The notes under the pieces were generated by a model, which did not search any database, had not been told where the DNA came from, and worked only from the letters and a program-made list of their open reading frames with translations. From Gemmatimonadota bacterium (GTDB lineage Bacteria > Gemmatimonadota > Gemmatimonadetes > Palauibacterales > Palauibacteraceae): a stretch of 64,000 nucleotides of DNA. A program made the position numbers and the translations under genes. The stretch lies in contig JAGWBR010000002.1 of the NCBI GenBank assembly GCA_021295785.1, positions 2,376 to 66,375 of the forward strand, in the 5' to 3' direction. This document shows, one piece after another, positions 1-64,000 of this stretch (positions are counted from its first letter, which is position 1; every line of letters starts with the position of its first letter).

Positions 1-364
1 CGAAGGAGTTGGCGTCAAACCCCGCGGCGTCCACATCGATCTCGTCGCCCACAAACAGCTCGGGCTCTGATTGCTCAACGGAAAGGGTCGCCAGCTCCTG
101 GACGACCGTCACGGCGATCTCGGTCGTGTTTAGCCCCAGCGCGACCGTGACGGTAGTGGTCCCGACACCCCTCGCGGTGATCAACCCAGTGGAGGTAACC
201 GCGGCCACTCTGGGATCTTCAGCCAGCCAGTAGTCTGGGCCCCGCGACATGGGATCGCCGTACTGATCAAGGATGGTCGCCGTGGCCTGTTCTGTTTGCT
301 CCAGCGCCACGAAACCCACCGAAGCGGGCGACACCTGCAGCGAAGTCGCCACGGAAGGCTCCAT
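1..364 (-). CDS. Ig-like (BIG2-type) repeat protein, 5' part only, probable frameshift near its start
   Basis: Partial gene running off the left edge. The frame from ATG at 364 encodes an Ig-like BIG2 domain: beta-strand pattern with LQVSPASVGFVALEQ, then GLITARGVGTTTVTV and a VTVVQELATLSV linker into a second repeat. This is the same domain type as at the N-terminus of the metalloprotease gene just upstream. The oddity is the start. An ATG at 456 overlaps the upstream stop (TAATG), and its frame gives a plausible export signal ending AGARMAGAVAG, but it reaches the Ig domain only if one or two bases are gained or lost near 390-405. The ATG at 364 would give a protein with no signal peptide. 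Either a frameshift or a sequencing error is likely. The Ig-like assignment is firm; the rest of the protein lies outside the window. Confidence 0.7.
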   Translation of the reverse strand, partial: MEPSVATSLQVSPASVGFVALEQTEQATATILDQYGDPMSRGPDYWLAEDPRVAAVTSTGLITARGVGTTTVTVALGLNTTEIAVTVVQELATLSVEQSEPELFVGDEIDVDAAGFDANSF

Positions 365-455
365 CGGTTCCGGAGATTGCCAGCAACCGCGCCGGCCATC
401 CTCGCACCTGCCGCCAGCCGCGTGAGTGTGTCGTCTCGTTCGGTGGTCTTGAGCA

Positions 456-3400
456 TTACCAGTCCTTGTTCTGAGGGGTTCCCCTGCCAAACAGCACCTC
501 TGCGCCCGACCGCGCCAGCTCAGCGCGGCCCGCCGCGGCTTCCTCCGCCGCGGCTCCATGCAGGAATGCCGTGATCCGGCCAGTTGCACTGTCTCGAATC
601 AACGCCACCGGTTCCACTCCCCTGCCGGAGCGGTCGATGGAAGCCACCCGTCCGCCCGGCCCCGTCAGCCGCAACCGGGCCAGCTGCCTCCAGTTCGGGT
701 ACGCCGGCAACGTAAACACGAATCCCGGGAGCGTGCCGTCAGCGGCGGTCTCCATCCCGAACCGCCGGGAAAAAACCGGGCTGCCCGCCGCGTCCAGGCC
801 TTCCAACAGATATGGCCCGTCCTCGGTAGGCTCGCGGGGCCGGGCGTCGATCACCAGGGACGGCATCAGATACGGCCGCCCGGAATCGTCCAACCCGCCC
901 CAGACCACCAGGGTTTGCCGCCGCGCGGGGGCGGCTCCGCGCTCCGACGGAAGCGCCGGGTCGTCCTGCGGGCTGTCCCGAAACCCCAGCACCGCGTTGA
1001 AATGGTACGGACTGATCCAGTAGCCGCCGCAGTATCCCATCAGGTCTGGCTGGCTCGGTGATACCAGCTCGGCCTCGCCGAAATCGTATCCCCAGGCGCC
1101 AATCGCACCGTCCGGTTCGGGATAGTGCTCGTCTGGTCCGCCCGCGCCGCCGCAGGGGGCGTGTTGCAATCCAAGGTTGTGCCCAAGTTCGTGGGCGATT
1201 ACGAATCCGTTGAGTACCGCCACGCTGGTCAGGCCCGGACGGTAAGCCAGACCTGCCAGTTCGTTGGCCATCCCGGGTATGAGCCCCATCCAGCGACGAA
1301 CGCCGGTTTCGCCCGACGTCAACCGCAGAAGCCTCGTTGCAGCCAGAAGTCTGTATCCGTCAATCGTGGAAGTCAGCACGGGGGGATGGGCTCCGGGCCG
1401 GATTTCCGGCAGGGGCAGCAGCGTTCGTGTGTCGTCCAGCAGCGGGGTGGTTTCCCACTGACCGGTCAGGTCGGAAGCGGCCTCCACAGCCGCCGAATCC
1501 AGCGTCTCGGTCCACACCCAGGGGACCCACATCACCTCAAGTGGAGGTGGTTGGCGAACATCCAGCTCGATCTTGCCGCTGGAGGGAATGCGGCGGGTAA
1601 CGCCCAGGGACTCGGGAAGGGCACCCTCCGGGTCAATGTGGACCAGGAACTCGGTGCCCGGCTGGATCAGGTCTCCCGGAATCTCGAAATTCACGGAGCG
1701 GGCCAGGTCGCCCTCCAACAGATACTGCGGAATGGGGGGACCGTCGCGGGCGGGCGAGGCGACTTCGTGCACCCGGTTGCCGCCCCGGTAAAACCTGGCC
1801 TCGACCCGGGGCAGGCCCAGTTCGGTCGCCTGTCTGCTGGCGACAAAGACCCTCAGGAGCGCCTGCCGGCCCGCGATGAGCGGCACGGGGTGCTCCAGGG
1901 ACTGCACGCCCTGCACCAGGTAGGCCTGGGAAGCTGGTGTCTCGCAGGGGTCCACGCGCGCCCTCGTGAGGTTCCGGTACCAGCGGAGCAGTGCCTCGTC
2001 GCCAGAGGGCAGGCACAGACCGGAGCCCGACGTGTTGAACTCGCGCATCCGGCTCAAATGACGAAGCCGTCTGGTAACCGGGCCCGTCATGCCGGGATTG
2101 TCTGCCAGCCGCAGCACTTCCAGGCTGCGCAGGTCGCCGGTCCAGTCGGGGAGGTTTCCGCTCAGGCCGGGAAGGTCGCTCAGGTCCAGCTCCCGCAGGG
2201 CCGACAGGGCACTGTAACTGGCGGGCAGTGGACCCGTAAACTGGTTTCCACCCAGGCGTAGGATCGTCACGCTGGCGGGATCGGCGAACTCGGCAAGCGG
2301 ACCGGCAAAGTTATTATCGCTGACCCCCAGCCGGCTCAGTCCGGTCCGTTCGACCAGAGGTGCCAGCGACCCCGACAGCTGGTTTCCGTCTGCAATGAAC
2401 GCACTGAGGTTTGCCATCCCGGTCCATTCCGGCACGGCGCCCGAGAGGTTGTTGTTCGCCACGTCCAGGATCTCGAGCGAGGTCATCCCCGTCCACGCCG
2501 CCGGGAGGGAGCCCGACAAATCCTGTCCGTAAAGCCAAAGCCTCTCAAGGCTGCCCAGTCTCCCCAGCCCGGGCGGGAGCGGCCCGGAGAGCCGGTTTGC
2601 GGCGAGGAAGACCGAGGTCGCAGACGTCAGATTGCCCAGCTCGGGGGGGACCGGTCCTTCGATGTTGGTAAACCCGATCCAGAGCCGTTCCATGCCGGTC
2701 AACCGGCCCAGTTCGGGCGGTAGAGTGCCGGACAGGGGCACGTTCCAGAGTTCCAGCGTGTCCAGCTGAACCAGGTTGCCCAGCTCGGGGGGGATCGGTC
2801 CGCTCAGGGACGTATCGGCCAGGTCGAGCATGCGCAGAGCGGTCAGCTGCCCGAAAGTGGACGGGATTGTGCCGGTGAGGGCGGTAGAACCGAGACGGAG
2901 TGAGGTGAGTGAGGTCAGCCGCCCGATCGATGCCGGGATGGTTCCCAACATGAGCGGGTTGCCGTGCAGGAGCAGCGTCCTCACGCCGGTCAACTCCACA
3001 AGGGCTTCGGGGAAGAGACCGAACATGTTGTTGTTGGAGAGGTCCAGCCCAGTCACGGTCCCCTCCGCGTCGGCGGTCACACCGTACCAGTCGCCGAGCG
3101 GAGCATCGCTCAGCCAGCCCGTTGCGTCCCGCCACCTGACCCCGTCGAGTTCCTGGTAGATCTCCTCCAGCACCTCGCGGTCGGTGCGGATTTCGACGAC
3201 GATCTGCGCCGAGGCCGTGAGGGAGTGGCCGCCCGGTTCGGCCACCGACGCGGTCACGGCCACCGTTCCCGGGGCGAGGGCCTGTGCCGCGGCGAGGTCC
3301 TCGCGGGGGCATTGGCAAGAGACTGTCGCAACCGATTCGTCGCCGGACGACCAGGACACTCCGCGCAGGGCATCAGGTGCTATCGCGGCCCCCTCCGAGT

Positions 3401-4109
3401 CGAGGGCCGACAGTTCCAGAACCCCGGTGCGCCCGGCGAACAACGGCAATACTGCTGGAGAAAGGGAAAGAGACGCCGGTTCACCAAAGACCTGCACCCT
3501 CGCGGTGGCCTCTATTCCCCCGGCTCGCGCGGTGACCCCGGCGTGACCCCGCGAACGAGCTGCCACCCGGGCCGACAACCGAGCCGGGTCCTCCACGGAA
3601 ACCGCCGCCACCGTTTCGTCACTGCTTGACCAGACCACGGGCGGAAGGGCAGTGGCGGCAATGGCGAAACCCCGCGGATCGAACCCGGTCAGCGCCAACC
3701 GCCCCGAATCTCCCGCGATGAGGTTGAGGGGGGTCGGTTCGAGTTCGAGGAGCGCCAGTTCCTGCTCCACGGTTACGGTAACACCGGCAGTGAGCGATCC
3801 GTGGGCGGCGGTCACCCGGGCGGTCCCCGGGCCCCGGGAAACCACAAGTCCGTTTGGGCCGACCGTGGCGACCCGCGTATCGTCGCTGGACCAACTCACC
3901 CGGGCGTCGGGGATTTCCCGGCCGTCCGAATCGTAGACCGTCGCCGCTAGCTGACGGGCCGTACGGAGCGCCGAGAAAAGAACCGAATCCTGGGAGGCTT
4001 CGATCGAGGCAGCCGGCGGGTGTCCGCCAAAGGGAAGGGGTTCGACCGCCCGGGAACAAGACCCGGCAAATGCCGCCGCCAAAAAAACGGTGAGCGGAAC
4101 GCGGCGCAC
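456..4109 (-). CDS. Lipoprotein metalloprotease with Ig-like domains and plant-type leucine-rich repeats
   Basis: 1217 residues, GTG start two bases after the aminotransferase stop. A lipobox (FAGSC, Cys about residue 18) predicts membrane anchoring. Three BIG2 Ig-like repeats follow to about residue 305, then a cap helix region (DREVLEEIYQELDGVRW) and about 14 leucine-rich repeats of the plant/receptor type, consensus LTGTIPSTFGQLTALRMLDL, to about residue 720. After a beta-rich linker, HELGHNLGLQH at about residue 971 is a HExxHxxGxxH zinc site. Downstream GAWGYD and LMGYC (possible Met-turn) mark a metzincin-like or M66-like peptidase. The family placement of the protease is inference; the zinc motif is visible. 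It is probably a surface protein whose repeats bind a partner or substrate. It shares an operon with the antiporter and aminotransferase by spacing only, without an obvious functional link. Confidence 0.85.
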   Translation of the reverse strand: MRRVPLTVFLAAAFAGSCSRAVEPLPFGGHPPAASIEASQDSVLFSALRTARQLAATVYDSDGREIPDARVSWSSDDTRVATVGPNGLVVSRGPGTARVTAAHGSLTAGVTVTVEQELALLELEPTPLNLIAGDSGRLALTGFDPRGFAIAATALPPVVWSSSDETVAAVSVEDPARLSARVAARSRGHAGVTARAGGIEATARVQVFGEPASLSLSPAVLPLFAGRTGVLELSALDSEGAAIAPDALRGVSWSSGDESVATVSCQCPREDLAAAQALAPGTVAVTASVAEPGGHSLTASAQIVVEIRTDREVLEEIYQELDGVRWRDATGWLSDAPLGDWYGVTADAEGTVTGLDLSNNNMFGLFPEALVELTGVRTLLLHGNPLMLGTIPASIGRLTSLTSLRLGSTALTGTIPSTFGQLTALRMLDLADTSLSGPIPPELGNLVQLDTLELWNVPLSGTLPPELGRLTGMERLWIGFTNIEGPVPPELGNLTSATSVFLAANRLSGPLPPGLGRLGSLERLWLYGQDLSGSLPAAWTGMTSLEILDVANNNLSGAVPEWTGMANLSAFIADGNQLSGSLAPLVERTGLSRLGVSDNNFAGPLAEFADPASVTILRLGGNQFTGPLPASYSALSALRELDLSDLPGLSGNLPDWTGDLRSLEVLRLADNPGMTGPVTRRLRHLSRMREFNTSGSGLCLPSGDEALLRWYRNLTRARVDPCETPASQAYLVQGVQSLEHPVPLIAGRQALLRVFVASRQATELGLPRVEARFYRGGNRVHEVASPARDGPPIPQYLLEGDLARSVNFEIPGDLIQPGTEFLVHIDPEGALPESLGVTRRIPSSGKIELDVRQPPPLEVMWVPWVWTETLDSAAVEAASDLTGQWETTPLLDDTRTLLPLPEIRPGAHPPVLTSTIDGYRLLAATRLLRLTSGETGVRRWMGLIPGMANELAGLAYRPGLTSVAVLNGFVIAHELGHNLGLQHAPCGGAGGPDEHYPEPDGAIGAWGYDFGEAELVSPSQPDLMGYCGGYWISPYHFNAVLGFRDSPQDDPALPSERGAAPARRQTLVVWGGLDDSGRPYLMPSLVIDARPREPTEDGPYLLEGLDAAGSPVFSRRFGMETAADGTLPGFVFTLPAYPNWRQLARLRLTGPGGRVASIDRSGRGVEPVALIRDSATGRITAFLHGAAAEEAAAGRAELARSGAEVLFGRGTPQNKDW

Positions 4110-4111
4110 CG

Positions 4112-5299
4112 TCAGAGCAGGCTCCCTACAGCAGAAAGCCGTTCGACGGCCTGCCGGAGCATGCCTTCGGTCTTGCAGAACGCAAACCGGACCAGGTGGC
4201 GGCCGGAGTCAGGAGAACTGAAGAAGCTGGATCCGGGAACGGGAGTGACCCCGACCTCCCGCGCCAACCACAGCGCAAACTGGTCATCGGGCTGGTCCGA
4301 AAGCCCGCTGAAGTCGGCCAGCACGTAATAGGCTCCCTCGGGCCGGGCCGCTTTGAAGCCCGCCTCAACGAGGGCTGGGTAGAGCAAGTCGCGCCTCGCC
4401 TCGTATTCCGCGCTCAGGTCGGTGTAATAGTCCGGCGGCAACAACCGGAGCCCCGCCGCCACACCTTCCTGCAGCGGTGCCGGTGCCCCAACGGTCAGAA
4501 AATCGTGCACTTTCCGCACGGCGGAGGAGACGTCTCTGTTCGCGATGATCCAGCCAATGCGCCACCCGGTTACCGAGAAGGTTTTCGAGGCCCCGCTGAG
4601 AGTGATTGTCCGCTCTGCCATGCCGGGAAGAGTGGCCATCGGCACATGTTCCAGTCCGTCGTACAGAATGTGCTCGTAGATCTCGTCGGTTATCGCGTAG
4701 GCGTCGTACCGATGGCAGAGCTCCGCAATGCGCTCAAGGGCGGACCGGCCGAATACGCGCCCGCTGGGGTTGTTCGGGGTGTTGACGATTACTGCCCGTG
4801 TTTTCGGGGAAAACGCCGCTTCCAGACGCTCGAAGTCGATGTCCCACGTGCCCGGGCTCAGTGGGGCATATACCGGTTTCGCGCCGCAAATCTCCGTGTC
4901 AGGGCCGTAGTTCTCGTAGAACGGTTCCATGACCACCACCTCGTCGCCCGGATCGACGATCGCCAGAAGCACGGCGGCCATTGCTTCGGTGGCGCCGCAC
5001 GCCACGGTCAGATTTTCTCGGGGGCAGACATCCATGTGGTACCACTCGTAGATCTTGGCGGCGAGCGCCTCCCGGATGTTGGCGGACCCCCAGGTGATTG
5101 CGTATTGGTTGACCCCGCCGCGGATGGCGTCCACCGAACCTGCAAGAAGCTCGTCGGGGGGCGAGAAGTCGGGGAATCCCTGGCTGAGGTTAATGGCCCC
5201 GCATTCATCGGAAACCCGCGTCATCGTCCGTATGACCGATTCCGCGAACCCATGTGTGCGGCGAGCGGTGCGCCACACGCGCGGGAGGGCAACGCTCAC
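4112..5299 (-). CDS. Class I/II pyridoxal-phosphate aminotransferase
   Basis: 395 residues from GTG at 5299, which overlaps the antiporter stop (GTGA); an upstream ATG at 5590 would place about 97 unrelated residues inside the antiporter gene and is rejected. Fold-type I aminotransferase features are clear: INLSQGFPDF near the N-terminus, the NTPNNPSGRVF motif, ITDEIYEHILYDG with the cofactor-binding Asp and Tyr, the Schiff-base lysine in SGASKTFSVTGWRIGW, and a C-terminal substrate arginine in LVRFAFCK. It resembles the kynurenine/methionine/glutamine aminotransferase subgroup, so it probably moves amino groups from aromatic or sulphur amino acids to a 2-oxoacid in the cytoplasm. The exact substrate cannot be read from sequence. 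Confidence 0.9.
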   Translation of the reverse strand: MSVALPRVWRTARRTHGFAESVIRTMTRVSDECGAINLSQGFPDFSPPDELLAGSVDAIRGGVNQYAITWGSANIREALAAKIYEWYHMDVCPRENLTVACGATEAMAAVLLAIVDPGDEVVVMEPFYENYGPDTEICGAKPVYAPLSPGTWDIDFERLEAAFSPKTRAVIVNTPNNPSGRVFGRSALERIAELCHRYDAYAITDEIYEHILYDGLEHVPMATLPGMAERTITLSGASKTFSVTGWRIGWIIANRDVSSAVRKVHDFLTVGAPAPLQEGVAAGLRLLPPDYYTDLSAEYEARRDLLYPALVEAGFKAARPEGAYYVLADFSGLSDQPDDQFALWLAREVGVTPVPGSSFFSSPDSGRHLVRFAFCKTEGMLRQAVERLSAVGSLL

Positions 5300-7200
5300 T
5301 CGGCCCCCTCGGCCCACGGAATGAACCCGGCTCCTTTCAGGGCATCCTCGGCCTCGTCGGTACTGTCCTGGTGGCAGGCCAGGGTCAACCGGTCGCCCAC
5401 CTCCAGGGGCCGGGCGTCGGAGGCCGGTCCAACCCAGCGTCTGGAACGATGGACCAGGGGAAGCAAACGGCCGGCCGACGCGGCCGGAGCCAGTGCCTCG
5501 GACAGACTCTCCTCCGTGCCGCCGCGGGGTTCCTTGTAGGTCCAAACGCTGGTGACCGCCCGCCCCTGGCGGATGGTATGCGCCCACCAATTGTGGTCGA
5601 TCCCTGCCGCAAACAAGACCGCTGCATGGACTTCGTGCGCGTCTCGCGGGCCAACCGGGCCTTCAAGGCCGACTGCCGCGAAATAGTCAGGACCATGCGC
5701 GTCCTGGCTGATCCGGTCTGCAAACAAGACGTTGGATGCCGCGTTGGGCGTCAGGGTGATCACCGCCCGTTTGGAGCCGAGCCCGGCGCTGGCCAGAACA
5801 CGGGCGTCTCCCGCGTTACCGTGGACCGCCTTCAGGTCATCCCGCTGGGCGATTTCAATCTCGCCGGAGTTCGTGTCGATGAGAAGGGCGCGCCCGGCTT
5901 CCGGCGCATCTTTTTCAAGCGAACGCGCCAGCAGGCGGGCGATGGCGTTTGCACCTATCAACGCCCATCCTTGGTTACGGGGCTCCCGAACACCGAGCAA
6001 GCTGGCGGCCGGGGCAGCCGTCAGACCTTGGGCCACCACAGTCGAGGCGATCACCAAAAACACCATCGCGCTCAACTGAACGGCCTCTTGCTCCATTCCA
6101 TGGGCGGAGAGTTCGGCGGCGAAAAGGGAAGTGACAGCGAAAGCCACGATTCCTCTGGGTGCGAGCCACGCAAGAAAGGCTCGCTCGGGCCGGGTCACGG
6201 GCGACCCGCGCGTGCAAAGGCTCACGGCCACGGGGCGAGCGATGAACACCAGCACGGCCACCACCGCCAGTCCCTGCCAACCCAGTGCTCTGACGTCGGC
6301 GAGGTTCACGGTAGCGGAGAGTATTACGAACAGAAGGCCCACGAGGAGAGCCGCAAGCTCCTCTTTGTATTCGGTGAGTTCGCGCAACTCGGCAGATTTG
6401 AGCCCTGGCATGTTGCCCACGACCAAACCGGCGACGGCCACCGCCATAATGCCGCTTTCGGCCAGAATTGCGTTTGCGCCCGCGAACAGCAGGAGCGCGC
6501 ACGCCAGGGTGAACACGTTGCGCAAGTCGTGGGCCAGTGCCCGCCGGGAGCGCAGCACGATTCCCACCGCGAACCCCCCCGCCACCCCGATCACGGCCCC
6601 CAGTCCCAGCCGCATCACCATTCCAAGCAGCCCCCCGCCCAGGGCCCGGGCGGTGCCCAGGGCCTCGCCGCCGGCGAGCGCAACCTCCAGGGCAACCACC
6701 GCCAGAATCGCGCCGATCGGGTCGATCAACACGCCTTCCGCTTCCAGAATCGTGCGCAGTTTGCCCCGGAGTCGGATAGCACGGACGATCGGTTGCACCA
6801 CCGTTGGACCGGTAACGCAAACCAGGGTGCCGAACAGAAACGCGGTCCTGGCGCTCCATCCCAGAAAGAGGCCCGACGCCAGCGCGGCCAGCGCGACGGT
6901 GACCGCGGCGCCGAGCGTGATGAGCCGCTGCACGTCTCTAGCCTGCCTGCGCAACCGCCGGGCGTTGAGCTGGAGCCCGCCCTCGAACAGGATCACGGCA
7001 AGCGCCAGACCCGTGATGGCCTCGAGTCCGTGCCCCAGTGTGCCGGGCCTGACCACGTTGAGCCAGCTCGGTCCCAGCGCCACTCCCCCCGCCATGAGCA
7101 GAATAATGCCGGGAACGCGAACGAGCCGGGCCAGCGCCTGCAGGCACGCCCCCGCGGTTAGCGCGAGCGCGAACGCAAAAGCCGGGCTATCCAGGTTCAC
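5296..7200 (-). CDS. CPA-family Na+(K+)/H+ antiporter with C-terminal RCK-like domains
   Basis: 634 residues. The N-terminal 400 residues are a chain of about 12 hydrophobic segments with the cation/proton antiporter layout, including GVALGPSWL, VILFEGGLQL and TGPTVVQPI. From about residue 405 a soluble part begins with WALIGANAIARLLARSL, a Rossmann-like RCK_N (TrkA-N) domain, followed by a second domain ending in RPLEVGDRLTLAC, resembling RCK_C (TrkA-C). Such domains gate K+ or Na+ antiporters through nucleotide or ion binding. It acts in the inner membrane in pH or cation homeostasis. It is first in an overlapping minus-strand run with the aminotransferase and the metalloprotease. Ion preference cannot be judged. 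Confidence 0.88.
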   Translation of the reverse strand: MNLDSPAFAFALALTAGACLQALARLVRVPGIILLMAGGVALGPSWLNVVRPGTLGHGLEAITGLALAVILFEGGLQLNARRLRRQARDVQRLITLGAAVTVALAALASGLFLGWSARTAFLFGTLVCVTGPTVVQPIVRAIRLRGKLRTILEAEGVLIDPIGAILAVVALEVALAGGEALGTARALGGGLLGMVMRLGLGAVIGVAGGFAVGIVLRSRRALAHDLRNVFTLACALLLFAGANAILAESGIMAVAVAGLVVGNMPGLKSAELRELTEYKEELAALLVGLLFVILSATVNLADVRALGWQGLAVVAVLVFIARPVAVSLCTRGSPVTRPERAFLAWLAPRGIVAFAVTSLFAAELSAHGMEQEAVQLSAMVFLVIASTVVAQGLTAAPAASLLGVREPRNQGWALIGANAIARLLARSLEKDAPEAGRALLIDTNSGEIEIAQRDDLKAVHGNAGDARVLASAGLGSKRAVITLTPNAASNVLFADRISQDAHGPDYFAAVGLEGPVGPRDAHEVHAAVLFAAGIDHNWWAHTIRQGRAVTSVWTYKEPRGGTEESLSEALAPAASAGRLLPLVHRSRRWVGPASDARPLEVGDRLTLACHQDSTDEAEDALKGAGFIPWAEGAE

Positions 7201-7261
7201 CTGGTGGCCAGGACTTTCGCCCGCCCGCCGAGATTCCAGAGTTCACCCAGTGGCCAGCGCG

Positions 7262-9430
7262 CTAGAAGACCACGCCACCGCCGATACTCCAGACGAACTG
7301 ACCCATTTCGGAATCCTCAATTCCCCCGCCGAACCGGTATCCAATGTTAATTGCCGTTACTTGAGGGTATGAGCTGACTGTGGCACCGCCAAACAGCGAA
7401 ATCCCCACGTTCCCGCCGGAGCGCCTGTCCTGGTCGTCGTACCAGGCGCCGGCGTAATCGACGAACGCGCCAATTCCCGCCCCCATTATTCCCAGGAAAT
7501 CGTCCTCCGCAAAGTAGCGGTGCTCCATCGTGAGCCAAAACGCCTGCTCTCCGACGAAGGCGTGAGCGTCCCATAACCTGGGCAAAGCGGTCAGCCCAAG
7601 GTCGAATTCTCCGGCCGGATCGGGGTTCCACTTTCGTCCCCAGCTCGCGTGGGCGAACGTCACGTTGCGCTGGTTGGACCGAACCGAGGCCGTCCCGGAC
7701 AGCTGCATCGAAGCCGAGTCAACCGCCATCCCGGATTCGGCTTCGTCACTAACCCAAATCGCGTTGGCGTCAAACAGGGCGCGCAGCAGCACCGGACCCG
7801 CCGAGGCGCCTGTATAGGCGGCAAAACGCCCCCCGATCCCGGACCGGGGATACCCCAGGTCGGTGCTGATCAGCCGTCCCTCCAGGAAGAGGACGTCGCT
7901 GATGTCCTTGTCTTCTTCGGCGAACCCGTTGTACCGGCGTTCGCGGACGTACCGGCCGCGGCGCAGTTCGATGTAGGCCGACGGCGTGATGTACATGGTG
8001 TCCGCGGGGACGGGAGGATCCTCTCCCGCCGTGGGATCGAGCTCTATCCCCTGGCTGCGGAACTGGACTCCGCCCCCGATTCGCACATACCCCCGGGGTG
8101 AAGCAACCGGGGCGTAGGCGCCGAACAGGTTGTGGGTTGTGAAGGAGGCCACGTATTCGCTGCGCTGAAGACTGTCGGGGTGCTCGATCCGGTGGCGCAG
8201 CAGCCGCCCGTCGAAGATCCCGCCGTGGTAGCTCAACGACCATCGGTCCGAGAACGAGCGGAGTGGTTTGGCAACCGACCATTCGTATACGTTCTGATCC
8301 GACAGGTCGTGCCACACGCCAAACGCGGATAACCCCGTGGAACCAACGCGGTGGGACGTGGCGCGGAGCTCGAAGCCACCCCTGTCGGGGTCTCTCGTGA
8401 ACCACAGGCGGGCGCTGTTCCCGGTACCCAGCACGTTGGCCTCGGTCACGCCGATCGTACCGGTAATGGATCCGTCGGCCCCGACTCGCCCGGAGATGCG
8501 CGGGGCCAGAGTCCAGGCATCCTCGGTGGTCACGGTCAGGGCCAGCTTCCCGTCGACGCGGGCCGTGTCAACCCGAACCTCGGTGAACAGCCCGAGGGCG
8601 CGAAGGTTGCGTTCGCTCTCGGCCACCAGGGCGGGGTCGAGCAGGTCGCCGGCCCCCACGAGCAACTCCCGGCGGACCACGTACTCCCGCGTGCGGGGAT
8701 GGAGGGTGTTGCCCAAGCGAGTCAGGAAGTTGCCGTCGTCCCGGAAAATGTTGGCTCGTTCGACGATGACCGTGTCCACTACCATGCTCTCCGCCACTGG
8801 TTCGCCCGCATCGGGGGGCGGGGGGTCCTGGGCGGCGAGCGGCGGCGACCCCGCGGCAAGGGTGGCCGCCATGGCCGCGGCCACGAAGCCGGCGTTGCAG
8901 CGGGGTTTCCTTGGAGACCACTCCAGGTCGGACCGGCAAGTGAGGTCGCTGCTGCTTCCGCTGCGGAATTTCTCGGCGACCTGTGCGAGTGTGGTTCCGG
9001 CCGGACCCACCACGAAGTCGGGCGCCACATCCGCCAGAGGGAGTGCCAGGTATGCGTGCTCCCCGATTTCGGGGTCCGGCAGCGGGATTGAGGGTTCGGA
9101 GTTCTCCATGTCTTCCATCGCTGAAATGTCTATGTCGATTTGACGCGGGGCGTTCTTGTCGGTTGTCCTGCGCCTGCCCATTTGCAGTTCGAGTTGCCTG
9201 AGGACGCCGAACTTGAGCTCGGCCGGTGTCAGGTCGGTCCGTATCGCCACGGCTGCGTTGAGGAATTGCGGTGGCTGGCCGGACGCCGCCGTCCCGACAG
9301 CCGGCCCTTCGTAGATGCCTGATACCCGCACCACCCGCACGGCCTCGTCCAACCTGTCCAGCGCCTCGATCAGGTTCCGCTCGGGGTCGATGTTCGATCC
9401 CAGGCTCAGCAGGGTCAGTCGAAACGTCAC
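7262..9430 (-). CDS. folK: FolK (HPPK) read in frame into an Omp85-like POTRA/beta-barrel protein
   Basis: One open frame of 722 residues from GTG 9430, which overlaps the folB stop (GTGA). Residues 1-160 are a full 6-hydroxymethyl-7,8-dihydropterin pyrophosphokinase: LLSLGSNIDPERNL, FLNAAVAI, LELQMGRRR and the APRQIDIDI catalytic motif. No stop follows. Residues about 175-200 look like an export signal (RKPR, hydrophobic run, PPLAAQ). A POTRA-like region (VRRELLVGAGDLLDP, LRALGLFTEVRVD) and about 480 residues of beta-barrel follow, ending in GGGVVF with the terminal Phe of outer-membrane proteins. A cytoplasmic kinase joined to an outer-membrane barrel makes little sense as one polypeptide. 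More likely these are two genes whose stop was lost, or the second uses an unusual start such as CTG at 8926. Domain calls are firm, the fusion is not. Confidence 0.8.
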   Translation of the reverse strand: MTFRLTLLSLGSNIDPERNLIEALDRLDEAVRVVRVSGIYEGPAVGTAASGQPPQFLNAAVAIRTDLTPAELKFGVLRQLELQMGRRRTTDKNAPRQIDIDISAMEDMENSEPSIPLPDPEIGEHAYLALPLADVAPDFVVGPAGTTLAQVAEKFRSGSSSDLTCRSDLEWSPRKPRCNAGFVAAAMAATLAAGSPPLAAQDPPPPDAGEPVAESMVVDTVIVERANIFRDDGNFLTRLGNTLHPRTREYVVRRELLVGAGDLLDPALVAESERNLRALGLFTEVRVDTARVDGKLALTVTTEDAWTLAPRISGRVGADGSITGTIGVTEANVLGTGNSARLWFTRDPDRGGFELRATSHRVGSTGLSAFGVWHDLSDQNVYEWSVAKPLRSFSDRWSLSYHGGIFDGRLLRHRIEHPDSLQRSEYVASFTTHNLFGAYAPVASPRGYVRIGGGVQFRSQGIELDPTAGEDPPVPADTMYITPSAYIELRRGRYVRERRYNGFAEEDKDISDVLFLEGRLISTDLGYPRSGIGGRFAAYTGASAGPVLLRALFDANAIWVSDEAESGMAVDSASMQLSGTASVRSNQRNVTFAHASWGRKWNPDPAGEFDLGLTALPRLWDAHAFVGEQAFWLTMEHRYFAEDDFLGIMGAGIGAFVDYAGAWYDDQDRRSGGNVGISLFGGATVSSYPQVTAINIGYRFGGGIEDSEMGQFVWSIGGGVVF

Positions 9431-9852
9431 GAGTAGTCAGCCGGGGTCCGCGTGATCTCCACCCCCGATGACCGGGCGAAACGAAGGGCCCCGGGTTTCT
9501 CGACCCGCACGGTGGCCCGGCGGGCTCCCTGTCTGGCGAGGGCTGTCCGCGCAATGTCGTCCGCCAGTTTCTCCACCAGATATGGCCGGCCCGTTTCGCA
9601 GAGGGCGATCACGTCCTTGGCCAACCGCCGGTAGTCGAGGGCCTGGGAAAAATCGTCGGTGGCTCCGGCGGGCCTGGTGTCGGTCTCAATGCTCACGTTA
9701 ACCAGTATGTCCTGCTTCTTCTTTCGTTCCCAGTCCTGGATGCCAATGATGCCGCGAACCAGGAGGTCTTTGATGAAGACGACGTCTCCGGGAGATGGGT
9801 CGGCGCGTGTTTCGGGGGTTTCGTCAGGGGCCATTGGACTTCCAGTGGGCAT
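9427..9852 (-). CDS. folB: Dihydroneopterin aldolase
   Basis: 141 residues. Converts 7,8-dihydroneopterin to 6-hydroxymethyl-7,8-dihydropterin, the step before FolK in folate synthesis. Seen: VVFIKDLLVRGIIGIQDWERKK (first strand with the conserved pterin-binding Glu region), LDYRRLAKDVIAL, a lysine in YLVEKLADDIA as in the family's catalytic Lys, and a closing beta-strand VRVEKPGALRFARSSGVEI. Length fits the family of about 120 plus a short N-terminal tail. ATG 9834 is a second possible start and would remove six residues. It sits 42 bases after the reductase gene and overlaps folK by four bases, so the three are one folate operon. Confidence 0.93.
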   Translation of the reverse strand: MPTGSPMAPDETPETRADPSPGDVVFIKDLLVRGIIGIQDWERKKKQDILVNVSIETDTRPAGATDDFSQALDYRRLAKDVIALCETGRPYLVEKLADDIARTALARQGARRATVRVEKPGALRFARSSGVEITRTPADYS

Positions 9853-9894
9853 ACTCGGGGAGCTGCCGGAGGGGTCTTCGGGAGGCGTACGGGG

Positions 9895-10695
9895 TCATTC
9901 CCGGGATCCCGGCAGGATGTGTTCCCCGCCGTCCACGGGAACAACCGCACCTGTGACGTAGTCGTTCTCGGCCAGATACAGCACGGTATGGACGACGTTC
10001 CAGGCGTTTCCGCCACGGGCGAGGGGTGTCCGGGCACCGCGGGCGATCCACTCCGGGCTGGTTGGAGATTCCCCGGCATGCGGCAGAATCGGCCCCGGCA
10101 CGATGGCGTTGACCCTGATGTCGGGCCCCAGTTCACGTGCCGCCTGTCTGGTAAGGTGCAACACCGCGGCCTTGCTCCCGCCGTGGTGGGCATAACCTCT
10201 CCAGGTACCGAGCCCAGAATTGTCGGCCAGGTTGATGATTGCGCCCGGTGCAACACCCGCGGACTCGGTCTCGACGCCCCGGGCAAACTCGCGCGAGCCG
10301 GAGCGCCGCATCAGCCGGGCGGCCCCGCGGCACATCAAGAAGGGAGCACGCGCGTTGAGGGCGAAGACCGCGTCCCACTGTTCCGGACCGATTTCCTCGA
10401 AGTCCTGCCGGTGGAACGAGGCCGCGGAATTGACCAGGATGTCCAGCCCGTCCATCCGGTCTCCCACCTCGTCCAGCAGTTCATCGGGGCCGTCGGACCG
10501 GGCGAGGTCGGCACGGAAGGGGTGCGCATCTTCACCGCCGCCGGCAATTTCGGCGACTGTGTCCCGGGCTCCGTCCGCCGAAGAGAGATAATGGACCGCG
10601 ACCCTGCATCCGGCCTTTCCAAGCCCGACAGCAATGGCCCTTCCCAGTCGCCGCCCCCCGCCGGTCACCAGGGCGACACGTCCTTCAAGCTTCAT
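9895..10695 (-). CDS. FolM-like short-chain dehydrogenase/reductase, probable dihydromonapterin or pteridine reductase
   Basis: 266 residues, classical SDR Rossmann fold: the cofactor loop TGGGRRLGRAIA has the Arg pair typical of NADPH-using pteridine reductases, then NSAASFHRQDFEEIG, and the C-terminal IVPGPILPHAGE and VDGGEHILPG. Position next to folB and folK supports a role in reducing dihydromonapterin or dihydrofolate. Two catalytic positions depart from the usual SDR set. The serine position is Asp in INLADNSGL, as in FolM, and the YxxxK tyrosine is His (HHGGSK). The loss of tyrosine may mean altered or weak catalysis, or the neighbouring Tyr in GYAHHGG may serve. Family is certain; the substrate is inferred from context. 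Confidence 0.82.
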   Translation of the reverse strand: MKLEGRVALVTGGGRRLGRAIAVGLGKAGCRVAVHYLSSADGARDTVAEIAGGGEDAHPFRADLARSDGPDELLDEVGDRMDGLDILVNSAASFHRQDFEEIGPEQWDAVFALNARAPFLMCRGAARLMRRSGSREFARGVETESAGVAPGAIINLADNSGLGTWRGYAHHGGSKAAVLHLTRQAARELGPDIRVNAIVPGPILPHAGESPTSPEWIARGARTPLARGGNAWNVVHTVLYLAENDYVTGAVVPVDGGEHILPGSRE

Positions 10696-10713
10696 TGTTT
10701 CTGACCGGCGTCC

Positions 10714-12408
10714 TTAACGCACCCGCTCCAAACGAAGATCCCAGACCCGTCCCTGCGACAGGCTGGCCCGGACCACGCGGCCACCGCCGTCGCGGCGAAA
10801 AATCAGTATGGCGCCGGTGGGGCCAACCGAGAATCCGTCCTCATAGACTGGTTCGAGGGGCATGGTCCGGTCGTACCGGTCGGCCAGAGCAAGCTGCTCC
10901 TGTTCGACCACCACGGTGTATGCAGCTTCGGCCTCGTCGCTGGTGTAGGTGCCCGTGTACTGTTGCAATTGGGCCGTGGTCGGCTCGAACGGTTCCACCC
11001 GCTCCAGTCTCAGGGCGTCAGTGTTGGGGTCGTTTCTGACCAGGGCCGCGACCCGCCGGCCGTCAAGCTCGGGGCCATCCATCCACTCGGGGGTCAGCGA
11101 CGCGGTGCTGGTGCTGTAGCCCCCCTCGCCGTCTGGTGCGAAAAGGCCCCCGACGCGGATCGAGGCTCCCTCCGCACTGACCCGGACCGGCCAGCCGTTG
11201 CGCGGATCGCGGTAAAGGCCCGCCACGGCCTCGGCGGTTTGCACATCCGCCGGACTGGCCTCGGTTGCGGTCTCGTTGCCTCCGCCCCCGGAGTCGGAGT
11301 CGCCGAAGAACACCCCGGCCACGCTTGCCGCACGGTCCCATGCATTGGCTTCGGCCAAATTGCAGAGCACGGACACGGCAAAGCCGGCCTCGGGGTAGCG
11401 CGTGAGCTGGGCCCTGTAACCGGCCGTGGCACCGCCGTGGCCCACGCTGGTGGTGCCACGGCCGAATCCGTGCACGAGGCCGCTGGCGTAGCTGATTTCC
11501 TTGCCGGAGTTGAGTACGCCGCGTTGGTGCATGAGGTCTAAAAACTCGGGACCGCCCACTTCCCCGGTCTCCAGATTGTGGGTGAACTTGAGCAGGTCGC
11601 TGACGGTCGTGAGAAGACCGCCGTTCCCGTAGACGTTCTCGAAAGGCATGGAGGAGCGCCACTGCCCGTCGTCTCCGCGCCTGTAGGCGACCGAGCGGCC
11701 CTTGACGATTTCGGAAAAGTCGTCCCGCCACTGGGTGTTGGTCATCCCGAGCGGCTGGAAGATCCGGTTCTGCGAAAACTCCTCGAAGGACTTGCCGGTC
11801 ACGCGCTCGACCAGCATGGCAATGAGGGTATAGCCCGAGTTGGTGTAAGAATAGTACTCCCCGGGCGGATAGTTGAGCGCCCGCTGGCGCGAGATGATGT
11901 CGAACGCGTGCAGGTGTTCGTGTACCCGGCTCCAGCGCGGCCAGCCCTCGATACTCGCCACGCTGCCCCAGTCCCTGAGGCCGCTGGTGTGGTTGGTGAG
12001 CATCCGAACCGTGATGGGAGACCCGTAGTCGGGCATTTCGGGGAAGTGCTCGCGGATGTCGTCATCCAACGAGAGCTCCCCGTCCATCGCCAGCATGATG
12101 ACGGCGGCGGAGGCGAACTGTTTGGACACCGATCCCGCCTCGAAGATCGTCTCGGCCCCGTTCGGCGTGTCGGTCTCCAGGTTGGACATACCGTACGCCC
12201 TCGCCATGATCTCTTGCCCGTCGCGGGAGACGGCCACCGCGCACCCGGGTCCGTCGTCGCCCGAGACATCCTGGAAAATGGCGTCGATGCTGGCCATGTC
12301 GAGGATCCCGGAAGCCCCTTCGAGGTGGTCATCGGGCGCGCACCCCGTAGCGCACAGAGCCGCGGCCAGACCAAGACCGGTCAACACATTGCGAATGTCC
12401 ATGGCCAT
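10714..12408 (-). CDS. Beta-lactamase-fold serine hydrolase, lipoprotein
   Basis: 564 residues. Lipobox CATGC near residue 23 predicts anchoring in the envelope. The first 330 residues carry the class C beta-lactamase/penicillin-binding fold motifs: catalytic SVSK (SxxK), YTN in YSYTNSGY (YxN), and GHGG before ATAGYR, the equivalent of the KTG box. The remaining 230 residues form a C-terminal lipocalin-like beta domain (LQQYTGTYTSDEAEAAYTV) found in many such esterases. It probably hydrolyses a peptide or ester outside the cytoplasm rather than conferring antibiotic resistance. It lies 18 bases after the reductase gene on the same strand and upstream of the folate operon, and is divergent from addB. 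Alternative starts ATG 12408 and 12402 differ by two residues. Confidence 0.88.
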   Translation of the reverse strand: MAMDIRNVLTGLGLAAALCATGCAPDDHLEGASGILDMASIDAIFQDVSGDDGPGCAVAVSRDGQEIMARAYGMSNLETDTPNGAETIFEAGSVSKQFASAAVIMLAMDGELSLDDDIREHFPEMPDYGSPITVRMLTNHTSGLRDWGSVASIEGWPRWSRVHEHLHAFDIISRQRALNYPPGEYYSYTNSGYTLIAMLVERVTGKSFEEFSQNRIFQPLGMTNTQWRDDFSEIVKGRSVAYRRGDDGQWRSSMPFENVYGNGGLLTTVSDLLKFTHNLETGEVGGPEFLDLMHQRGVLNSGKEISYASGLVHGFGRGTTSVGHGGATAGYRAQLTRYPEAGFAVSVLCNLAEANAWDRAASVAGVFFGDSDSGGGGNETATEASPADVQTAEAVAGLYRDPRNGWPVRVSAEGASIRVGGLFAPDGEGGYSTSTASLTPEWMDGPELDGRRVAALVRNDPNTDALRLERVEPFEPTTAQLQQYTGTYTSDEAEAAYTVVVEQEQLALADRYDRTMPLEPVYEDGFSVGPTGAILIFRRDGGGRVVRASLSQGRVWDLRLERVR

Positions 12409-12505
12409 CCTGTCGCACCGTCCCGTTTTTGAGTGCCACTTGGTTGCTTGGAGTTGGTTTGGAGTTGTTGAGAGAAAGTTAGCGCCGGGCCGTTAAGTTG
12501 GCCGA

Positions 12506-15500
12506 GTGCAAAGACCCGACGGAAGAATGAAGGACGCGGTAACTCGGAAGGGGCCGCCGTTCACTCTGTTGGCCGCGCAGGCGGCCGCGGACCGTCTAAA
12601 GACGGCCCGTGGGTGGCTGCGCGCCGTTCCCACGTCCGACCCCGTCTTGATCATCGGGCACACTACGGCCGCCGCGGCCCGGCTGGCCGCGGACGGGGCC
12701 GCGGGCAGGACGGTCATGGGATGGTCCCAGACCACGGTGCGCCGCCTGGCCGAGGGCTTGGCGCGGGTCCCGCTTGCGAAAGCCGGTTTGAGGCTTGCCC
12801 CGACCGCCGGGCCGCTAATGGTCCAGCGGGCCGTGCAGGCCCTCTCGCCCGGGTCCGTCTACCGGGAAAACGGCGTGTGCGATACTCCCGGGTTCCCCGG
12901 TGCCGCCGACCGGGCCGTGACCCATCTGCTGGAGTCGGGTGCGGGGCCGGCGGACCTGCCTCCCGGCGATTTGGCGGAGCTCGTGGAGTTGGTGGCGGAC
13001 CAATGGGGCCTGGCGGGCCTGGCAAACCACCTCGACGTGCTGCGCTACGCGGCCAACGCTGCCGCCGACTTGGCGGAAATGAGGGTGGTGTTGCTCGACG
13101 TGCGTGTCCGGGCCAGGGCCGAAAGGGAGTTCCTGAACCGTGTTGTTTCGGCGTGTGCCGGGGCGCTGGCCGTGGCACCGGAGTCTGACGAGGTCACGCT
13201 CGACGCCCTACAGCGAATCGGTTTCCGCACCGCGTCCGCGCCGAATACGGAGAGCAGCACCGGCCCCGCGAAAGTCACCGCGTTTTCCGCGCCCGGTGAG
13301 GGCGCCGAGGCCGTCGAGATCGCGCGGCGGATTCTGGAGCTGGCGCGCGATGGTGTGCGGTTTGACCGGATCGCCGTGCTGACGCGCAGCGAGGGAGTGT
13401 ATCGAGACCGCCTCGAAGAGGCTCTTGTCCGCGCCGAAATCCCGGCGTGCTTTGCGAACGGGCTTGTCCGCCCGAACCGCAGCGGCAGGACGTTCCTCTC
13501 GCTGTTGAGATTTGTTGAGGATGACTACTCGGCCCGGCAATTCAAGGACTACTTGGCGCTTCGCGGGGCCCGGCACGCGCAAGCCTGGGAACGCCTCATT
13601 GACGACGCGGCGGTGGTGCGGGGAAGGGAGCGGTGGCCCCGAAGGCTCGCCAAGCGACGCCGGGAGTTGGAGAGCAAGCTCGAAGTCGCGTGCCGCGACG
13701 AGCCCGACAGCCCCCGCATTGCCCGGACCGAAGCAGACATCACCCGAGTGGACGCTCTCGGGGAGTTTGTCGAAACACTGTTCGGTGTGTTGGATCAGAT
13801 CCCGGCGGGGGCCACCTGGGACGAGTGGCTGGACTGGCTGGCGTTGACAGCCGAAGTCGCGCTCCCGGGTCCTGCCGGAATCAGCGCCGTGAACGAGGTG
13901 CTCGCCGAACTCCGCCCGTTGGGTCCTGTCGGGCCGGTCGATCTGAAGAGGGTCTGCCGCGTGTTGGGCGGCGGAATGCTGTCGCGGAGGGCGCCGCCGC
14001 CCGCCCGAAGGGGCCGGGTGCTTGTGACCGATCCGGACGGAGTGCGCGGCCTGGAGTTCGACGCGGTGTTTCTGCTCGGGTTGAGCGGCGGGTTGTTCAC
14101 CCCGCGCGGGCGCGAGGGGCAGTTGATGGGCGAGGATGTACGCCGGCTCCTCAATGGTCGCGGGTTCCGGGTCGAGACCCAGGAGCAGCTGGACCAGGAG
14201 GCCGGCCTGGCGGTTGCTGTGGCGCAGGGGGCAGCCCGCCGGCGGGTGTTCTTCTCATACCCGCGTCTGGACCCGTTGAAATCAGAGAAACGCATCCCTT
14301 CTCCCCATGCACTTAGGGCCATGGAACAGGCCTCGGGACGCCCCGCCCGGATTAAAGATTTCGAACCGGCGGGCGAGGCGGAAAGGCTCCCGCATCCGGG
14401 CAGCGCGATTGACTGCGCGGAGTTTGACCTGTCGGTGCTGCGGTTGGTGGGGCAAGGCGTCGGCGGGATCGTGCGCGCGGGCTACATGACCGGGGCGAAT
14501 TGTTTCCTGGCCAACGCCCTGCGGTTCCAGGGAAGCCGTTGGACTTTGAAGAAACTCACGTGGGCGGACGGATTCCTCGCCGAAAACCCCGCTGGTGCCG
14601 CGGGCACCAACGGTGGCGCGGCCGCGGCGCTTGCGGAGGCAGGTCCGGGAATGCAGCCCGTTTCGCCGACCGGGCTTCAGAAATTTGCCATGTGCCCTTA
14701 CCAGTTCTACCTGAACCAGATAGTGCGCCTTCGGGAGGTGCGGCCCGCCGACGGAGTGATGGAAATGGACCCACTCCAGCGAGGGGGGATGTTCCATCAG
14801 GTGCAGTTCGAACTGCTGACGGAACTGAGGAACCGCGGAATCGACCCGGCGGCCGACGTTGACAGGACCATCGCGGTCATGGAACCGTTGCTGGAGCGGG
14901 TGGCCGCGAGGTACGCAGACGACCTCTGTTCCCTGAACAAGGAACTCTGGACGGCGCAGGTCGAAGCCATGGGCGCGGACCTCCGGGCGTGGATTCGGCG
15001 GTTTCCCGCGGAATACAACCAGTACTCTCCCTGGCTCTACGAGCTGGCTTTTGGCTTGCCCAGGGACGAGGATCGAGACGAGCGTTCGGTTGCCGATCCG
15101 GTCGACATCGGTTCCGGCATTCTCCTGAGGGGGTCCATCGATTTGCTGGAACGACGGCCCGCGCCGCCCGACGAACCGGGTGCCTCGGGGGAGCGTCCTG
15201 CCTGGCGGGTCCGGGTCACCGACTACAAGACCGGCAAGTACCCCCGGCTACTGCCGCTGCCGACCGGGCGCACCAAGACAATCATTGGAAAAGGCGAGTA
15301 CCTGCAGCCCGTGCTTTACGCACTGGGTGCCGAGGGCGTGCTGCCCGACGTGTCGATCGAGGGCGGCCGGCTCTATTACTGCACCTCCGCAGGTGGCTTC
15401 CGGGCGGTTGAAGTGCCGTTGGACAAAGATGCACGCGAGGCCGCAGCGTTGGTTGGGGCAGCGGTGGGGGAGGCTTTCGAGACCGCCTGCTTCCCGGCTC

Positions 15501-15628
15501 TTCCCCGGCAGGACGCCTGCAGGTGGTGCGACTACCGGACCGTCTGCGGCCCGGCGGAGGAAGCCAGGATCCAGGCGAAGAGCAAGCCGCATCCGGAACT
15601 CCTGACCCGGCTGAGGCGACAGCCATGA
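12506..15628 (+). CDS. addB: AddB-like subunit of the helicase-nuclease for double-strand break repair
   Basis: 1040 residues. AddAB/RexAB resects DNA ends and loads RecA. The N-terminal half is an inactive UvrD-like helicase: where a Walker A would be, only LIIGHTTAAAARL is seen, while VLVTDPDGVRGLEFDAVFLLG keeps the helicase motif V-like strand. The C-terminus is a PD-(D/E)xK nuclease with VTDYKTGKYP and a [4Fe-4S] staple made from Cys in KFAMCPYQFYL and DACRWCDYRTVC (Cx2Cx5C), diagnostic of AddB. Start GTG 12506 or ATG 12527 are both possible. The stop overlaps the next start (ATGA), so addB and addA are co-translated. Confidence 0.9.
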   Translation: MQRPDGRMKDAVTRKGPPFTLLAAQAAADRLKTARGWLRAVPTSDPVLIIGHTTAAAARLAADGAAGRTVMGWSQTTVRRLAEGLARVPLAKAGLRLAPTAGPLMVQRAVQALSPGSVYRENGVCDTPGFPGAADRAVTHLLESGAGPADLPPGDLAELVELVADQWGLAGLANHLDVLRYAANAAADLAEMRVVLLDVRVRARAEREFLNRVVSACAGALAVAPESDEVTLDALQRIGFRTASAPNTESSTGPAKVTAFSAPGEGAEAVEIARRILELARDGVRFDRIAVLTRSEGVYRDRLEEALVRAEIPACFANGLVRPNRSGRTFLSLLRFVEDDYSARQFKDYLALRGARHAQAWERLIDDAAVVRGRERWPRRLAKRRRELESKLEVACRDEPDSPRIARTEADITRVDALGEFVETLFGVLDQIPAGATWDEWLDWLALTAEVALPGPAGISAVNEVLAELRPLGPVGPVDLKRVCRVLGGGMLSRRAPPPARRGRVLVTDPDGVRGLEFDAVFLLGLSGGLFTPRGREGQLMGEDVRRLLNGRGFRVETQEQLDQEAGLAVAVAQGAARRRVFFSYPRLDPLKSEKRIPSPHALRAMEQASGRPARIKDFEPAGEAERLPHPGSAIDCAEFDLSVLRLVGQGVGGIVRAGYMTGANCFLANALRFQGSRWTLKKLTWADGFLAENPAGAAGTNGGAAAALAEAGPGMQPVSPTGLQKFAMCPYQFYLNQIVRLREVRPADGVMEMDPLQRGGMFHQVQFELLTELRNRGIDPAADVDRTIAVMEPLLERVAARYADDLCSLNKELWTAQVEAMGADLRAWIRRFPAEYNQYSPWLYELAFGLPRDEDRDERSVADPVDIGSGILLRGSIDLLERRPAPPDEPGASGERPAWRVRVTDYKTGKYPRLLPLPTGRTKTIIGKGEYLQPVLYALGAEGVLPDVSIEGGRLYYCTSAGGFRAVEVPLDKDAREAAALVGAAVGEAFETACFPALPRQDACRWCDYRTVCGPAEEARIQAKSKPHPELLTRLRRQP

Positions 15629-18600
15629 CAACGGCTGTGAAGCCTGCAGACTGGAAGGCCCGCCGGCGGATCGAGACCTGCCTCGACGAAAACCTTTTTG
15701 TCGAGGCGGCGGCGGGTACCGGCAAGACCACCGCCATGGTCGGTCGCATCGCCGAACTACTTCGCACGGGGCGCGCCACGATGGAGTCTGTCGTGGCTGT
15801 GACGTTTACCGAAAAAGCCGCCGCCGAGATGCGCCTCAAGCTGATGCAGCGGCTGGAAGAGCTGGCTGCCGCGGAGGGGGCCCCTTCCGGCGAACCTCGG
15901 CCCCCCGACGAACTGAGCTGGGTGGAGCAGGCACTGCGCTCGTTTGAACGCGCCCAGGTCAAGACCCTCCACGCCTTTTGCACCGACCTGCTACGCACGT
16001 ATCCACTGGAAGCTGGACTGGACCCCGATTTCCAGGTTGCTTCGTCGTCGGTACTGGACAGGTTGGCCGGCCAGGCGCTGGACGAGTTGTTGGCCGGCAG
16101 CTCCGAGAATCCGGAAGTGGCCCGGGTGCTGCGCCGGGTCTTCAGGCGCGAATTCCACTGGGAATCCGGTGTTCGCGGCAGCCTGGTGGCGGCGATCAGG
16201 CTCTTGGCGGAGAACGGCGACTTCACGGCCCCGTGGAGCCGCCCCCGAGGCTGGAACAGGAGGGCCGAGCTGGACCGGGCGGTGCAGGCGCTCGTAGACC
16301 TTGACGCCCGAACGGTGGTTGATGCGGCCGGAGACGAAGATAACTATCTGATCCGCAACTACGCCGAGATCGCCATTTGCGTGGAAGATCTCATGGGTCG
16401 AGAGCAGGACGGCGAGCGCGACTACGATTACGTGGAGAGGTGGTTGAAGGCCGTTCTCGACCGACGGACCGGTTGGGGTTGGCACGGGAAAGGCCGCTTC
16501 GTTGGAGGCTTCAGCACCGACGAACTGCGGGAGCGACGTGCAGCGGCCCGTCAAGCTGCAAAGGCCGTGGCGGACCGGGCCGATGCCGACTTGGCCGCCG
16601 ACCTGCGACAGCTCCTGCTGCCCGTGGTCGACCGTTTCCATCAGCTGAAACGGGCCGGGGGTTGGGTGAGTTACCAAGACATGCTGGTCCGCACCCGGGA
16701 CCTTCTCCGCGGCCAACCCGAGGTGCTCCGGCGCAGCCGGAACAAATACTCGCATGTGTTCATTGACGAGTTTCAGGATACCGATCGCCTGCAGGTTGAG
16801 ATTCTCCTGCTGCTTTGCGGCGCGGACGAGCCCTCCGGGAGCGCCGGGCCGGACCCTCTCTCCGACTTGGCCCTGGTGCCGGGCAAGTTGTTTGTGGTGG
16901 GCGATCCGAAGCAGTCCATCTACCGGTTTCGCAGGGCCGACGTGCGGCTCTACGAGCGAATTCGGAGGGAACTGGGGTGCACTGTTCTGGAGCTCACCAC
17001 GAGTTTTCGAAGCCGCCCGATGCTCCAGGCTGCGGTCAACGGAGCTTTTTCCAAGCGGATGACCGGCAGCAGCGACGGGACCCAGGCCACCTACGTACCG
17101 CTTGCCCCACACCGCCCGGAGATCCCCGACATGCCGGCTGTGCTGGCCCTGCCGGTGCCCGAGCCCTACGACAGGGGAGGGGGCGTTGCCAGTTGGGCGA
17201 TTGCGGCGTCTGCTCCCGCGGCCGTCGGACAGTTCATTCGGTGGCTGCTGGAGGATTCGGGCTGGAAGGTCAGCGACCCGTCCGGCGGGGATCTGGTCCC
17301 GGTCGAGGCGAGACACGTGTGCATCCTGTCGCGCCGATTCCAGTCATGGGGTCGCGATATCATGCGCCCTTACGCGGAGGCTTTGGAGGAGGAGGGGATA
17401 CAACACCTTCTGGTGGGCGGCCCGTCGCTGTTCGAACGGGAAGAAGTAGTGGCGCTGTGGAACTGTCTGGCGGCGATGGAGTGGCCGGGGGATCGCCTGA
17501 AGGTATATGCCGCGCTGCGCGGACCCCTGTTCGCGTTGGGAGACCACAACCTGTTCGAGTATTCCCGGCGGCTGGGGCCGCTGCACCCTTGGGCGGACCC
17601 GCCCGCGGACATCTCGGGGGCACGCCAGGATCTCCAAGATGTGGCGGCGGCCCTTTCGATTCTGCGTGAGCTGGGCAACAACAGGAACGACGTGCCCGTG
17701 TGGCGGACCATCCATGAACTGCTGTCGCGGTTGAGGGCGCATGCGGGGATTGCCTGGCGGAAAGAAGGGGGCGACATGGCGCTGGCCAACGTGCTGCGGG
17801 TGGCCGACAGGGCCAGAGAATTCGAACGCGACCGGGCGGGTTCATTTCGCGGGTTCCTGACGTGGATGCGCGAGGAGGCCGAACGCGGTGAGCCCGTGCC
17901 CGGTGTCTTGCCCGAGGGAGAGGTCGGGGTTCGGGTCATGACCGTGCACAAGGCCAAGGGCCTTGAGTTTCCGGTAGTGGTTCTGGCGGACCCAGGATGC
18001 CGGGTGTCGCGCAATCCGAGGCGGTTTGTGGATCCGGATGTCCGGGGCGGCCTCTGGGCCGAGCAGATCTGCGGCTGTCGCCCGAGCGATGTGCTCGATA
18101 ACAGCGAAGAAGAAATTGCCCGGGAACACGCCGAGGCGGACAGGGTGGCCTATGTGGCGGCCACGCGGGCGCGCGACCTGCTGGTGATTCCGGCAGTGGG
18201 GGATCCCCCCTCGTCTGGTTTCAAGACGCCCGTCAACTACCGAGATGAAGACCCAGGGTGGATGGACGCGCTTCACGATGCCGTGTACCCGGAGGGACCG
18301 GCCGGGGAGCAACGTCCCCGCCCCCCGCCCGGGCTGCCACGCACGTCGGTTGGTGCGGACACGGTGGCTTTCAGGCCGGATCGCTGGGCGGCCAACTACG
18401 GGCGCCCGCGGAAAGAAACCGTCAAAACGGGGCTCTACGAGTCTCGGGCGGGGTCCGAAGTGGTTTGGTGGCAACGCCCCGAGCCCGCTGGCACGGGTCC
18501 TTCCGGCGCTGACTCCTCGGGGGAAGGCGAGACCGAAGAGGGCGCGGGAAACGACGTGAATTGGCCGGGCGCCCTTCAGCTCTGGCAAGCCGAGCGTGCC

Positions 18601-19323
18601 GGGGCGACGGAAAAGGGTAGCCAGTCGTCATTCACATCGGTGACGGTCAGGGAGGTGGCAGGTGTCCACCCCGAGCCCTCCGCGAACGGGTCGGGCGCCG
18701 GCGCCGATGCCTTCGCAGTGTCAGCGGGCGGGCGGCCCGAGTGGCACCGGATGGAGCACGACCTCGAGTTCCGCGCCCGCGTCGCGGAGGTCCGGGGCAG
18801 GGAATTCGGTGACCTGGTCCACGCAGTGTTGAGGGACCTTCCCTTGATGCCGCCTGACCAACCGTGTGAGGAAGGCGAAACGGTGCGCGATCTTGCGACC
18901 GTCCTTGCCCGGGCCGCCGCGCGCCGCGCGCTGTTTCCCGACAACGCGGAACTCGTCGAGACCGCGGCCGAATTGGCCGTCCGGGCGCTGCGCCCCCCGC
19001 TTCTGCGGCGCGCGGCGACCGCCCGGGCCGGCGGCGGAACGGTCCGCCGCGAAGTCGAACTGCTGGATCGATCCGGGCTGGCGGCCGAAATCAACGAGCC
19101 AATGCGGGAGGGCCAAACCCCTCCGGCGGTGCTCAGGGGAACAGCCGACCTGGCGTTTCACGAACCGGGGCCGGACGGAGGCAGCTGGACGGTGGTTGAC
19201 TACAAGACGGATCTGGACCCCGAGCCGCACCGGGCCGGGTACGAAGCCCAAGTTTCCCTCTACGCGGAAATGATCAGGAGAGCGACCGGCCTCCCGGCCA
19301 CCGCGGCTGTACTGGTCCTCTAA
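15625..19323 (+). CDS. addA: AddA-like ATP-dependent helicase/nuclease subunit
   Basis: 1232 residues from ATG 15625, which overlaps the addB stop; an upstream in-frame ATG at 15523 lies inside addB and is rejected. Superfamily 1A helicase motifs are complete: EAAAGTGKTTAMV (Walker A), VTFTEKAAAEM, FIDEFQDTDRLQ (Walker B), VVGDPKQSIYRFRRAD, ELTTSFRS, VMTVHKAKGLEFPVVVL and YVAATRARDLL. The C-terminal 250 residues hold the RecB-type nuclease: GDLVHAVL, LRGTADLAF, VVDYKTDLD and YEAQVSLYAEM. With AddB it forms the heterodimer that unwinds and digests broken DNA ends in the cytoplasm until it meets a Chi-like site. A long acidic, Gly-rich insert between helicase and nuclease (about residues 880-1010) is not conserved. 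Confidence 0.92.
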   Translation: MTTAVKPADWKARRRIETCLDENLFVEAAAGTGKTTAMVGRIAELLRTGRATMESVVAVTFTEKAAAEMRLKLMQRLEELAAAEGAPSGEPRPPDELSWVEQALRSFERAQVKTLHAFCTDLLRTYPLEAGLDPDFQVASSSVLDRLAGQALDELLAGSSENPEVARVLRRVFRREFHWESGVRGSLVAAIRLLAENGDFTAPWSRPRGWNRRAELDRAVQALVDLDARTVVDAAGDEDNYLIRNYAEIAICVEDLMGREQDGERDYDYVERWLKAVLDRRTGWGWHGKGRFVGGFSTDELRERRAAARQAAKAVADRADADLAADLRQLLLPVVDRFHQLKRAGGWVSYQDMLVRTRDLLRGQPEVLRRSRNKYSHVFIDEFQDTDRLQVEILLLLCGADEPSGSAGPDPLSDLALVPGKLFVVGDPKQSIYRFRRADVRLYERIRRELGCTVLELTTSFRSRPMLQAAVNGAFSKRMTGSSDGTQATYVPLAPHRPEIPDMPAVLALPVPEPYDRGGGVASWAIAASAPAAVGQFIRWLLEDSGWKVSDPSGGDLVPVEARHVCILSRRFQSWGRDIMRPYAEALEEEGIQHLLVGGPSLFEREEVVALWNCLAAMEWPGDRLKVYAALRGPLFALGDHNLFEYSRRLGPLHPWADPPADISGARQDLQDVAAALSILRELGNNRNDVPVWRTIHELLSRLRAHAGIAWRKEGGDMALANVLRVADRAREFERDRAGSFRGFLTWMREEAERGEPVPGVLPEGEVGVRVMTVHKAKGLEFPVVVLADPGCRVSRNPRRFVDPDVRGGLWAEQICGCRPSDVLDNSEEEIAREHAEADRVAYVAATRARDLLVIPAVGDPPSSGFKTPVNYRDEDPGWMDALHDAVYPEGPAGEQRPRPPPGLPRTSVGADTVAFRPDRWAANYGRPRKETVKTGLYESRAGSEVVWWQRPEPAGTGPSGADSSGEGETEEGAGNDVNWPGALQLWQAERAGATEKGSQSSFTSVTVREVAGVHPEPSANGSGAGADAFAVSAGGRPEWHRMEHDLEFRARVAEVRGREFGDLVHAVLRDLPLMPPDQPCEEGETVRDLATVLARAAARRALFPDNAELVETAAELAVRALRPPLLRRAATARAGGGTVRREVELLDRSGLAAEINEPMREGQTPPAVLRGTADLAFHEPGPDGGSWTVVDYKTDLDPEPHRAGYEAQVSLYAEMIRRATGLPATAAVLVL

Positions 19324-19370
19324 CTCCAACTTCCCAGAAAGGTCCTCTGGTCAGACCGGCTCAGACCCGT

Positions 19371-20081
19371 TTACCCCCCAAGTGCTGCACCCGCCGGGCC
19401 GGCCGCGCAGTGGATGTCCCGGCGGCGGGTCAGGTCCTCGATCACGGCCCATTTGAACCCGTCCTCGCCGTGTTGGGTCATCATCCGGTCCCTGTATTCG
19501 CGAAGGTCAACCACCTCAACTCCAAGCCAGGCGCGCCGGAACACGCGGGGCAGTCTGTCGCCGGGCGCGTGGATGTGGTGCAGCCCACCGCTGTAGGCCA
19601 GTAGCAGGCGGCCCCGGGGCTTGACGCGAATGACGTCCGCGATTCCCCCCCGCACGGTCATGGGGTTGCCGCGGGAGTCCAGCCCGTCGCGCCGTTTCAT
19701 CCGGCCTTCCGGGCAGAACGCGAGGACAGCATCGGGGTCACGAATCTGCTCAAGGACTTGGTCCCAGGTGTCGTCGGCTTCGCGACTCACCACGGCCACT
19801 TCGCTGGCGATAAACCGGAAAATTCGCCCCACGACGGGGCGCTCCATGGTCTTGTCGGCGATCGGGATTACTCCGCGGGCGGCCACCCGCCACAGGAAAC
19901 TCGCCGGGACCGCGCCCAGCAGAATGGGCTCGAACAGCGTGGTGTGGTTGAGCAGCGCGGCGATCCGCACGTCCGACCACGTTCGCGGCGACCCGGGCAA
20001 CCATTCGAGCTGCACTCGGTACAGGCACCGGCTGGTCAACTTCACCGCCATCAGCACGGTGAATACGAGGAGGGCGCGCAA
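19371..20081 (-). CDS. PlsC-like lysophospholipid acyltransferase
   Basis: 236 residues. The acyltransferase box reads LNHTTLFEP: the usual HxxxxD becomes His-x4-Glu, a conservative swap of the acidic partner. Block III is visible as CPEGRMKRRDG (FPEGT-like). A short N-terminal hydrophobic stretch (LLVFTVLMAV) suggests membrane attachment. It likely transfers a fatty-acyl chain to a glycerophosphate-type lipid. The start is uncertain: TTG 20081 gives the N-terminus used here, while an ATG further in would begin MAVKLTSRC. It is convergent with addA, with 47 bases between them, and follows a decayed gene on the same strand. Confidence 0.75.
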   Translation of the reverse strand: MRALLVFTVLMAVKLTSRCLYRVQLEWLPGSPRTWSDVRIAALLNHTTLFEPILLGAVPASFLWRVAARGVIPIADKTMERPVVGRIFRFIASEVAVVSREADDTWDQVLEQIRDPDAVLAFCPEGRMKRRDGLDSRGNPMTVRGGIADVIRVKPRGRLLLAYSGGLHHIHAPGDRLPRVFRRAWLGVEVVDLREYRDRMMTQHGEDGFKWAVIEDLTRRRDIHCAAGPAGAALGG

Positions 20082-20089
20082 CTGCCGGC

Positions 20090-20450
20090 CTAACCCTCGC
20101 TCAGCGCGGGAAGCACCACGAGTTCCGCTCCGTCAAACACGGCGGTGGTCAGTCCTTCCATCCAGCGGATCTCCGACCCGTCCAAGAACAGGTTGACCAA
20201 TCGCCGCCGTCGTCGGAACGAACCACCGAAGTTCCGAAGTGCCAGTTGTGAGGCGCACCCGAAATAGTGCGACCGCCGCCAGGCTGGTAGAACGCCAGAG
20301 CGTATACTTCTTTGCCCGGGAAGTGGGGTCCTTCAACCGTCCACTCGCGCCGGTCCGGCCCCGCAGCCAACAGAAACGCCCTTTGAGAGTGCCAACCAGC
20401 ACGACGGCGTCTCCTTCGTTCAGCGACAGCGCATTTGGTGCGGCAGGCAT
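20090..20450 (-). pseudogene. Remnant joining the start of a BNR-repeat protein to the end of a MoaD/ThiS-like protein
   Basis: Three frames are needed to read this stretch. From ATG 20450 the frame gives DAVVLVGTLKGRF, the usual opening of exo-alpha-sialidase-like BNR proteins. A one-base loss after GGGCGTTT moves the match to the next frame: LLAAGPDRREWTVEGPHF, PGKEVYALAF and SVVRSDDGG, again the BNR-family N-terminus. Near 20195 the similarity jumps to the third frame: LVNLFLDGSEIRW, MEGLTTAVFDG, then AELVVLPALSEG and a stop at 20090, a MoaD/ThiS-like C-terminus ending EG instead of GG. Genes of these two families often lie next to each other (from memory of other genomes), so one deletion plus one frameshift would explain the remnant. 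It is probably not functional. Confidence 0.7.
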
Positions 20451-20567
20451 GGCCAACGGTCCAGATTCTGAGTTCGTGAAGTCCAGGGTAGGATATTCCG
20501 GCCGCCACCCGGCCGCGAGGATCCGGGACGGGTGTGCGGGCCGCCGGATAACGGGCGGGTCCGTAAG

Positions 20568-21071
20568 ATGAGGGTCAAGGAGTCGGTGGCGCTGGTCATC
20601 GCACGGCCGCTGCCCCCCGGGCGCGCGGGCGGAGAAAACCTGGCAATCAGTCCGTGGCTGCTGGTCCAGAGGAGGGATGACGATCCCGAACTCGGCGGAA
20701 TCTGGGGGCTACCGGCGGGGTCGTTATTGCCGGGTGAATCAACGGACGAGTTGATCCACCGCATCGGCAGGCTCAAACTGGGAGTTGATCTCAGTCCCAA
20801 AGATCTGCTGGTAACCGGTGAGATTCCCAGGCCGGCCTACCGGCTCAAGATGGCGCTGTTTGAGACCACGATTTCAGCGGGCCGTCCCCGGGTGCACGCA
20901 CCAGTGAGTGACGCCGCGCCGGCCGGGGTCGGGGAACCGGATGTGAGCCCGTACGCCGACTGGAAATGGGCCGACCCGCGCGTCCTTCGTCCGGGTGCCG
21001 CCGCGGGGTCGCTGTGCTGCGCCCTGGGGCATGGATACTACCGCGGACTCCAGGCAAACCTCCGTTCGTAG
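20568..21071 (+). CDS. Nudix-fold protein with degenerate Nudix box
   Basis: 167 residues from ATG 20568 (a GTG at 20532 would add 12). The fold signature is there: an N-terminal strand VALVIARPLPPG, WLLVQRRDDDPELGGIWGLPAGSLLPGES. The Nudix box GxxxxxExxxxxxxREUxEExGU reads as GSLLPGE, STDELIH, then RIGRLKLGV. The first Gly, Glu and the Arg are kept, but the three metal-binding glutamates are replaced by Ile, Leu and Lys. Hydrolysis of a nucleoside diphosphate compound is therefore doubtful; it may be a binding or regulatory version. It stands alone on the plus strand, divergent from the pseudogene and convergent with the esterase gene. Confidence 0.72.
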   Translation: MRVKESVALVIARPLPPGRAGGENLAISPWLLVQRRDDDPELGGIWGLPAGSLLPGESTDELIHRIGRLKLGVDLSPKDLLVTGEIPRPAYRLKMALFETTISAGRPRVHAPVSDAAPAGVGEPDVSPYADWKWADPRVLRPGAAAGSLCCALGHGYYRGLQANLRS

Positions 21072-21125
21072 AACTCTTCCCGGCGGCACCTCCCGCAGGC
21101 CAACCTCCGCAGACGAGGCCCGGGG

Positions 21126-22505
21126 TTACTGGAAGGCCCTGGACAGGAAATCGACTGTCCTCGGAAGAGCGTCAACGAGCGAGAATGGATCGTGACCTCC
21201 GTCCTGATAGATGAAGGCCTCGAAGTCGGGGACGCCCCGGCCCAGCTCGTCCATGGCATCGATCAGCGCGTAGGCCTGGCTTACCGGGACTACAAAGTCG
21301 GCCGTCCCGTGATGCAGCTGCACCTGGGGAAGATCCTGGGCGAACAAAAAACCGGACCGGCGCACAAGCTCGATGCGGGTTTCGGCGGTTGAGATATCGC
21401 CGCGGATGTACGGCTGGATGATCAGCGTGTCGAGGGCGGGGATCCCCACCACGGGGGGCGGGTTGCGCAGCGCCGTCTGCCGGACGATCTCCTTTACCCA
21501 TGGATCGAAGAAGTTAGTCGGCCCGAAGAAGGCCGCAATCCTGGCCACCCGGTCCTCCCGGGCCCCCCAAAGAAGCGCGACCCCGGCTCCCCGGCTGAAC
21601 CCCAGAAGATTGATGTCGGTCGGGCTGGCCTGGGGAGCCAACTGGATCGCGGCATCGAGCAGCGCGATGGAGTCATCCACGTCGCGGTCCCACGGGCTTT
21701 GTTGGGCGGTCGAAGTCCACACCTGTCCGCCGTAAGAAAGCGACTCGCCCCTGAACGAGGGGATTACATAAACAAAGCTGTCCCGAATCGCCCCGATGTT
21801 TGCACCCGCCAGCTGGAGTTCGCTGAGTCCCACGCCGCCGTCGCCCCCGTGCAGATACACGAGCACGGGGACCTGCCGGTCGCCGACTGCCTCAGGGACC
21901 AACACGGCCCCGTAGTGGGTGCCGCCGTCCAGGGTGTGCGAGACGATCCGCAGCGACCCAGCCGATCCACCGCCCAGGGAGATCGTCTCCTCAAATTCCA
22001 CGGCCACGTCTTGAGCTGCCGGCGAGCGCGCGGCCCAATCGGTTTTGACTGCCAGGATCTCGGTGGCCCGCGGTGGCTGAAAAAGCATCTCCAGCTCCGC
22101 GTCGATATCGATCGCGGTGGCCCGCACTTCGGTAGTGAGGTCACCGGTGGCAACGGTCAGAGTTTGCGTGCCCGGCGAGGCACCCAGCGTCCAAGACGTC
22201 GCCACCTCGCCGTCTTGGCCCGTGGTAACCGAACCCTGGTTCGGGCCGCCGGAGCCGGGGCCAGGCGTGAACGTGACATGCTGGCCGGCCACCGGGCCAC
22301 CAGCTTGGTTCAGGACCCGGATGACCACCGGGTCAAGGAGCCTCAGGCCGGCCACTGCCCGTTGGTCCGCGCCGGCCACCACGGCAATGGATGCCGGTCC
22401 GGAACCCGGCCCGGCCGGGCCCCCGTCGCAACCAGTCAGGGCCACCAGCCCGGCCAGACAGGCGAGCGAAGCGATACGTGTCTCGCGGGGTGTTGGGGTT
22501 AACAT
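21126..22505 (-). CDS. Ig-domain alpha/beta-hydrolase (esterase/peptidase-like) lipoprotein
   Basis: 459 residues. Lipobox VALTGC near residue 26. Residues about 30-130 form a BIG1-type Ig domain (NQAGGPVAGQHVTFTPG, TSWTLGASPGTQTLTV). The rest is an alpha/beta-hydrolase: oxyanion region VLVYLHGGDGG, nucleophile elbow GFSRGAG, acid in HHGTADFVVPV and histidine in YQDGGHDPF, giving a complete Ser-Asp-His triad. It resembles acetyl-esterase or dipeptidyl-peptidase-like domains. It probably acts at the cell surface on an ester or peptide; the substrate is unknown. It is divergent from the TolB-like gene, with about 145 bases between them. Confidence 0.85.
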   Translation of the reverse strand: MLTPTPRETRIASLACLAGLVALTGCDGGPAGPGSGPASIAVVAGADQRAVAGLRLLDPVVIRVLNQAGGPVAGQHVTFTPGPGSGGPNQGSVTTGQDGEVATSWTLGASPGTQTLTVATGDLTTEVRATAIDIDAELEMLFQPPRATEILAVKTDWAARSPAAQDVAVEFEETISLGGGSAGSLRIVSHTLDGGTHYGAVLVPEAVGDRQVPVLVYLHGGDGGVGLSELQLAGANIGAIRDSFVYVIPSFRGESLSYGGQVWTSTAQQSPWDRDVDDSIALLDAAIQLAPQASPTDINLLGFSRGAGVALLWGAREDRVARIAAFFGPTNFFDPWVKEIVRQTALRNPPPVVGIPALDTLIIQPYIRGDISTAETRIELVRRSGFLFAQDLPQVQLHHGTADFVVPVSQAYALIDAMDELGRGVPDFEAFIYQDGGHDPFSLVDALPRTVDFLSRAFQ

Positions 22506-22650
22506 GCGGGTAAGCTATTCTCTTGCGGGCGCGCCGGGGTGCAACCGATGGCAATCCTCAAACGTCTAGTTCACATCGGAAGGACGGGCCGGCCGGGGCA
22601 GGCTCGAAGCGGGGCCAGTGAGTGGTCGCGGGACCAAGGTGACGCGTGAA

Positions 22651-24018
22651 ATGACGGGCGGCGAAAAAACGACGGGCCGGCGCTGGTCGGAACAGTTGCG
22701 GTTGAAGCGGATACCGCAGGCGGCGCTGGTCTACGTTGGCGCGGCGTGGCTCGGAATCGAGATCGCCGGTTTCCTCGTGGCGGAGTACGCGTTTTCCCGC
22801 AAGATTCTGAACACAGTCGTCTTGCTGGCCATTCTGGGGTTCCCGGCTTTCATGGTCATAGCCTGGTACCACGGGGAACCCGGAGCCCAGCGCGTCCGGC
22901 GTGGCGAGAGGTGGTTGTTGTTGACCCTGGGCACGCTTGCCGCAGTCGGCACTTTCCGAATCGCAACAGCCCAGAACGACCCTGCGGAAGCTGATGCCGA
23001 CGGGGTTGCTCCGCCTGCCGAGGCTGAGGCGCAGGGGGCGCCGGTAACCGAGCCGGCAGATGCGGGGTCGGTGATCGCCGTCGCGACCGCGGAAGACCTG
23101 GGGCCGCGGTCGCTGGCCGTGCTGCCGTTCAAGAACAACGTGCCCGATACCGCGCTCCAGTGGCTGGGGCCGGGCCTGGCCGATCTAATGACGACCAACC
23201 TTGCTCAGCTGCCCGGCCTGACCGTGGTCGGCAGACAGAGTCTCTACGACATGCTTACGGAGCAGGGCCGGTCGGAAGAAGACGAGATCCCGGAGTCGCT
23301 GGCCCTGACCGTGGCGCGGGGGACGGGGGCCAGGCTGCTGCTCTGGGGCTCGGTCACGGGGACGGCCGAGGACATGCGTATCGACCTGCAGCTGATCGAT
23401 TTGGCGACCGGGCGGATTGCTCAGGCGGAATCGGCCCGAGGCAACGACGTGTTCACCCTGATCGACACGCTATCGGTGTGGGCGTCGGGGCAGCTGGTGG
23501 AACAACGGCCGGTCGGCCGGTTCCTTCGTACCAGCGACCTCGGCACAACAGATTGGGAGGCGCTGGCGGCATTCCACCGGGGCAACGCCCTGGCGCGCGA
23601 GGGCAAGCTGGACGAAGCCGAAGAGCATTTCCAGCTGGCCATTAGCCTGGACAGCGCTTTCGCCCTGCCGATGTTGGCTTCGCGCGATTGGGTGGCCGAA
23701 AACGACCGCCGGTCATGGGCGGGTGATCCTTGGTACGGGGACCTCGTGCAGGGCAACGAGGGCATCTTGTGGCCGCCGTTCCGATCGGTAACGGCCGAGC
23801 CCGGCGACTCGCCAGAAACCGGCACCCGGCTGGATTACGAGGAGCGCCGCCGAATCCGCAATATCCAGATCTACAACCGCCTCCCCGAGGAGGCTCGCCT
23901 CGCCTGGGGGGCACTGACCGGAGACGAGATCCAGGATCTGGTCGATTCTCTCCTTGTCACCCAGAGGTCAGCCCTTGAGCATCTGGCAGGGAGGCGGGGC
24001 CCGCCCGAAGGCAGCTAA
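22651..24018 (+). CDS. Membrane protein with TolB-like (CsgG/FlgO-type) domain and TPR
   Basis: 455 residues from ATG 22651. Three hydrophobic segments lie near the N-terminus (AALVYVGAAWLGIEIAGF, TVVLLAILGFPAFMVIAW, WLLLTLGTLAAVG). A disordered Ala/Glu linker follows, then RSLAVLPFKNN, the start of the TolB-like N-terminal domain seen in bacterial adenylate cyclases and TPR kinases, with LADLMTTNLAQLPGLTVVGRQ and LLLWGSV. A TPR-like helix pair (FHRGNALAREGKLDEAEEHF) comes next. Members usually pair with a kinase or winged-helix domain; none is present here. Probably a scaffold or regulator in the inner membrane with the sensory part outside or inside unresolved. Confidence 0.75.
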   Translation: MTGGEKTTGRRWSEQLRLKRIPQAALVYVGAAWLGIEIAGFLVAEYAFSRKILNTVVLLAILGFPAFMVIAWYHGEPGAQRVRRGERWLLLTLGTLAAVGTFRIATAQNDPAEADADGVAPPAEAEAQGAPVTEPADAGSVIAVATAEDLGPRSLAVLPFKNNVPDTALQWLGPGLADLMTTNLAQLPGLTVVGRQSLYDMLTEQGRSEEDEIPESLALTVARGTGARLLLWGSVTGTAEDMRIDLQLIDLATGRIAQAESARGNDVFTLIDTLSVWASGQLVEQRPVGRFLRTSDLGTTDWEALAAFHRGNALAREGKLDEAEEHFQLAISLDSAFALPMLASRDWVAENDRRSWAGDPWYGDLVQGNEGILWPPFRSVTAEPGDSPETGTRLDYEERRRIRNIQIYNRLPEEARLAWGALTGDEIQDLVDSLLVTQRSALEHLAGRRGPPEGS

Positions 24019-24058
24019 GCCGTGAACTCCCAGAGAATGCGCCCCTACACCCCAATCG

Positions 24059-24079
24059 CCCCGTTGTTGATTCTCGGGG
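24059..24079. terminator. Possible hairpin between convergent genes
   Basis: A CCCCG...CGGGG stem (six pairs counting the outer G-C closing pair at 24058/24080) with an 11-base loop sits between the convergent TolB-like gene and ridA. There is no T-tract, so Rho-independent termination is uncertain. Confidence 0.25.
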
Positions 24080-24093
24080 CCGCCACCCGATAA

Positions 24094-24540
24094 CTACCGA
24101 GCGGCGATGCCCTGAACCTCGTAACGAGCGCCAAACAACAGATCTCCCGATCCGATGAACGCTCGGGCGGGGAAGTTCCCCGTGAAGAACGTCCGGTAGA
24201 CTTGGTTGAACGTGTCGTAGAGATCCACGTCCGAGCAGAAGACCTGCACCGAAACCAGGTGGTCCATGGTCAGCCCCGCCGCTTCGAGCATGGACTTGAC
24301 GCTCTCCATCACGAGGCGTGCCTCTTCGGTCGCGCTGGCCGGGGGAGCGCCGTCCACCAGGCCGAGGGTGCCCGACAGGTAAAGGGTCTCGCCGACCCAG
24401 ACGGCGCCGCTGAAGGGAGTGACCCCCTCCATGCTGGCGTCGCGGGGGTTGATGTACTCACGTTCCTGCGCTGCAGCGGGTGCAGCGGCGACAATTGCCA
24501 GTGCGATTGCAGCGGCGGCGGTGGCGGTACGGTTGCGCAT
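24094..24540 (-). CDS. Exported RidA/YjgF-family protein
   Basis: 148 residues from ATG 24540; an upstream ATG at 24603 has no signal-like start and is rejected. An N-terminal signal peptide is clear (MRNRTATAAAAIALAIVAA, cleavage after AAAQ). The mature part is a RidA domain: INPRDASMEGVTPFSGAVWV, LYLSGTLGL, ARLVMESVKSMLEAAGL, VSVQVFCSDVDLYDTFNQVY, and GARYEVQGIAA. RidA trimers hydrolyse reactive enamines and imines released by PLP enzymes. The usual catalytic Arg near the C-terminus aligns roughly with PARAFIGSG, where an Arg is present. Most RidA proteins are cytoplasmic, so export is unusual. It is divergent from the secreted S9 peptidase. Confidence 0.87.
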   Translation of the reverse strand: MRNRTATAAAAIALAIVAAAPAAAQEREYINPRDASMEGVTPFSGAVWVGETLYLSGTLGLVDGAPPASATEEARLVMESVKSMLEAAGLTMDHLVSVQVFCSDVDLYDTFNQVYRTFFTGNFPARAFIGSGDLLFGARYEVQGIAAR

Positions 24541-24648
24541 TATCCTGTTTCTCCCCTGTTTTCGGTGCAAACGAGTCGATGCAAGTTGATCGTGCAGTGG
24601 CAAGCTAGTCCCGGCACCGATTGAACGCCGGCGCGAAAGGAGATCTGA

Positions 24649-26730
24649 ATGCGTGCAGGAGCATCTAGAGTCAAGCCGGTAGTCGCGGCCGGAATCGCCG
24701 CGCTCGTGACGGCCGCCGGGCCGGGGGGTAGCTCGGCCCAGGACGGGGCGGCCCCCGTATTCTCGCCCATGGATGTTTTTGAGCTGGAGTATGCGGCCGA
24801 TCCCCAGATCGCGCCCGACGGGTCATCGGTGGCGTACGTGCGTACCTCCATGGATGTGATGACGGACCGCCGGCGTAGCGAGATCTGGCGCGCGGGACCA
24901 GCCGGACACCGGCGGATCGCGTCGGGGTCCTCGCCGCGGTGGTCACCGGACGGCGAACGCCTCGCCTACACCTCGGGCGGGCAGATTCAGGTTCGGTGGA
25001 TGGCCACCGGCCACGCCGCAACCGTCACCAATGTCCGCAACTCTCCCCGCAACATCTGCTGGTCGCCCGACGGTACGCAGATCGCATTCAACATGCTCGT
25101 CCCGTCCGCTCCCCCCAGCCTGGCACCCATGCCTTCGGCCCCCCGGGGCGCTGAGTGGGCGACGGCCCCGGTGTTGGAAGACAGGTTCAAGAGCCAGCAG
25201 GACGGAGCGGGCTATCTGCCATTCGGACGGGACCACTTGTTCGTGGTTCCCGCTGACGGCGGCACGCCGCGCCAAGTGACCTCGGGCGATTTTGCGCACT
25301 CGGGGGCGGCCGCGTGGACTCCCGATGGTTCGCAGCTGGTCTTTTCGGCAAACCGCGAGCCGGACTGGCAGCGCAATTTCCGCGATTCCTACCTCTACGC
25401 GGTGGCGCTCGCGGATGGCGGCGTGAAAAGGCTGACAAACAGACCCGGCCCTGCGCGCGGCCCTGCGGTTAGCCCCGACGGGCGACTGGTCGCATACACC
25501 GGCTACGCAGACCGCATGCGGACCTACCAGGTCAGCGAATTGTGGGTGACTGCTTTGGACGGAAGCGGGCCCGGCCCCGTGTCACTGACGCCGGATCTGG
25601 ACCGGAGCGTATCCAGCCCGGTCTGGGACCCGGACGGCGACGGGATCTACTTCCAGTATGACAACGAAGGGAACGGCACTCTGGCCTGGGTCGGTGTCGG
25701 GAGGGGCGGGGTGGGCGAGGGAGGGCCGGTTGTGTTGGCAAGGGACCTGGGGGGCACCTCGATCGGACGCCCGTACGGGGGCGGGTCATTCTCGGTGGCG
25801 GCCGGCGGGCAGTTCGCGCTCAACGTGACTAGCCCCGAGAGGCCCGGTGACGTGGCCCGCGGGAGCAGAAACGGGGGGCTACGGTCCGTGACCCGCGTGA
25901 CCGACCTCAACCAGGATCTGCTCGGGACGCGGTCGCTTGCCCGTGTCGAGGAAATGTGGTGGGAATCGTCGTTCGACGGGCGTCCGGTGCAGGGCTGGAT
26001 CGCTCTGCCTCCCGGACACACCAAGGGGGCGCGCCACCCGCTGATTCTGGAGATCCACGGTGGGCCGGTCTCGAACTACGGGGACAGGTTCTCGGCCGAG
26101 GTGCAGCTTCTGGCCGCGGCCGGATACGCGGTCTTGTACGCGAACCCCAGAGGGAGCACGAGCTACGGAGAGGAGTTCGGCGACCTGTTGTACCGCAACT
26201 ATCCGGGTCAGGACTACGACGACCTCATTTCGGGTGTGGACGCGGCTGTGGAGGCGGGATACGCCGATCCCGAACACCTCTATGTGACGGGGGGTAGCGC
26301 GGGCGGCATCATGACAGCCTGGATTGTGGGTACGACCGATCGATTTCGGGCGGCCGTTGCACAAAAACCCGTCATCAACTGGATCAGCAAGACCCTGACC
26401 GCGGACAACTGGTACGGCTATTTCGAGAGCCGGTATGAGGGACTGCCGTGGGACGACCCCGAACCCTACTGGCGGTTTTCCCCGCTGTCGCGCGCGGGCC
26501 ACATCAACACTCCCACCCTGATAGTGACTGGCGAAGACGACCTCAGGACCCCTCTCTCGGAGTCCTATCAACTGTATCACGTGCTCCAGTACCGGGGCGT
26601 GGACACGGGCGTGGTCAGGCTGCCCGGCGCGCCGCACGACATGAGCCGCCGGCCTAGCCAGCTGATCGGGAAGATTGCGAACATACTGGCCTGGTTCGAC
26701 CGCTACCGGGCACGGGCCGCGGCCGATTAG
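24649..26730 (+). CDS. Secreted S9-family (prolyl oligopeptidase type) serine peptidase
   Basis: 693 residues with a strong Shine-Dalgarno (AGGAG, six bases before ATG 24649) and a signal peptide ending about SSAQ. The first 430 residues form a beta-propeller rich in PD40/WD-like blades (SPRWSPDGERLAYTS, AAWTPDGSQLVFSANR, VWDPDGDGIYF). The peptidase domain has LEIHGGPVSNYG, the nucleophile elbow GGSAGGIM, the acid in GEDDLRTP and the histidine in GAPHDMSRR. It resembles dipeptidyl/acylaminoacyl peptidases and likely trims short peptides in the periplasm or outside the cell. It may provide peptides for uptake, in line with the TonB receptor downstream (inference). Confidence 0.93.
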   Translation: MRAGASRVKPVVAAGIAALVTAAGPGGSSAQDGAAPVFSPMDVFELEYAADPQIAPDGSSVAYVRTSMDVMTDRRRSEIWRAGPAGHRRIASGSSPRWSPDGERLAYTSGGQIQVRWMATGHAATVTNVRNSPRNICWSPDGTQIAFNMLVPSAPPSLAPMPSAPRGAEWATAPVLEDRFKSQQDGAGYLPFGRDHLFVVPADGGTPRQVTSGDFAHSGAAAWTPDGSQLVFSANREPDWQRNFRDSYLYAVALADGGVKRLTNRPGPARGPAVSPDGRLVAYTGYADRMRTYQVSELWVTALDGSGPGPVSLTPDLDRSVSSPVWDPDGDGIYFQYDNEGNGTLAWVGVGRGGVGEGGPVVLARDLGGTSIGRPYGGGSFSVAAGGQFALNVTSPERPGDVARGSRNGGLRSVTRVTDLNQDLLGTRSLARVEEMWWESSFDGRPVQGWIALPPGHTKGARHPLILEIHGGPVSNYGDRFSAEVQLLAAAGYAVLYANPRGSTSYGEEFGDLLYRNYPGQDYDDLISGVDAAVEAGYADPEHLYVTGGSAGGIMTAWIVGTTDRFRAAVAQKPVINWISKTLTADNWYGYFESRYEGLPWDDPEPYWRFSPLSRAGHINTPTLIVTGEDDLRTPLSESYQLYHVLQYRGVDTGVVRLPGAPHDMSRRPSQLIGKIANILAWFDRYRARAAAD

Positions 26731-28534
26731 GCCCGGCCGCGCCGGCAGGCACCGGAGCAAGGGAAAACACCCCGGGAGCGGCGACTCCCGGCAGACGTCG
26801 GCCGGCCGTGGCTCGCTCAACGACTTGGAGGCCGCGCTCCGGGACATCGACGGTGCGGGTTACGGGGCGTACAAGAGGATCCGCGGCAGCTGGCGCGGGC
26901 CGGATTTCACCCTGCATGTGGATCACGTCCAGGGGGATCCGTTTGCGACGCCCAGCCGCTTGCGGTTGCACCTGTCGCCCCAGGCTCACGGTATCCCGGA
27001 CGAGGTGTGGCGGCCCGACGGGGAAACCCCCGGCCCGGCACCTCGGCGCACCGGGCTGTGCGACTTTCTGCTTCGCACTTTCGGAGATGCCTGCCGGGGC
27101 CTGCCCCGCGTAGGAGGCTCGGGTAAGTCGGGCCTGGTACTGGTCAGCGCGGAGACCCCGGTCGTGGTCGACCGTTCGGGCTGCGAAATCGGCCCCGGAG
27201 GGCTGACCCTCCGGTTTCGTGCGGGACTCCCCGCCCGGGGCCGCCGGTGCATGGGCCAGGCCGCCGCGAAAATGCTCACGCGCAACATCCCGCAGGCGCT
27301 GGAGGCGGTGCGCCGGGGAAACCTGGACCAGAACAGGGCGATGCGCTGGGTCGAGACCTCCGAAGACCACCACTTCATCCAGGCGGAGCTATCCGGGCGG
27401 GGTCTGGTCGCCTTTGTGCGCGACGGTTCGGTCCTCCCCAGGCGGTCGGGAGTCAGTTCGGCTCCCCTGCCACACGCGGTACCGTTTCGGTCCCCGCCCG
27501 AACTGTCCGTCACCTTCAACCCTCCCAACTCGGGAGCGATAGTCGGGATGGGGGTGCCGCGCGGGGTAACGGTTGTTACGGGGGGCGGTTTTCACGGGAA
27601 AACCACGCTGCTTGAGGCGCTGCAGGGGGGTGTTTGGCCGCGTACGCCGGGCGACGGCCGGGAGTGGGTCGCGACCGTTCCCGATGCGGTGAAAGTGCGA
27701 AGCGAGGACGGACGCGCGGTTTCGGGAGTAGATCTGACTCCCTTCGTGGACGGCCTTCCGCTGGGGCAGAGCACGAAGAGTTTTTCGACCCCGGACGCCT
27801 CCGGCAGTACCAGCTTGGCGGCCGATATCCTGGAGGCGATGGAAGCCCGCGCCTCCGCCCTCCTGATGGATGAAGACACCTGCGCCACAAACCTGATGGT
27901 GAGAGACGCCCGCATGCAGGCGCTTGTGCCCAGGGAAACGGTGACTCCGTTGATTGACCGGGCCCGGGAGCTGGCGGAAGCCGGCGTCAGCATTATCCTG
28001 GTTACAGGTGGCAGCGGCGACTATCTGGACGTGGCCGATACCGTGTTGGTCCTGGAGGACTTTCTGCCCCGGCTCGCCACCGCCGAGGCCAAAACGATAG
28101 CGGCGAACACCCCAACCGGCAGGCGCACGGGCCTGCCGCACAGACCGCTTCGGGTGCCCCCCGCGGGGAGGGTGCCCGCCGCCACCAGCTTCGGCGCGCG
28201 TCGAAGGTCAGGACGGGAGAAGGTCCGGGCCCGCGGAAGCGACGAGATCACGCTGGGCAACCAGGTGCTTGACTTGTCAGCGGTCGAGCAGCTGGCGGAC
28301 CCCGGACAGGCGCGGGCGGTGGCGGCGATGCTGCGGGCGATGGCGGGTCACTGCGACGGCAAGCGCACCCTCTGGGACGTCACGCGGCGCGTGTACGAGC
28401 AAGCGCTGCGCAGCGGACTTGTCTCCGTCGACGACAGCCCTGACCTGGCACTGCCCCGCCCGCAGGAAATGCTGCGCGCGGCAAGCCGGCTAAGGAGTCT
28501 ACGCGTTCAGCCGGGCTCGAACAGGTCGCCCTGA
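26675..28534 (+). CDS. Predicted ATPase of the ABC class (COG3044-like)
   Basis: 619 residues. Matches the ABC-class predicted ATPase family: IDGAGYGAYKRIRGSWRG near the start, PSRLRLHL, then a Walker A-like GGGFHGKTTLLEAL, an LSGGQ-like loop around TSLAADILEAM, and a Walker B-like SALLMDEDTCATNLMVRDARM. The C-terminus has TLWDVTRRVY. The function of this family is unknown. The start is uncertain: ATG 26675 overlaps the S9 gene by 56 bases and adds an Arg/Gly-rich tail, while TTG 26825 starts just before the conserved DIDGAGYGAYKRI. The gene end overlaps the radical SAM gene on the other strand by 28 bases. Confidence 0.82.
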   Translation: MRTYWPGSTATGHGPRPIRPGRAGRHRSKGKHPGSGDSRQTSAGRGSLNDLEAALRDIDGAGYGAYKRIRGSWRGPDFTLHVDHVQGDPFATPSRLRLHLSPQAHGIPDEVWRPDGETPGPAPRRTGLCDFLLRTFGDACRGLPRVGGSGKSGLVLVSAETPVVVDRSGCEIGPGGLTLRFRAGLPARGRRCMGQAAAKMLTRNIPQALEAVRRGNLDQNRAMRWVETSEDHHFIQAELSGRGLVAFVRDGSVLPRRSGVSSAPLPHAVPFRSPPELSVTFNPPNSGAIVGMGVPRGVTVVTGGGFHGKTTLLEALQGGVWPRTPGDGREWVATVPDAVKVRSEDGRAVSGVDLTPFVDGLPLGQSTKSFSTPDASGSTSLAADILEAMEARASALLMDEDTCATNLMVRDARMQALVPRETVTPLIDRARELAEAGVSIILVTGGSGDYLDVADTVLVLEDFLPRLATAEAKTIAANTPTGRRTGLPHRPLRVPPAGRVPAATSFGARRRSGREKVRARGSDEITLGNQVLDLSAVEQLADPGQARAVAAMLRAMAGHCDGKRTLWDVTRRVYEQALRSGLVSVDDSPDLALPRPQEMLRAASRLRSLRVQPGSNRSP

Positions 28535-29571
28535 GGGCCGCGAGGGACCCGAAAGGCGGCGGTGCTCAGCCGGGGCCACTTGCGATTGAGGCCCGATTTC
28601 TGGACGGTCGCGCGAAACAGGCCCTCAACCTGCGCCCAATATTCGCCGGTACCCCGGAAACGCCGGAAAAACCGGCTGTCGGTCACGTTCCCGCCCCTCG
28701 TGTCCCTGAGGCGCGACATCACCTTGCCCGCCCTGTCGGGGAAGTGATTCTCCAGCCAGGCTACAAAATGCTCCTCCACTCCCCGCGGCAGGCGCAGCGG
28801 CATGAAGGAGGCAAACTGCGCGCCTGATCCCGCGGCGGCCTCCACGATGGCGGGGAGCTCGGTATCGGTGAGCCCCGGAATCACGGGCGCCACCATTACG
28901 CCGGCCGGGATGCCCGCGTCGGTCAAGAGCCGCAACGCGTCCAGCCGGCGAGCGGGCACGGAAGTTCGGGGTTCCATGATGCGCTGGAGGTCGTTGCGCA
29001 GGGTAGTGACCGAAATCGAAACGCTGGCACACCCGTGGGTCGCCAAGTCGCCCAGAACGTCCGCGTCGCGCGTCACGAGGTGGTTCTTGGTGACTATCCC
29101 GACCGGGTTCCGAAAATCCCGCAGCACTTCGAGGCACCCTCGCGTGAGCTTCAGCTTGCGTTCGACAGGCTGATAGGGGTCGGTAACGCCTGACATCGAA
29201 ATCAGCCGCGGCCGCCACGAACGCCGGCCAAGCGCTTCCCGCAGCAGCTCGGGCGCGCGTTTCTTGACCAGGATCTTTCGCTCGAAATCCAGGCCGGAGG
29301 AAAACCCGAGGAATTCATGGTAGGGCCGGGCGTAGCAGTAGATGCAGCCATGCTCGCAACCCCGGTACGGGTTGACGGAGGAATCGAAAGGCAGGTCGGG
29401 GCTGGCGTTGCGGGCGACTACCGACCTCGAGTCGTCTTCGAAAAACTCAGTTGGCGGCGGATTTTCTTCGAGCTCGGCGAACTCCGACGGATCGAGCTCT
29501 ACGTGCAGGGGCAGATAGCGATTGGGCGAGTCGTGCGACGCGCCGCGGCCCCTCAGCCCGCGGCCCTTCAG
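28507..29571 (-). CDS. PA0069-type radical SAM protein with probable CTG start
   Basis: 354 residues if CTG 29571 is used. The radical SAM cluster motif CEHGCIYCYARPYHEF (Cx3Cx2C) is read at about 29320-29360 on the minus strand, preceded by PFDSSVNPYRG, with the SAM-binding VTKNHLVTRD and GLTDTELP further on. The frame is open back to a stop at 29616 but contains no ATG, GTG or TTG upstream of the motif. CTG 29571 gives L-KGRGLRGRGASHDSP, like the N-terminus of the family (KGRG motif). The first ATG (29196) would lose the cluster site and is rejected. The family is related to SplB-like lyases, but its reaction is unknown. No Shine-Dalgarno is clear. Confidence 0.8.
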   Translation of the reverse strand: MKGRGLRGRGASHDSPNRYLPLHVELDPSEFAELEENPPPTEFFEDDSRSVVARNASPDLPFDSSVNPYRGCEHGCIYCYARPYHEFLGFSSGLDFERKILVKKRAPELLREALGRRSWRPRLISMSGVTDPYQPVERKLKLTRGCLEVLRDFRNPVGIVTKNHLVTRDADVLGDLATHGCASVSISVTTLRNDLQRIMEPRTSVPARRLDALRLLTDAGIPAGVMVAPVIPGLTDTELPAIVEAAAGSGAQFASFMPLRLPRGVEEHFVAWLENHFPDRAGKVMSRLRDTRGGNVTDSRFFRRFRGTGEYWAQVEGLFRATVQKSGLNRKWPRLSTAAFRVPRGPQGDLFEPG

Positions 29572-29590
29572 GACGAACTGCGCCGGGGCC

Positions 29591-29612
29591 GGGGGGCTGC
29601 ACGCAGCCCCCC
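29591..29612 (-). terminator. Perfect GC-rich inverted repeat between TonB receptor and radical SAM gene
   Basis: GGGGGGCTGC and GCAGCCCCCC are perfectly complementary with a two-base centre, so a stem of eight or nine pairs with a four-to-six base loop is possible. It lies 41 bases downstream of the TonB receptor stop and 20 bases upstream of the CTG that starts the radical SAM protein, both on the minus strand. It may end receptor transcription or hide the radical SAM start. No T-tract follows on either strand. Confidence 0.5.
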
Positions 29613-29653
29613 GCTACAAGACCTGGGACATACCAGATGAAGGACAGTTTGGA

Positions 29654-32380
29654 TTAGAAGATCGCTCCGTAAAACCCGAACGGAGACGACTCTGTGTAGA
29701 TCCGGCCGTTGCGGTTCCAGGGGTCCGCGTACTGGCGCGGGTAGTTGTTGAGGATGTTCTGGCTGCCCATGACGAAACGGATGTTGTCCGTTACGGGGTA
29801 GGCCAGTTCAAGGTCCACTACCTGCTCAGCGGGAATGATCGCGCCGTCGCCCTGGTCGTCCCAGAAGCTGCCGTAGTGGCTGAGCCTGCCCAGGGCCGTG
29901 AGACCAAAGCCGAACTGATGGGTGGCCGTCACGTTGAGGCGAGACTCCGGCAACGCACCTTCAAGCAACATCACGCGGTCGTCATCGACCTGTTCCTCGT
30001 TACGCTCGGTCACACGCGTGTTGGTGTAGTTGTAGGCGAGAGAGAGTGTAGTGATCTCCGTGACCGCGGCCGCCACTACGAAATCCAACCCGCGAGAGCT
30101 TGTCGAGAAGTCGTTGGTGAAGAACCGGAACTCGGCCAGGTTGCTGGCGCTCGTAATCCCCTCGGCGACCAGCTGATCTATCTCGGCCTGAGTCAGAGCA
30201 AAGGTCCGAGTCTGGGAAAGACGGTCGCGCAGGTCAATCTGGAAGAAGTCGAGCGACATGGTGAGTACGCCCTGGTCAACTACCACGCCAATCGCATAGT
30301 TGGTGGACTTCTCCGCCGCCAGCGCCATTCCGTTCTTGAGCTCGGCGGCCGCCGAGGTCGAGGGAATCGTGCCCCGGTTAACCAGGTCGGAGCGCTCTTC
30401 GTCCCAGACGGTGGACACGTTGAAGGCGTTCTGCTGGCCCGGAGTCGGAGCGCGGAATCCCGTGCTGATGCTGGCGCGGAAAGCGCCTGCGTCACTGACC
30501 TGGTACCGGCCCTGGAACTTCCCGTTCAGCGTGCTGCCAAAGTCCGAGAAGTTCTCGAAACGGACCGCGGCACCCAGCGTCCAGGCGTTGTCTTCGCCGG
30601 CCAACTCGGCGTCGCCATAGACACCCACGTTGTTGCGGTCCCAACTGCCCTCGGCGATCGGGCTGAACCCGGGGAAGCCGTTCGAAGCGGCGCTGAAGCC
30701 CTGCCCGGCGTAGGGGCCAAAGGTCCACGAAGCCGTCTCGCCCTGGCCGATCGTGAAGCTCTCCTGCCGCCACTCGGCGCCACCAGCAAGGTGCAACCGG
30801 TCACTGACCTGTTTGGCCAGATTAAGGTTGAGATTGATCTCTTCCTGCCGGTACAGGCCGGGATCGAACGAAGTCGGGGAATCGGGTCCCATCGACGCGT
30901 TGACCGTGTTGTAGATGAAAAAGTCAACTTCGTTCTGACCGTAGGAGGCGCTCAGGTCCCAACCGATCCCGTTGCCCAGCGTGCCGCGGAAACCGGCCAG
31001 CCCGCTCATGTCACGGGCATCGCCGCCAAACTGCGGAGTGAATCCGCCGGGAAACTTCTCTTCGAACGAGAAGCACTCGTCGCGGGCGAACACCTCGGCC
31101 ATGGCGACCTGGTCGGGCACGCCGTTGAGAATGTTCACCACCGGGCACTCTTGCCCCATCGGCACATCCTGGCCTGCCGCAATGCGAGCATCTCCGATCA
31201 GAGCCTGCTGCTTGCCGGGCTGCACGAACACGGCGATCCGGTCGTTGGGGCTTCGGTAGAAGAACCCGCCGGTGACCTTCTTCGACGCGTAATTCGAATG
31301 CCCGTAGAACTCGATATCCTCGTTCAGCGGCACCCCAAAGTTGGCAAACAGTTTGGTGTCGTCTTCGACCGTGGGAGTACCCCAGATCTGGGCGGGGTCT
31401 CGGACCTGCAGGTAACCGGCGTTGGCCAGCGTCTGGGCGATAGCGCTCTGGACGCTGCGCACGGTCGGGTCTGCCCATCCGTACTCGCCGCTCAGGTTGA
31501 GGAACCCGCCAAACAGACCCATGCCGACGTTGCCGGCTACGGCGTAGGTGTCGCCGTCGCCTTCCTGGGTCGTACCGGCCTTGACTTCGAAAGCGCCACC
31601 GGAAGAGGCGTTCTTGAGCTCGAAGTTGATCACGCCGGCGATGGCATCGGAGCCGTACTGCGCGGCGGCACCGTCGCGGAGCACCTCGACCTGCCTCAGG
31701 GCGATTGAGGGGATCGGCGAGATGTCCGGCCCCTGGGCGCCGTCAGAAACCCCGCCACCCAGCCAGTAAATGACGGCGCTGCGGTGCCGGCGCTTTCCGT
31801 TGAGCAGAACCAGGGTGTGGTCGGGGGCCAGCCCGCGGACGTTGGCCGGCCGCGCGATGGTGGATGCGTCGCTAATCGGCTGTGCGTTGACGTTGAACGA
31901 AGGCGCAACGTTGCGCAGCGCGTCCGTGATGTCGGTGATACCCTGGGCGGCAAGCTCGCTGCCCGACAACACGTCAATCGGAACGGCCGACTCCGTGGCC
32001 GTGCGCGGGTCCCCACGCGTACCAACCGCGATCAGACCCTCCAGCGCAACGGCCTGTACGCCAAGGGTGACGTTCAGCGTTGTGGTTTCGCCGTCCCGGA
32101 TCGTAACCTGGCGCACCGCAGTGGCGAAGCCAAGGCGCCGAAACTCCACGCTGTGGGTCCCCGCCGGGATCCCGTCAACGCTGTATGATCCATCCTGTGC
32201 GGTCGAGATGCTGACCCCGGCTGCCGGAATGGCAACCTGGGCACCCGAGACACCATCGCCGCCCATCTGGGCGGTCACGCGACCTTCAAGCGCGCCCTGC
32301 GCGAGGGCAAACGAAGGGAGGGCGAGCAGGGCTGCTGCAAGCGCAGCGCATACTCGGAGCGTGCATACGTTTTTCGCCAT
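29654..32380 (-). CDS. TonB-dependent outer-membrane receptor with CarboxypepD_reg-like domain
   Basis: 908 residues from ATG 32380; the upstream 54 codons to 32542 lack a signal and are rejected because AGGAGT lies five bases before ATG 32380. A signal peptide ends at FALAQG. Residues about 25-110 are a carboxypeptidase-regulatory-like domain (EGRVTAQMGGDGVSGAQV, DGSYSVDGIPAGTHSV). The plug follows: ALRNVAPSFNVNAQPI, NVRGLAPDHTLVLLNGKRRH, VLRDGAAAQYGSDAIAGVIN. The rest is a 22-strand barrel ending in FYGAIF with the terminal Phe. It takes up a substrate by TonB energy; the ligand is not known, though neighbours suggest peptide or amide compounds. Confidence 0.93.
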   Translation of the reverse strand: MAKNVCTLRVCAALAAALLALPSFALAQGALEGRVTAQMGGDGVSGAQVAIPAAGVSISTAQDGSYSVDGIPAGTHSVEFRRLGFATAVRQVTIRDGETTTLNVTLGVQAVALEGLIAVGTRGDPRTATESAVPIDVLSGSELAAQGITDITDALRNVAPSFNVNAQPISDASTIARPANVRGLAPDHTLVLLNGKRRHRSAVIYWLGGGVSDGAQGPDISPIPSIALRQVEVLRDGAAAQYGSDAIAGVINFELKNASSGGAFEVKAGTTQEGDGDTYAVAGNVGMGLFGGFLNLSGEYGWADPTVRSVQSAIAQTLANAGYLQVRDPAQIWGTPTVEDDTKLFANFGVPLNEDIEFYGHSNYASKKVTGGFFYRSPNDRIAVFVQPGKQQALIGDARIAAGQDVPMGQECPVVNILNGVPDQVAMAEVFARDECFSFEEKFPGGFTPQFGGDARDMSGLAGFRGTLGNGIGWDLSASYGQNEVDFFIYNTVNASMGPDSPTSFDPGLYRQEEINLNLNLAKQVSDRLHLAGGAEWRQESFTIGQGETASWTFGPYAGQGFSAASNGFPGFSPIAEGSWDRNNVGVYGDAELAGEDNAWTLGAAVRFENFSDFGSTLNGKFQGRYQVSDAGAFRASISTGFRAPTPGQQNAFNVSTVWDEERSDLVNRGTIPSTSAAAELKNGMALAAEKSTNYAIGVVVDQGVLTMSLDFFQIDLRDRLSQTRTFALTQAEIDQLVAEGITSASNLAEFRFFTNDFSTSSRGLDFVVAAAVTEITTLSLAYNYTNTRVTERNEEQVDDDRVMLLEGALPESRLNVTATHQFGFGLTALGRLSHYGSFWDDQGDGAIIPAEQVVDLELAYPVTDNIRFVMGSQNILNNYPRQYADPWNRNGRIYTESSPFGFYGAIF

Positions 32381-32385
32381 TGGAC

Positions 32386-32391
32386 ACTCCT
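32386..32391 (-). promoter_or_regulatory. Shine-Dalgarno of the TonB receptor
   Basis: AGGAGT, five bases upstream of ATG 32380 (rc: AGGAGTGTCCAATG). It fixes the start of the receptor at a signal peptide. Confidence 0.8.
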
Positions 32392-32552
32392 GTTGTGTTG
32401 GCTGAATCATTGTGCAAAGCTGTGATTTCCCCCGCCCCGGAACCCGCCAACGCCTCCAACCATTCGGGCGGGGGGAGAACGCCCAACCAGCGCGCGGGGT
32501 GAGAATACCCGAGAACCGAACAAAGGGAGAATACGCCGGCAATCGGAAATCG

Positions 32553-33860
32553 TCAAGCGATCCCGGTACGAGCGGCTCTGGTTATGGCCTCAACGAAGCG
32601 GTCAAGCTCCTCCAGCGTGGTGTACACCGACGGGGAAACCCTGAGCCCCGTAAACTCGGCGTGGTTGATGGCGACCGTGAAGATACGGTAGTTGTTCCAC
32701 AACCAGTTACGAAGTTCGCTGGTATCGGTTCCAACCAGCTGGACATTCGCGATTCCGCAAGCGAACCCCGGTTTCAGGCTGGTGTTAAGGCGGATTTGTC
32801 CGATCTCCAGGAGCTGGTGTGCCCAGTAGTCTCTCAGGTACTCCAGCCGGGCCTGTTTGCGCTCGCCGCCGACCAGCTGGTGGAAGGTGAGCGCCTCTCC
32901 GATCGCCAGGAAATTGGCTTCGGGGTGAGTGCCGATCTCCTCGAATTTCCGGATGTCGTCGTCTCTTGTCTCGGGCGCGGCCTGGAGCGGCCAAATGCCA
33001 GGGATCGCCTCCTTCTTCACGTACAGCAGCCCGGTTCCAACGGGAGCGTGCAGCCACTTGTGAAGGCTGACGGCGTAGGTGTCGCACTCCAGCCCTGCGA
33101 TGGAGAAATGGTGATGAGCCAGGGAATGCGCACCGTCCACTATCAGCGGAATTCCCTTTTCCCTGGTCATCCGGGAGATCTCGCGAACCGGCAGGATCTG
33201 CCCGGTGATGTTGATCATGTGGCACATCAACACCAGGCGGGTGCGGTCGGTGATCTGCTCTTCGAACAAACGAACTATCTCCGCGGGATCCTCCGCGGGA
33301 ACCGGGATGGGGAACTGCTTGAGAACGATGCCGTCGCGGCGTTCGCGCTGCTTGAAGGTGGTTACCATGCGCCCGTAATCCTGGGTGGTGGTGACCACTT
33401 CGTCCCCGGGCCCCAGGTCGAAACCGTTCTGCAGAATCTGCAGTCCCTCGCTCGCGTTGCGGGTAATGGCGATTTCTTCGGTGTCCACTCCCCACTCGCG
33501 CGCGAGCCGGGCCCTGACCCCTTCCCGCTGCGGCTCCAGGATCTGCCACCCGTTGTACACGGGGATCTGGTTGGCGAAATCCAGGTCCCGCTTCATTGCC
33601 TCAAGCACGTGGGCAGGCGTGGGACTGACGCCGCCGTTGTTCAGGTTCACCAGCGACCGGTCGGTCGTGAACGCCTGCTGAACCTCCAGCCAGAAGTCCT
33701 CGTCGCGGGCGATCTCGTCTGGCGTGCCCGGGGTCTTCGACAGGTCTCTGGCTACCTCCATGGCCCGGGCCCAGCTGACCGGGGCCGCGGCTGCGGCGGC
33801 TGCCGAAGACGCGACGAACCTGGTCAAGAAATTCCGCCGGCTGTGGGTCCGTCTGAACAT
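32553..33860 (-). CDS. Tat-exported class V aminotransferase-like PLP enzyme
   Basis: 435 residues. SRRNFLTRFVASSAAAAAAA is a twin-arginine signal, so a folded cofactor-loaded enzyme is exported. AGGAGG seven bases before ATG 33860 supports the start. The catalytic part is fold-type I class V: VNLNNGGVSPTPAHVL, TRNASEGLQIL, PLIVDGAHSLAHHHF with the cofactor Asp, and the lysine in SLHKWLHAPVGTG. Sequence style resembles isopenicillin N epimerase/cysteine desulfurase-like proteins. The reaction is unknown. It is divergent from the amidohydrolase operon, so both may share regulation from 33861-34099. Confidence 0.88.
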   Translation of the reverse strand: MFRRTHSRRNFLTRFVASSAAAAAAAPVSWARAMEVARDLSKTPGTPDEIARDEDFWLEVQQAFTTDRSLVNLNNGGVSPTPAHVLEAMKRDLDFANQIPVYNGWQILEPQREGVRARLAREWGVDTEEIAITRNASEGLQILQNGFDLGPGDEVVTTTQDYGRMVTTFKQRERRDGIVLKQFPIPVPAEDPAEIVRLFEEQITDRTRLVLMCHMINITGQILPVREISRMTREKGIPLIVDGAHSLAHHHFSIAGLECDTYAVSLHKWLHAPVGTGLLYVKKEAIPGIWPLQAAPETRDDDIRKFEEIGTHPEANFLAIGEALTFHQLVGGERKQARLEYLRDYWAHQLLEIGQIRLNTSLKPGFACGIANVQLVGTDTSELRNWLWNNYRIFTVAINHAEFTGLRVSPSVYTTLEELDRFVEAITRAARTGIA

Positions 33861-33867
33861 GCGTCTG

Positions 33868-33873
33868 CCTCCT
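33868..33873 (-). promoter_or_regulatory. Shine-Dalgarno of the class V aminotransferase-like gene
   Basis: AGGAGG seven bases before ATG 33860, the best match in the surrounding region. It supports the start that includes the twin-arginine signal. Confidence 0.8.
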
Positions 33874-34087
33874 TTGAGCGGGCCGCCCCGGTGCGGAGAA
33901 GGATTCGGTTTTCCTCCCGCCCGTCAATATGTCGATTTGCGCGGCGCCCCGCCCGAACCGGCCGGGAGTTTCAGCGTACTCGCCAGGGCCGGTGTATTAC
34001 TTTCATAGGCGGTTTCCGCCGGAAGTGCCGGCCCGCATGTGGCGCTGGCACCCCGGCCTTTCACGGGAAACCGAAGACATGCCACAG

Positions 34088-34092
34088 GGAGG
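34088..34092 (+). promoter_or_regulatory. Shine-Dalgarno deciding a TTG start
   Basis: GGAGG lies seven bases before TTG 34100, but is downstream of the in-frame ATG 34079. It favours TTG 34100 as start of the first amidohydrolase. Confidence 0.6.
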
Positions 34093-34099
34093 ACGAACT

Positions 34100-35812
34100 T
34101 TGAGTCATCGGATTGCCGCCGGCACCGCGTCGAGGGGCGCGGCACTGACAACGGTCGCACTGACAACTCTGCTGCTGGGGTCCGCGGAGGTAGCGGCCCA
34201 GCACTTTCCCAACCAGACCCCCGCCGGACCCCCGTTCTTCGCGCTCCAGGGAGCGCGCATTGTCACGGGGTCGGGCGCAGAGATCGAGAACGGCACGGTG
34301 GTTATCGGCAACGGTCTGATCGAGGCTGTGGGCGAGAACGTTTCCATCCCCGGCGATGCGCGCGTTTTCGACGTCAGCGGCATGACGGTGTATCCCGGCC
34401 TGTTCGACGCCCTTTCGGAAGTTGGCCTGGCCGGTGGCGATGACGGCGGGCCCGGCGGAGGCGGCGGTGGCGGTGGCGGACTCGCCGCTTTGCTCGCCGC
34501 GCAACAAGGAGTCACCCCTTCCGACGGCCCGGAAGACCGACCAGCCACCAACTCCTGGGTCAGTGCCGCGGACATGCTCGATCCGGAGGCAGGCGACATC
34601 GAGAGGTGGCGAGACGCGGGGTTCACGACGGCGTTCCTCATCCCGGGCGACGGAATTGTTACCGGGCAGGGAGCCGTGGTGAATTTCGGCGGTTCGGCGC
34701 GGGAAATGGTGGTCAAGGCACCGGCAGCACTCCGAATTACCATGAGTGGGGCCGGATTTCGGTCGTATCCCGGATCGCTGATGGGGGTCATTTCCTATGT
34801 ACGCCAGCTCTATCTGGACGCGGCGCACGCCGACCAGTATGCGGCACGGTACGAGGCCAGCCCCAGGGGCCGAAATCGTCCGGTGTACGACAGGGCACTC
34901 GGGCCGGTTCAGGACGCGATTCGGGGCGGCTGGCCGACGCTGTTCCCGGCTGACGAGGTTCGGGAGATCCGACGGGCGATCCGGCTGGGCAACGACACAG
35001 GGGCACGGGTCGTGCTCACCGGTGGCCACGAGGCGTACGGACTGGCCGATGAGATCGCGGCTTCCGGGGCACCGGTGTTGGTGAGCCTGGCCTGGCCGCG
35101 GCGCAACAACAACGCCGACCCCGAAGCCGAAGAAACTCTGGCGTCGCTGGAGCGGCGCGCATACGCACCCACCACTCCCGCCAGGCTGGAGGAGGCCGGC
35201 GCGACGTGGGCGTTCTATTCGGACGATTCGGGCGGACCCTCCGCGGTCATGGAAAACGTCCGCAAGGCGATGGAGCACGGTCTCTCGCAGGATGCGGCCC
35301 TCCGGGCACTGACTGTTTCGCCGGCCCGCATCTACGGGGTTGAAGCACAGCTTGGCACAGTCGAAGAGGGCAAGATCGCGAATCTCGTGGTCGCGGACGG
35401 CGACATCTTCGCGGAAGAAACCACGGTGACCATGGTCTTCGTGGACGGCAAGCCGTTTGAAACCGGAGAGGCCCGCGGGGAACGGCCCGAGGCACCCCCC
35501 GAAGTCGACATCAGCGGGTCGTGGGTCCTCTCGCTGAACAACGATTCGCAGGAAGCCAGCGCCGAGTTGGAAGTAGACGAAGACGGGCACGTCTCTGGCA
35601 TTATCGTTGGTGAACGCGGAGAGCAGCAGATCACGGGAGGCTGGGTCAGCGGCACCGAGTTTGAGATTTCGGCAAGGGCCACGGTTGGCCCAGGCCGGGT
35701 GGTCGAGGCGGTTTATTCGGGTGTGATTGAGGACGGTGAAATGACTGGAAGCGTTCAAATGGGGCAGTTCACGATGGACTTCACCGGCACGCGGCCGGGA
35801 GGTGGAAGATGA
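34100..35812 (+). CDS. Secreted amidohydrolase-family protein lacking the HxH metal ligands (first of three)
   Basis: 570 residues from TTG 34100, or 577 from ATG 34079. A signal peptide ends near EVAAQH. The amidohydrolase beta-sandwich starts FFALQGARIVTGSGAEIENG. Where active members read GLIDAHTH, this one has VYPGLFDALSEVGL, so both His ligands are missing. Later marks of the fold remain (VVLTGGHEAYGLADE, AFYSDDSGGPSAV, LTVSPARIYGVEAQLGTVEEGKIANLVVADG). A Gly-rich loop of nine glycines sits near residue 115. A C-terminal extension of about 110 residues (DISGSWVLSLNNDSQEASAEL) looks like a beta domain. It is probably not a metal hydrolase by itself and may pair with the next protein. Its stop overlaps the next start (ATGA). 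Confidence 0.85.
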   Translation: MSHRIAAGTASRGAALTTVALTTLLLGSAEVAAQHFPNQTPAGPPFFALQGARIVTGSGAEIENGTVVIGNGLIEAVGENVSIPGDARVFDVSGMTVYPGLFDALSEVGLAGGDDGGPGGGGGGGGGLAALLAAQQGVTPSDGPEDRPATNSWVSAADMLDPEAGDIERWRDAGFTTAFLIPGDGIVTGQGAVVNFGGSAREMVVKAPAALRITMSGAGFRSYPGSLMGVISYVRQLYLDAAHADQYAARYEASPRGRNRPVYDRALGPVQDAIRGGWPTLFPADEVREIRRAIRLGNDTGARVVLTGGHEAYGLADEIAASGAPVLVSLAWPRRNNNADPEAEETLASLERRAYAPTTPARLEEAGATWAFYSDDSGGPSAVMENVRKAMEHGLSQDAALRALTVSPARIYGVEAQLGTVEEGKIANLVVADGDIFAEETTVTMVFVDGKPFETGEARGERPEAPPEVDISGSWVLSLNNDSQEASAELEVDEDGHVSGIIVGERGEQQITGGWVSGTEFEISARATVGPGRVVEAVYSGVIEDGEMTGSVQMGQFTMDFTGTRPGGGR

Positions 35813-37236
35813 AAAGACTGGTGCTGGGCGCCATCGGCGCCGTGCTTGTTGGCGGTGCTGCGGGAGCGGCCGCCCCCGCACAGGCGCAGGAGACACCGGT
35901 GCTGATTACCGGTGCCACGATCCTGACCGCGGCCGAGCCGTTCAAGATTGAAAACGGCGCGGTCTTGTTTGAGGATGGCCGGATCCGCGCCGCAGGCCCC
36001 GCGGACGAGGTAGATGCGCCGGCCAACGCCACCGTGATTGACGGGCAGGGGATGTTCGTGACCCCGGGCATCGTTGACGCCCACTCGCACATCGCGTCCG
36101 ACGCCACCAACGAAGGTTCCGTGTCGGTGTCGTCGATGGTATCGATCAAAGACGTTATCGACCCCACCGACATCTCGATCTACCGCGAAGCGGCCGGCGG
36201 CACGACCACCTCGCACGTGATGCACGGTAGCGCCAACCCGATTGGCGGGCAGAACGCGGTCATCAAGCACCGCTGGGGTTCCGATGCGGCCGGAATGCTG
36301 ATGGACGCGCCGCCGACCATCAAGTTCGCATTGGGAGAAAACCCCAAGCGCTCCAACTCGAACACGATTCCCGGCGTGCCGCAGCGGTATCCGGCAACTC
36401 GCATGGGGGTGATGGACGTGATTCGCCAGGCCTTCACCGACGCCGCGGAATACAGGGCGCGGTGGGAGGCATACGAAGAGCTGGTTGCCCGCGGGGACCG
36501 GAGTGCCATCCCGCCGCGCAGGGATCTTCGGCTGGATCCTCTGGTGGGTGTTCTAAACGGCGAGATTCTGGTCCACGCCCACAGCTACAGGGCCGACGAG
36601 ATTCTGCAGCTGATGCGCGTTGCCGAGGAGTTCGGGTTCCGAATTCACGTGTTCCAGCACGTGTTGGAGGGCTACCGGGTGGCGGACGAAATGCGCGAGC
36701 ATGGTGCTTCCGCATCGACGTTTTCCGACTGGTGGGCGTACAAGGTCGAGGCCTACGAAGCCATTCCGCACAACGCCGCCATCATGACCCGACGCGGCAT
36801 TCTCGTTTCGATCAACTCCGACAGCTCGGAAGAGGGCCGGCACCTGAACCAGGAAGCTGCGAAGACGATGAAATGGGGCGGGCTTACCGAAGAAGAAGCC
36901 CTGGCTACCGTTACCATCAACCCGGCCGTGCAACTGGGCATCGATGACCGCGTGGGTTCGCTCGAAGCGGGCAAGGATGCCGACGTCGTGTTGTGGGAGA
37001 ACTACCCACTGTCATCGTTCGCCAAGGTGCGTACCACCTGGGTCGACGGCGAAGTCGTGTTCGACGTCGATGCGGACATGGCGATGAGGGCCGAGCGGGA
37101 AACCGAGAAGCAACGGCTGCGCGAGATGTTGGGCGAGGCCGAGGCAGACGAGGCCGAGAGCGACGAAACTGGTGCCGCCCGCCTGCGTGGCGGGCGCGGT
37201 CCCGGCAACCGTTCCGAAGAAAGGGCGGGAATATGA
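35809..37236 (+). CDS. Secreted metal-dependent amidohydrolase (second of three, ligands intact)
   Basis: 475 residues, signal peptide ending PAQAQE. Metal ligands are complete: HSH in GIVDAHSHIAS, His in ILVHAHSYRAD, His in IHVFQHVLEG and Asp in SINSDSSEE. The sandwich domain closes around GSLEAGKDADVVLWENYPL. It resembles imidazolonepropionase/prolidase-like amidohydrolases, so it likely cuts a cyclic amide or peptide bond outside the cytoplasm. It overlaps both neighbours by four bases, which favours balanced production of the three proteins. Confidence 0.9.
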   Translation: MKRLVLGAIGAVLVGGAAGAAAPAQAQETPVLITGATILTAAEPFKIENGAVLFEDGRIRAAGPADEVDAPANATVIDGQGMFVTPGIVDAHSHIASDATNEGSVSVSSMVSIKDVIDPTDISIYREAAGGTTTSHVMHGSANPIGGQNAVIKHRWGSDAAGMLMDAPPTIKFALGENPKRSNSNTIPGVPQRYPATRMGVMDVIRQAFTDAAEYRARWEAYEELVARGDRSAIPPRRDLRLDPLVGVLNGEILVHAHSYRADEILQLMRVAEEFGFRIHVFQHVLEGYRVADEMREHGASASTFSDWWAYKVEAYEAIPHNAAIMTRRGILVSINSDSSEEGRHLNQEAAKTMKWGGLTEEEALATVTINPAVQLGIDDRVGSLEAGKDADVVLWENYPLSSFAKVRTTWVDGEVVFDVDADMAMRAERETEKQRLREMLGEAEADEAESDETGAARLRGGRGPGNRSEERAGI

Positions 37237-38636
37237 ACCAGACGAGCAATGCGCCGCGCCGCGCCGTCCGTTCGGGCGGTTTCCGGCGGCAGCAAATCGG
37301 GAGCGGTGCCACAGCCTTCCTGCTTGGTTCGGTCGCTGCGGCTTGCGCGGGTCTGTTGGCGCCGGCGGCTTCCGAAGCACAGGAAGCGGGGGCCTACGCG
37401 GTCGTGGGGGCCACCATCCACACAGTCGCGGAGGGAGTCATCGAGAACGGCACGATCGTGATGCGCGACGGGCGCATTATCGCGGTCGGCCAAGACGTGG
37501 AGGTGCCCCCGGGCGCCGAGGTGGTCAACGGCGAGGGCAAGCACGTCTATCCGGGCATGATCGACGCGTTCAGCTCGCTGGGCCTGACCGAGATCGGTGC
37601 GGTCCCCGCTACCAACGACCAGTCCGAGTTGGGGAACTGGAATCCGCACCTGAACGCCCACACGGCCATCCACCCGGCCAGCGAGCACATCCCCGTCGCC
37701 CGGGCGAACGGGATCACCCACACGCTGTCCGCGCCGGGTGGCGGCGGGACCGGCATCGCAGGGCAAGCCACACTGATTCATCTGGACGGCTGGTCGGTCG
37801 AGGAAATGGAAATCACCGAGTCCGCGGCGATGGTCGTCTCGTGGCCTTCCCTGGGCGGTCGCGGTCGCGGCCGTTTCGGCGGGGGAGGCGGAGGCGGCAA
37901 TTTCCGCGAAGCGCAGCGCCGGTTTGACGAGCAGGTCGGTGAAATGGAGGACTGGTTCGAGGCGGCGCTCCACTACCGTGACGCGCTGGCCTCCGGGTCA
38001 ACCCGTGTAACCAGAGACCTCCAGCTGGAGAGCCTGGCTCGCGTGCTGGACGGGGGAATGAAGTTGATCGTGCGGGCCAACGGGCACCGCGAGATCACTT
38101 CGGCGGTCGAGTTCGCTGAGAAGTGGGAGCTCGACATCGCGATCGCCGGGGCCACCGGTGCCCGCGAGATCGCCGACATGCTGGCCGAAAAGAACATCCC
38201 GGTTATCCTGGGGCCGGTGCAGCGGACACCGTCGGGCAGGGACGCGGCCTACGACGATCCCAACACCCTGCCCGGCGTGTTGCGGGGAGCGGGGGTTGAT
38301 ATCGCATTTGCCACGTTCAACTCTTCAGATTCAAGGACGCTGCCTTACGAAGCGGCCAACTCGGTCTCGTGGGGGCTGCCCCGCGATGCCGCCATGGAGG
38401 CCGTCACGCTCGGGGCCGCCCGTATCCTGGGCGTCCAGGACAGGCTGGGATCGCTGGAGGTGGGGAAGGTGGGCAACGTCATCGTAACCGATGGCGACCC
38501 GCTGGAGATCACGACCAGGATCGAGCATGTCTTCATCCGCGGCATGCCGTCGGACATGGACAACAAACACGACCGTTTGTGGGAGAAGTACCGTAACCGG
38601 CCGGACAGCCGCCCGGTTGTCACAACCACCACCTGA
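37233..38636 (+). CDS. Secreted amidohydrolase-family protein lacking the HxH metal ligands (third of three)
   Basis: 467 residues from ATG 37233, overlapping the previous stop (ATGA); an in-frame codon upstream at 36993 lies inside the previous gene and is rejected. A signal peptide ends near ASEAQE. The sandwich domain reads VVGATIHTVAEGVIENGT. At the HxH site it has VYPGMIDAFSSLGL, again with no histidines. A Gly-rich loop (GRFGGGGGGG) is at about residue 210. C-terminal fold marks remain (AVTLGAARILGVQDRLGSLEVGKVGNVIV). Like the first gene, it is likely inactive as a metal hydrolase or a partner subunit. Confidence 0.85.
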   Translation: MNQTSNAPRRAVRSGGFRRQQIGSGATAFLLGSVAAACAGLLAPAASEAQEAGAYAVVGATIHTVAEGVIENGTIVMRDGRIIAVGQDVEVPPGAEVVNGEGKHVYPGMIDAFSSLGLTEIGAVPATNDQSELGNWNPHLNAHTAIHPASEHIPVARANGITHTLSAPGGGGTGIAGQATLIHLDGWSVEEMEITESAAMVVSWPSLGGRGRGRFGGGGGGGNFREAQRRFDEQVGEMEDWFEAALHYRDALASGSTRVTRDLQLESLARVLDGGMKLIVRANGHREITSAVEFAEKWELDIAIAGATGAREIADMLAEKNIPVILGPVQRTPSGRDAAYDDPNTLPGVLRGAGVDIAFATFNSSDSRTLPYEAANSVSWGLPRDAAMEAVTLGAARILGVQDRLGSLEVGKVGNVIVTDGDPLEITTRIEHVFIRGMPSDMDNKHDRLWEKYRNRPDSRPVVTTTT

Positions 38637-38681
38637 CGGCGCGGTGCGGCGAAAGCAACAGCCAGCGATGAGGGGTGCCCC

Positions 38682-39098
38682 GTGAGCGCCCCTCACGTGA
38701 ATCTCACCTGGAAGGACGACTTCGAGTTCTCCGCCTCCCGGGGTCAGTTTGTGACCGCCATTGACGGAAATGAAAGGGCGGGACCCAGCCCGGTTTCGAT
38801 GTTGATTGAGTCGGTGGCGGCGTGCGCCGCGATCGATGTGGTGCACGTGCTGCGCAAAGGCCGGCAAGAGTTGGAAGGGTTGCAAATCTCGGTCTGGTCG
38901 GACCGGGTCGAATCATCGCCGCGGCGCCTGACGGGGCTTCGGTTCGAATTCCGCGTGGCCGGGCCGGTCGCCGAGAAAAAGGCCCGGCGCGCGATCGACC
39001 TTTCCTTCGAGAAGCTGTGTTCGGTCTACCATTCGCTCAGACCCGACATTGACCTGAGCTGGGACTTGGTAATGCAGACCGGCGGGCAGGCTACCTGA
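38682..39098 (+). CDS. OsmC-family peroxiredoxin-like protein
   Basis: 138 residues, GTG start with GAGGGG upstream. OsmC/Ohr fold: GPSPVSMLIESVAACAAIDVVHVL contains the first catalytic Cys in the characteristic helix, and the second Cys is in LSFEKLCSVYHSL. These proteins reduce organic or fatty-acid hydroperoxides in the cytoplasm. A 46-base gap after the amidohydrolase operon makes co-transcription possible. Its last eight bases overlap the next gene on the opposite strand. Confidence 0.88.
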   Translation: MSAPHVNLTWKDDFEFSASRGQFVTAIDGNERAGPSPVSMLIESVAACAAIDVVHVLRKGRQELEGLQISVWSDRVESSPRRLTGLRFEFRVAGPVAEKKARRAIDLSFEKLCSVYHSLRPDIDLSWDLVMQTGGQAT

Positions 39099-39912
39099 AG
39101 GGCGTGACTCCGGCCTGATTCCGCGCCCACGTCAGGAACTCGGGCGAGTGAGGGCTCCAAACAAGAATCGCGCCGCACTTTGACTGTCGGATGTACTCGC
39201 CAGGGATCTCCAGCTCGCGGCGGTAGACCTCCACGGCTCCCAGCTCGTCGCGCGGCAAGTCGTCGAATTCCATCCCGGCCTGGTACACGCCGTCCAGGTA
39301 AAGGGCCGGCGCGCAGTTGGACTGGGAGAAACCCCGAAAGCGAACTGTCGCCCGGTTGTGCTGGATACGCGAAACGGTAACGCCGGGCAGCCCCCTCAGA
39401 AGATCGCTGGGGAGCCGGGGGTTCCTCCGAATGATCTGTTCCGGAAGAAAGAACGTCCCCTGACCGAGCTCCATTCGTTGCTCCAGCCCCGAGAGGTTGC
39501 GGTCAGCCCGGGTCTGCCTGGCCTCCACGACCAGCTCCTGCAACCTGATGTAGGAGTCGCTTAGCAAGAAGGTCGCGCGGTTCGTCTCGTCCGCGACGAG
39601 GTCAATGGCCAGCCGCGCTGGTTCAAACCCTATCCGCCTGACTTCGACCGTGTCGTGGCCCGCCGGCGTAACCGGGATGCGGAACGTGCCGTCTTCGGTG
39701 GTGATGGCCCCCATGCCGGACAAGGCCATGATCACGGTCGCGCCCTCAACGGGCAGACCCGTCACGGCGCTGACCACCGTTCCAATGAACGTGGCGGGGG
39801 GGACCGGCTCCCGCGATCCAGAACTGTCCTGAGCACCGGCACCAACCGGAAGCGCCAGCGCGCAGACGAAAGCTGCCATCGCGGCAGTCCCGCCACTCCG
39901 ACCCAGAGTCAC
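39091..39912 (-). CDS. Exported CarboxypepD_reg plus TonB-plug protein without barrel
   Basis: 273 residues, GTG start with a strong AGGAGGAGG upstream and a signal peptide ending VGAGAQ. Residues about 40-125 are a carboxypeptidase-regulatory-like Ig domain (FIGTVVSAVTGLPVEGATVIM, TTEDGTFRIPV). Residues about 150-255 resemble a TonB receptor plug (LPSDLLRGLPGVTVSRI, ALYLDGVYQAG, LGAVEVYRR). No beta-barrel follows. Similar barrel-less proteins may be fragments of receptors or separate periplasmic partners. It ends in a normal stop, so it is not an obvious truncation by the window. Confidence 0.8.
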   Translation of the reverse strand: MTLGRSGGTAAMAAFVCALALPVGAGAQDSSGSREPVPPATFIGTVVSAVTGLPVEGATVIMALSGMGAITTEDGTFRIPVTPAGHDTVEVRRIGFEPARLAIDLVADETNRATFLLSDSYIRLQELVVEARQTRADRNLSGLEQRMELGQGTFFLPEQIIRRNPRLPSDLLRGLPGVTVSRIQHNRATVRFRGFSQSNCAPALYLDGVYQAGMEFDDLPRDELGAVEVYRRELEIPGEYIRQSKCGAILVWSPHSPEFLTWARNQAGVTPFR

Positions 39913-39917
39913 AATCG

Positions 39918-39926
39918 CCTCCTCCT
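39918..39926 (-). promoter_or_regulatory. Shine-Dalgarno of the plug-like gene
   Basis: AGGAGGAGG lies five bases before the GTG start (39912..39910). It strongly supports this GTG. Confidence 0.75.
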
Positions 39927-39955
39927 CCCAGGTTTGGGCATAGGCGCCACCTCGG

Positions 39956-40150
39956 TCAGGCGGCGCAAGCCATGTCCCTGCCGCAGCACCGCGGTGACTT
40001 GATCATTCCACATCCGTCCGGGCATTTCGACACGTGGACCGAGGACCCGTCTTCTTTCTCGAGGACGCTGTGCACGAGGTCAGCGTCACATTTGCCGCAC
40101 GTCATTCTGCCTACGCTCATGCCGCACGCTTCGCAACAATATGCCGCCAT
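39956..40150 (-). CDS. Small Cys-rich, probably zinc-binding protein
   Basis: 64 residues, unknown function. Cysteines are paired as in zinc ribbons: YCCEACG, MTCGKCDADL, SKCPDGCGM and RCCGRDMAC. Such an ordered Cys pattern in a short open frame, with an ATG start preceded by GGAGGAG, argues for a real gene. Possibly a metal-binding or redox protein. I cannot name the family. Confidence 0.65.
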   Translation of the reverse strand: MAAYCCEACGMSVGRMTCGKCDADLVHSVLEKEDGSSVHVSKCPDGCGMIKSPRCCGRDMACAA

Positions 40151-40259
40151 GTGGTCGTCTCCTCCGTCAACCGGTGGCCACCGCCCGGACGCCCGGGCAT
40201 CACCATTTCAATGTACCTGGCGGGGATGGCGGTCGCAGTCCGGCCCGGCCGCCGGGGCC

Positions 40260-42758
40260 TCAACGCCTCCCGGCCAGAATCTCCTCGAAGGTGTGGTTCA
40301 TGATCGGGTACTGGCGCCAGTCCTGGTAGTCGAAGTGCCACCATTCGTATTCATAGACCCTGAAGCCCTCGGCCTCCATCACGCTCCTCAGGAGATCTCT
40401 CCGCCAGCGCTGGCGGGCCGTTCCCCCCACATACAGGGGATAGGACCGCTCGGAGAATTCGTCGTACCCGCCGGTCGTTTCCAGCGGGGTGCCGGTCGCA
40501 AGATCGTACAACGTCAAGTCGATCGCGGCCCCGCGGTTATGCCTGGAGCCGCCCGCCGGATTGGCCACGAAATGCCTCTGCTCATCGGGCGTGGCATCAT
40601 AGAACATCTTGGTTACAAACCACGGCCGGTAGGCGTCAAAAACCAAGATGCCAAAACCGTGCCCGGCGAGGCGGTCGGCAGCCCGCGCGGTTGCCCGGGC
40701 GGCCGGTTCTTGCAGGAAGGCGCGCGGCTCGGAGTAGAACCGGGACTGCATGAAATTGTTGGTTCCCGCATAGCGAATGTCGTACTGAACCGCCGGTACG
40801 ACTTCGGATAGCTCAACCAGGTCCGGATCGCGCAGTTCGCCTTGCTCCGCGGGAGGCGACGCCGCGAGTGCTTCGCCCCGCAGTTCTTCGACGGGCCGCC
40901 GCGGAACGATGACGAATGTCTCGCCGGTGGCGGCTCCCGACCGCCGGGGGAACCGGATTCCGGCTGCGACCGCGGAAACGACCGAACCCGCGGCGTCTCG
41001 CTCAAACTCCACCCCCTCGCCGTGGTACAAACCCCCTCCCACCGGAAACGCGAACCTGTCCGGTCCGATTTCGGTCAGTTCGGCCATCTCGATCCATTCA
41101 ATAAGGGCGTGCAGGCTGCCCCTGTCCTCGTAGATGAACAACACGTTGTGGTCCCAGCCGTATTCTCCGATCAGTGGTGAAAACCGCGCCGGCGAATCCG
41201 CGGGTTCTGGTCCGGGCCAATCGGAGACTCGCGTGAACACGGTGCCGTCCCGCGCCGTAATCCCCTCTCTGGAAACGGTGAAGAAGCCCCCGAATCCGTG
41301 GCGGTCGTCTGCGATCAGAGTGTCTCCCCGGGCGCGCAACCGATACCGTGCCTGGCCCAGCTCAACGAACGCGTCGGTTTCGCCGCCTGCACCCAGGCCG
41401 GCGCGCACGGTCAGCCGCATGCCCCCGGGACCGGCCTCGAAAACACCGGCAGCCGCGTCCAGCACGCGGGCCGGGACAGGTTCGGTCACCGCGAAATCGG
41501 GCAGCGCCTCGCCCCGTGCCTCTGCGACCAGAAGCCGCAAGGCGTAATCGACCACCCGGTCCGTCACGGCGTTGGACACGTCCACGGTGGTCACGGCGAC
41601 CGCGCCCATTTTCTGGTCGGGCAGCATCCCCAGCTGAGTGGCGAACCCGTAGATGGCACCCCCGTGGCCCGCATAGCGGTCTCCGTCCAGAGTCCCCAGT
41701 CCGAAGCCGATCCCGAACTGGGATCCCTCCCCGAACTGCGGGCTCAGCATGCTGTCCATGGTTGTTTCTTCCAGAATCCGGCCGGATTCACCGACTCCCC
41801 CGGCCAACACCGCGGACATGAACAGCGCCAGATCCGCCACGGTCGAATACATGCTGCCCGCGGGCGACATCCCAAGCTCGAACGTTGGAGCCGCGAACTG
41901 CCGGCCGTCATAACCCCACATGAGGGCGTCCGCGAGGTTTGCGGTTACCCGGGGACCGGGTTGGAAGGAGCTGTCGTCCATGCCCAGCGGGTCCAGTACC
42001 GCGCGCTTCACGTAGTCGGCGAACGGCTCGTCCTGCGTTGCCTCCAGCACATATCCGACAAGCGCAATACCAGCGTTGGAGTACTTGACCCGTTCACCCG
42101 GCGGATACACCCGCTCAAGGCCGCTGAGGCTGGCTACGGTTTCGGCCAGCGACGGCTCGTCGGTAGCGAAATAGTGCCCCGCCGGAGGCTCGCGCACGAG
42201 GCCCGCCCGGTGCGCCATCAGCTGGCGAAGCGTGGGCCCGGTGGCCGAGGGGTCCTCGCCTGGTGCGGGCAGCGATTCAAACTCGGGCAGGTAATCGGTC
42301 AGGGGAGCGTCCAGGTGTAGTTCGCCGCGTTCCACCAACTGCATTACGGCGATGTCGGTAAACAACTTGGAGACCGACCCCACGCGGTAGACGGTCTCGA
42401 CGTCCGCCCCGACGCCTTCGCCAGGTCGGGCCTCGCCGAAACCACCGGCCCACACCAGTCCGGCAGAATCCACGAGGGCGACCGACATTGCCGGCAGGCC
42501 CTTGTCATCCATCTCGGCCTCGATGAACCGAGTCAACCTGGTCACAAGGGCGGACCCCTCCGACACCCGCATTTCCGACCCGGACTGGTCCGGTCTCCGG
42601 CCTGCCACAACGGTGGCGACCGCTGCGCCCGAGGTAGCCAGCACGAGGGTGGCCAAGATGCCCGCCCGGGTCCGTCCCAGCGAATCCTGGGCGACCCGCC
42701 TGGGCGTAGTTTCTTCCGCCAGCCCACGGTTACTCGATTGCGTGTTCATTCGTCTCAT
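40260..42758 (-). CDS. Fusion of beta-lactamase-fold hydrolase with VanX-type D-Ala-D-Ala dipeptidase
   Basis: 832 residues from ATG 42758, with GAGG nine bases before it. After an N-terminal hydrophobic segment (GILATLVLATSGAAVATVV), residues about 75-400 are a beta-lactamase/PBP4b-like domain: SVSK nucleophile motif, YSN in RVKYSNAGIAL and GHGG. A lipocalin-like linker follows to about residue 600. The last 210 residues are a peptidase M15D (VanX/DdpX) domain: DIRYAGTNNFM, FDAYRP, zinc ligands in SRHNRGAAIDL and catalytic Glu with zinc His in EYEWWHFDY. Both domains act on D-Ala-containing peptides, so the protein may process peptidoglycan stem peptides in the periplasm. Divergent from the next Omp85-like gene. 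Confidence 0.9.
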   Translation of the reverse strand: MRRMNTQSSNRGLAEETTPRRVAQDSLGRTRAGILATLVLATSGAAVATVVAGRRPDQSGSEMRVSEGSALVTRLTRFIEAEMDDKGLPAMSVALVDSAGLVWAGGFGEARPGEGVGADVETVYRVGSVSKLFTDIAVMQLVERGELHLDAPLTDYLPEFESLPAPGEDPSATGPTLRQLMAHRAGLVREPPAGHYFATDEPSLAETVASLSGLERVYPPGERVKYSNAGIALVGYVLEATQDEPFADYVKRAVLDPLGMDDSSFQPGPRVTANLADALMWGYDGRQFAAPTFELGMSPAGSMYSTVADLALFMSAVLAGGVGESGRILEETTMDSMLSPQFGEGSQFGIGFGLGTLDGDRYAGHGGAIYGFATQLGMLPDQKMGAVAVTTVDVSNAVTDRVVDYALRLLVAEARGEALPDFAVTEPVPARVLDAAAGVFEAGPGGMRLTVRAGLGAGGETDAFVELGQARYRLRARGDTLIADDRHGFGGFFTVSREGITARDGTVFTRVSDWPGPEPADSPARFSPLIGEYGWDHNVLFIYEDRGSLHALIEWIEMAELTEIGPDRFAFPVGGGLYHGEGVEFERDAAGSVVSAVAAGIRFPRRSGAATGETFVIVPRRPVEELRGEALAASPPAEQGELRDPDLVELSEVVPAVQYDIRYAGTNNFMQSRFYSEPRAFLQEPAARATARAADRLAGHGFGILVFDAYRPWFVTKMFYDATPDEQRHFVANPAGGSRHNRGAAIDLTLYDLATGTPLETTGGYDEFSERSYPLYVGGTARQRWRRDLLRSVMEAEGFRVYEYEWWHFDYQDWRQYPIMNHTFEEILAGRR

Positions 42759-42819
42759 CTTCGTCCACCTCGGGTTCCCGGCACTCATCGCCAGTACTCA
42801 TCATCCGACCTTGATTCCT

Positions 42820-45099
42820 ATGAAGCCTGCAACATTTCGAAAGATACTCCTGGCGGGAGCATTCTCGACCATGTGGCCAGCGCTGGCTGACCCAATCAGC
42901 ACTGCCGGGCAGACGCCGGGCGGGCCAGGTCCGGTACCCCTGGATGCGTTTGCGTCGCCCGAGGTTGAGGCGCTGATCACACGTGCCCGCGAAAGCCGCG
43001 CGGAGCGGGGGATTGGAATCGAGGGCTACGAAGCCCGTTACACGGAGAGGTTCTACGTGGGAGCTGGGGGACGGGCCCTGACCCGGGAGAGAGCCGTCTT
43101 CCACCGCGAACGGGTTGCCAGAGTGCGGTGGACGCCCGGCGAACCCTCGGTGATACAGTGGGAGGGTGCCCGGAGCGGCGTGCCCATAGCCGGGATTGCG
43201 GTGAAATTTGAAGATGACCTGAGCGCCGATGACCATTTTGAATTTGATCTGGATATGCTCGATCCGGCCACCGACCGAACAACATTGGGAGAAGGCGGCG
43301 CGCTGCACCCGCTGGCCGACACGGCGCATTACCACTACCGGTACCGGGCGGGCGACACCTTGCGGATCGTGTTTCCGGCGGAAAACAGGGCCGTAACTCT
43401 GGTGGAGATCCTGGTCGAGGCCCGTGAAGCCAGCACGGACAGAATCACGGGCTCGTTCTGGTTCGACGTCGAGACATCGGTTCTGGCCCGCGCAGTATAC
43501 CGACCTGCCGCCGATTTCCACTCCGACCGTGACCCCGAGGCGCAACGGGAGATACCGCGGTTGATTCAACCGGTGCGGGCGATCGTCGAGCATGTGGTGA
43601 TCGACTACGAGCTCCAGGAACGCAGCTGGTGGCTCCCCTCACGAGTGGCCATGTCGGCGCGCGGGTCGTTGCGATCCGAAGCGGTCAGTTTCCCGTTTCT
43701 GTACGAGATGACCTTCACCGACTACGTGGTCAACGAGCCTCCGACATTCGGTCTGGACGAATCCCTGCCGCCGGGATGGTCAACGTGGACCGCCTTTGAG
43801 AGTTCGGATGAAGAAGCTGACCGTGACGACGGGGCGGATCCCCCGGAAGTGGCGGATCCGGGAGCAGTAGCCGACACCGCGCGCCTCCGACGGATGACGG
43901 TGATCGTGCCTCCGCTCCAGGAACTCGTCGATTCACCAAGTCTGCCGCCCCCGCTGTACGAGGGCGCGGACGGCGCATTCACCAGGGCCGAGCTGGACGA
44001 TGCGACGCGCCGGCTGTCCGGGCTGGTGCTGCCTCGGCCCCCGCAGGTGTCGACGTTTTTTGGCCTGCCCGACGTTCGGTACAACCGGGTCGAGGCGTTT
44101 TCTCCAGGGATTGGCGTCACCATGCCCACCGGCGCCAATGCGGGCCTGAGGGCAAGCGGCCGCATCCAGACCGCGGGATGGCGGCCATCGGCGCAGGTGA
44201 CCTTCTACTCCGGTGACGCCCCCGTCCGCTGGGAGGTGTCGGGCTATTCCCGCATTGCGGCGGTGGACAACTGGGAAGGTCCGCTGGACCTGGGGAACAC
44301 CCTCTCCAGTCTGCTCGCGGGGGTCGACGACGGTTTCTATTTCAGGGAAACGGGTGCCGAGGCGGGTGTCCAGCGCTCGACCGGACGGCTGTACCTGGAG
44401 GCTTCACTCTGGGCGGCGCGCCACGGGGCGCTGGAGAAGGGCACGGACTTCTCGATGCTCTCGCTGGTCCTGGGCCGTGACCAGCGTGCCAATTTTGAAG
44501 CCCGCGGTGCGGACCTGGGCGGAATCAGGGCAAGCGTGGACTGGTTGTCGGGCCGTGACCCGACGCGTCCTGCCGTAACACTGTCCCTTGCGGGCGAGGC
44601 GGGAACCGGTTCGGCCGACCTGCCCCCGGAGGGCGTGCAGCACGGTGGGGCCCCGAACGAGAGTGTCAGTTACGCGCGGATCCTGGGCGGGGCCTCGGTT
44701 TTCATTCCGGCGGGCCGCTGGGCGATTGCCACCGAAGTGCAGGCTGGCCGGGTGACGGGCGACGTGCTGCCCCAGCGAGAGTTCTACCTTGGCGGCCCCC
44801 AGACGCTCCGGGGGTTGGTGCCGGGCACCATCATCGGGCCGGAGTTTTCTCGCGGCCGGGTGGAGCTGGGGTTGGGTTTCGCCCTTGCCCCCCGGTCGGG
44901 GGCGCCTGCTGCCGGTCTTCGGATTGTCGGGTTCTTCGACGTGGCGGCTCCCGAGATCAGCTTTGACCCCGAAGGGCTGCGGAGCAGTGCCGGAGTTGGG
45001 GTTTCGCTCCTGGACGGGCTGCTGCGGATGGACTGGGCCCGGGGACTGAGCGCGGGGGATCCGTGGCGGGTCCATTTCTACCTAGACGCATTGATGTGA
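42820..45099 (+). CDS. Omp85-type outer-membrane barrel protein
   Basis: 759 residues from ATG 42820 with a signal peptide ending near PALADP; the open frame reaches back to 42502 inside the divergent gene, which is rejected. The N-terminal 400 residues are an unfamiliar beta-rich domain with a long acidic loop (ESSDEEADRDDG). The C-terminal half carries barrel strands and REFYLGGPQTLRGL, the Omp85 VRGF/Y-like motif at the last strands. The C-terminus YLDALM is not a typical terminal Phe. It may be an assembly factor or exporter. Gene pairs of divergent peptidase and barrel might be co-regulated (inference). Confidence 0.78.
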   Translation: MKPATFRKILLAGAFSTMWPALADPISTAGQTPGGPGPVPLDAFASPEVEALITRARESRAERGIGIEGYEARYTERFYVGAGGRALTRERAVFHRERVARVRWTPGEPSVIQWEGARSGVPIAGIAVKFEDDLSADDHFEFDLDMLDPATDRTTLGEGGALHPLADTAHYHYRYRAGDTLRIVFPAENRAVTLVEILVEAREASTDRITGSFWFDVETSVLARAVYRPAADFHSDRDPEAQREIPRLIQPVRAIVEHVVIDYELQERSWWLPSRVAMSARGSLRSEAVSFPFLYEMTFTDYVVNEPPTFGLDESLPPGWSTWTAFESSDEEADRDDGADPPEVADPGAVADTARLRRMTVIVPPLQELVDSPSLPPPLYEGADGAFTRAELDDATRRLSGLVLPRPPQVSTFFGLPDVRYNRVEAFSPGIGVTMPTGANAGLRASGRIQTAGWRPSAQVTFYSGDAPVRWEVSGYSRIAAVDNWEGPLDLGNTLSSLLAGVDDGFYFRETGAEAGVQRSTGRLYLEASLWAARHGALEKGTDFSMLSLVLGRDQRANFEARGADLGGIRASVDWLSGRDPTRPAVTLSLAGEAGTGSADLPPEGVQHGGAPNESVSYARILGGASVFIPAGRWAIATEVQAGRVTGDVLPQREFYLGGPQTLRGLVPGTIIGPEFSRGRVELGLGFALAPRSGAPAAGLRIVGFFDVAAPEISFDPEGLRSSAGVGVSLLDGLLRMDWARGLSAGDPWRVHFYLDALM

Positions 45100-45122
45100 C
45101 CCTGCGAGCGAACTTTGTAACC

Positions 45123-45139
45123 ACGCGGCCGCGCCGCGT
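45123..45139 (+). terminator. GC-rich hairpin after the Omp85-type gene
   Basis: ACGCGGC and GCCGCGT form a seven-pair stem with a three-base loop, 24 bases after the stop at 45099. No T-tract follows, so it may only slow or protect the transcript. The rest of the 187-base gap up to lepB shows nothing more. Confidence 0.35.
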
Positions 45140-45286
45140 TGCGAGTGAGCCCCCGCGCGGGCAGAATACCGCCTCGATCCCCTAAGCCTCACCCGAACCC
45201 ACTAACCGATTGCCGACCGACCGCCAGCGGCTGATTCCTGCCGAACGACGGATGCTGACCGGGAAAGTCGCTTGGAGCACACCTTG

Positions 45287-46054
45287 ATGGCGAAGCGTTC
45301 TCAGGCTGACGCCGGCACCAAACCCGCCACGGACGCCGGCACCACGCCGTCCAAAAAGGAGGCTCCCAGAGCCGGCAGCTTCGCATGGTTTGGCGAGTGG
45401 GGGAAGACGATTCTCTGGGCACTGCTGGTGTTTGTGATCGTCCGCACATTCCTGCTGGCGACGGTCGTGATCACCACCGGTTCCATGGAGAACACCCTTT
45501 TGGTGGGGGACTACCTGATGGTTGACAAGCTCTCTTACGGCGGGCGAATCCCGGTGTTGGGGTGGCGAGTTCCGGGCTTCCGGGACCCGCGGGTGGACGA
45601 CATCATCCTGTTCAGGGCTGACCATGCTCCGGGGCTTGACATCATCAAGAGAACAGTCGGAGCGCCCGGCGACACCCTTCAGATGGTGGACGGTGTGTTG
45701 AGCCGAAACGGGGATGTGGTGGACGAGCCGTACGCGGTGCGCGATCCCAGGTCGCCGGAAGACGAGAACTCCAGGATGCTGTGGCAACTGGAGATCCTGG
45801 CCGACCAGTCCGCGCGGGGCGACTACCGTCCCACCCGGGACAACTGGGGGCCGCTGGTGGTACCCGAAGACAGGTACTTCATGATGGGAGACAACCGCGA
45901 CCACAGTCTGGACTCTCGGTATTGGGGCCTGGTCGAGCGTGAGAAAGTGCGCGGGCGGCCCGTTTTCATCTATTATTCGTTCGACAGGAATGCGCTGAAG
46001 CCAGCGCCGTTTTTCCAGGCAGCCAGACTGGGGCGGATCGGCCCGTCACCCTAG
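45287..46054 (+). CDS. lepB: Signal peptidase I
   Basis: 255 residues from ATG 45287 (TTG 45272 would add five). Type I signal peptidase cuts exported preproteins at the outer face of the inner membrane. Seen: a Lys/Ala/Pro-rich N-tail, one membrane segment (TILWALLVFVIVRTFLLA), Box B with the catalytic Ser in TTGSMENTLLVGD, Box D with the catalytic Lys in DIIKRTVGAPGD, and Box E in MMGDNRDHSLDSR. An insert of about 50 residues between D and E (SRNGDVVDEPYAVRD onward) is common. Stands alone after the barrel gene. Confidence 0.95.
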   Translation: MAKRSQADAGTKPATDAGTTPSKKEAPRAGSFAWFGEWGKTILWALLVFVIVRTFLLATVVITTGSMENTLLVGDYLMVDKLSYGGRIPVLGWRVPGFRDPRVDDIILFRADHAPGLDIIKRTVGAPGDTLQMVDGVLSRNGDVVDEPYAVRDPRSPEDENSRMLWQLEILADQSARGDYRPTRDNWGPLVVPEDRYFMMGDNRDHSLDSRYWGLVEREKVRGRPVFIYYSFDRNALKPAPFFQAARLGRIGPSP

Positions 46055-46090
46055 CCGACCAAGCCCTGGCTGTCTAAACCGGCAGACCCC

Positions 46091-46173
46091 GGAGGGGTGG
46101 CAGAACGGCGAATGCACCGGTCTTGAAAACCGGCGTCCTCACGGACATGCGGGTTCGAATCCCGCCCCCTCCG
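46091..46173 (+). tRNA. tRNA-Ser (anticodon UGA)
   Basis: Acceptor arm GGAGGGG pairs with CCCCTCC at the 3' end, with discriminator G. Anticodon stem CCGGT/ACCGG encloses the loop CTTGAAA, giving anticodon TGA at 46124-46126. A variable arm with a small stem (GTCC...GGAC) and a T-arm GCGGGTTCGAATCCCGC are present. Type II tRNA, 83 bases, short for serine. The terminal CCA is not encoded. Confidence 0.95.
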
Positions 46174-46180
46174 CTTTGGT

Positions 46181-47338
46181 TCAGTTGGCGAACCGCGACA
46201 GACGGAACGGCGCGGTGCCCGGCCCGTCTTGCCGGTCTGAGGCAAGGTCGGCGAGCATTCGCCCGAGGACCGGCGCGAATTTGAAGGCGTGGCCGGAGCC
46301 CCCCGCAAACAGGAAGACCCGCCGGCAATCCGGGTGCCGGTCCAAGATGAAGTTGTGATCGGGGGTCATGGAATAGGAGCAGGCCGCGGATCTGTACAAC
46401 CCCCCCGAAAGGGGCGGCGCAAACTCCCCGAGTACCTGTTCCATGGCCTCGGTTTCGGCCGTCGTGGCGGCTGTCTTGCCGAGTTCGTGTTTGCGATTGG
46501 CGCAGTGCCGGTCGTTTCCGAGGTGCAACCCCACCTTCACGCCGAGGGGGCCCGGCGGGAACCCGTACCACGAACGTCCGGGGTAGTGCTCCCAGACCCA
46601 GGCAGGCCAACGGCCGCGAACTTCCGCCGCCGAAATTCCCGGTTCCGTGGCGCCGGGGCGGGTCCAGTGTTGAACGGTTCTTTGAATTCGCAGGGCCAGC
46701 GCCGCCCGGGCCAGTTGCCCCGCCGCGGACGGTCCCGGCACCAGCAGCACCCGCCGGGCCCGGAACCGCCGGTCGGGGGTCTCGACCGTTACACTGCCTT
46801 TTCCCGTCTGCCAGTCAAGCACGGGCTGCCCGAACCACAGCTCGGCTCCGGCCTGTCCGCACAGGCCCAGCGTCGCCTCGATGCAGGCGTCCGGGTTGAG
46901 CAGGCCCCCGTCCGACTCCAACAGCGCAGCGTGATGGGCGGGAGGACGCAGAAAAGGGAACATCTCGCGGATTTCCCCGGAAGCCAAATGCCTCCACCCC
47001 CGCGCGGGGGCGGAACGGGCCGCCGAGGCCAGTGTGCCGCCATAAGTGCCTGACTCGGGAGGGCCGATCAGGAGCGCCTCGGTTTGCTCGATCAAACTCC
47101 GGCCCGTCAGGGCCTGGAGCCGCGACCACTGCTCGCGGGCCTCGCGAACCAGGTCCAAATACGGGGTGCCGGCGTAACACGATTCCCTCAACATTCGCGG
47201 GTGCCCGTGGTGCGACCCGGATTCGTGGGGCGGGTGCAGCGCATCGATTCCGACGACCGAGTGCCCGCGCTGCGCGAGTACCCGGGCAGCCTGGCTTCCG
47301 ACCGCGCCGAGCCCGATCACCGCGAAATCAAACAACAT
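46181..47338 (-). CDS. Sarcosine oxidase/N-methyltryptophan oxidase-like FAD enzyme
   Basis: 385 residues from ATG 47338. N-terminal FAD motif FAVIGLGAVGSQAARVL with the acidic residue in VGIDALHPPHESGS, and HHGHPRMLRESCY as in the MSOX/SolA family. The Cys in SAACSYSMTPDHNFILD matches the family's covalent flavin site, and the C-terminus has FAGGSGHAFKFAPVLG. It would oxidise an N-methylated amino acid such as sarcosine, making formaldehyde and peroxide. It starts inside the end of the uridine kinase gene (11-base overlap), so it is translationally coupled to it. Confidence 0.9.
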   Translation of the reverse strand: MLFDFAVIGLGAVGSQAARVLAQRGHSVVGIDALHPPHESGSHHGHPRMLRESCYAGTPYLDLVREAREQWSRLQALTGRSLIEQTEALLIGPPESGTYGGTLASAARSAPARGWRHLASGEIREMFPFLRPPAHHAALLESDGGLLNPDACIEATLGLCGQAGAELWFGQPVLDWQTGKGSVTVETPDRRFRARRVLLVPGPSAAGQLARAALALRIQRTVQHWTRPGATEPGISAAEVRGRWPAWVWEHYPGRSWYGFPPGPLGVKVGLHLGNDRHCANRKHELGKTAATTAETEAMEQVLGEFAPPLSGGLYRSAACSYSMTPDHNFILDRHPDCRRVFLFAGGSGHAFKFAPVLGRMLADLASDRQDGPGTAPFRLSRFAN

Positions 47339-47990
47339 CTCTGCGCCCGGAGCCCGCCTCGCCCTGGCCGGCGGTGGCGCGGCGGCGAATCGCATCGAGC
47401 ACTGAGTCCAGGCCGGCCGCCGGCGTGCCGTCCGCCCCCACAAGAGGCTCTTCGGCGGCAATCACAAGATCGGCGTTCGCCCGGCTGGGCTCGACGAACT
47501 CCACGTGCATCGGACGAACGGTGGCCTCCCACTGGTTGATGACCGATTCCCACGTGCGCCTTCGCTCCCGTACGTCTCTGCGCAAACGGCGAATGAGTCG
47601 CGTATCCGGGCTCGCATCCACGAAAACGCCGATGTCCAGACGCTGTAGCAGGCTGGGCAGGGCGAGCACCAGGATTCCGTCTACGAACACGACATCCGCC
47701 GGGTGGATCGTCTGCTTGGCCTCAAGGCGCCGGTGTTCCGTGAAGCTGTAACGCGGCGCCGGCACGGCACCACCGGATCGAAGCTCGTCCAGGTGCTCCG
47801 CCAGCAAATCCAGGTCGAGCGCCTCCGGATGGTCGTAATTGGCGGTCGCCGGGTCGCCGGGGGGGCGGCGGTAGTACCAGTCCGCCGAAACAGAGGTGGT
47901 TGAGAGTGCGGCAAGAGCGCCCCGCATCAACCGAACCGCGGTGGTCTTGCCGGCGCCCGATCCTCCGGCCACGCCCACAACCAGCCCCAC
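47328..47990 (-). CDS. Uridine kinase-like P-loop kinase
   Basis: About 220 residues. Walker A GVAGGSGAGKTTAVRL, then SADWYYRRPPG, PAPRYSFTEHRR, VVFVDGILVLALP and FVDASPDTRLIRRLRRD, all as in uridine kinase (salvage phosphorylation of uridine/cytidine). GTG 47990 starts just before the P-loop and 16 bases after the previous stop; a far upstream ATG at 48113 gives a tail inside the neighbour and is less likely. The reading partner is the downstream flavoenzyme, with no obvious shared pathway. Confidence 0.88.
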   Translation of the reverse strand: MGLVVGVAGGSGAGKTTAVRLMRGALAALSTTSVSADWYYRRPPGDPATANYDHPEALDLDLLAEHLDELRSGGAVPAPRYSFTEHRRLEAKQTIHPADVVFVDGILVLALPSLLQRLDIGVFVDASPDTRLIRRLRRDVRERRRTWESVINQWEATVRPMHVEFVEPSRANADLVIAAEEPLVGADGTPAAGLDSVLDAIRRRATAGQGEAGSGRRDVV

Positions 47991-48006
47991 GTTCTTCAGG
48001 ACGTCT

Positions 48007-49488
48007 TCAGGGCAGGGGAGGGCTTGGGCTCGGCGCGGACTGGTCCGCACATTGCCCCGGCACGGCCGGCAGTTCCGGCTGTGGAAACTTGAGGAATCTG
48101 CCGCGGCGGCCACCCTCGATCACCGTGAGCCAGGTGCCGTCCGCGGCCCCCGAGTCGAACACGAAGCGGGTAGTGGACCCCTTCATGAAAAGAATAGCGG
48201 GGGTTTGGGCAATCAGTGGAAACGGGGGTCCGCCGTCCAGACGCACCGCCAGACCGCAGTCCCCGTCAAATTCGATGTGGATGCTTGGGCCGTCGTCGGG
48301 GGCGCCCTCCGCTGCGGCGAAACCGATTCCAGCACCGTACACGCCAACCAGCTCCAGCAAAGCCGCCGGGGGTAACGCGGCCTCGGGAACCAGCAGGAAA
48401 GGTGCGGGTTCAACGCCGATCCGCTGCATTTCCTGCACGAGCCGGGCGTCGCCCGGGGAATAGGTGAGGGCGGTTTCGAGCTGGGCGGCGGCGCCCAACG
48501 TGTCGCCCCGGGCGGCGAGGATGCGCGCCAACAGGCGGTGCGACGCCAAGTGCCCTGGTTGGTTTTCCACCTGCCAGACCAGGACCGCCTCGGCCTGCGA
48601 CGGGGCGCCGCCGCCCTCCCGGGGCAGGCGCGCGTCGATGAGTTCTTCGCTCAGCAGATGTTCGGCCAACAACTGGAGCTCCGCCGCACCAAACTCGTAG
48701 TCGTCGGCGCGCGTGTTCTTCCAGGAGGAGTACCGCTCGAGCGCGGGCCCGACTCCGGCCGACCGCAGGATCGGGAGAATCCGAAGGCCGATGGACGGTT
48801 TGAGCTGGTCGGGCAGTCGGTCAAGCAGAATCTGGGTGAGCCCTTCGACAACCGGCTCCAGATCTGTGCCGGCATTGTCGATCACGGCAATGTGTTGATC
48901 CCGGCCGGGAAGCAGCCGGACCGCCGCCGCGATGCCCTGCCCGCCCCACTCGGCCCGGATCACTTCAACCGTCAAGTCTCCATGGGTCTGCAGCTTGGGC
49001 TGGGCCGGCCAAACGGCCTCACGCGCCCGCGCCAGCAGATCGAGCGCCGAAATCCAGGCACTGTCGGCCGCCGGCTCATCCGCGGCCGACGGGAGGCGGA
49101 CTGCCCGGAAACCGGTAAGCGACCGGCGGTGCGCAACTGCTTTCGGGGCCCCGGCCGCGGGAGGTTCGGCCGGCGGATGGAGCCCACCCAGCGGATAGAG
49201 CGTCTCCGCGGTTGCGCTAAGACCCGCCGCGGCGTTTGCGTGGCCCAGGCCCCCCGAGAACAGAGTGTCCCCCCCGTCGATCACCACAGCGGACCCCTGG
49301 AACCGTCCAACCTCGTGCGCATTCTCAAGAAACGAGCGGACCCGATCCGCCCGGCTCTGCCCGAGCGCGGGCGTGGCGGCGACTGCCCAAAGCCCGGCAA
49401 GCACTGCCCCGGCCACCGCAATGCGCGGCGGAGGCCACGCGGGGCACGGCGAAACGCTCTGACCAGCAAGACGACAACCGTTTGACAT
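48007..49488 (-). CDS. Exported protein with remnant beta-lactamase N-terminus and TPR-like C-terminal region
   Basis: 493 residues from ATG 49488; upstream in-frame ATG 49602 lacks a signal. A signal peptide ends ATPALGQ. Residues about 50-95 resemble the opening of class C serine hydrolases (RFQGSAVVIDGGDTLFSG, GLGHANAAAGLSATAETLY), but the following SxxK nucleophile is absent: it reads PLGGLHPPAEPPAAG. A region of helical repeats follows (SWISALDLLARAREA, GHLASHRLLARILAARGDT), then a beta-rich C-terminus. Probably an internally deleted hydrolase kept as a scaffold or a pseudogene that is still open. Confidence 0.72.
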   Translation of the reverse strand: MSNGCRLAGQSVSPCPAWPPPRIAVAGAVLAGLWAVAATPALGQSRADRVRSFLENAHEVGRFQGSAVVIDGGDTLFSGGLGHANAAAGLSATAETLYPLGGLHPPAEPPAAGAPKAVAHRRSLTGFRAVRLPSAADEPAADSAWISALDLLARAREAVWPAQPKLQTHGDLTVEVIRAEWGGQGIAAAVRLLPGRDQHIAVIDNAGTDLEPVVEGLTQILLDRLPDQLKPSIGLRILPILRSAGVGPALERYSSWKNTRADDYEFGAAELQLLAEHLLSEELIDARLPREGGGAPSQAEAVLVWQVENQPGHLASHRLLARILAARGDTLGAAAQLETALTYSPGDARLVQEMQRIGVEPAPFLLVPEAALPPAALLELVGVYGAGIGFAAAEGAPDDGPSIHIEFDGDCGLAVRLDGGPPFPLIAQTPAILFMKGSTTRFVFDSGAADGTWLTVIEGGRRGRFLKFPQPELPAVPGQCADQSAPSPSPPLP

Positions 49489-49559
49489 AGAAGCTCCGGT
49501 TCGGGCGGTGAACGACCTGAAAGGTCGCAATCCGTCAGCTTGTTCGGTAGGATAACCCC

Positions 49560-51464
49560 ATGCGAAGCGCCGACGCGGAAGGCGGGCCGTCGGTGGCGGC
49601 ACCCAACGGGGTCCGGGCAGCAGCCGCCGGGATGCCGCCGACCGATGTCGAGAACCCTGATTACTACCACAAAGTGGTGGACTGCCAGTGGGCTTGTCCG
49701 GCGCATACCAATGTACCGGGCTACATCCGGCTCATCGCCCAGGGGCGTTACGACGACGCCTACATGCTCAACTGGGAATCGAACGTCTTTCCGGGCATCC
49801 TCGGCCGGACCTGCGACCGCCCCTGCGAACCCGCCTGCCGCCGCACCCGCGTCGAAGAGAAACCCGTTGCGATTTGCAGGCTGAAGCGCGTGGCGGCCGA
49901 TCTCCGGGGCGACATCACCCCCAGGCTGCCGTCGGTGCCCAAACGCAAGAACGGCAAGCGCATAGCGTGTGTTGGGGCAGGGCCCGCCTCCCTGACCGTG
50001 GCCCGCGACCTGCTCCCGCTGGGCTACGAAATCACGATGTTCGAAAAGAACGACCGCCCCGGCGGCCTCATGTGGACGAACATCCCCCAGTTCCGGCTTC
50101 CGCCCGAGGTTCTGTTCGAGGAGATCGGATACATCCTGGACATGGGGGTCGATCTCAGGCTCAACTCGCCCGTCACCAGCATGAAGTGGCTGCTTGATCA
50201 GGGGTTCGACGCCGTTTTCGTGGGATCCGGGGCTCCCCGCGGCAAGGAACTTGACCTGCCGGGACGTTACGACAGCTCCAACGTTCACATCGGCATCGAT
50301 TGGCTGGAATCCGTGGCCTTTGGGCATGTGAACAGCGTTGAAGAGAACGTTCTCGTTATCGGGGTGGGCAACACCGCGATGGACTGCTGCCGGACCTCGA
50401 AGCGGATCGGGGGCACGAACGTCAAGGTCATGGCCCGCAAGTCCAAGCCCTACTTCAAGGCGTCCGAATGGGAGTTGGAAGACGCCGAAGAGGAGCACAT
50501 CGAAATCGTCGAGAACCACTCACCCACGAGTTTCGTGGTCGAAGACGGTGTGCTGAGAGGCATGAACTTCGATGTGGTTGAGTGGCACCCCACAGGTTCC
50601 GGGGGGCGGCTGCGGCCGCGCAAACTGTCAGAGAAGTTCATTCCGGCCGACGCGGTGATTCTGGCAATCGGCCAAGAGACGGCCTTCCCGTGGATTGAGG
50701 ACGACGCCGGGATCGCATTCAACAAGTGGCGCGAGGCCGAAGTTGACCGGAGCACGTTCATGTCCAGTCGCGATGGCGTGTTTTTCGGGGGAGACGCGGC
50801 CTGGGGACCCGAGAACATCATCTGGGCGGTTGAACACGGCCACCAGGCGGCGCTCTCGATCCATGCTTGGTGCAATGGGAAGGACCCGCGGACGCGGCCT
50901 GCCGAGCGCAGCAACCTTGTCAGCGCCGAGATCGGTCTGCACGAGTGGGCCTATTCCAACGACTACGAATACGCCCGGCGCTCCAGCATGCCGCGGGTGC
51001 GACTGGAGAAACGCCTGGCGGAACTGGCCGTGGAGGTCGAGGAGGGATTCGGCCCGGAGGAGATCCTCACCGAGGTTGAGCGCTGCCTGAACTGCGATAT
51101 CCAGACCCACTTCACGGACAAGCTCTGCATCGAATGCGATGCGTGCGTGGATGTGTGCCCGCTGAGTTGCCTGACAATCACCCACAATGGCGAAGAGAGT
51201 GATTTGCGCGGCAGGCTCACTGCGCCGGCCCTTAACCCGGAGCAGGACATCTACGTGTCGGCCGCCCTGCCGCAGACCGGTCGGGTGATGGTCAAGGACG
51301 AGGACCTGTGCATTCACTGCGGGCTCTGCGCCGAGCGGTGCCCAACCGCGGCCTGGGACATGCGGACTTTCGACCTGCTGAAACCCCATGCGGGCCAGTC
51401 GATCGACCATCCCTTCTCGGGACTGGGCATAGCCGAGATGGCCCCGGGAGCGGTCGCGCAGTGA
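49560..51464 (+). CDS. GltD-like NADPH/FAD oxidoreductase with ferredoxin domains, partner of KorAB
   Basis: 634 residues. N-terminal Fe-S domain typical of glutamate synthase small subunit (CQWACPAHTNVPGY, CDRPCEPACRR). FAD site CVGAGPASLTVARDL and a second dinucleotide site VIGVGNTAMDCCRTSKRI, plus VFFGGDAAWGPENI. The C-terminal 130 residues contain two ferredoxin-like [4Fe-4S] sets: CIECDACVDVCPLSC and CIHCGLCAERCPT. It is co-translated with the KorA gene (GTGA overlap). It probably passes electrons between NAD(P)H and the 2-oxoacid oxidoreductase, taking the place of free ferredoxin (inference from context). Confidence 0.88.
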   Translation: MRSADAEGGPSVAAPNGVRAAAAGMPPTDVENPDYYHKVVDCQWACPAHTNVPGYIRLIAQGRYDDAYMLNWESNVFPGILGRTCDRPCEPACRRTRVEEKPVAICRLKRVAADLRGDITPRLPSVPKRKNGKRIACVGAGPASLTVARDLLPLGYEITMFEKNDRPGGLMWTNIPQFRLPPEVLFEEIGYILDMGVDLRLNSPVTSMKWLLDQGFDAVFVGSGAPRGKELDLPGRYDSSNVHIGIDWLESVAFGHVNSVEENVLVIGVGNTAMDCCRTSKRIGGTNVKVMARKSKPYFKASEWELEDAEEEHIEIVENHSPTSFVVEDGVLRGMNFDVVEWHPTGSGGRLRPRKLSEKFIPADAVILAIGQETAFPWIEDDAGIAFNKWREAEVDRSTFMSSRDGVFFGGDAAWGPENIIWAVEHGHQAALSIHAWCNGKDPRTRPAERSNLVSAEIGLHEWAYSNDYEYARRSSMPRVRLEKRLAELAVEVEEGFGPEEILTEVERCLNCDIQTHFTDKLCIECDACVDVCPLSCLTITHNGEESDLRGRLTAPALNPEQDIYVSAALPQTGRVMVKDEDLCIHCGLCAERCPTAAWDMRTFDLLKPHAGQSIDHPFSGLGIAEMAPGAVAQ

Positions 51465-53407
51465 TCCGGGAGGCTCCCGCCCGCGTATCCGGCGGGGGTA
51501 CCGGCGCCGGGCGCCGTGGAAAAGCCGATGGGCGGTCCGCAACCGGGGTCCGGTCCGGCCGCGGCGTGAACGACTTCGCCCTCAAGATTGCCACGGTTAA
51601 CGGGACCGGATCGGCCAGCGCCAACGGTCTGATAATGAAGTCCATCTTCAGGATGGGAGCCCCGGTCTCTGGCAAGAACGTCTTCCCGTCCAACATCCAG
51701 GGGCTCCCGACCTGGTACGAGATACGCATCAACGCCCAGGGCCACGTGGCCCGCACCCCCGGTTTCGACGTGCTCGTTGCGATGAACGGCGAGACCTACG
51801 AACGAGACATTGCCGAGGTGGCGGAGGGCGGCTGGCTTCTCTACGACAGCAGCTGGCCTCTGGCAAGGGAGCTGCGTCGCGAGGACGTGAACCATATCGG
51901 CGTCCCGCTGGCCGAAATGTGCGTCAAGCGGTTCGAGGGCAGTCGGATTCGGATCTTGATGAAGAACATCGCCTATGCCGGAGCCCTGGCTGCCCTGCTG
52001 GACATCGATCTTGACGTGATCCGCGGCCTGCTCGAAGAGACCTTCGGGGCCCGCAAGAGGCACCTGCTCGAGGCGAACAACACCGCCATCGACCTGGGCC
52101 ACAACTATGTGACCGAGCGGTACGACTGCCCGCTGCCAATCCGGGTGGCCCGTCCTGCCGGTGACGAACTGTCGTGGGAGGGCAGGATCCTCATGGACGG
52201 CAACACGGCTGCCGCGCTGGGGTGCATCTACGCGGGGGCGACCGTCGCCTCCTGGTATCCGATTACGCCGTCCACATCGCTTGTGGACGCCTTCGGCAAG
52301 TTTGCCGGTAGCATGCGCAAAGACCCCGATTCCGGCCGAATGCGCGCCGCGATTATTCAGGCGGAAGACGAACTGGCCGCTGCCGGGATGACGGTCGGCG
52401 CCGGGTGGGCCGGGGCGAGGGCCTTCACCGCGACCAGCGGGCCCGGGATCTCGCTGATGAGCGAATTCGTGGGCTTGGCGTATTACGCCGAGGTGCCATC
52501 GGTCTTTTTCGACATACAGAGGGTCGGGCCGTCCACCGGAATGCCGACACGCACGCAGCAGTGCGACCTGCTGTTGTGCGCATACGCTTCGCACGGCGAC
52601 ACCAGGCACATCTGCCTGTATCCCGGCGATCCCGCCGAGTGTTTTGATTTTGCGGTTCGGGCGTTCGACGTCGCCGACAGGTTCCAGACGCCCGTCTTCG
52701 TGGTGTCGGATCTGGATGTCGGGATGAACGACTGGGCCGTGCCGCCGCTGCAGTGGGATCCTGCCTACGGCCCCGACCGGGGCAAAATCAAGAGCGCCGA
52801 AGAGCTGGACCGGATGGACAGGTTCTTCCGCTATCTGGATGTGGACGGGGACGGGATCGCATGGCGGACGATTCCGGGCGAGCATCCCCTGGGCGCGCAC
52901 CTCACCAGGGGTTCGGGCCACACCAAATACGGAACGTACACGGAAGACGCCGAAGGGTATACCGAAGTCGTGGACCGTATTTCCGAGAAAATTGAATCGT
53001 CCGCGCCGGTTCTGCCGGAGCCGGTCATGGAGTCGGTGCCGGGTGCGGAAATGGCCCTGGTCACGGTGGGGGGGTGCGAAGGGGCCGTGCGAGAGGCCAT
53101 GGACCGGCTCGGGAACAGCGGGTTGCATTTCAACTACATGAGGGTACGCGGGTTCCCGTTTGCCGAATCGGTCAGAGAGTTCCTGGCGGAGCAGAAGCGC
53201 GTGTTCGTTGTTGAACAAAACCGCGACGGGCAGCTGCGGTCGTTGCTGACGACGGAAACCGGGGTCGCGGGGGCGAGCTTGGAGCCGGTGCTCTACTACG
53301 GCGGCCTTCCCATGAGCGCCGTCCACGTGGTGGACGGTGTTCTTGCCAGACTGGGAGCCGGCCCGGCCGGATCGCCTGCTCCGGCCCGCACGGGTGCCGT
53401 CGCATGA
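51461..53407 (+). CDS. korA: 2-oxoacid:acceptor oxidoreductase, gamma-alpha (KorA-like) subunit
   Basis: 648 residues from GTG 51461, overlapping the previous stop; an upstream frame to 51308 lies in the previous gene. The gamma-like domain starts FALKIATVNGTGSASANGLI, with FPSNIQGLPTWYEIRI. The alpha domain has DGNTAAALGCIYAGATV and SWYPITPSTSLVDAFG (the family's YPITPSTS), with FTATSGPGISLMSEFVGLA and FDIQRVGPSTGMPTRTQQ. The subunit binds 2-oxoacid and CoA and works with KorB. The substrate is probably 2-oxoglutarate, but pyruvate or branched-chain 2-oxoacids cannot be excluded. Confidence 0.92.
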   Translation: MIREAPARVSGGGTGAGRRGKADGRSATGVRSGRGVNDFALKIATVNGTGSASANGLIMKSIFRMGAPVSGKNVFPSNIQGLPTWYEIRINAQGHVARTPGFDVLVAMNGETYERDIAEVAEGGWLLYDSSWPLARELRREDVNHIGVPLAEMCVKRFEGSRIRILMKNIAYAGALAALLDIDLDVIRGLLEETFGARKRHLLEANNTAIDLGHNYVTERYDCPLPIRVARPAGDELSWEGRILMDGNTAAALGCIYAGATVASWYPITPSTSLVDAFGKFAGSMRKDPDSGRMRAAIIQAEDELAAAGMTVGAGWAGARAFTATSGPGISLMSEFVGLAYYAEVPSVFFDIQRVGPSTGMPTRTQQCDLLLCAYASHGDTRHICLYPGDPAECFDFAVRAFDVADRFQTPVFVVSDLDVGMNDWAVPPLQWDPAYGPDRGKIKSAEELDRMDRFFRYLDVDGDGIAWRTIPGEHPLGAHLTRGSGHTKYGTYTEDAEGYTEVVDRISEKIESSAPVLPEPVMESVPGAEMALVTVGGCEGAVREAMDRLGNSGLHFNYMRVRGFPFAESVREFLAEQKRVFVVEQNRDGQLRSLLTTETGVAGASLEPVLYYGGLPMSAVHVVDGVLARLGAGPAGSPAPARTGAVA

Positions 53408-54480
53408 CGTCGATCACCAAACCGCGGGTTGTGCACCCGGGTCTCGCCAAGAACGAGCTGGGGCTCACCACGCGCTCCTACGAGGGGGCGATGTCCACCC
53501 TTTGCGCGGGGTGCGGCCACGACTCGGTCACCGCAGCCCTGGTTGAGGCGCTTTGGTCGCTTTCGATCGAACCTCACCGAGTCGGGAAGATGAGCGGCAT
53601 TGGTTGTTCGTCCAAGACGCCCGGGTATTTCCTGGAGCAGTCGCACGGATTCAATTCGGTCCATGGACGGATGCCGGCCGTGGCCACGGGAGCGAACGCC
53701 GCGAACCGGGAGCTCACCTACATCGGCGTCTCGGGCGACGGCGATTCGCTTTCGATTGGCCTGGGCCAGATGTGCCACGCCATCCGCCGTAACCTGAACC
53801 TGCTCTACCTGATCGAAAACAACGGCGTGTACGGGCTCACCAAGGGGCAGTTCTCGGCCTCGGCCGACATCGGGACCAAGTCAAAGAGGGGTGTCCCCAA
53901 CCTCCAGGCCCCCATTGATCCGGTCCACTTGGGGCTTTCGATCGGCGCTACGTTCGTGGCGCGCGGGTTTTCGGGCGACAAGACCCAGTTGGTCCCAATT
54001 CTGACCGCGGGCATTCGCCACAAAGGCCTGGCGCTGGTGGATATCATCTCGCCGTGTGTCACCTTCAATGACCACCAGGGGTCCACCAAGAGTTACCAGC
54101 ACACGCGCGACCATTTCCGCCCCGCCACCGAGGCCGCGCTCCTTGATCCGCCCGACATGGTTGAAGAGATGGCCACGATCAACGTCGGACCGATACCGCC
54201 CGGCCAGTTCCGGGACGTGTCGCTACACGACGGGAGCGTGGTCAGGTTCCGCGCGATGCACGAAGAATATGATCCGACCGACCGTGGAACCGCCGCTGCC
54301 CTGGTCCGCCGGCTGCAGGACCGGGGCGAGATACCGACCGGTTTGTTGTTCGTCGATCCGGACGCCGGCGATCATCATGACGTGATGAACACGGTGGAAG
54401 AGCCTCTGTGGAGCCTGCCTTTCGAGGACCTGTGCCCGGGTTCCGAGGTGTTGTCCGACATGATGGCACGCTTCCGCTAG
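53404..54480 (+). CDS. korB: 2-oxoacid:acceptor oxidoreductase, beta (KorB-like) subunit
   Basis: 358 residues, ATG 53404 overlapping the KorA stop (ATGA). Thiamine diphosphate site GVSGDGDSLSIGLGQM with NNGVYGLTKGQ, cluster or binding Cys in CAGCGHDSVT, GIGCSSKTPGYF and the later SPCVTFNDHQGSTK. Together with KorA and the flavoprotein it decarboxylates a 2-oxoacid to acyl-CoA. The KorB here carries few of the four Cys seen in other beta subunits for [4Fe-4S]; C and C/C are visible in the places quoted. Confidence 0.93.
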   Translation: MTSITKPRVVHPGLAKNELGLTTRSYEGAMSTLCAGCGHDSVTAALVEALWSLSIEPHRVGKMSGIGCSSKTPGYFLEQSHGFNSVHGRMPAVATGANAANRELTYIGVSGDGDSLSIGLGQMCHAIRRNLNLLYLIENNGVYGLTKGQFSASADIGTKSKRGVPNLQAPIDPVHLGLSIGATFVARGFSGDKTQLVPILTAGIRHKGLALVDIISPCVTFNDHQGSTKSYQHTRDHFRPATEAALLDPPDMVEEMATINVGPIPPGQFRDVSLHDGSVVRFRAMHEEYDPTDRGTAAALVRRLQDRGEIPTGLLFVDPDAGDHHDVMNTVEEPLWSLPFEDLCPGSEVLSDMMARFR

Positions 54481-54504
54481 GGCCGGCCAAAGCCTCCAGG
54501 CAGT

Positions 54505-55761
54505 TTGCTTCCCGCCGCGGCGCTGGCCCGTTTCTATTCGCGCTTTCGGGTGTCCGAACGCGTGCTGCTCACCGGGCATTCACACCAGGCTTGGCCCGAC
54601 GCGGGGTACGAGGCCCAGAAACAGGCTTGGCTGGACGCGGCGGATCTTGTGGACAGGAAGTGGGGCCGGGCCTTCGCCATGGCGGAGCGGGTGCGCGAGG
54701 GATTTCGCTTGTGTTTGACCGACCCGGCCGCGGATCTCGCACTCGGCCTGAACACCCACGAGTTGGTGACTCGGTTCCTGTCGGCGCTTCCGCTCGGAGA
54801 CCGTCCGCGGCTGGTGACGACCGACGGTGAATTCGCTACAGTCCGTCGCCAGTTGGCCCGGTTGGAGGAAGAAGGCATCGAAGTTGTGAGAGTGTCCGCC
54901 GGAGACCCTGACGGGCTCGGCCAGGGCCTGGCGTCGGCTGTGGATGACAAAACCGCCGCGGTTGTCGTGTCGGTCGTGCTCTTTGAGACCGGGCGGATCG
55001 CGGGAGGACTTGACCGAGCCGCGGCGGCATGCCGGCTTCACGGTGCCGAGTTGCTGGTTGATGCCTACCACGCACTCAATGCGGTCCCGTTTTCGATCCC
55101 GGAGCTGGGGTTGGAAGACGCTTTCGTGGTGGGGGGCGGCTACAAGTACTGCCAGCTCGGAGAGGGTGTGTGTTTTCTCAGGGTCCCCCCGGGGTGCCGG
55201 CTGCGCCCTGTGCTGACCGGCTGGTTCGCGGAATTCGGTACGGTGGCCGCCGAATCCGCTGGGCGGAGCGAAGCGGCGTCGCGGCCCGGTGCCGCCTCCG
55301 GCAAACGCGCCGAATATCCCGCGGAGGTCGTGTACGGAGCGGCGGGGCAGGACCGGTTTGCGGGGGCGACGTACGACCCCGTCAGCCACTACCGGGGGGC
55401 TGCCGTTTTCGGTTTTTTTGGGCAGCAAGGAATGACCCCCGACGCCCTTCGCCGCCGGAGTCTGGCTCAGATCGGCCGACTGACGGAGGGCGTTGACGAC
55501 CTCGACCTCGACCCCTCGTTCCTGGACCGGGACCGGTCGGCACCGCTGGAGAGCTTCGGTGGGTTCATGGTGCTTCGCGCGCCGCGGGCCGGGCGTCTGT
55601 GCGAGGCCCTCTCCGCGCGGGGGATTTACAGCGATTACCGGGGGCGGATGCTCCGCCTGGGTCCCGCGCCGTACGTGACGGATTCGCAACTGGACGAAGC
55701 GATCGACGCCCTGCGCGAGGCGGCCGTTGAGTGCGGGGCAGAGGAAAGAGGCACCGTTTGA
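54505..55761 (+). CDS. Kynureninase-like class V PLP enzyme
   Basis: 418 residues, TTG start at 54505. N-terminus YSRFRVSERVLLTGHSHQAW resembles kynureninase. LGLNTHELVTRFLSAL, VVVSVVLFETGRIAGG, ELLVDAYHALNAVPF (cofactor Asp) and the lysine in VGGGYKYCQLGEG support a class V aminotransferase-fold enzyme. Kynureninase cleaves kynurenine to anthranilate and alanine; here the identity is not sure and a related hydrolase is possible. A four-base overlap (TTGA) couples it with the proline racemase-family gene. Confidence 0.85.
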   Translation: MLPAAALARFYSRFRVSERVLLTGHSHQAWPDAGYEAQKQAWLDAADLVDRKWGRAFAMAERVREGFRLCLTDPAADLALGLNTHELVTRFLSALPLGDRPRLVTTDGEFATVRRQLARLEEEGIEVVRVSAGDPDGLGQGLASAVDDKTAAVVVSVVLFETGRIAGGLDRAAAACRLHGAELLVDAYHALNAVPFSIPELGLEDAFVVGGGYKYCQLGEGVCFLRVPPGCRLRPVLTGWFAEFGTVAAESAGRSEAASRPGAASGKRAEYPAEVVYGAAGQDRFAGATYDPVSHYRGAAVFGFFGQQGMTPDALRRRSLAQIGRLTEGVDDLDLDPSFLDRDRSAPLESFGGFMVLRAPRAGRLCEALSARGIYSDYRGRMLRLGPAPYVTDSQLDEAIDALREAAVECGAEERGTV

Positions 55762-56879
55762 CTCTCTCGCCCCCCAGTGCGGGCGGTTCAATTGAGGGGT
55801 TGCGGTGGCTGCAGTGGAAGCCTCCCGGGGAATGGACCGGGATCCGCACGGTGGACATGCACACGGAGGGCGAGCCGCTGCGTGTGATAGTGTCTGGTTT
55901 TCCGATGCCCCGCGGGGACGATGTGCTGGCGCGGCGCAGGGACGCGATGGAGCGCTTTGACGGTCTCCGGCGCATGCTGATGTGGGAGCCCCGCGGGCAC
56001 AAAGACATGTACGGATGCCTGGTGATGCCTCCGGTCACCGGTGGGGCCGATTTCTCGGTGCTGTTCATGCACAACGACGGGTTTTCCACGATGTGCGGAC
56101 ACGCGATAATCGCCGTGTCCTGCCTGGCGGCATTGGGGGGCACTGCGTGCCAGTTTGGAGCAGACGGCGAAGGTGACACGGGGTTGCCCGCCCCCGCGTC
56201 GATCGATCACCACGCCCGGATGGCAATCGACACTCCTGCCGGACTCGTGAAGGCACGAGCCTCGGCGCGCGGTGACGGCGCGGGCAAGGCCACCTTCGTG
56301 AACGTGCCGTCGTTCGTCGCGGCTCTGGACGAAAAGGTGGATGTGCCCGGGTTGGGGACGGTGAAGTTCGACGTTGCGTTCGGGGGGGCGTTCTACGCGT
56401 TCGTGGACGCCGGAGAACTGGGCTTGTCGCTAACCCCTGACGCGGCCTCCGAGTTGGTTAGGGCCGGCCGGGCCGTGAAGGCCGCGGTGAGAGCCGGGGG
56501 CGAGCCTCGGCACCCGGATTCCGGCGACCTGAGTTTCCTCTACGGCGTGGTCTTCACGGGTCCCGCACACGATGGGGCGCACCACTCGCGCCACGTCTGC
56601 GTGTTTGCCGACGGAGAGGTTGACCGCAGTCCGACGGGCACGGCGGTCAGCGGCCGCCTGGCGATCCTCGACGCCCGGGCCCAACTTCAACAGGGCGCGC
56701 CGATCATTGTGGAGAGCATCTCGGGCGGGCGGTTTACGGGGCGCGTGACGGGACGGACCAGTGTCGGGAGACGCCCGGCGATCATCCCCGAGATCGGGGG
56801 TCGTGCGTTTGTCACGGGCCGGCACGAATTCACCGCGGATCCGGCCGACCCGTGGCGAGAGGGGTTCTTGGTTCGTTGA
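55758..56879 (+). CDS. Proline racemase-family protein, probable trans-3-hydroxy-L-proline dehydratase
   Basis: 373 residues from TTG 55758, which overlaps the previous stop. First catalytic site FSTMCGHAII has Cys, but the second, usually DRSPCGTG in racemases, reads DRSPTGTAVSG. Thr here is diagnostic of trans-3-hydroxy-L-proline dehydratase (family knowledge). N-terminus IRTVDMHTEGEPLRVIVSGFP is standard. It would dehydrate the hydroxyproline to pyrroline-2-carboxylate. Thr-for-Cys excludes proline racemization. Coupled to the kynureninase-like gene. Confidence 0.9.
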   Translation: MTLSPPSAGGSIEGLRWLQWKPPGEWTGIRTVDMHTEGEPLRVIVSGFPMPRGDDVLARRRDAMERFDGLRRMLMWEPRGHKDMYGCLVMPPVTGGADFSVLFMHNDGFSTMCGHAIIAVSCLAALGGTACQFGADGEGDTGLPAPASIDHHARMAIDTPAGLVKARASARGDGAGKATFVNVPSFVAALDEKVDVPGLGTVKFDVAFGGAFYAFVDAGELGLSLTPDAASELVRAGRAVKAAVRAGGEPRHPDSGDLSFLYGVVFTGPAHDGAHHSRHVCVFADGEVDRSPTGTAVSGRLAILDARAQLQQGAPIIVESISGGRFTGRVTGRTSVGRRPAIIPEIGGRAFVTGRHEFTADPADPWREGFLVR

Positions 56880-56900
56880 TTTTGGGCAAGGCCCGGCGGT

Positions 56901-57428
56901 TCAGGCTTCCTGCCCCTTCTGCTCAAGGGCGAGGAGCTGGCGCTTTCGGGGGAGCCCTCCCGTGAAACCGCCCAGCGACCCGTCGCTCGCTATAACGCGG
57001 TGGCAGGGGATTACCACGGGGATCGGGTTACGACCCAGCGCCCCCCCCACCGCCCGCGCAGCCCTCGTGCCGCGGCCGGAAGCCCTGGCCAGCGCACCGT
57101 AGGTTGTTACTTCGCCGTATGGAACACGAGCCGTGTGTTGCAGAACTCGGCGCTGGAAGCCGGTGAGCCTGTCCAGGTCCAGTTCAAGCTCGAATTCGGA
57201 GCGGTCCCCCCTGAAATACTCCACCAGTTGCCGGCGGGTATCGTCCAATACACCGTCCGTGTCTTCAGTGATCTCCGCCTCCGGAGCCTGGGAGGCCAGC
57301 CAGTCCAGGAAGTCGTCGCGTTCGGCGCGCAGGGAGAGCCCAAACAGGCCCTTATCGCTGGTCGCGGCATGCACGGCGCCAAACGCCGTGTTGAAGCTGA
57401 CCCACCGAATTCTTAATAGGTGATCCAT
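56901..57428 (-). CDS. ogt: Methylated-DNA-protein cysteine methyltransferase
   Basis: 175 residues from ATG 57428, with GGAGTGG upstream; an upstream start at 57545 would read into the divergent gene. The active site PCHRVIAS is present in the order of Ogt/AGT proteins, with VPYGEVTTYGALARASGRGTRAARAVGGALGRNPIPV before it and GGFTGGLPRKRQLLALE after. It removes O6-alkyl groups from guanine by transfer to Cys, inactivating itself. Divergent from the PD40 lipoprotein gene by 56 bases. Confidence 0.95.
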   Translation of the reverse strand: MDHLLRIRWVSFNTAFGAVHAATSDKGLFGLSLRAERDDFLDWLASQAPEAEITEDTDGVLDDTRRQLVEYFRGDRSEFELELDLDRLTGFQRRVLQHTARVPYGEVTTYGALARASGRGTRAARAVGGALGRNPIPVVIPCHRVIASDGSLGGFTGGLPRKRQLLALEQKGQEA

Positions 57429-57484
57429 GACCACTCCACGCTCCGTCGGTTGCGGCGGAACCTCGCCCAGGTGATTGAGAATTG

Positions 57485-58618
57485 ATGCCGATAAAACACC
57501 GAATATTTGTTCTGACAATGATAATCGCGTGGGCTGGTTGTGCACAGTCCGAACCGCCCCGGGAGGATCCCGCCGGGGCCACCGACGGGGCGGAGGCGGT
57601 CGTCTACGACAATCCCCCGGCGGTTGAGCGCATGCCCCTTCCGGAAGAACGGCGGCTGACCAACCTGCGCCAGCTCACCTTCGAGGGGGAAAACGCCGAG
57701 GCGTATTTCTCCAGCGACGGCGAGCGGCTGATTTTTCAGCGCACGTACGCAGGGCAGGCTGAATGCGACCAGATCTTCTCGATGTCCGCCGCCGGAGGAC
57801 CGTTTCGGCGGCTGTCGAACGGGCTTGGACGGACCACCTGCGCGTATTTCGCCCCGGGAGAGACGGCGGACGGGCGCATCATCTACAGTTCAACCCATCT
57901 GGGCGACTCCGCCTGCCCCCCTCCCCCCGACCGAAGTCTGGGGTACGTGTGGGCTCTTTACGACTACGACATTCTTGGTGCCAGCGCAGACGGCAGCGGC
58001 GCGGAACCGCTGTTCAGGAGCCCTGCCTACGATGCCGAGGCCACGGTCTCGCCCGACGGTACGACGATCGTCTTCACCTCGTCCGCGGGCGGCGACCTCG
58101 ACATCTACAGGATGAACGCAGACGGCACGGACGTGAAACAGCTGACCTTCGAACCAGGGTACGACGGCGGGCCGTTCTTTTCCCCGGATGGCTCAAGGAT
58201 CGTGTACCGGGCCAGCCACCCCGAGACTCCCGAAGAGATGGCGGACTATCAGTCGCTCCTGGCAGACGGCCTTATTCGGCCGGGACAGCTGGACGTGTGG
58301 GTCATGAATGCCGACGGGACGGGGAAAACGCGGGTCACAGACAACGGGGCGGCGAATTTTGCCCCCTATTTCCACCCCTCGGGCCAGAAGATCATCTTCG
58401 CCTCGAACCTGAATGACGACACCGGGCGCGGGTTCGACCTGTTCCTCGTGGATCTCGACGGGTCCAATCTGGAGCAGGTCACGTTCGCCGAAGAGTTCGA
58501 CGCTTTCCCGATGTTTTCGCCGGACGGACGGCACCTGGTGTTCGGGTCGAACCGGCACGGGTCGCACGAGGAGAACACCAACATCTTCATTGCCGAATGG
58601 GTGGAGGACCTGCCCTGA
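57485..58618 (+). CDS. TolB-like PD40 beta-propeller lipoprotein
   Basis: 377 residues from ATG 57485 (a TTG three bases earlier is also open). Lipobox IIAWAGCAQ. Five or more WD40-like PD40 blades: AEAYFSSDGERLIFQR, AEATVSPDGTTIVFTSS, GPFFSPDGSRIVYRAS, APYFHPSGQKIIFAS, FPMFSPDGRHLVFGSN. Similar to the TolB propeller but longer at the N-terminus. Probably binds a partner at the envelope; no catalytic motif is visible. Confidence 0.85.
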   Translation: MPIKHRIFVLTMIIAWAGCAQSEPPREDPAGATDGAEAVVYDNPPAVERMPLPEERRLTNLRQLTFEGENAEAYFSSDGERLIFQRTYAGQAECDQIFSMSAAGGPFRRLSNGLGRTTCAYFAPGETADGRIIYSSTHLGDSACPPPPDRSLGYVWALYDYDILGASADGSGAEPLFRSPAYDAEATVSPDGTTIVFTSSAGGDLDIYRMNADGTDVKQLTFEPGYDGGPFFSPDGSRIVYRASHPETPEEMADYQSLLADGLIRPGQLDVWVMNADGTGKTRVTDNGAANFAPYFHPSGQKIIFASNLNDDTGRGFDLFLVDLDGSNLEQVTFAEEFDAFPMFSPDGRHLVFGSNRHGSHEENTNIFIAEWVEDLP

Positions 58619-58773
58619 CCGGCCCCCTCGCCGAACCGCGGGCCTGGGAGCGTGTGCGTTGCCGGGGTGACCTGCCGGCTGCCCTCGCAGTCTGATAGTT
58701 GGATTACGCCGAAGCAGGCGGCGCAATCAGATCGGCGCGAGAGCAGGTGCGCCAGCAGAAGGGCAGGGACAGG

Positions 58774-60963
58774 ATGCGGAGAGAAATCGGGTTTCGGCGG
58801 AGCGCCAGGAGTGTGTGGACGTCGCTGTCCGCGGGAATTGCCGCGGTACTGGCGAGCGTCCCGGGTGTGGAAGGGCACACGGGGGTACCGGCCGGGGTTC
58901 CCCAGAGCGCGGTAGAATACGTCGTTGATGATTCGTATTCAGACCAGGGGGTACCCGGGGCCTACGGTTATTTCACTGCCGTGGAGCGCTCGGTTGGTTT
59001 CTTCATCAACGGGGAAGACACCCCCATCGACGCACATGTAAACGAACCCGTGCTCAACGGTGACCGCGTCCTGCTGGGGCCCGAGGCCTTTGCGGCGATC
59101 GGCCTGGCGGACGGGTCTGCCATACGGCTCGGGAATTCGGCCGAGCTGCTCTTTTCCGTGGTTGGCGAGGCCGGAACCGGCATCGCCGGGGTCAGCGTTC
59201 TGGATCTGGTCCGGGGAGACCTTCAGCTGGTGGCCGCTGTACCCGCGGGGACCACGGGCCCGGTCCGGAGCGGAGTTTCCGGGCATGTCACGTCGGCACC
59301 GACGGTACTTACCGCGAACGCCGAGATCGTGGCGGGTCCCGGCGCGGTGATTGTTGTTACCACGGACGGCCGGCGCAGCACCGGGATTACCGCCCGGGAG
59401 GGAACCGCGCAGGTGATTACGGTGGCCGGTGCCACCGAGGTGCGGGCCGGTGCGCAGGTTCTGGTCGAGGGCCAGCGTGGTAACGAACAGCTTGTCCTGG
59501 CGGCAGCTCCCGCCCTTACCGGCCTGGAAGTCTGGGCCGACGCAGCATTCAACGTGGCCCAGTACCCGCGGACACAGGAACCGACCCACCTTGACCAGAC
59601 CGTGGCGGTTCAGGCCAGGGGGATGCGGGGGCACGGGGACTGGATTGCCACCAACTCGGGTCAGGCTTGGCGTCCCTACGTGGCGGCCGACTGGGCTCCG
59701 TACCGTACCGGCCGGTGGCGATACACCTCGACCGGTTGGTTCTGGGTGTCGTACGAGCCATGGGGCTGGGCGCCCTACCGCTATGGATACTGGGACCTGG
59801 ACCCCTTCTACGGGTGGGTCTGGTATCCGGGAACGCGGTTCCGCGGTGCGCATGTCGTTTGGTACTGGGGCCCCGACTACGTGGGCTGGGCACCGCTGGG
59901 GTACTACCGCCGGCACTTCTCGCTGACCTTCGGTTATGGGTTGGGTTGGGGGGTTTACGGCTGGGCCGGGGGTTCGCTCAACGGCTGGGGCTGCTGGACC
60001 TTCGTCGATTCGAGAAGGCTCGGGCACCGGAACCAGCACCAGCATTCGCTGGGAGGCGGACGGTTGGCCCGGGACCGGCAGGCCATTCGGCGCGGGCTGT
60101 TGCTGACCGACGCCAGGGAGATGACCCCCGACCGTTGGCGCGACCCGCGAACTGCCATCAACCGGACCGCAAGGCTGGCCAGCAGTGAGGGTCGGGCCTT
60201 GGTCGACGTTACCGGATTCGTGTCGCGTAACCGCACCCTTGACGACGCGGTGGTGCAGGCGGTGTCGGCGACAGCCGATGGCCAGGGTTCGGGCAGGTCA
60301 GCCCGGCCCAGGTCGGTGGCGGTATCGGCCCCGGAGTCGGGTGGTACCCGGGGCGCCTCCACGGGGTTGCGGGAGCGCCCGACCACGCAGATCACGGGCA
60401 CCTCACGGTCGCCGTCGCGGCCCGCGAAGCCGCGGGTGCAGGCTACCTTCCCTGACCGGACACCCAGGCCGGCGGTGCGGACTTCGGTGCCTGACCGGAC
60501 CACGCGGCCCGCCTCGGTTGCCCGGCCGAGGGCGCCGACCACCGGCTCGTCGCGTTTGCCGTCCAGAACCTCAAGGCCGCAGATACAGACACCACCATCC
60601 CGAACGTCACGCCCCATGGCAACGCGGCCGGTGCCCGCTCGCACGCCGCGGCCCGCCGCCAGGCCCACTACGCCAACGCGTACACCGCGGCCCGCCGCCA
60701 GGCCCACTGCGCCAACGCGCACGCCGCGGCCCGCCGCCAAGCCCACTGCGCCAACGCGTACACCGCGGCCCGCCGCCAAGCCCACTGCGCCAACGCGTAC
60801 ACCGCGGCCCGCCGCCAAGCCCACCGCGCCAACGCGCACGCCGCGGCCCGCCGCCAAGCCCACTACGCCAACGCGTACACGCCCGCCCGCGGCGCGGCCT
60901 CCAACTCTTCCAGACGCCGAGGCAGATGTCGAACGGGTAGCAAAGGTTGTTCGCCGTGATTAA
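58774..60963 (+). CDS. FecR-domain/DUF6600-like exported protein with Pro/Arg/Thr repeat tail
   Basis: 729 residues from ATG 58774 (25 codons upstream to TTG 58699 lack a signal). A hydrophobic signal-like segment (TSLSAGIAAVLASVPGVEG) is followed by a FecR-like beta region (NGDRVLLGPEAFAAIGLADGSAIRLGNSAEL). Residues about 300-430 are Trp/Tyr-rich (GWFWVSYEPWGWAPYRYGYW, GWVWYPGTRFRG), as in DUF6600. The tail is Arg/Pro/Thr-rich with six 13-residue repeats, then a short end. Probably exported; the very basic tail could bind cell wall or nucleic acid (inference). Confidence 0.8.
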   Translation: MRREIGFRRSARSVWTSLSAGIAAVLASVPGVEGHTGVPAGVPQSAVEYVVDDSYSDQGVPGAYGYFTAVERSVGFFINGEDTPIDAHVNEPVLNGDRVLLGPEAFAAIGLADGSAIRLGNSAELLFSVVGEAGTGIAGVSVLDLVRGDLQLVAAVPAGTTGPVRSGVSGHVTSAPTVLTANAEIVAGPGAVIVVTTDGRRSTGITAREGTAQVITVAGATEVRAGAQVLVEGQRGNEQLVLAAAPALTGLEVWADAAFNVAQYPRTQEPTHLDQTVAVQARGMRGHGDWIATNSGQAWRPYVAADWAPYRTGRWRYTSTGWFWVSYEPWGWAPYRYGYWDLDPFYGWVWYPGTRFRGAHVVWYWGPDYVGWAPLGYYRRHFSLTFGYGLGWGVYGWAGGSLNGWGCWTFVDSRRLGHRNQHQHSLGGGRLARDRQAIRRGLLLTDAREMTPDRWRDPRTAINRTARLASSEGRALVDVTGFVSRNRTLDDAVVQAVSATADGQGSGRSARPRSVAVSAPESGGTRGASTGLRERPTTQITGTSRSPSRPAKPRVQATFPDRTPRPAVRTSVPDRTTRPASVARPRAPTTGSSRLPSRTSRPQIQTPPSRTSRPMATRPVPARTPRPAARPTTPTRTPRPAARPTAPTRTPRPAAKPTAPTRTPRPAAKPTAPTRTPRPAAKPTAPTRTPRPAAKPTTPTRTRPPAARPPTLPDAEADVERVAKVVRRD
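60643..60876 (+). repeat. 39-bp tandem repeat, six copies, coding
   Basis: Each copy encodes TPRPAAKPTAPTR with small variants (R for K, T for A). Period 39 bases; the copy starts are 60643, 60682, 60721, 60760, 60799 and 60838. A seventh degenerate copy follows. Near-identity at DNA level suggests recent expansion. Confidence 0.9.
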
Positions 60964-60980
60964 CACATCCGAATCCACGA

Positions 60981-60997
60981 GGTAGGCCCCTTCTACC
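60981..60997. terminator. Weak hairpin between convergent genes
   Basis: GGTAG and CTACC enclose a seven-base loop, in the 54 bases between the FecR-like gene and zwf. A five-pair stem with no T-tract; weak. Confidence 0.2.
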
Positions 60998-61017
60998 CTG
61001 ATGGCAGGTCCATCCCC

Positions 61018-62586
61018 CTAACCGACCGCTTCTCCCGCCTCGATGTCCTGGCCCGGGGGTATCAAGTGCCGCCACTGGAAGCCATCGCGTGCGATGAGTG
61101 TTTCGGCGGCGGCCGGCCCCCAGGTCCCCGCACGGTACAGCTGAACCTGACGCTGGTCTTCCATCAGGAGGAGAGGTTCAAAGAGTGCCCAGGAGGTCTC
61201 GACTTCCTCGGCGTGGACGAACAGGGTCTGGTCTCCGGTCAAGGTGTCGAGCAGCAGGGTCTGGTAGGCATCGGGGATGACCCCGAACGCGTGCCGGTAA
61301 TAGAAATCAAGCGGCAGGCGGCGCAGGCGAAATGGATGCCCCGGCACCTTGACGTCGATCATCAACGCAAATCCCTCGTCGGGCTGGAGGGTCAGGTAAA
61401 GGACGTTTGAATCCACCTGCCCTGCGCCCATGGCCTGGAAAATTCGGACCGGCGGAGCACGGAACGTAACTGCTATCTGAGTTAGGCCTACTGGCAGGCG
61501 CTTGCCGGTTCGTACGTAGAACGGCACCCCCTGCCATCTCCAGTTGTCGATCGAGAACTTGATCGCTGCGAAGGTCTCCGTGGTCGACTCGGGGTCCACA
61601 CCCGGTTCCTCCAGGTAACCCGGCACCGGCTCGCCTTCGATCACCCCCCGTGCGTACTGGCCGAAGACCGCGTCATCATCGAAAACTGGTCTCACGGCCG
61701 TGAGGAGCTTCAGTTTCTCGTAACGGACAGCTTCGGCGTGGAATTCACCGGGAACTTCCATCCCGATAAGAGCCAGCAGCTGGGCTGCGTGGTTTTGGAC
61801 CATGTCGCGGACGGCCCCGGACTTGTCGTAGTAACCGGCCCGCGACCCGATGCCGATGCTCTCGGCGACGGTGATCTGAACTGATTCAATGCGGTCCCGG
61901 TTCCACAGCGACTCGAACACAGGGTTGGAAAACCGGAAGACCAACAGATTCTGGACGGTTTCCTTGCCCAGGTAGTGGTCGATCCGGTATACCTGTTTTT
62001 CGTCCAGGTGGGCCTGAACGGCCCGGTTCAGAGTCTGTGCCGAGACGAGATCCCGTCCGAACGGTTTTTCCAGAACCACGCGTGTCCACCCGCCAGACTC
62101 GGTTAGCCCGGATTCCGCCAGGAGTTCGACGGTCTCGGCGAAGCTGCTGGGCGGGATAGCGAGGTAAAACACGCGGTTGCCCGGGAGGTTGTACTCCTTC
62201 TCAATCTCTTTGACCCGTTTGGCCAGGTCCTCGTAGAGCTCCGGCGTGCTCTCCGGCATCGCATGGTAGAAGAGGCGCGCAGCGGGGACATCGCTCAGGT
62301 CGTCCGACGAGAAGCCCGCCGCCTTGAGTTGTTCCAGGGCCCATTCCCGGAACCACTCGTCACCCCGGTCGCATTCGCGGGCTACGGCGATCAGCGCCCT
62401 GTCATTGCCTAGCCTGCCCTCGGCCGCCAGACGGCGCAGCGCCGGGAAGAGCTTCTTCCGGCTAAGGTCGCCCGTGCCCCCCAGAATCACGAAAAGGTGA
62501 GGTTCGACATTCTGACCGTGTTGGAACATGCCGGGAGAACCGGCTCCCGCAATGGTCTCCGCGGCCAGGTCGTGGGGTGACGTCAT
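61018..62586 (-). CDS. zwf: Glucose-6-phosphate 1-dehydrogenase
   Basis: 522 residues. First step of the oxidative pentose phosphate pathway: glucose-6-phosphate plus NADP+ to 6-phosphogluconolactone. Seen: FVILGGTGDLSRKKLFPALR (cofactor loop), EKPFGRDL, the active-site RIDHYLGKETVQNLL, and KTGKRLP-like RTGKRLPVGLTQIAV. Full length for the family. Its ATG overlaps the gnd stop (ATGA). Confidence 0.97.
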   Translation of the reverse strand: MTSPHDLAAETIAGAGSPGMFQHGQNVEPHLFVILGGTGDLSRKKLFPALRRLAAEGRLGNDRALIAVARECDRGDEWFREWALEQLKAAGFSSDDLSDVPAARLFYHAMPESTPELYEDLAKRVKEIEKEYNLPGNRVFYLAIPPSSFAETVELLAESGLTESGGWTRVVLEKPFGRDLVSAQTLNRAVQAHLDEKQVYRIDHYLGKETVQNLLVFRFSNPVFESLWNRDRIESVQITVAESIGIGSRAGYYDKSGAVRDMVQNHAAQLLALIGMEVPGEFHAEAVRYEKLKLLTAVRPVFDDDAVFGQYARGVIEGEPVPGYLEEPGVDPESTTETFAAIKFSIDNWRWQGVPFYVRTGKRLPVGLTQIAVTFRAPPVRIFQAMGAGQVDSNVLYLTLQPDEGFALMIDVKVPGHPFRLRRLPLDFYYRHAFGVIPDAYQTLLLDTLTGDQTLFVHAEEVETSWALFEPLLLMEDQRQVQLYRAGTWGPAAAETLIARDGFQWRHLIPPGQDIEAGEAVG

Positions 62587-63491
62587 TTTTCCTCAACTAT
62601 TGCGTGCCCGCCAAATTGGTTGCGAAGCGCGGAGAGCAGCCTGTCAGCGTACGACTCCGAGTCACGCGAACGGAAACGGGCCATCAGCGAAAGCGTGATG
62701 ACCGGAGCGGCGACATCCAAATCGATGGCGTCGAACACGGTCCATCGGCCCTCTCCCGAGTCCGAAACGTAGGGCGCGATGTCGCCGAGCGATTGATCCC
62801 CCGAGAGCGCACGCTCGGTGAGATCCAGCAACCAGGACCGGACGACCGACCCATGCTGCCAAATCTGGGCAACCTGTTGCAGGTCCAGATCGAATCCCTC
62901 GCGGCGGCGCATTATGGCGAAGCCCTCCGCGAACGCCTGCATCATCCCGTATTCGATGCCGTTGTGTACCATCTTCACAAAGTGTCCGGCACCGCTCGGT
63001 CCCACCCGCCCCCAGCCCCTGTCGGCGGCGGGCGCCAGCGTCTCCAGCGCGGGTCGAAGCACTTCAACGTGCTCTTCAGCACCGCCGACCATCAGCGAGT
63101 ATCCCTCGGCCAGCCCCCACACGCCGCCGCTGGTTCCGCAGTCAACGTAACCCAACCCGGTTTCGGCCAGCTCGGCCCCCCGGCGCACGGTGTCGACGTA
63201 CCGAGAGTTGCCGCCGTCGATGATGATGTCACCGGGCTCCAGGCACGGGCGGAGAGTTGCGATCGTAGCGTCTACCGGACCGCCCGCGGGAACCATGATC
63301 CACACGGCGCGCGGAACGGCGAGGCGGGAGCAAAGGTCTTCAAGCCCCGTCGCACCCTCCGCGCCTTCCGCGACGACCGAGGCCACCGTGTCTGGATCAA
63401 GGTCAAACGCCACGACGTGATGGCCGCCCCGTAGCAGCCGCCGAACCATGTTGGCCCCCATCTTCCCGAGACCGACCATTCCCAGTTTCAT
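62583..63491 (-). CDS. gnd: 6-phosphogluconate dehydrogenase (short, GndA type)
   Basis: 302 residues from ATG 63491; an upstream ATG at 63527 adds 12 residues and is less likely because MKLGMVGLGKMGANMV is the family start. Converts 6-phosphogluconate to ribulose 5-phosphate. NAD(P) loop GLGKMGANMVRRLL, GDIIIDGGNSRYVDT, CGTSGGVWGLAEG and the catalytic Lys in GAGHFVKMVHNGIEYG. At about 300 residues it is the short type, often NAD-preferring, rather than the 470-residue form. Confidence 0.95.
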   Translation of the reverse strand: MKLGMVGLGKMGANMVRRLLRGGHHVVAFDLDPDTVASVVAEGAEGATGLEDLCSRLAVPRAVWIMVPAGGPVDATIATLRPCLEPGDIIIDGGNSRYVDTVRRGAELAETGLGYVDCGTSGGVWGLAEGYSLMVGGAEEHVEVLRPALETLAPAADRGWGRVGPSGAGHFVKMVHNGIEYGMMQAFAEGFAIMRRREGFDLDLQQVAQIWQHGSVVRSWLLDLTERALSGDQSLGDIAPYVSDSGEGRWTVFDAIDLDVAAPVITLSLMARFRSRDSESYADRLLSALRNQFGGHAIVEEK

Positions 63492-63529
63492 CAACGCCCT
63501 CCGTATTTCATCAAGGTCTGCCGTCAAGT

Positions 63530-64000
63530 TCAGCCACTGCCGGAAATCACCTCGGCCGCGCGGCCAATCGCCCCCCCCGCCCCCCCCGGGTCGGATTCCG
63601 AGACGGTGAGACGTAGCGCCCGCCTGGACCGCTGGCCGAGTGCCGCAAAGTCCGCGCGCGACTGGGCCGAGATAAGCTCTCCGAACGTGAAATCGGACTC
63701 GGGAACATGGACGTGGGGGGAAGCGTCGTCCACTATCTGCAGGAACACCCCGTTGTTGGCTCCGCCCTTGTGCAGCTGGCCCGTGGAATGAAGGAACCTC
63801 GGGCCGTAGCCGAGTGTGGTTGCCGCGCCCGTGGCACCCGTGACCGCTGTCCGCAGTTGCTGAAGGGCCTCGCTCTCGTCATCTCCCCCCGGCAGGAACG
63901 CCTGGATCGCCACGTAGTCGCCGGGTTCAACAAGCGCCATGAACTCTGACAGAGCGCGCGCGGCATCCTCTGGCTCGGAACTGTCGCCCTCGTACTCACC
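63530..64000 (-). CDS. Transaldolase/glucose-6-phosphate isomerase fusion, C-terminal part
   Basis: Partial gene, 156 residues visible, N-terminal part beyond the right edge. The C-terminal block matches glucose-6-phosphate isomerase ends of bifunctional transaldolase/PGI proteins: GDYVAIQAFLPG, TLGYGPRFLHSTGQLHKGG, NNGVFLQIVDD, DFTFGELISAQSRADFAAL. In that family, transaldolase precedes the isomerase. It is upstream of gnd and zwf, completing a pentose phosphate operon. The fusion call relies on family knowledge. Confidence 0.85.
   Translation of the reverse strand, partial: GEYEGDSSEPEDAARALSEFMALVEPGDYVAIQAFLPGGDDESEALQQLRTAVTGATGAATTLGYGPRFLHSTGQLHKGGANNGVFLQIVDDASPHVHVPESDFTFGELISAQSRADFAALGQRSRRALRLTVSESDPGGAGGAIGRAAEVISGSG

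Follow-up and report, generated by a model that had tools for sequence, protein, structure and literature searches.

An apparent in-frame merger of folK with a gene for a single-POTRA Omp85-like outer-membrane protein in one Gemmatimonadota genome

Introduction

Clusters of folM, folB and folK, together with a duplicate folK, have been described in bacteria, and the motif TGX3RXG is given as the mark of the FolM-type short-chain dehydrogenases (SDR) that belong to them (PMC1971073). In eukaryotes, FolK is part of a FolB-FolK-FolP fusion (PMC4224340), and in the Rieske protein of Streptomyces, a Tat substrate, an internal signal exports the C-terminal domain (PMC13186574). The order to which the genome studied here belongs has been described as well (PMC10469786). 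A literature search with most subscription journals outside its coverage returned no report of a fusion between FolK and an outer-membrane protein, nor of an outer-membrane protein exported through Sec with a folded domain ahead of it; one paper that it did return deals with an 'internal signal' of another kind, located within barrels.

Here, we analyse a stretch of 64,000 nucleotides (hereafter 'the window') from contig JAGWBR010000002.1 of assembly GCA_021295785.1. The source genome, that of an uncultured marine bacterium of the Candidatus Palauibacter group (Gemmatimonadota), is a 2.18-Mb bin of 36 contigs, 85% complete. An earlier note on this DNA, made from the letters alone, had proposed that a folK gene (folK1 in the following) runs in frame into an Omp85-like outer-membrane protein with no stop between the two. 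We asked how this locus compares with those of its congeners and what its product is likely to be.

Results

The proposal was confirmed: an open frame of 722 codons, read on the reverse strand from a GTG start at 9430 to a TAG stop ending at 7262, carries both parts without an internal stop (Table 1). The merged gene has a GC content of 65%, a base composition that makes the open frame by itself weak evidence; GC3 is coding-like in both parts (0.79 and 0.80).

Table 1. Features of the merged frame and of the genes upstream of it (positions in the window)
Feature	Position	Strand	Remarks
FolK-like (HPPK) domain	8918..9430	-	Residues 1-171; GTG start, 4-nt overlap with the folB stop
10-residue linker SPRKPRCNAG	8888..8917	-	Replaces the folK stop, spacer and omp start of relatives; K/R-rich
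Putative signal-peptide core and cleavage region	8831..8887	-	Residues 182-200, FVAAAMAATLAAGSPPLAA; inferred cut before Q201
Mature single-POTRA Omp85-like outer-membrane protein	7265..8830	-	Residues 201-722, last residue Phe
POTRA-like segment	8531..8695	-	Residues 246-300, marginal match
TAG stop of the merged frame	7262..7264	-	
folB (dihydroneopterin aldolase)	9427..9852	-	Upstream neighbour of the merged gene
FolM/PTR1-like short-chain dehydrogenase	9895..10695	-	TGX3RXG motif (TGGGRRLG)

The FolK half is complete, as had been claimed. The HPPK profile PF01288 covers the whole domain (profile positions 2-116 of 116, residues 8-137, E 1.8e-23) at 83.6 bits against a cut-off of 25.7, and the folK profile TIGR01498 scores 81.2 bits against 54.1. 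We take the active-site set of E. coli HPPK to consist of the DxD pair, R82, R92, N55, W89, H115 and R121. FolK1 of the window keeps DID, GR(R)R (GRxR), PR and LN and most of the FolK1 motifs of the genus; at the positions of W89, H115 and R121, mapped by eye, it has N, D and H, and the N and D are also found in the 15 aligned congeneric FolK1 rows. Its identity to congeners is 46-54% (16 loci). For the neighbouring genes, with at most four loci each, the figures are 55-62% for folB, 51-54% for the SDR, 49-52% for NhaP, 55-58% for a beta-lactamase-like gene and 66-67% for an aminotransferase. Being close to the SDR and somewhat below folB, FolK1 does not have the look of a decaying gene.

The export-signal-like segment that the earlier note had placed at about residues 175-200 is recovered as a signal-peptide-like stretch at about 172-200. 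Its core, residues 182-193 (FVAAAMAATLAA), is the most hydrophobic 12-mer of the 722-residue protein (2.05), by a small margin over the next separate one, which lies in the barrel part (1.97), and ranks just below the cores of five relatives (2.09-2.47). The 12 residues before it hold three K/R and one D/E, and the linker SPRKPRCNAG resembles a signal-peptide n-region. A candidate cut site read by eye, LAA before Q, resembles the PLAA-QE of one congener (G006).

The POTRA-like region and the terminal Phe, both also part of the original claim, hold up as well, the former with a marginal match to PF07244 (21.7-22.3 bits, just over the cut-off of 21.3); at an E-value of 0.001, the window protein alone passes among 15 (itself and 14 relatives). 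The BamA profile TIGR03303 matches in part (residues 246-369, 57.8 bits, far under its cut-off of 297), and for the Omp85 barrel profile PF01103 the window protein falls below threshold, with one of the 15 members matching (E 0.00093). A profile of the barrel family matches the C-terminal 131 residues of 9ccg, a POTRA protein of known structure (E 7e-11), as well as, in chains of BamA and TamA, the POTRA region; an hhalign comparison of the barrel protein with the BamA of its own genome is weak (probability 27%). On these profile matches, Omp85-like appears to be a fair label. We rejected the barrel protein as the BamA of the cell: one match over the BamA cut-off lies on contig C20 and another, below it, on C21. 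The barrel part shares 42-48% identity with its congeners (16 loci), making it more diverged than all neighbours compared (49% and up), a divergence that leaves room for decay of this part. In both trees, the window row forms the longest ingroup branch.

All 17 genus genomes analysed, the source genome included, contain a match, and matches to the barrel protein among named records include Candidatus Palauibacter denitrificans, rhopaloidicola and poriticola. In each of the 16 other genus genomes, folK and the gene for the outer-membrane protein (omp) adjoin yet are separate, folK having its own stop; in two of them (G004 and G006) the barrel gene is cut by contig ends with the junction intact, and two others (G001 and G016) hardly differ from each other in this region. 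Since two complete domains lie in one frame and are separate genes in all 16 congeners, the open frame is more than chance, and we rejected the idea that the domains belong to a spurious frame kept open by high GC, as both match families and are genes in relatives. The lost stop that had been suspected near 8930 is thus supported, 16 of 16 congeners having a stop at that place. The merger itself occurs in one of the 17 genus genomes and in no second one, and a conserved fusion was therefore rejected. The earlier note had named two separate genes with a normal start in relatives as a refutation; this finding tells against a conserved fusion and leaves the merger in this genome standing. Among 74 named loci (flanks of up to 3 kb, some limited by contig ends), 10 carry folK and folB, all within the genus; these 10 are the same data as the genus genomes already counted and add no further evidence.

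In 13 of the 16 congeners, an ATG in the barrel frame follows 28 nt past the folK stop and is probably the start used, to judge from the sequence; a second in-frame ATG precedes the stop in the same 13. The other candidates lie 45 and 60 nt past the stop in G013 and 31 nt past it in G004, and in G006 a GTG overlaps the stop. FolK1 of relatives ends in ..RDDVRWP or ..KDLTWQAS; in the window, ..RSDLEW is followed by SPRKPRCNAG-FVAAAMAATLAAGSPPLAAQ. From the conserved W (W171) to the hydrophobic core there are 30 nt in the window, compared with 94-109 nt in 15 of the 16 congeners, the exception, G006, being without this W. The window has no ATG, GTG or TTG in this interval, and the probable omp start of relatives is absent along with the folK stop. 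From W onward, 3 of 12 codons are one substitution away from a stop, and the other two frames reach a stop 46 and 116 codons past the last conserved FolK codon. A deletion or similar loss of spacer is favoured over a single wrong base, because a new stop would leave no ordinary start before the core, and the distance of the stops in the other frames gives no support to the idea that one inserted or deleted base accounts for everything. Twelve window genes were compared with a stretch of 16 kb from G013. Six of them are located there, and all six alignments are unbroken, that of folB beginning only at residue 23, that of the aminotransferase at residue 97, and that of the merged frame running across the stops of the relative. 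What the sequence comparison establishes is the loss of the spacer along with the stop of folK and the start of omp; it does not establish the exact event, which is untraceable base by base because identity to relatives does not exceed about 54% for FolK and 48% for the barrel.

The earlier note had also considered a CTG start at 8926 or an internal re-start, on the premise that a cytoplasmic kinase cannot be part of an outer-membrane barrel. The CTG codon is indeed present at 8926, but we found no good support for its use: the RNA there is of average structure (60th percentile among the windows of the gene). GTG 8884 and ATG 8872 sit in the most structured RNA stretch of the gene (94th and 99.7th percentile), and an internal re-start has accordingly little in its favour. 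By RNA structure, the folK start of the merged gene ranks among the weakest 0.4% of windows, a range that no internal candidate reaches. In 11 of the 14 relatives compared (all but G004 and G006), the likely omp start is among the weakest 10% of RNA windows of the gene; the folK starts of the relatives are at the 27th-74th percentile (14 loci) and not unusually weak, so the shift of RNA structure at the folK start of the window is suggestive only and no rule of the genus. Shine-Dalgarno scoring was uninformative, with neighbours near background; folK, folB and the SDR show no site either, and the lack of one therefore proves nothing on internal starts. Nor is there a compelling need for a re-start, as an internal signal peptide together with signal peptidase would also separate the two parts.

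A second FolK (FolK2) with canonical motifs is present in the same genome beside an AroB-like gene (AroB being read from sequence), and folK1 as the only FolK of the cell was rejected on this ground. FolK2 lies at about 7113-6545 (reverse strand) of locus L045, on contig C31, where GGAGGA stands ahead of GTA and ACG codons. The LGSN motif of FolK2 is preceded by no ATG, GTG or TTG as far back as the in-frame stop upstream, and given this lack of an ordinary start codon the backup FolK may be impaired. Across the FolK2 rows of the genus (L045 and L051-L065), the codon eight positions ahead of GSN reads CTG in nine of the 15 readable rows and ATG in 2 (L055 and L058). This exchange is a weak hint at CTG start codons in the genus; all nine CTG-bearing rows also have GTG or TTG in reach.

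folK1 is a member of a folM-folB-folK pterin cluster, in which the true folB start may lie further in, homologues aligning from residue 20-23. On the other side of the merged gene, the gap between omp and NhaP measures 61 nt, compared with roughly 820 nt in G013 and 1600 nt in G001. The intergenic gaps at 7200-7262 and 10695-10714 are far shorter than in these two genomes, as if the region had been compacted. The size of the bin fits compaction, 2.18 Mb at 85% completeness versus 3.2-4.1 Mb in 15 of the 16 other genus genomes and 2.5 Mb in G013. Elsewhere in the window, a 1217-aa protein (456-4109, reverse strand) combines Big_2 and leucine-rich repeats with a weak Peptidase_M66 match, and an overlapping gene pair (12506-19323, forward strand) has PD-(D/E)XK nuclease and UvrD helicase domains and is AddB/AddA-like.

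Finally, we searched 298 Gemmatimonadota genomes with TIGR01498. There were matches in 172, and among the matches listed eight rows have open frames of at least 427 aa. Four of these begin with FolK and continue in frame into another family: AroB (L149), FolP (L152), DUF2520 (L154) and PanB (L155). The other four have a long open part upstream of FolK; one of them, L151, whose nearest start is 186 codons upstream, is a possible upstream fusion.

Discussion

The reading that we prefer, at a probability of roughly 45%, is a lineage-specific in-frame merger by spacer loss, probably a chance event, that yields one precursor, probably split at its internal signal peptide. The neighbours folK1, of the folM-folB-folK1 cluster, and the single-POTRA omp gene would have fused when the spacer bearing the stop and the start was lost. 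A single 722-residue precursor would then most likely be made from the folK start, and the former signal peptide, now internal at about 172-200, would lead the chain into the Sec translocon while FolK stays in the cytoplasm. Cleavage by signal peptidase I near A200/Q201 would free the barrel protein for assembly and leave FolK with a short membrane tail. The second FolK, if expressed, would make the merger tolerable. That such a precursor, with a folded cytoplasmic enzyme ahead of a barrel, exists in nature, is split by signal peptidase I and gives a membrane-tethered FolK, we regard as a tentative idea that may well be wrong.

A separate start inside the frame, most plausibly CTG 8926 (N-terminus MEWSPRKPRCNAGFVAAAM...), combined with read-through from folK, is unlikely in our view but worth keeping in mind. 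A signal peptide begun there would carry a charged n-region, the CTG/ATG counts in FolK2 hint in the same direction, and the missing Shine-Dalgarno site is no counter-argument. Against this, the internal candidates lie in average or in the most structured RNA, unlike most omp starts of relatives, no stop upstream of them could couple a restart, signal peptides begun at GTG 8884 or ATG 8872 would be without a charged n-region, and a GTG or TTG is likewise within reach in every CTG-bearing FolK2 row.

Less probable still is an artefact, with the bin consensus or assembly wrong at the junction and two genes in the organism. The merger is known from one genome, an 85% complete metagenome bin with no reads and no close relative, all 16 congeners have two genes, and rpoB, sought as a check of sequence quality, had no match in the bin. 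One wrong base, however, cannot explain the loss of both the stop and the start: the other frames have no stop within 46 codons, and a stop-making substitution in any of the three susceptible codons would leave no ordinary start before the signal core. The six genes shared with G013, moreover, each align in one piece. The weakest alternative is a dying gene with FolK, the barrel protein or both non-working, which the existence of FolK2, the long branches in both trees and the divergence of the barrel part would suit, but which we consider improbable as neither part is truncated, both retain most of their conserved residues and a coding-like GC3, and FolK1 has diverged about as much as the neighbouring genes.

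If the merger that we favour is real and its product processed as proposed, the locus would be a natural test of a Sec signal placed behind a 170-residue cytoplasmic domain for an outer-membrane protein, and an example of compaction merging genes whose products belong in different compartments. If it is merely a merged annotation, it is a warning against reading FolK-Omp85 as a single functional protein.

Compared with known systems, the locus resembles the described folM-folB-folK clusters with duplicate folK in that folB and one of the two folK genes adjoin a FolM-type SDR carrying TGX3RXG; the merged outer-membrane protein is absent from the parts of that text consulted (PMC1971073) and is a feature of the window. 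Merging of FolK in frame with a downstream gene appears to recur in the phylum, unless those cases are artefacts too. The FolK-FolP, FolK-AroB, FolK-PanB and FolK-DUF2520 frames of Gemmatimonadota likewise have FolK followed by another family with no stop. There, however, FolK is joined to cytoplasmic enzymes or to a domain of unknown function, whereas the partner in the window is probably exported and brings its own putative signal peptide into the middle of the frame; this mismatch of cell compartments is the sole unusual feature of the merger. The single-POTRA Omp85-like proteins of the 16 congeners have the same POTRA-like segment, barrel sequence, terminal Phe and preceding signal peptide, differing in that the putative signal peptide of the window protein is internal, behind a FolK domain. 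In the Streptomyces Rieske protein, too, the C-terminal part is exported by means of an internal signal; that protein is a polytopic membrane protein using the Tat pathway (PMC13186574), whereas for the window we propose Sec export of an outer-membrane protein.
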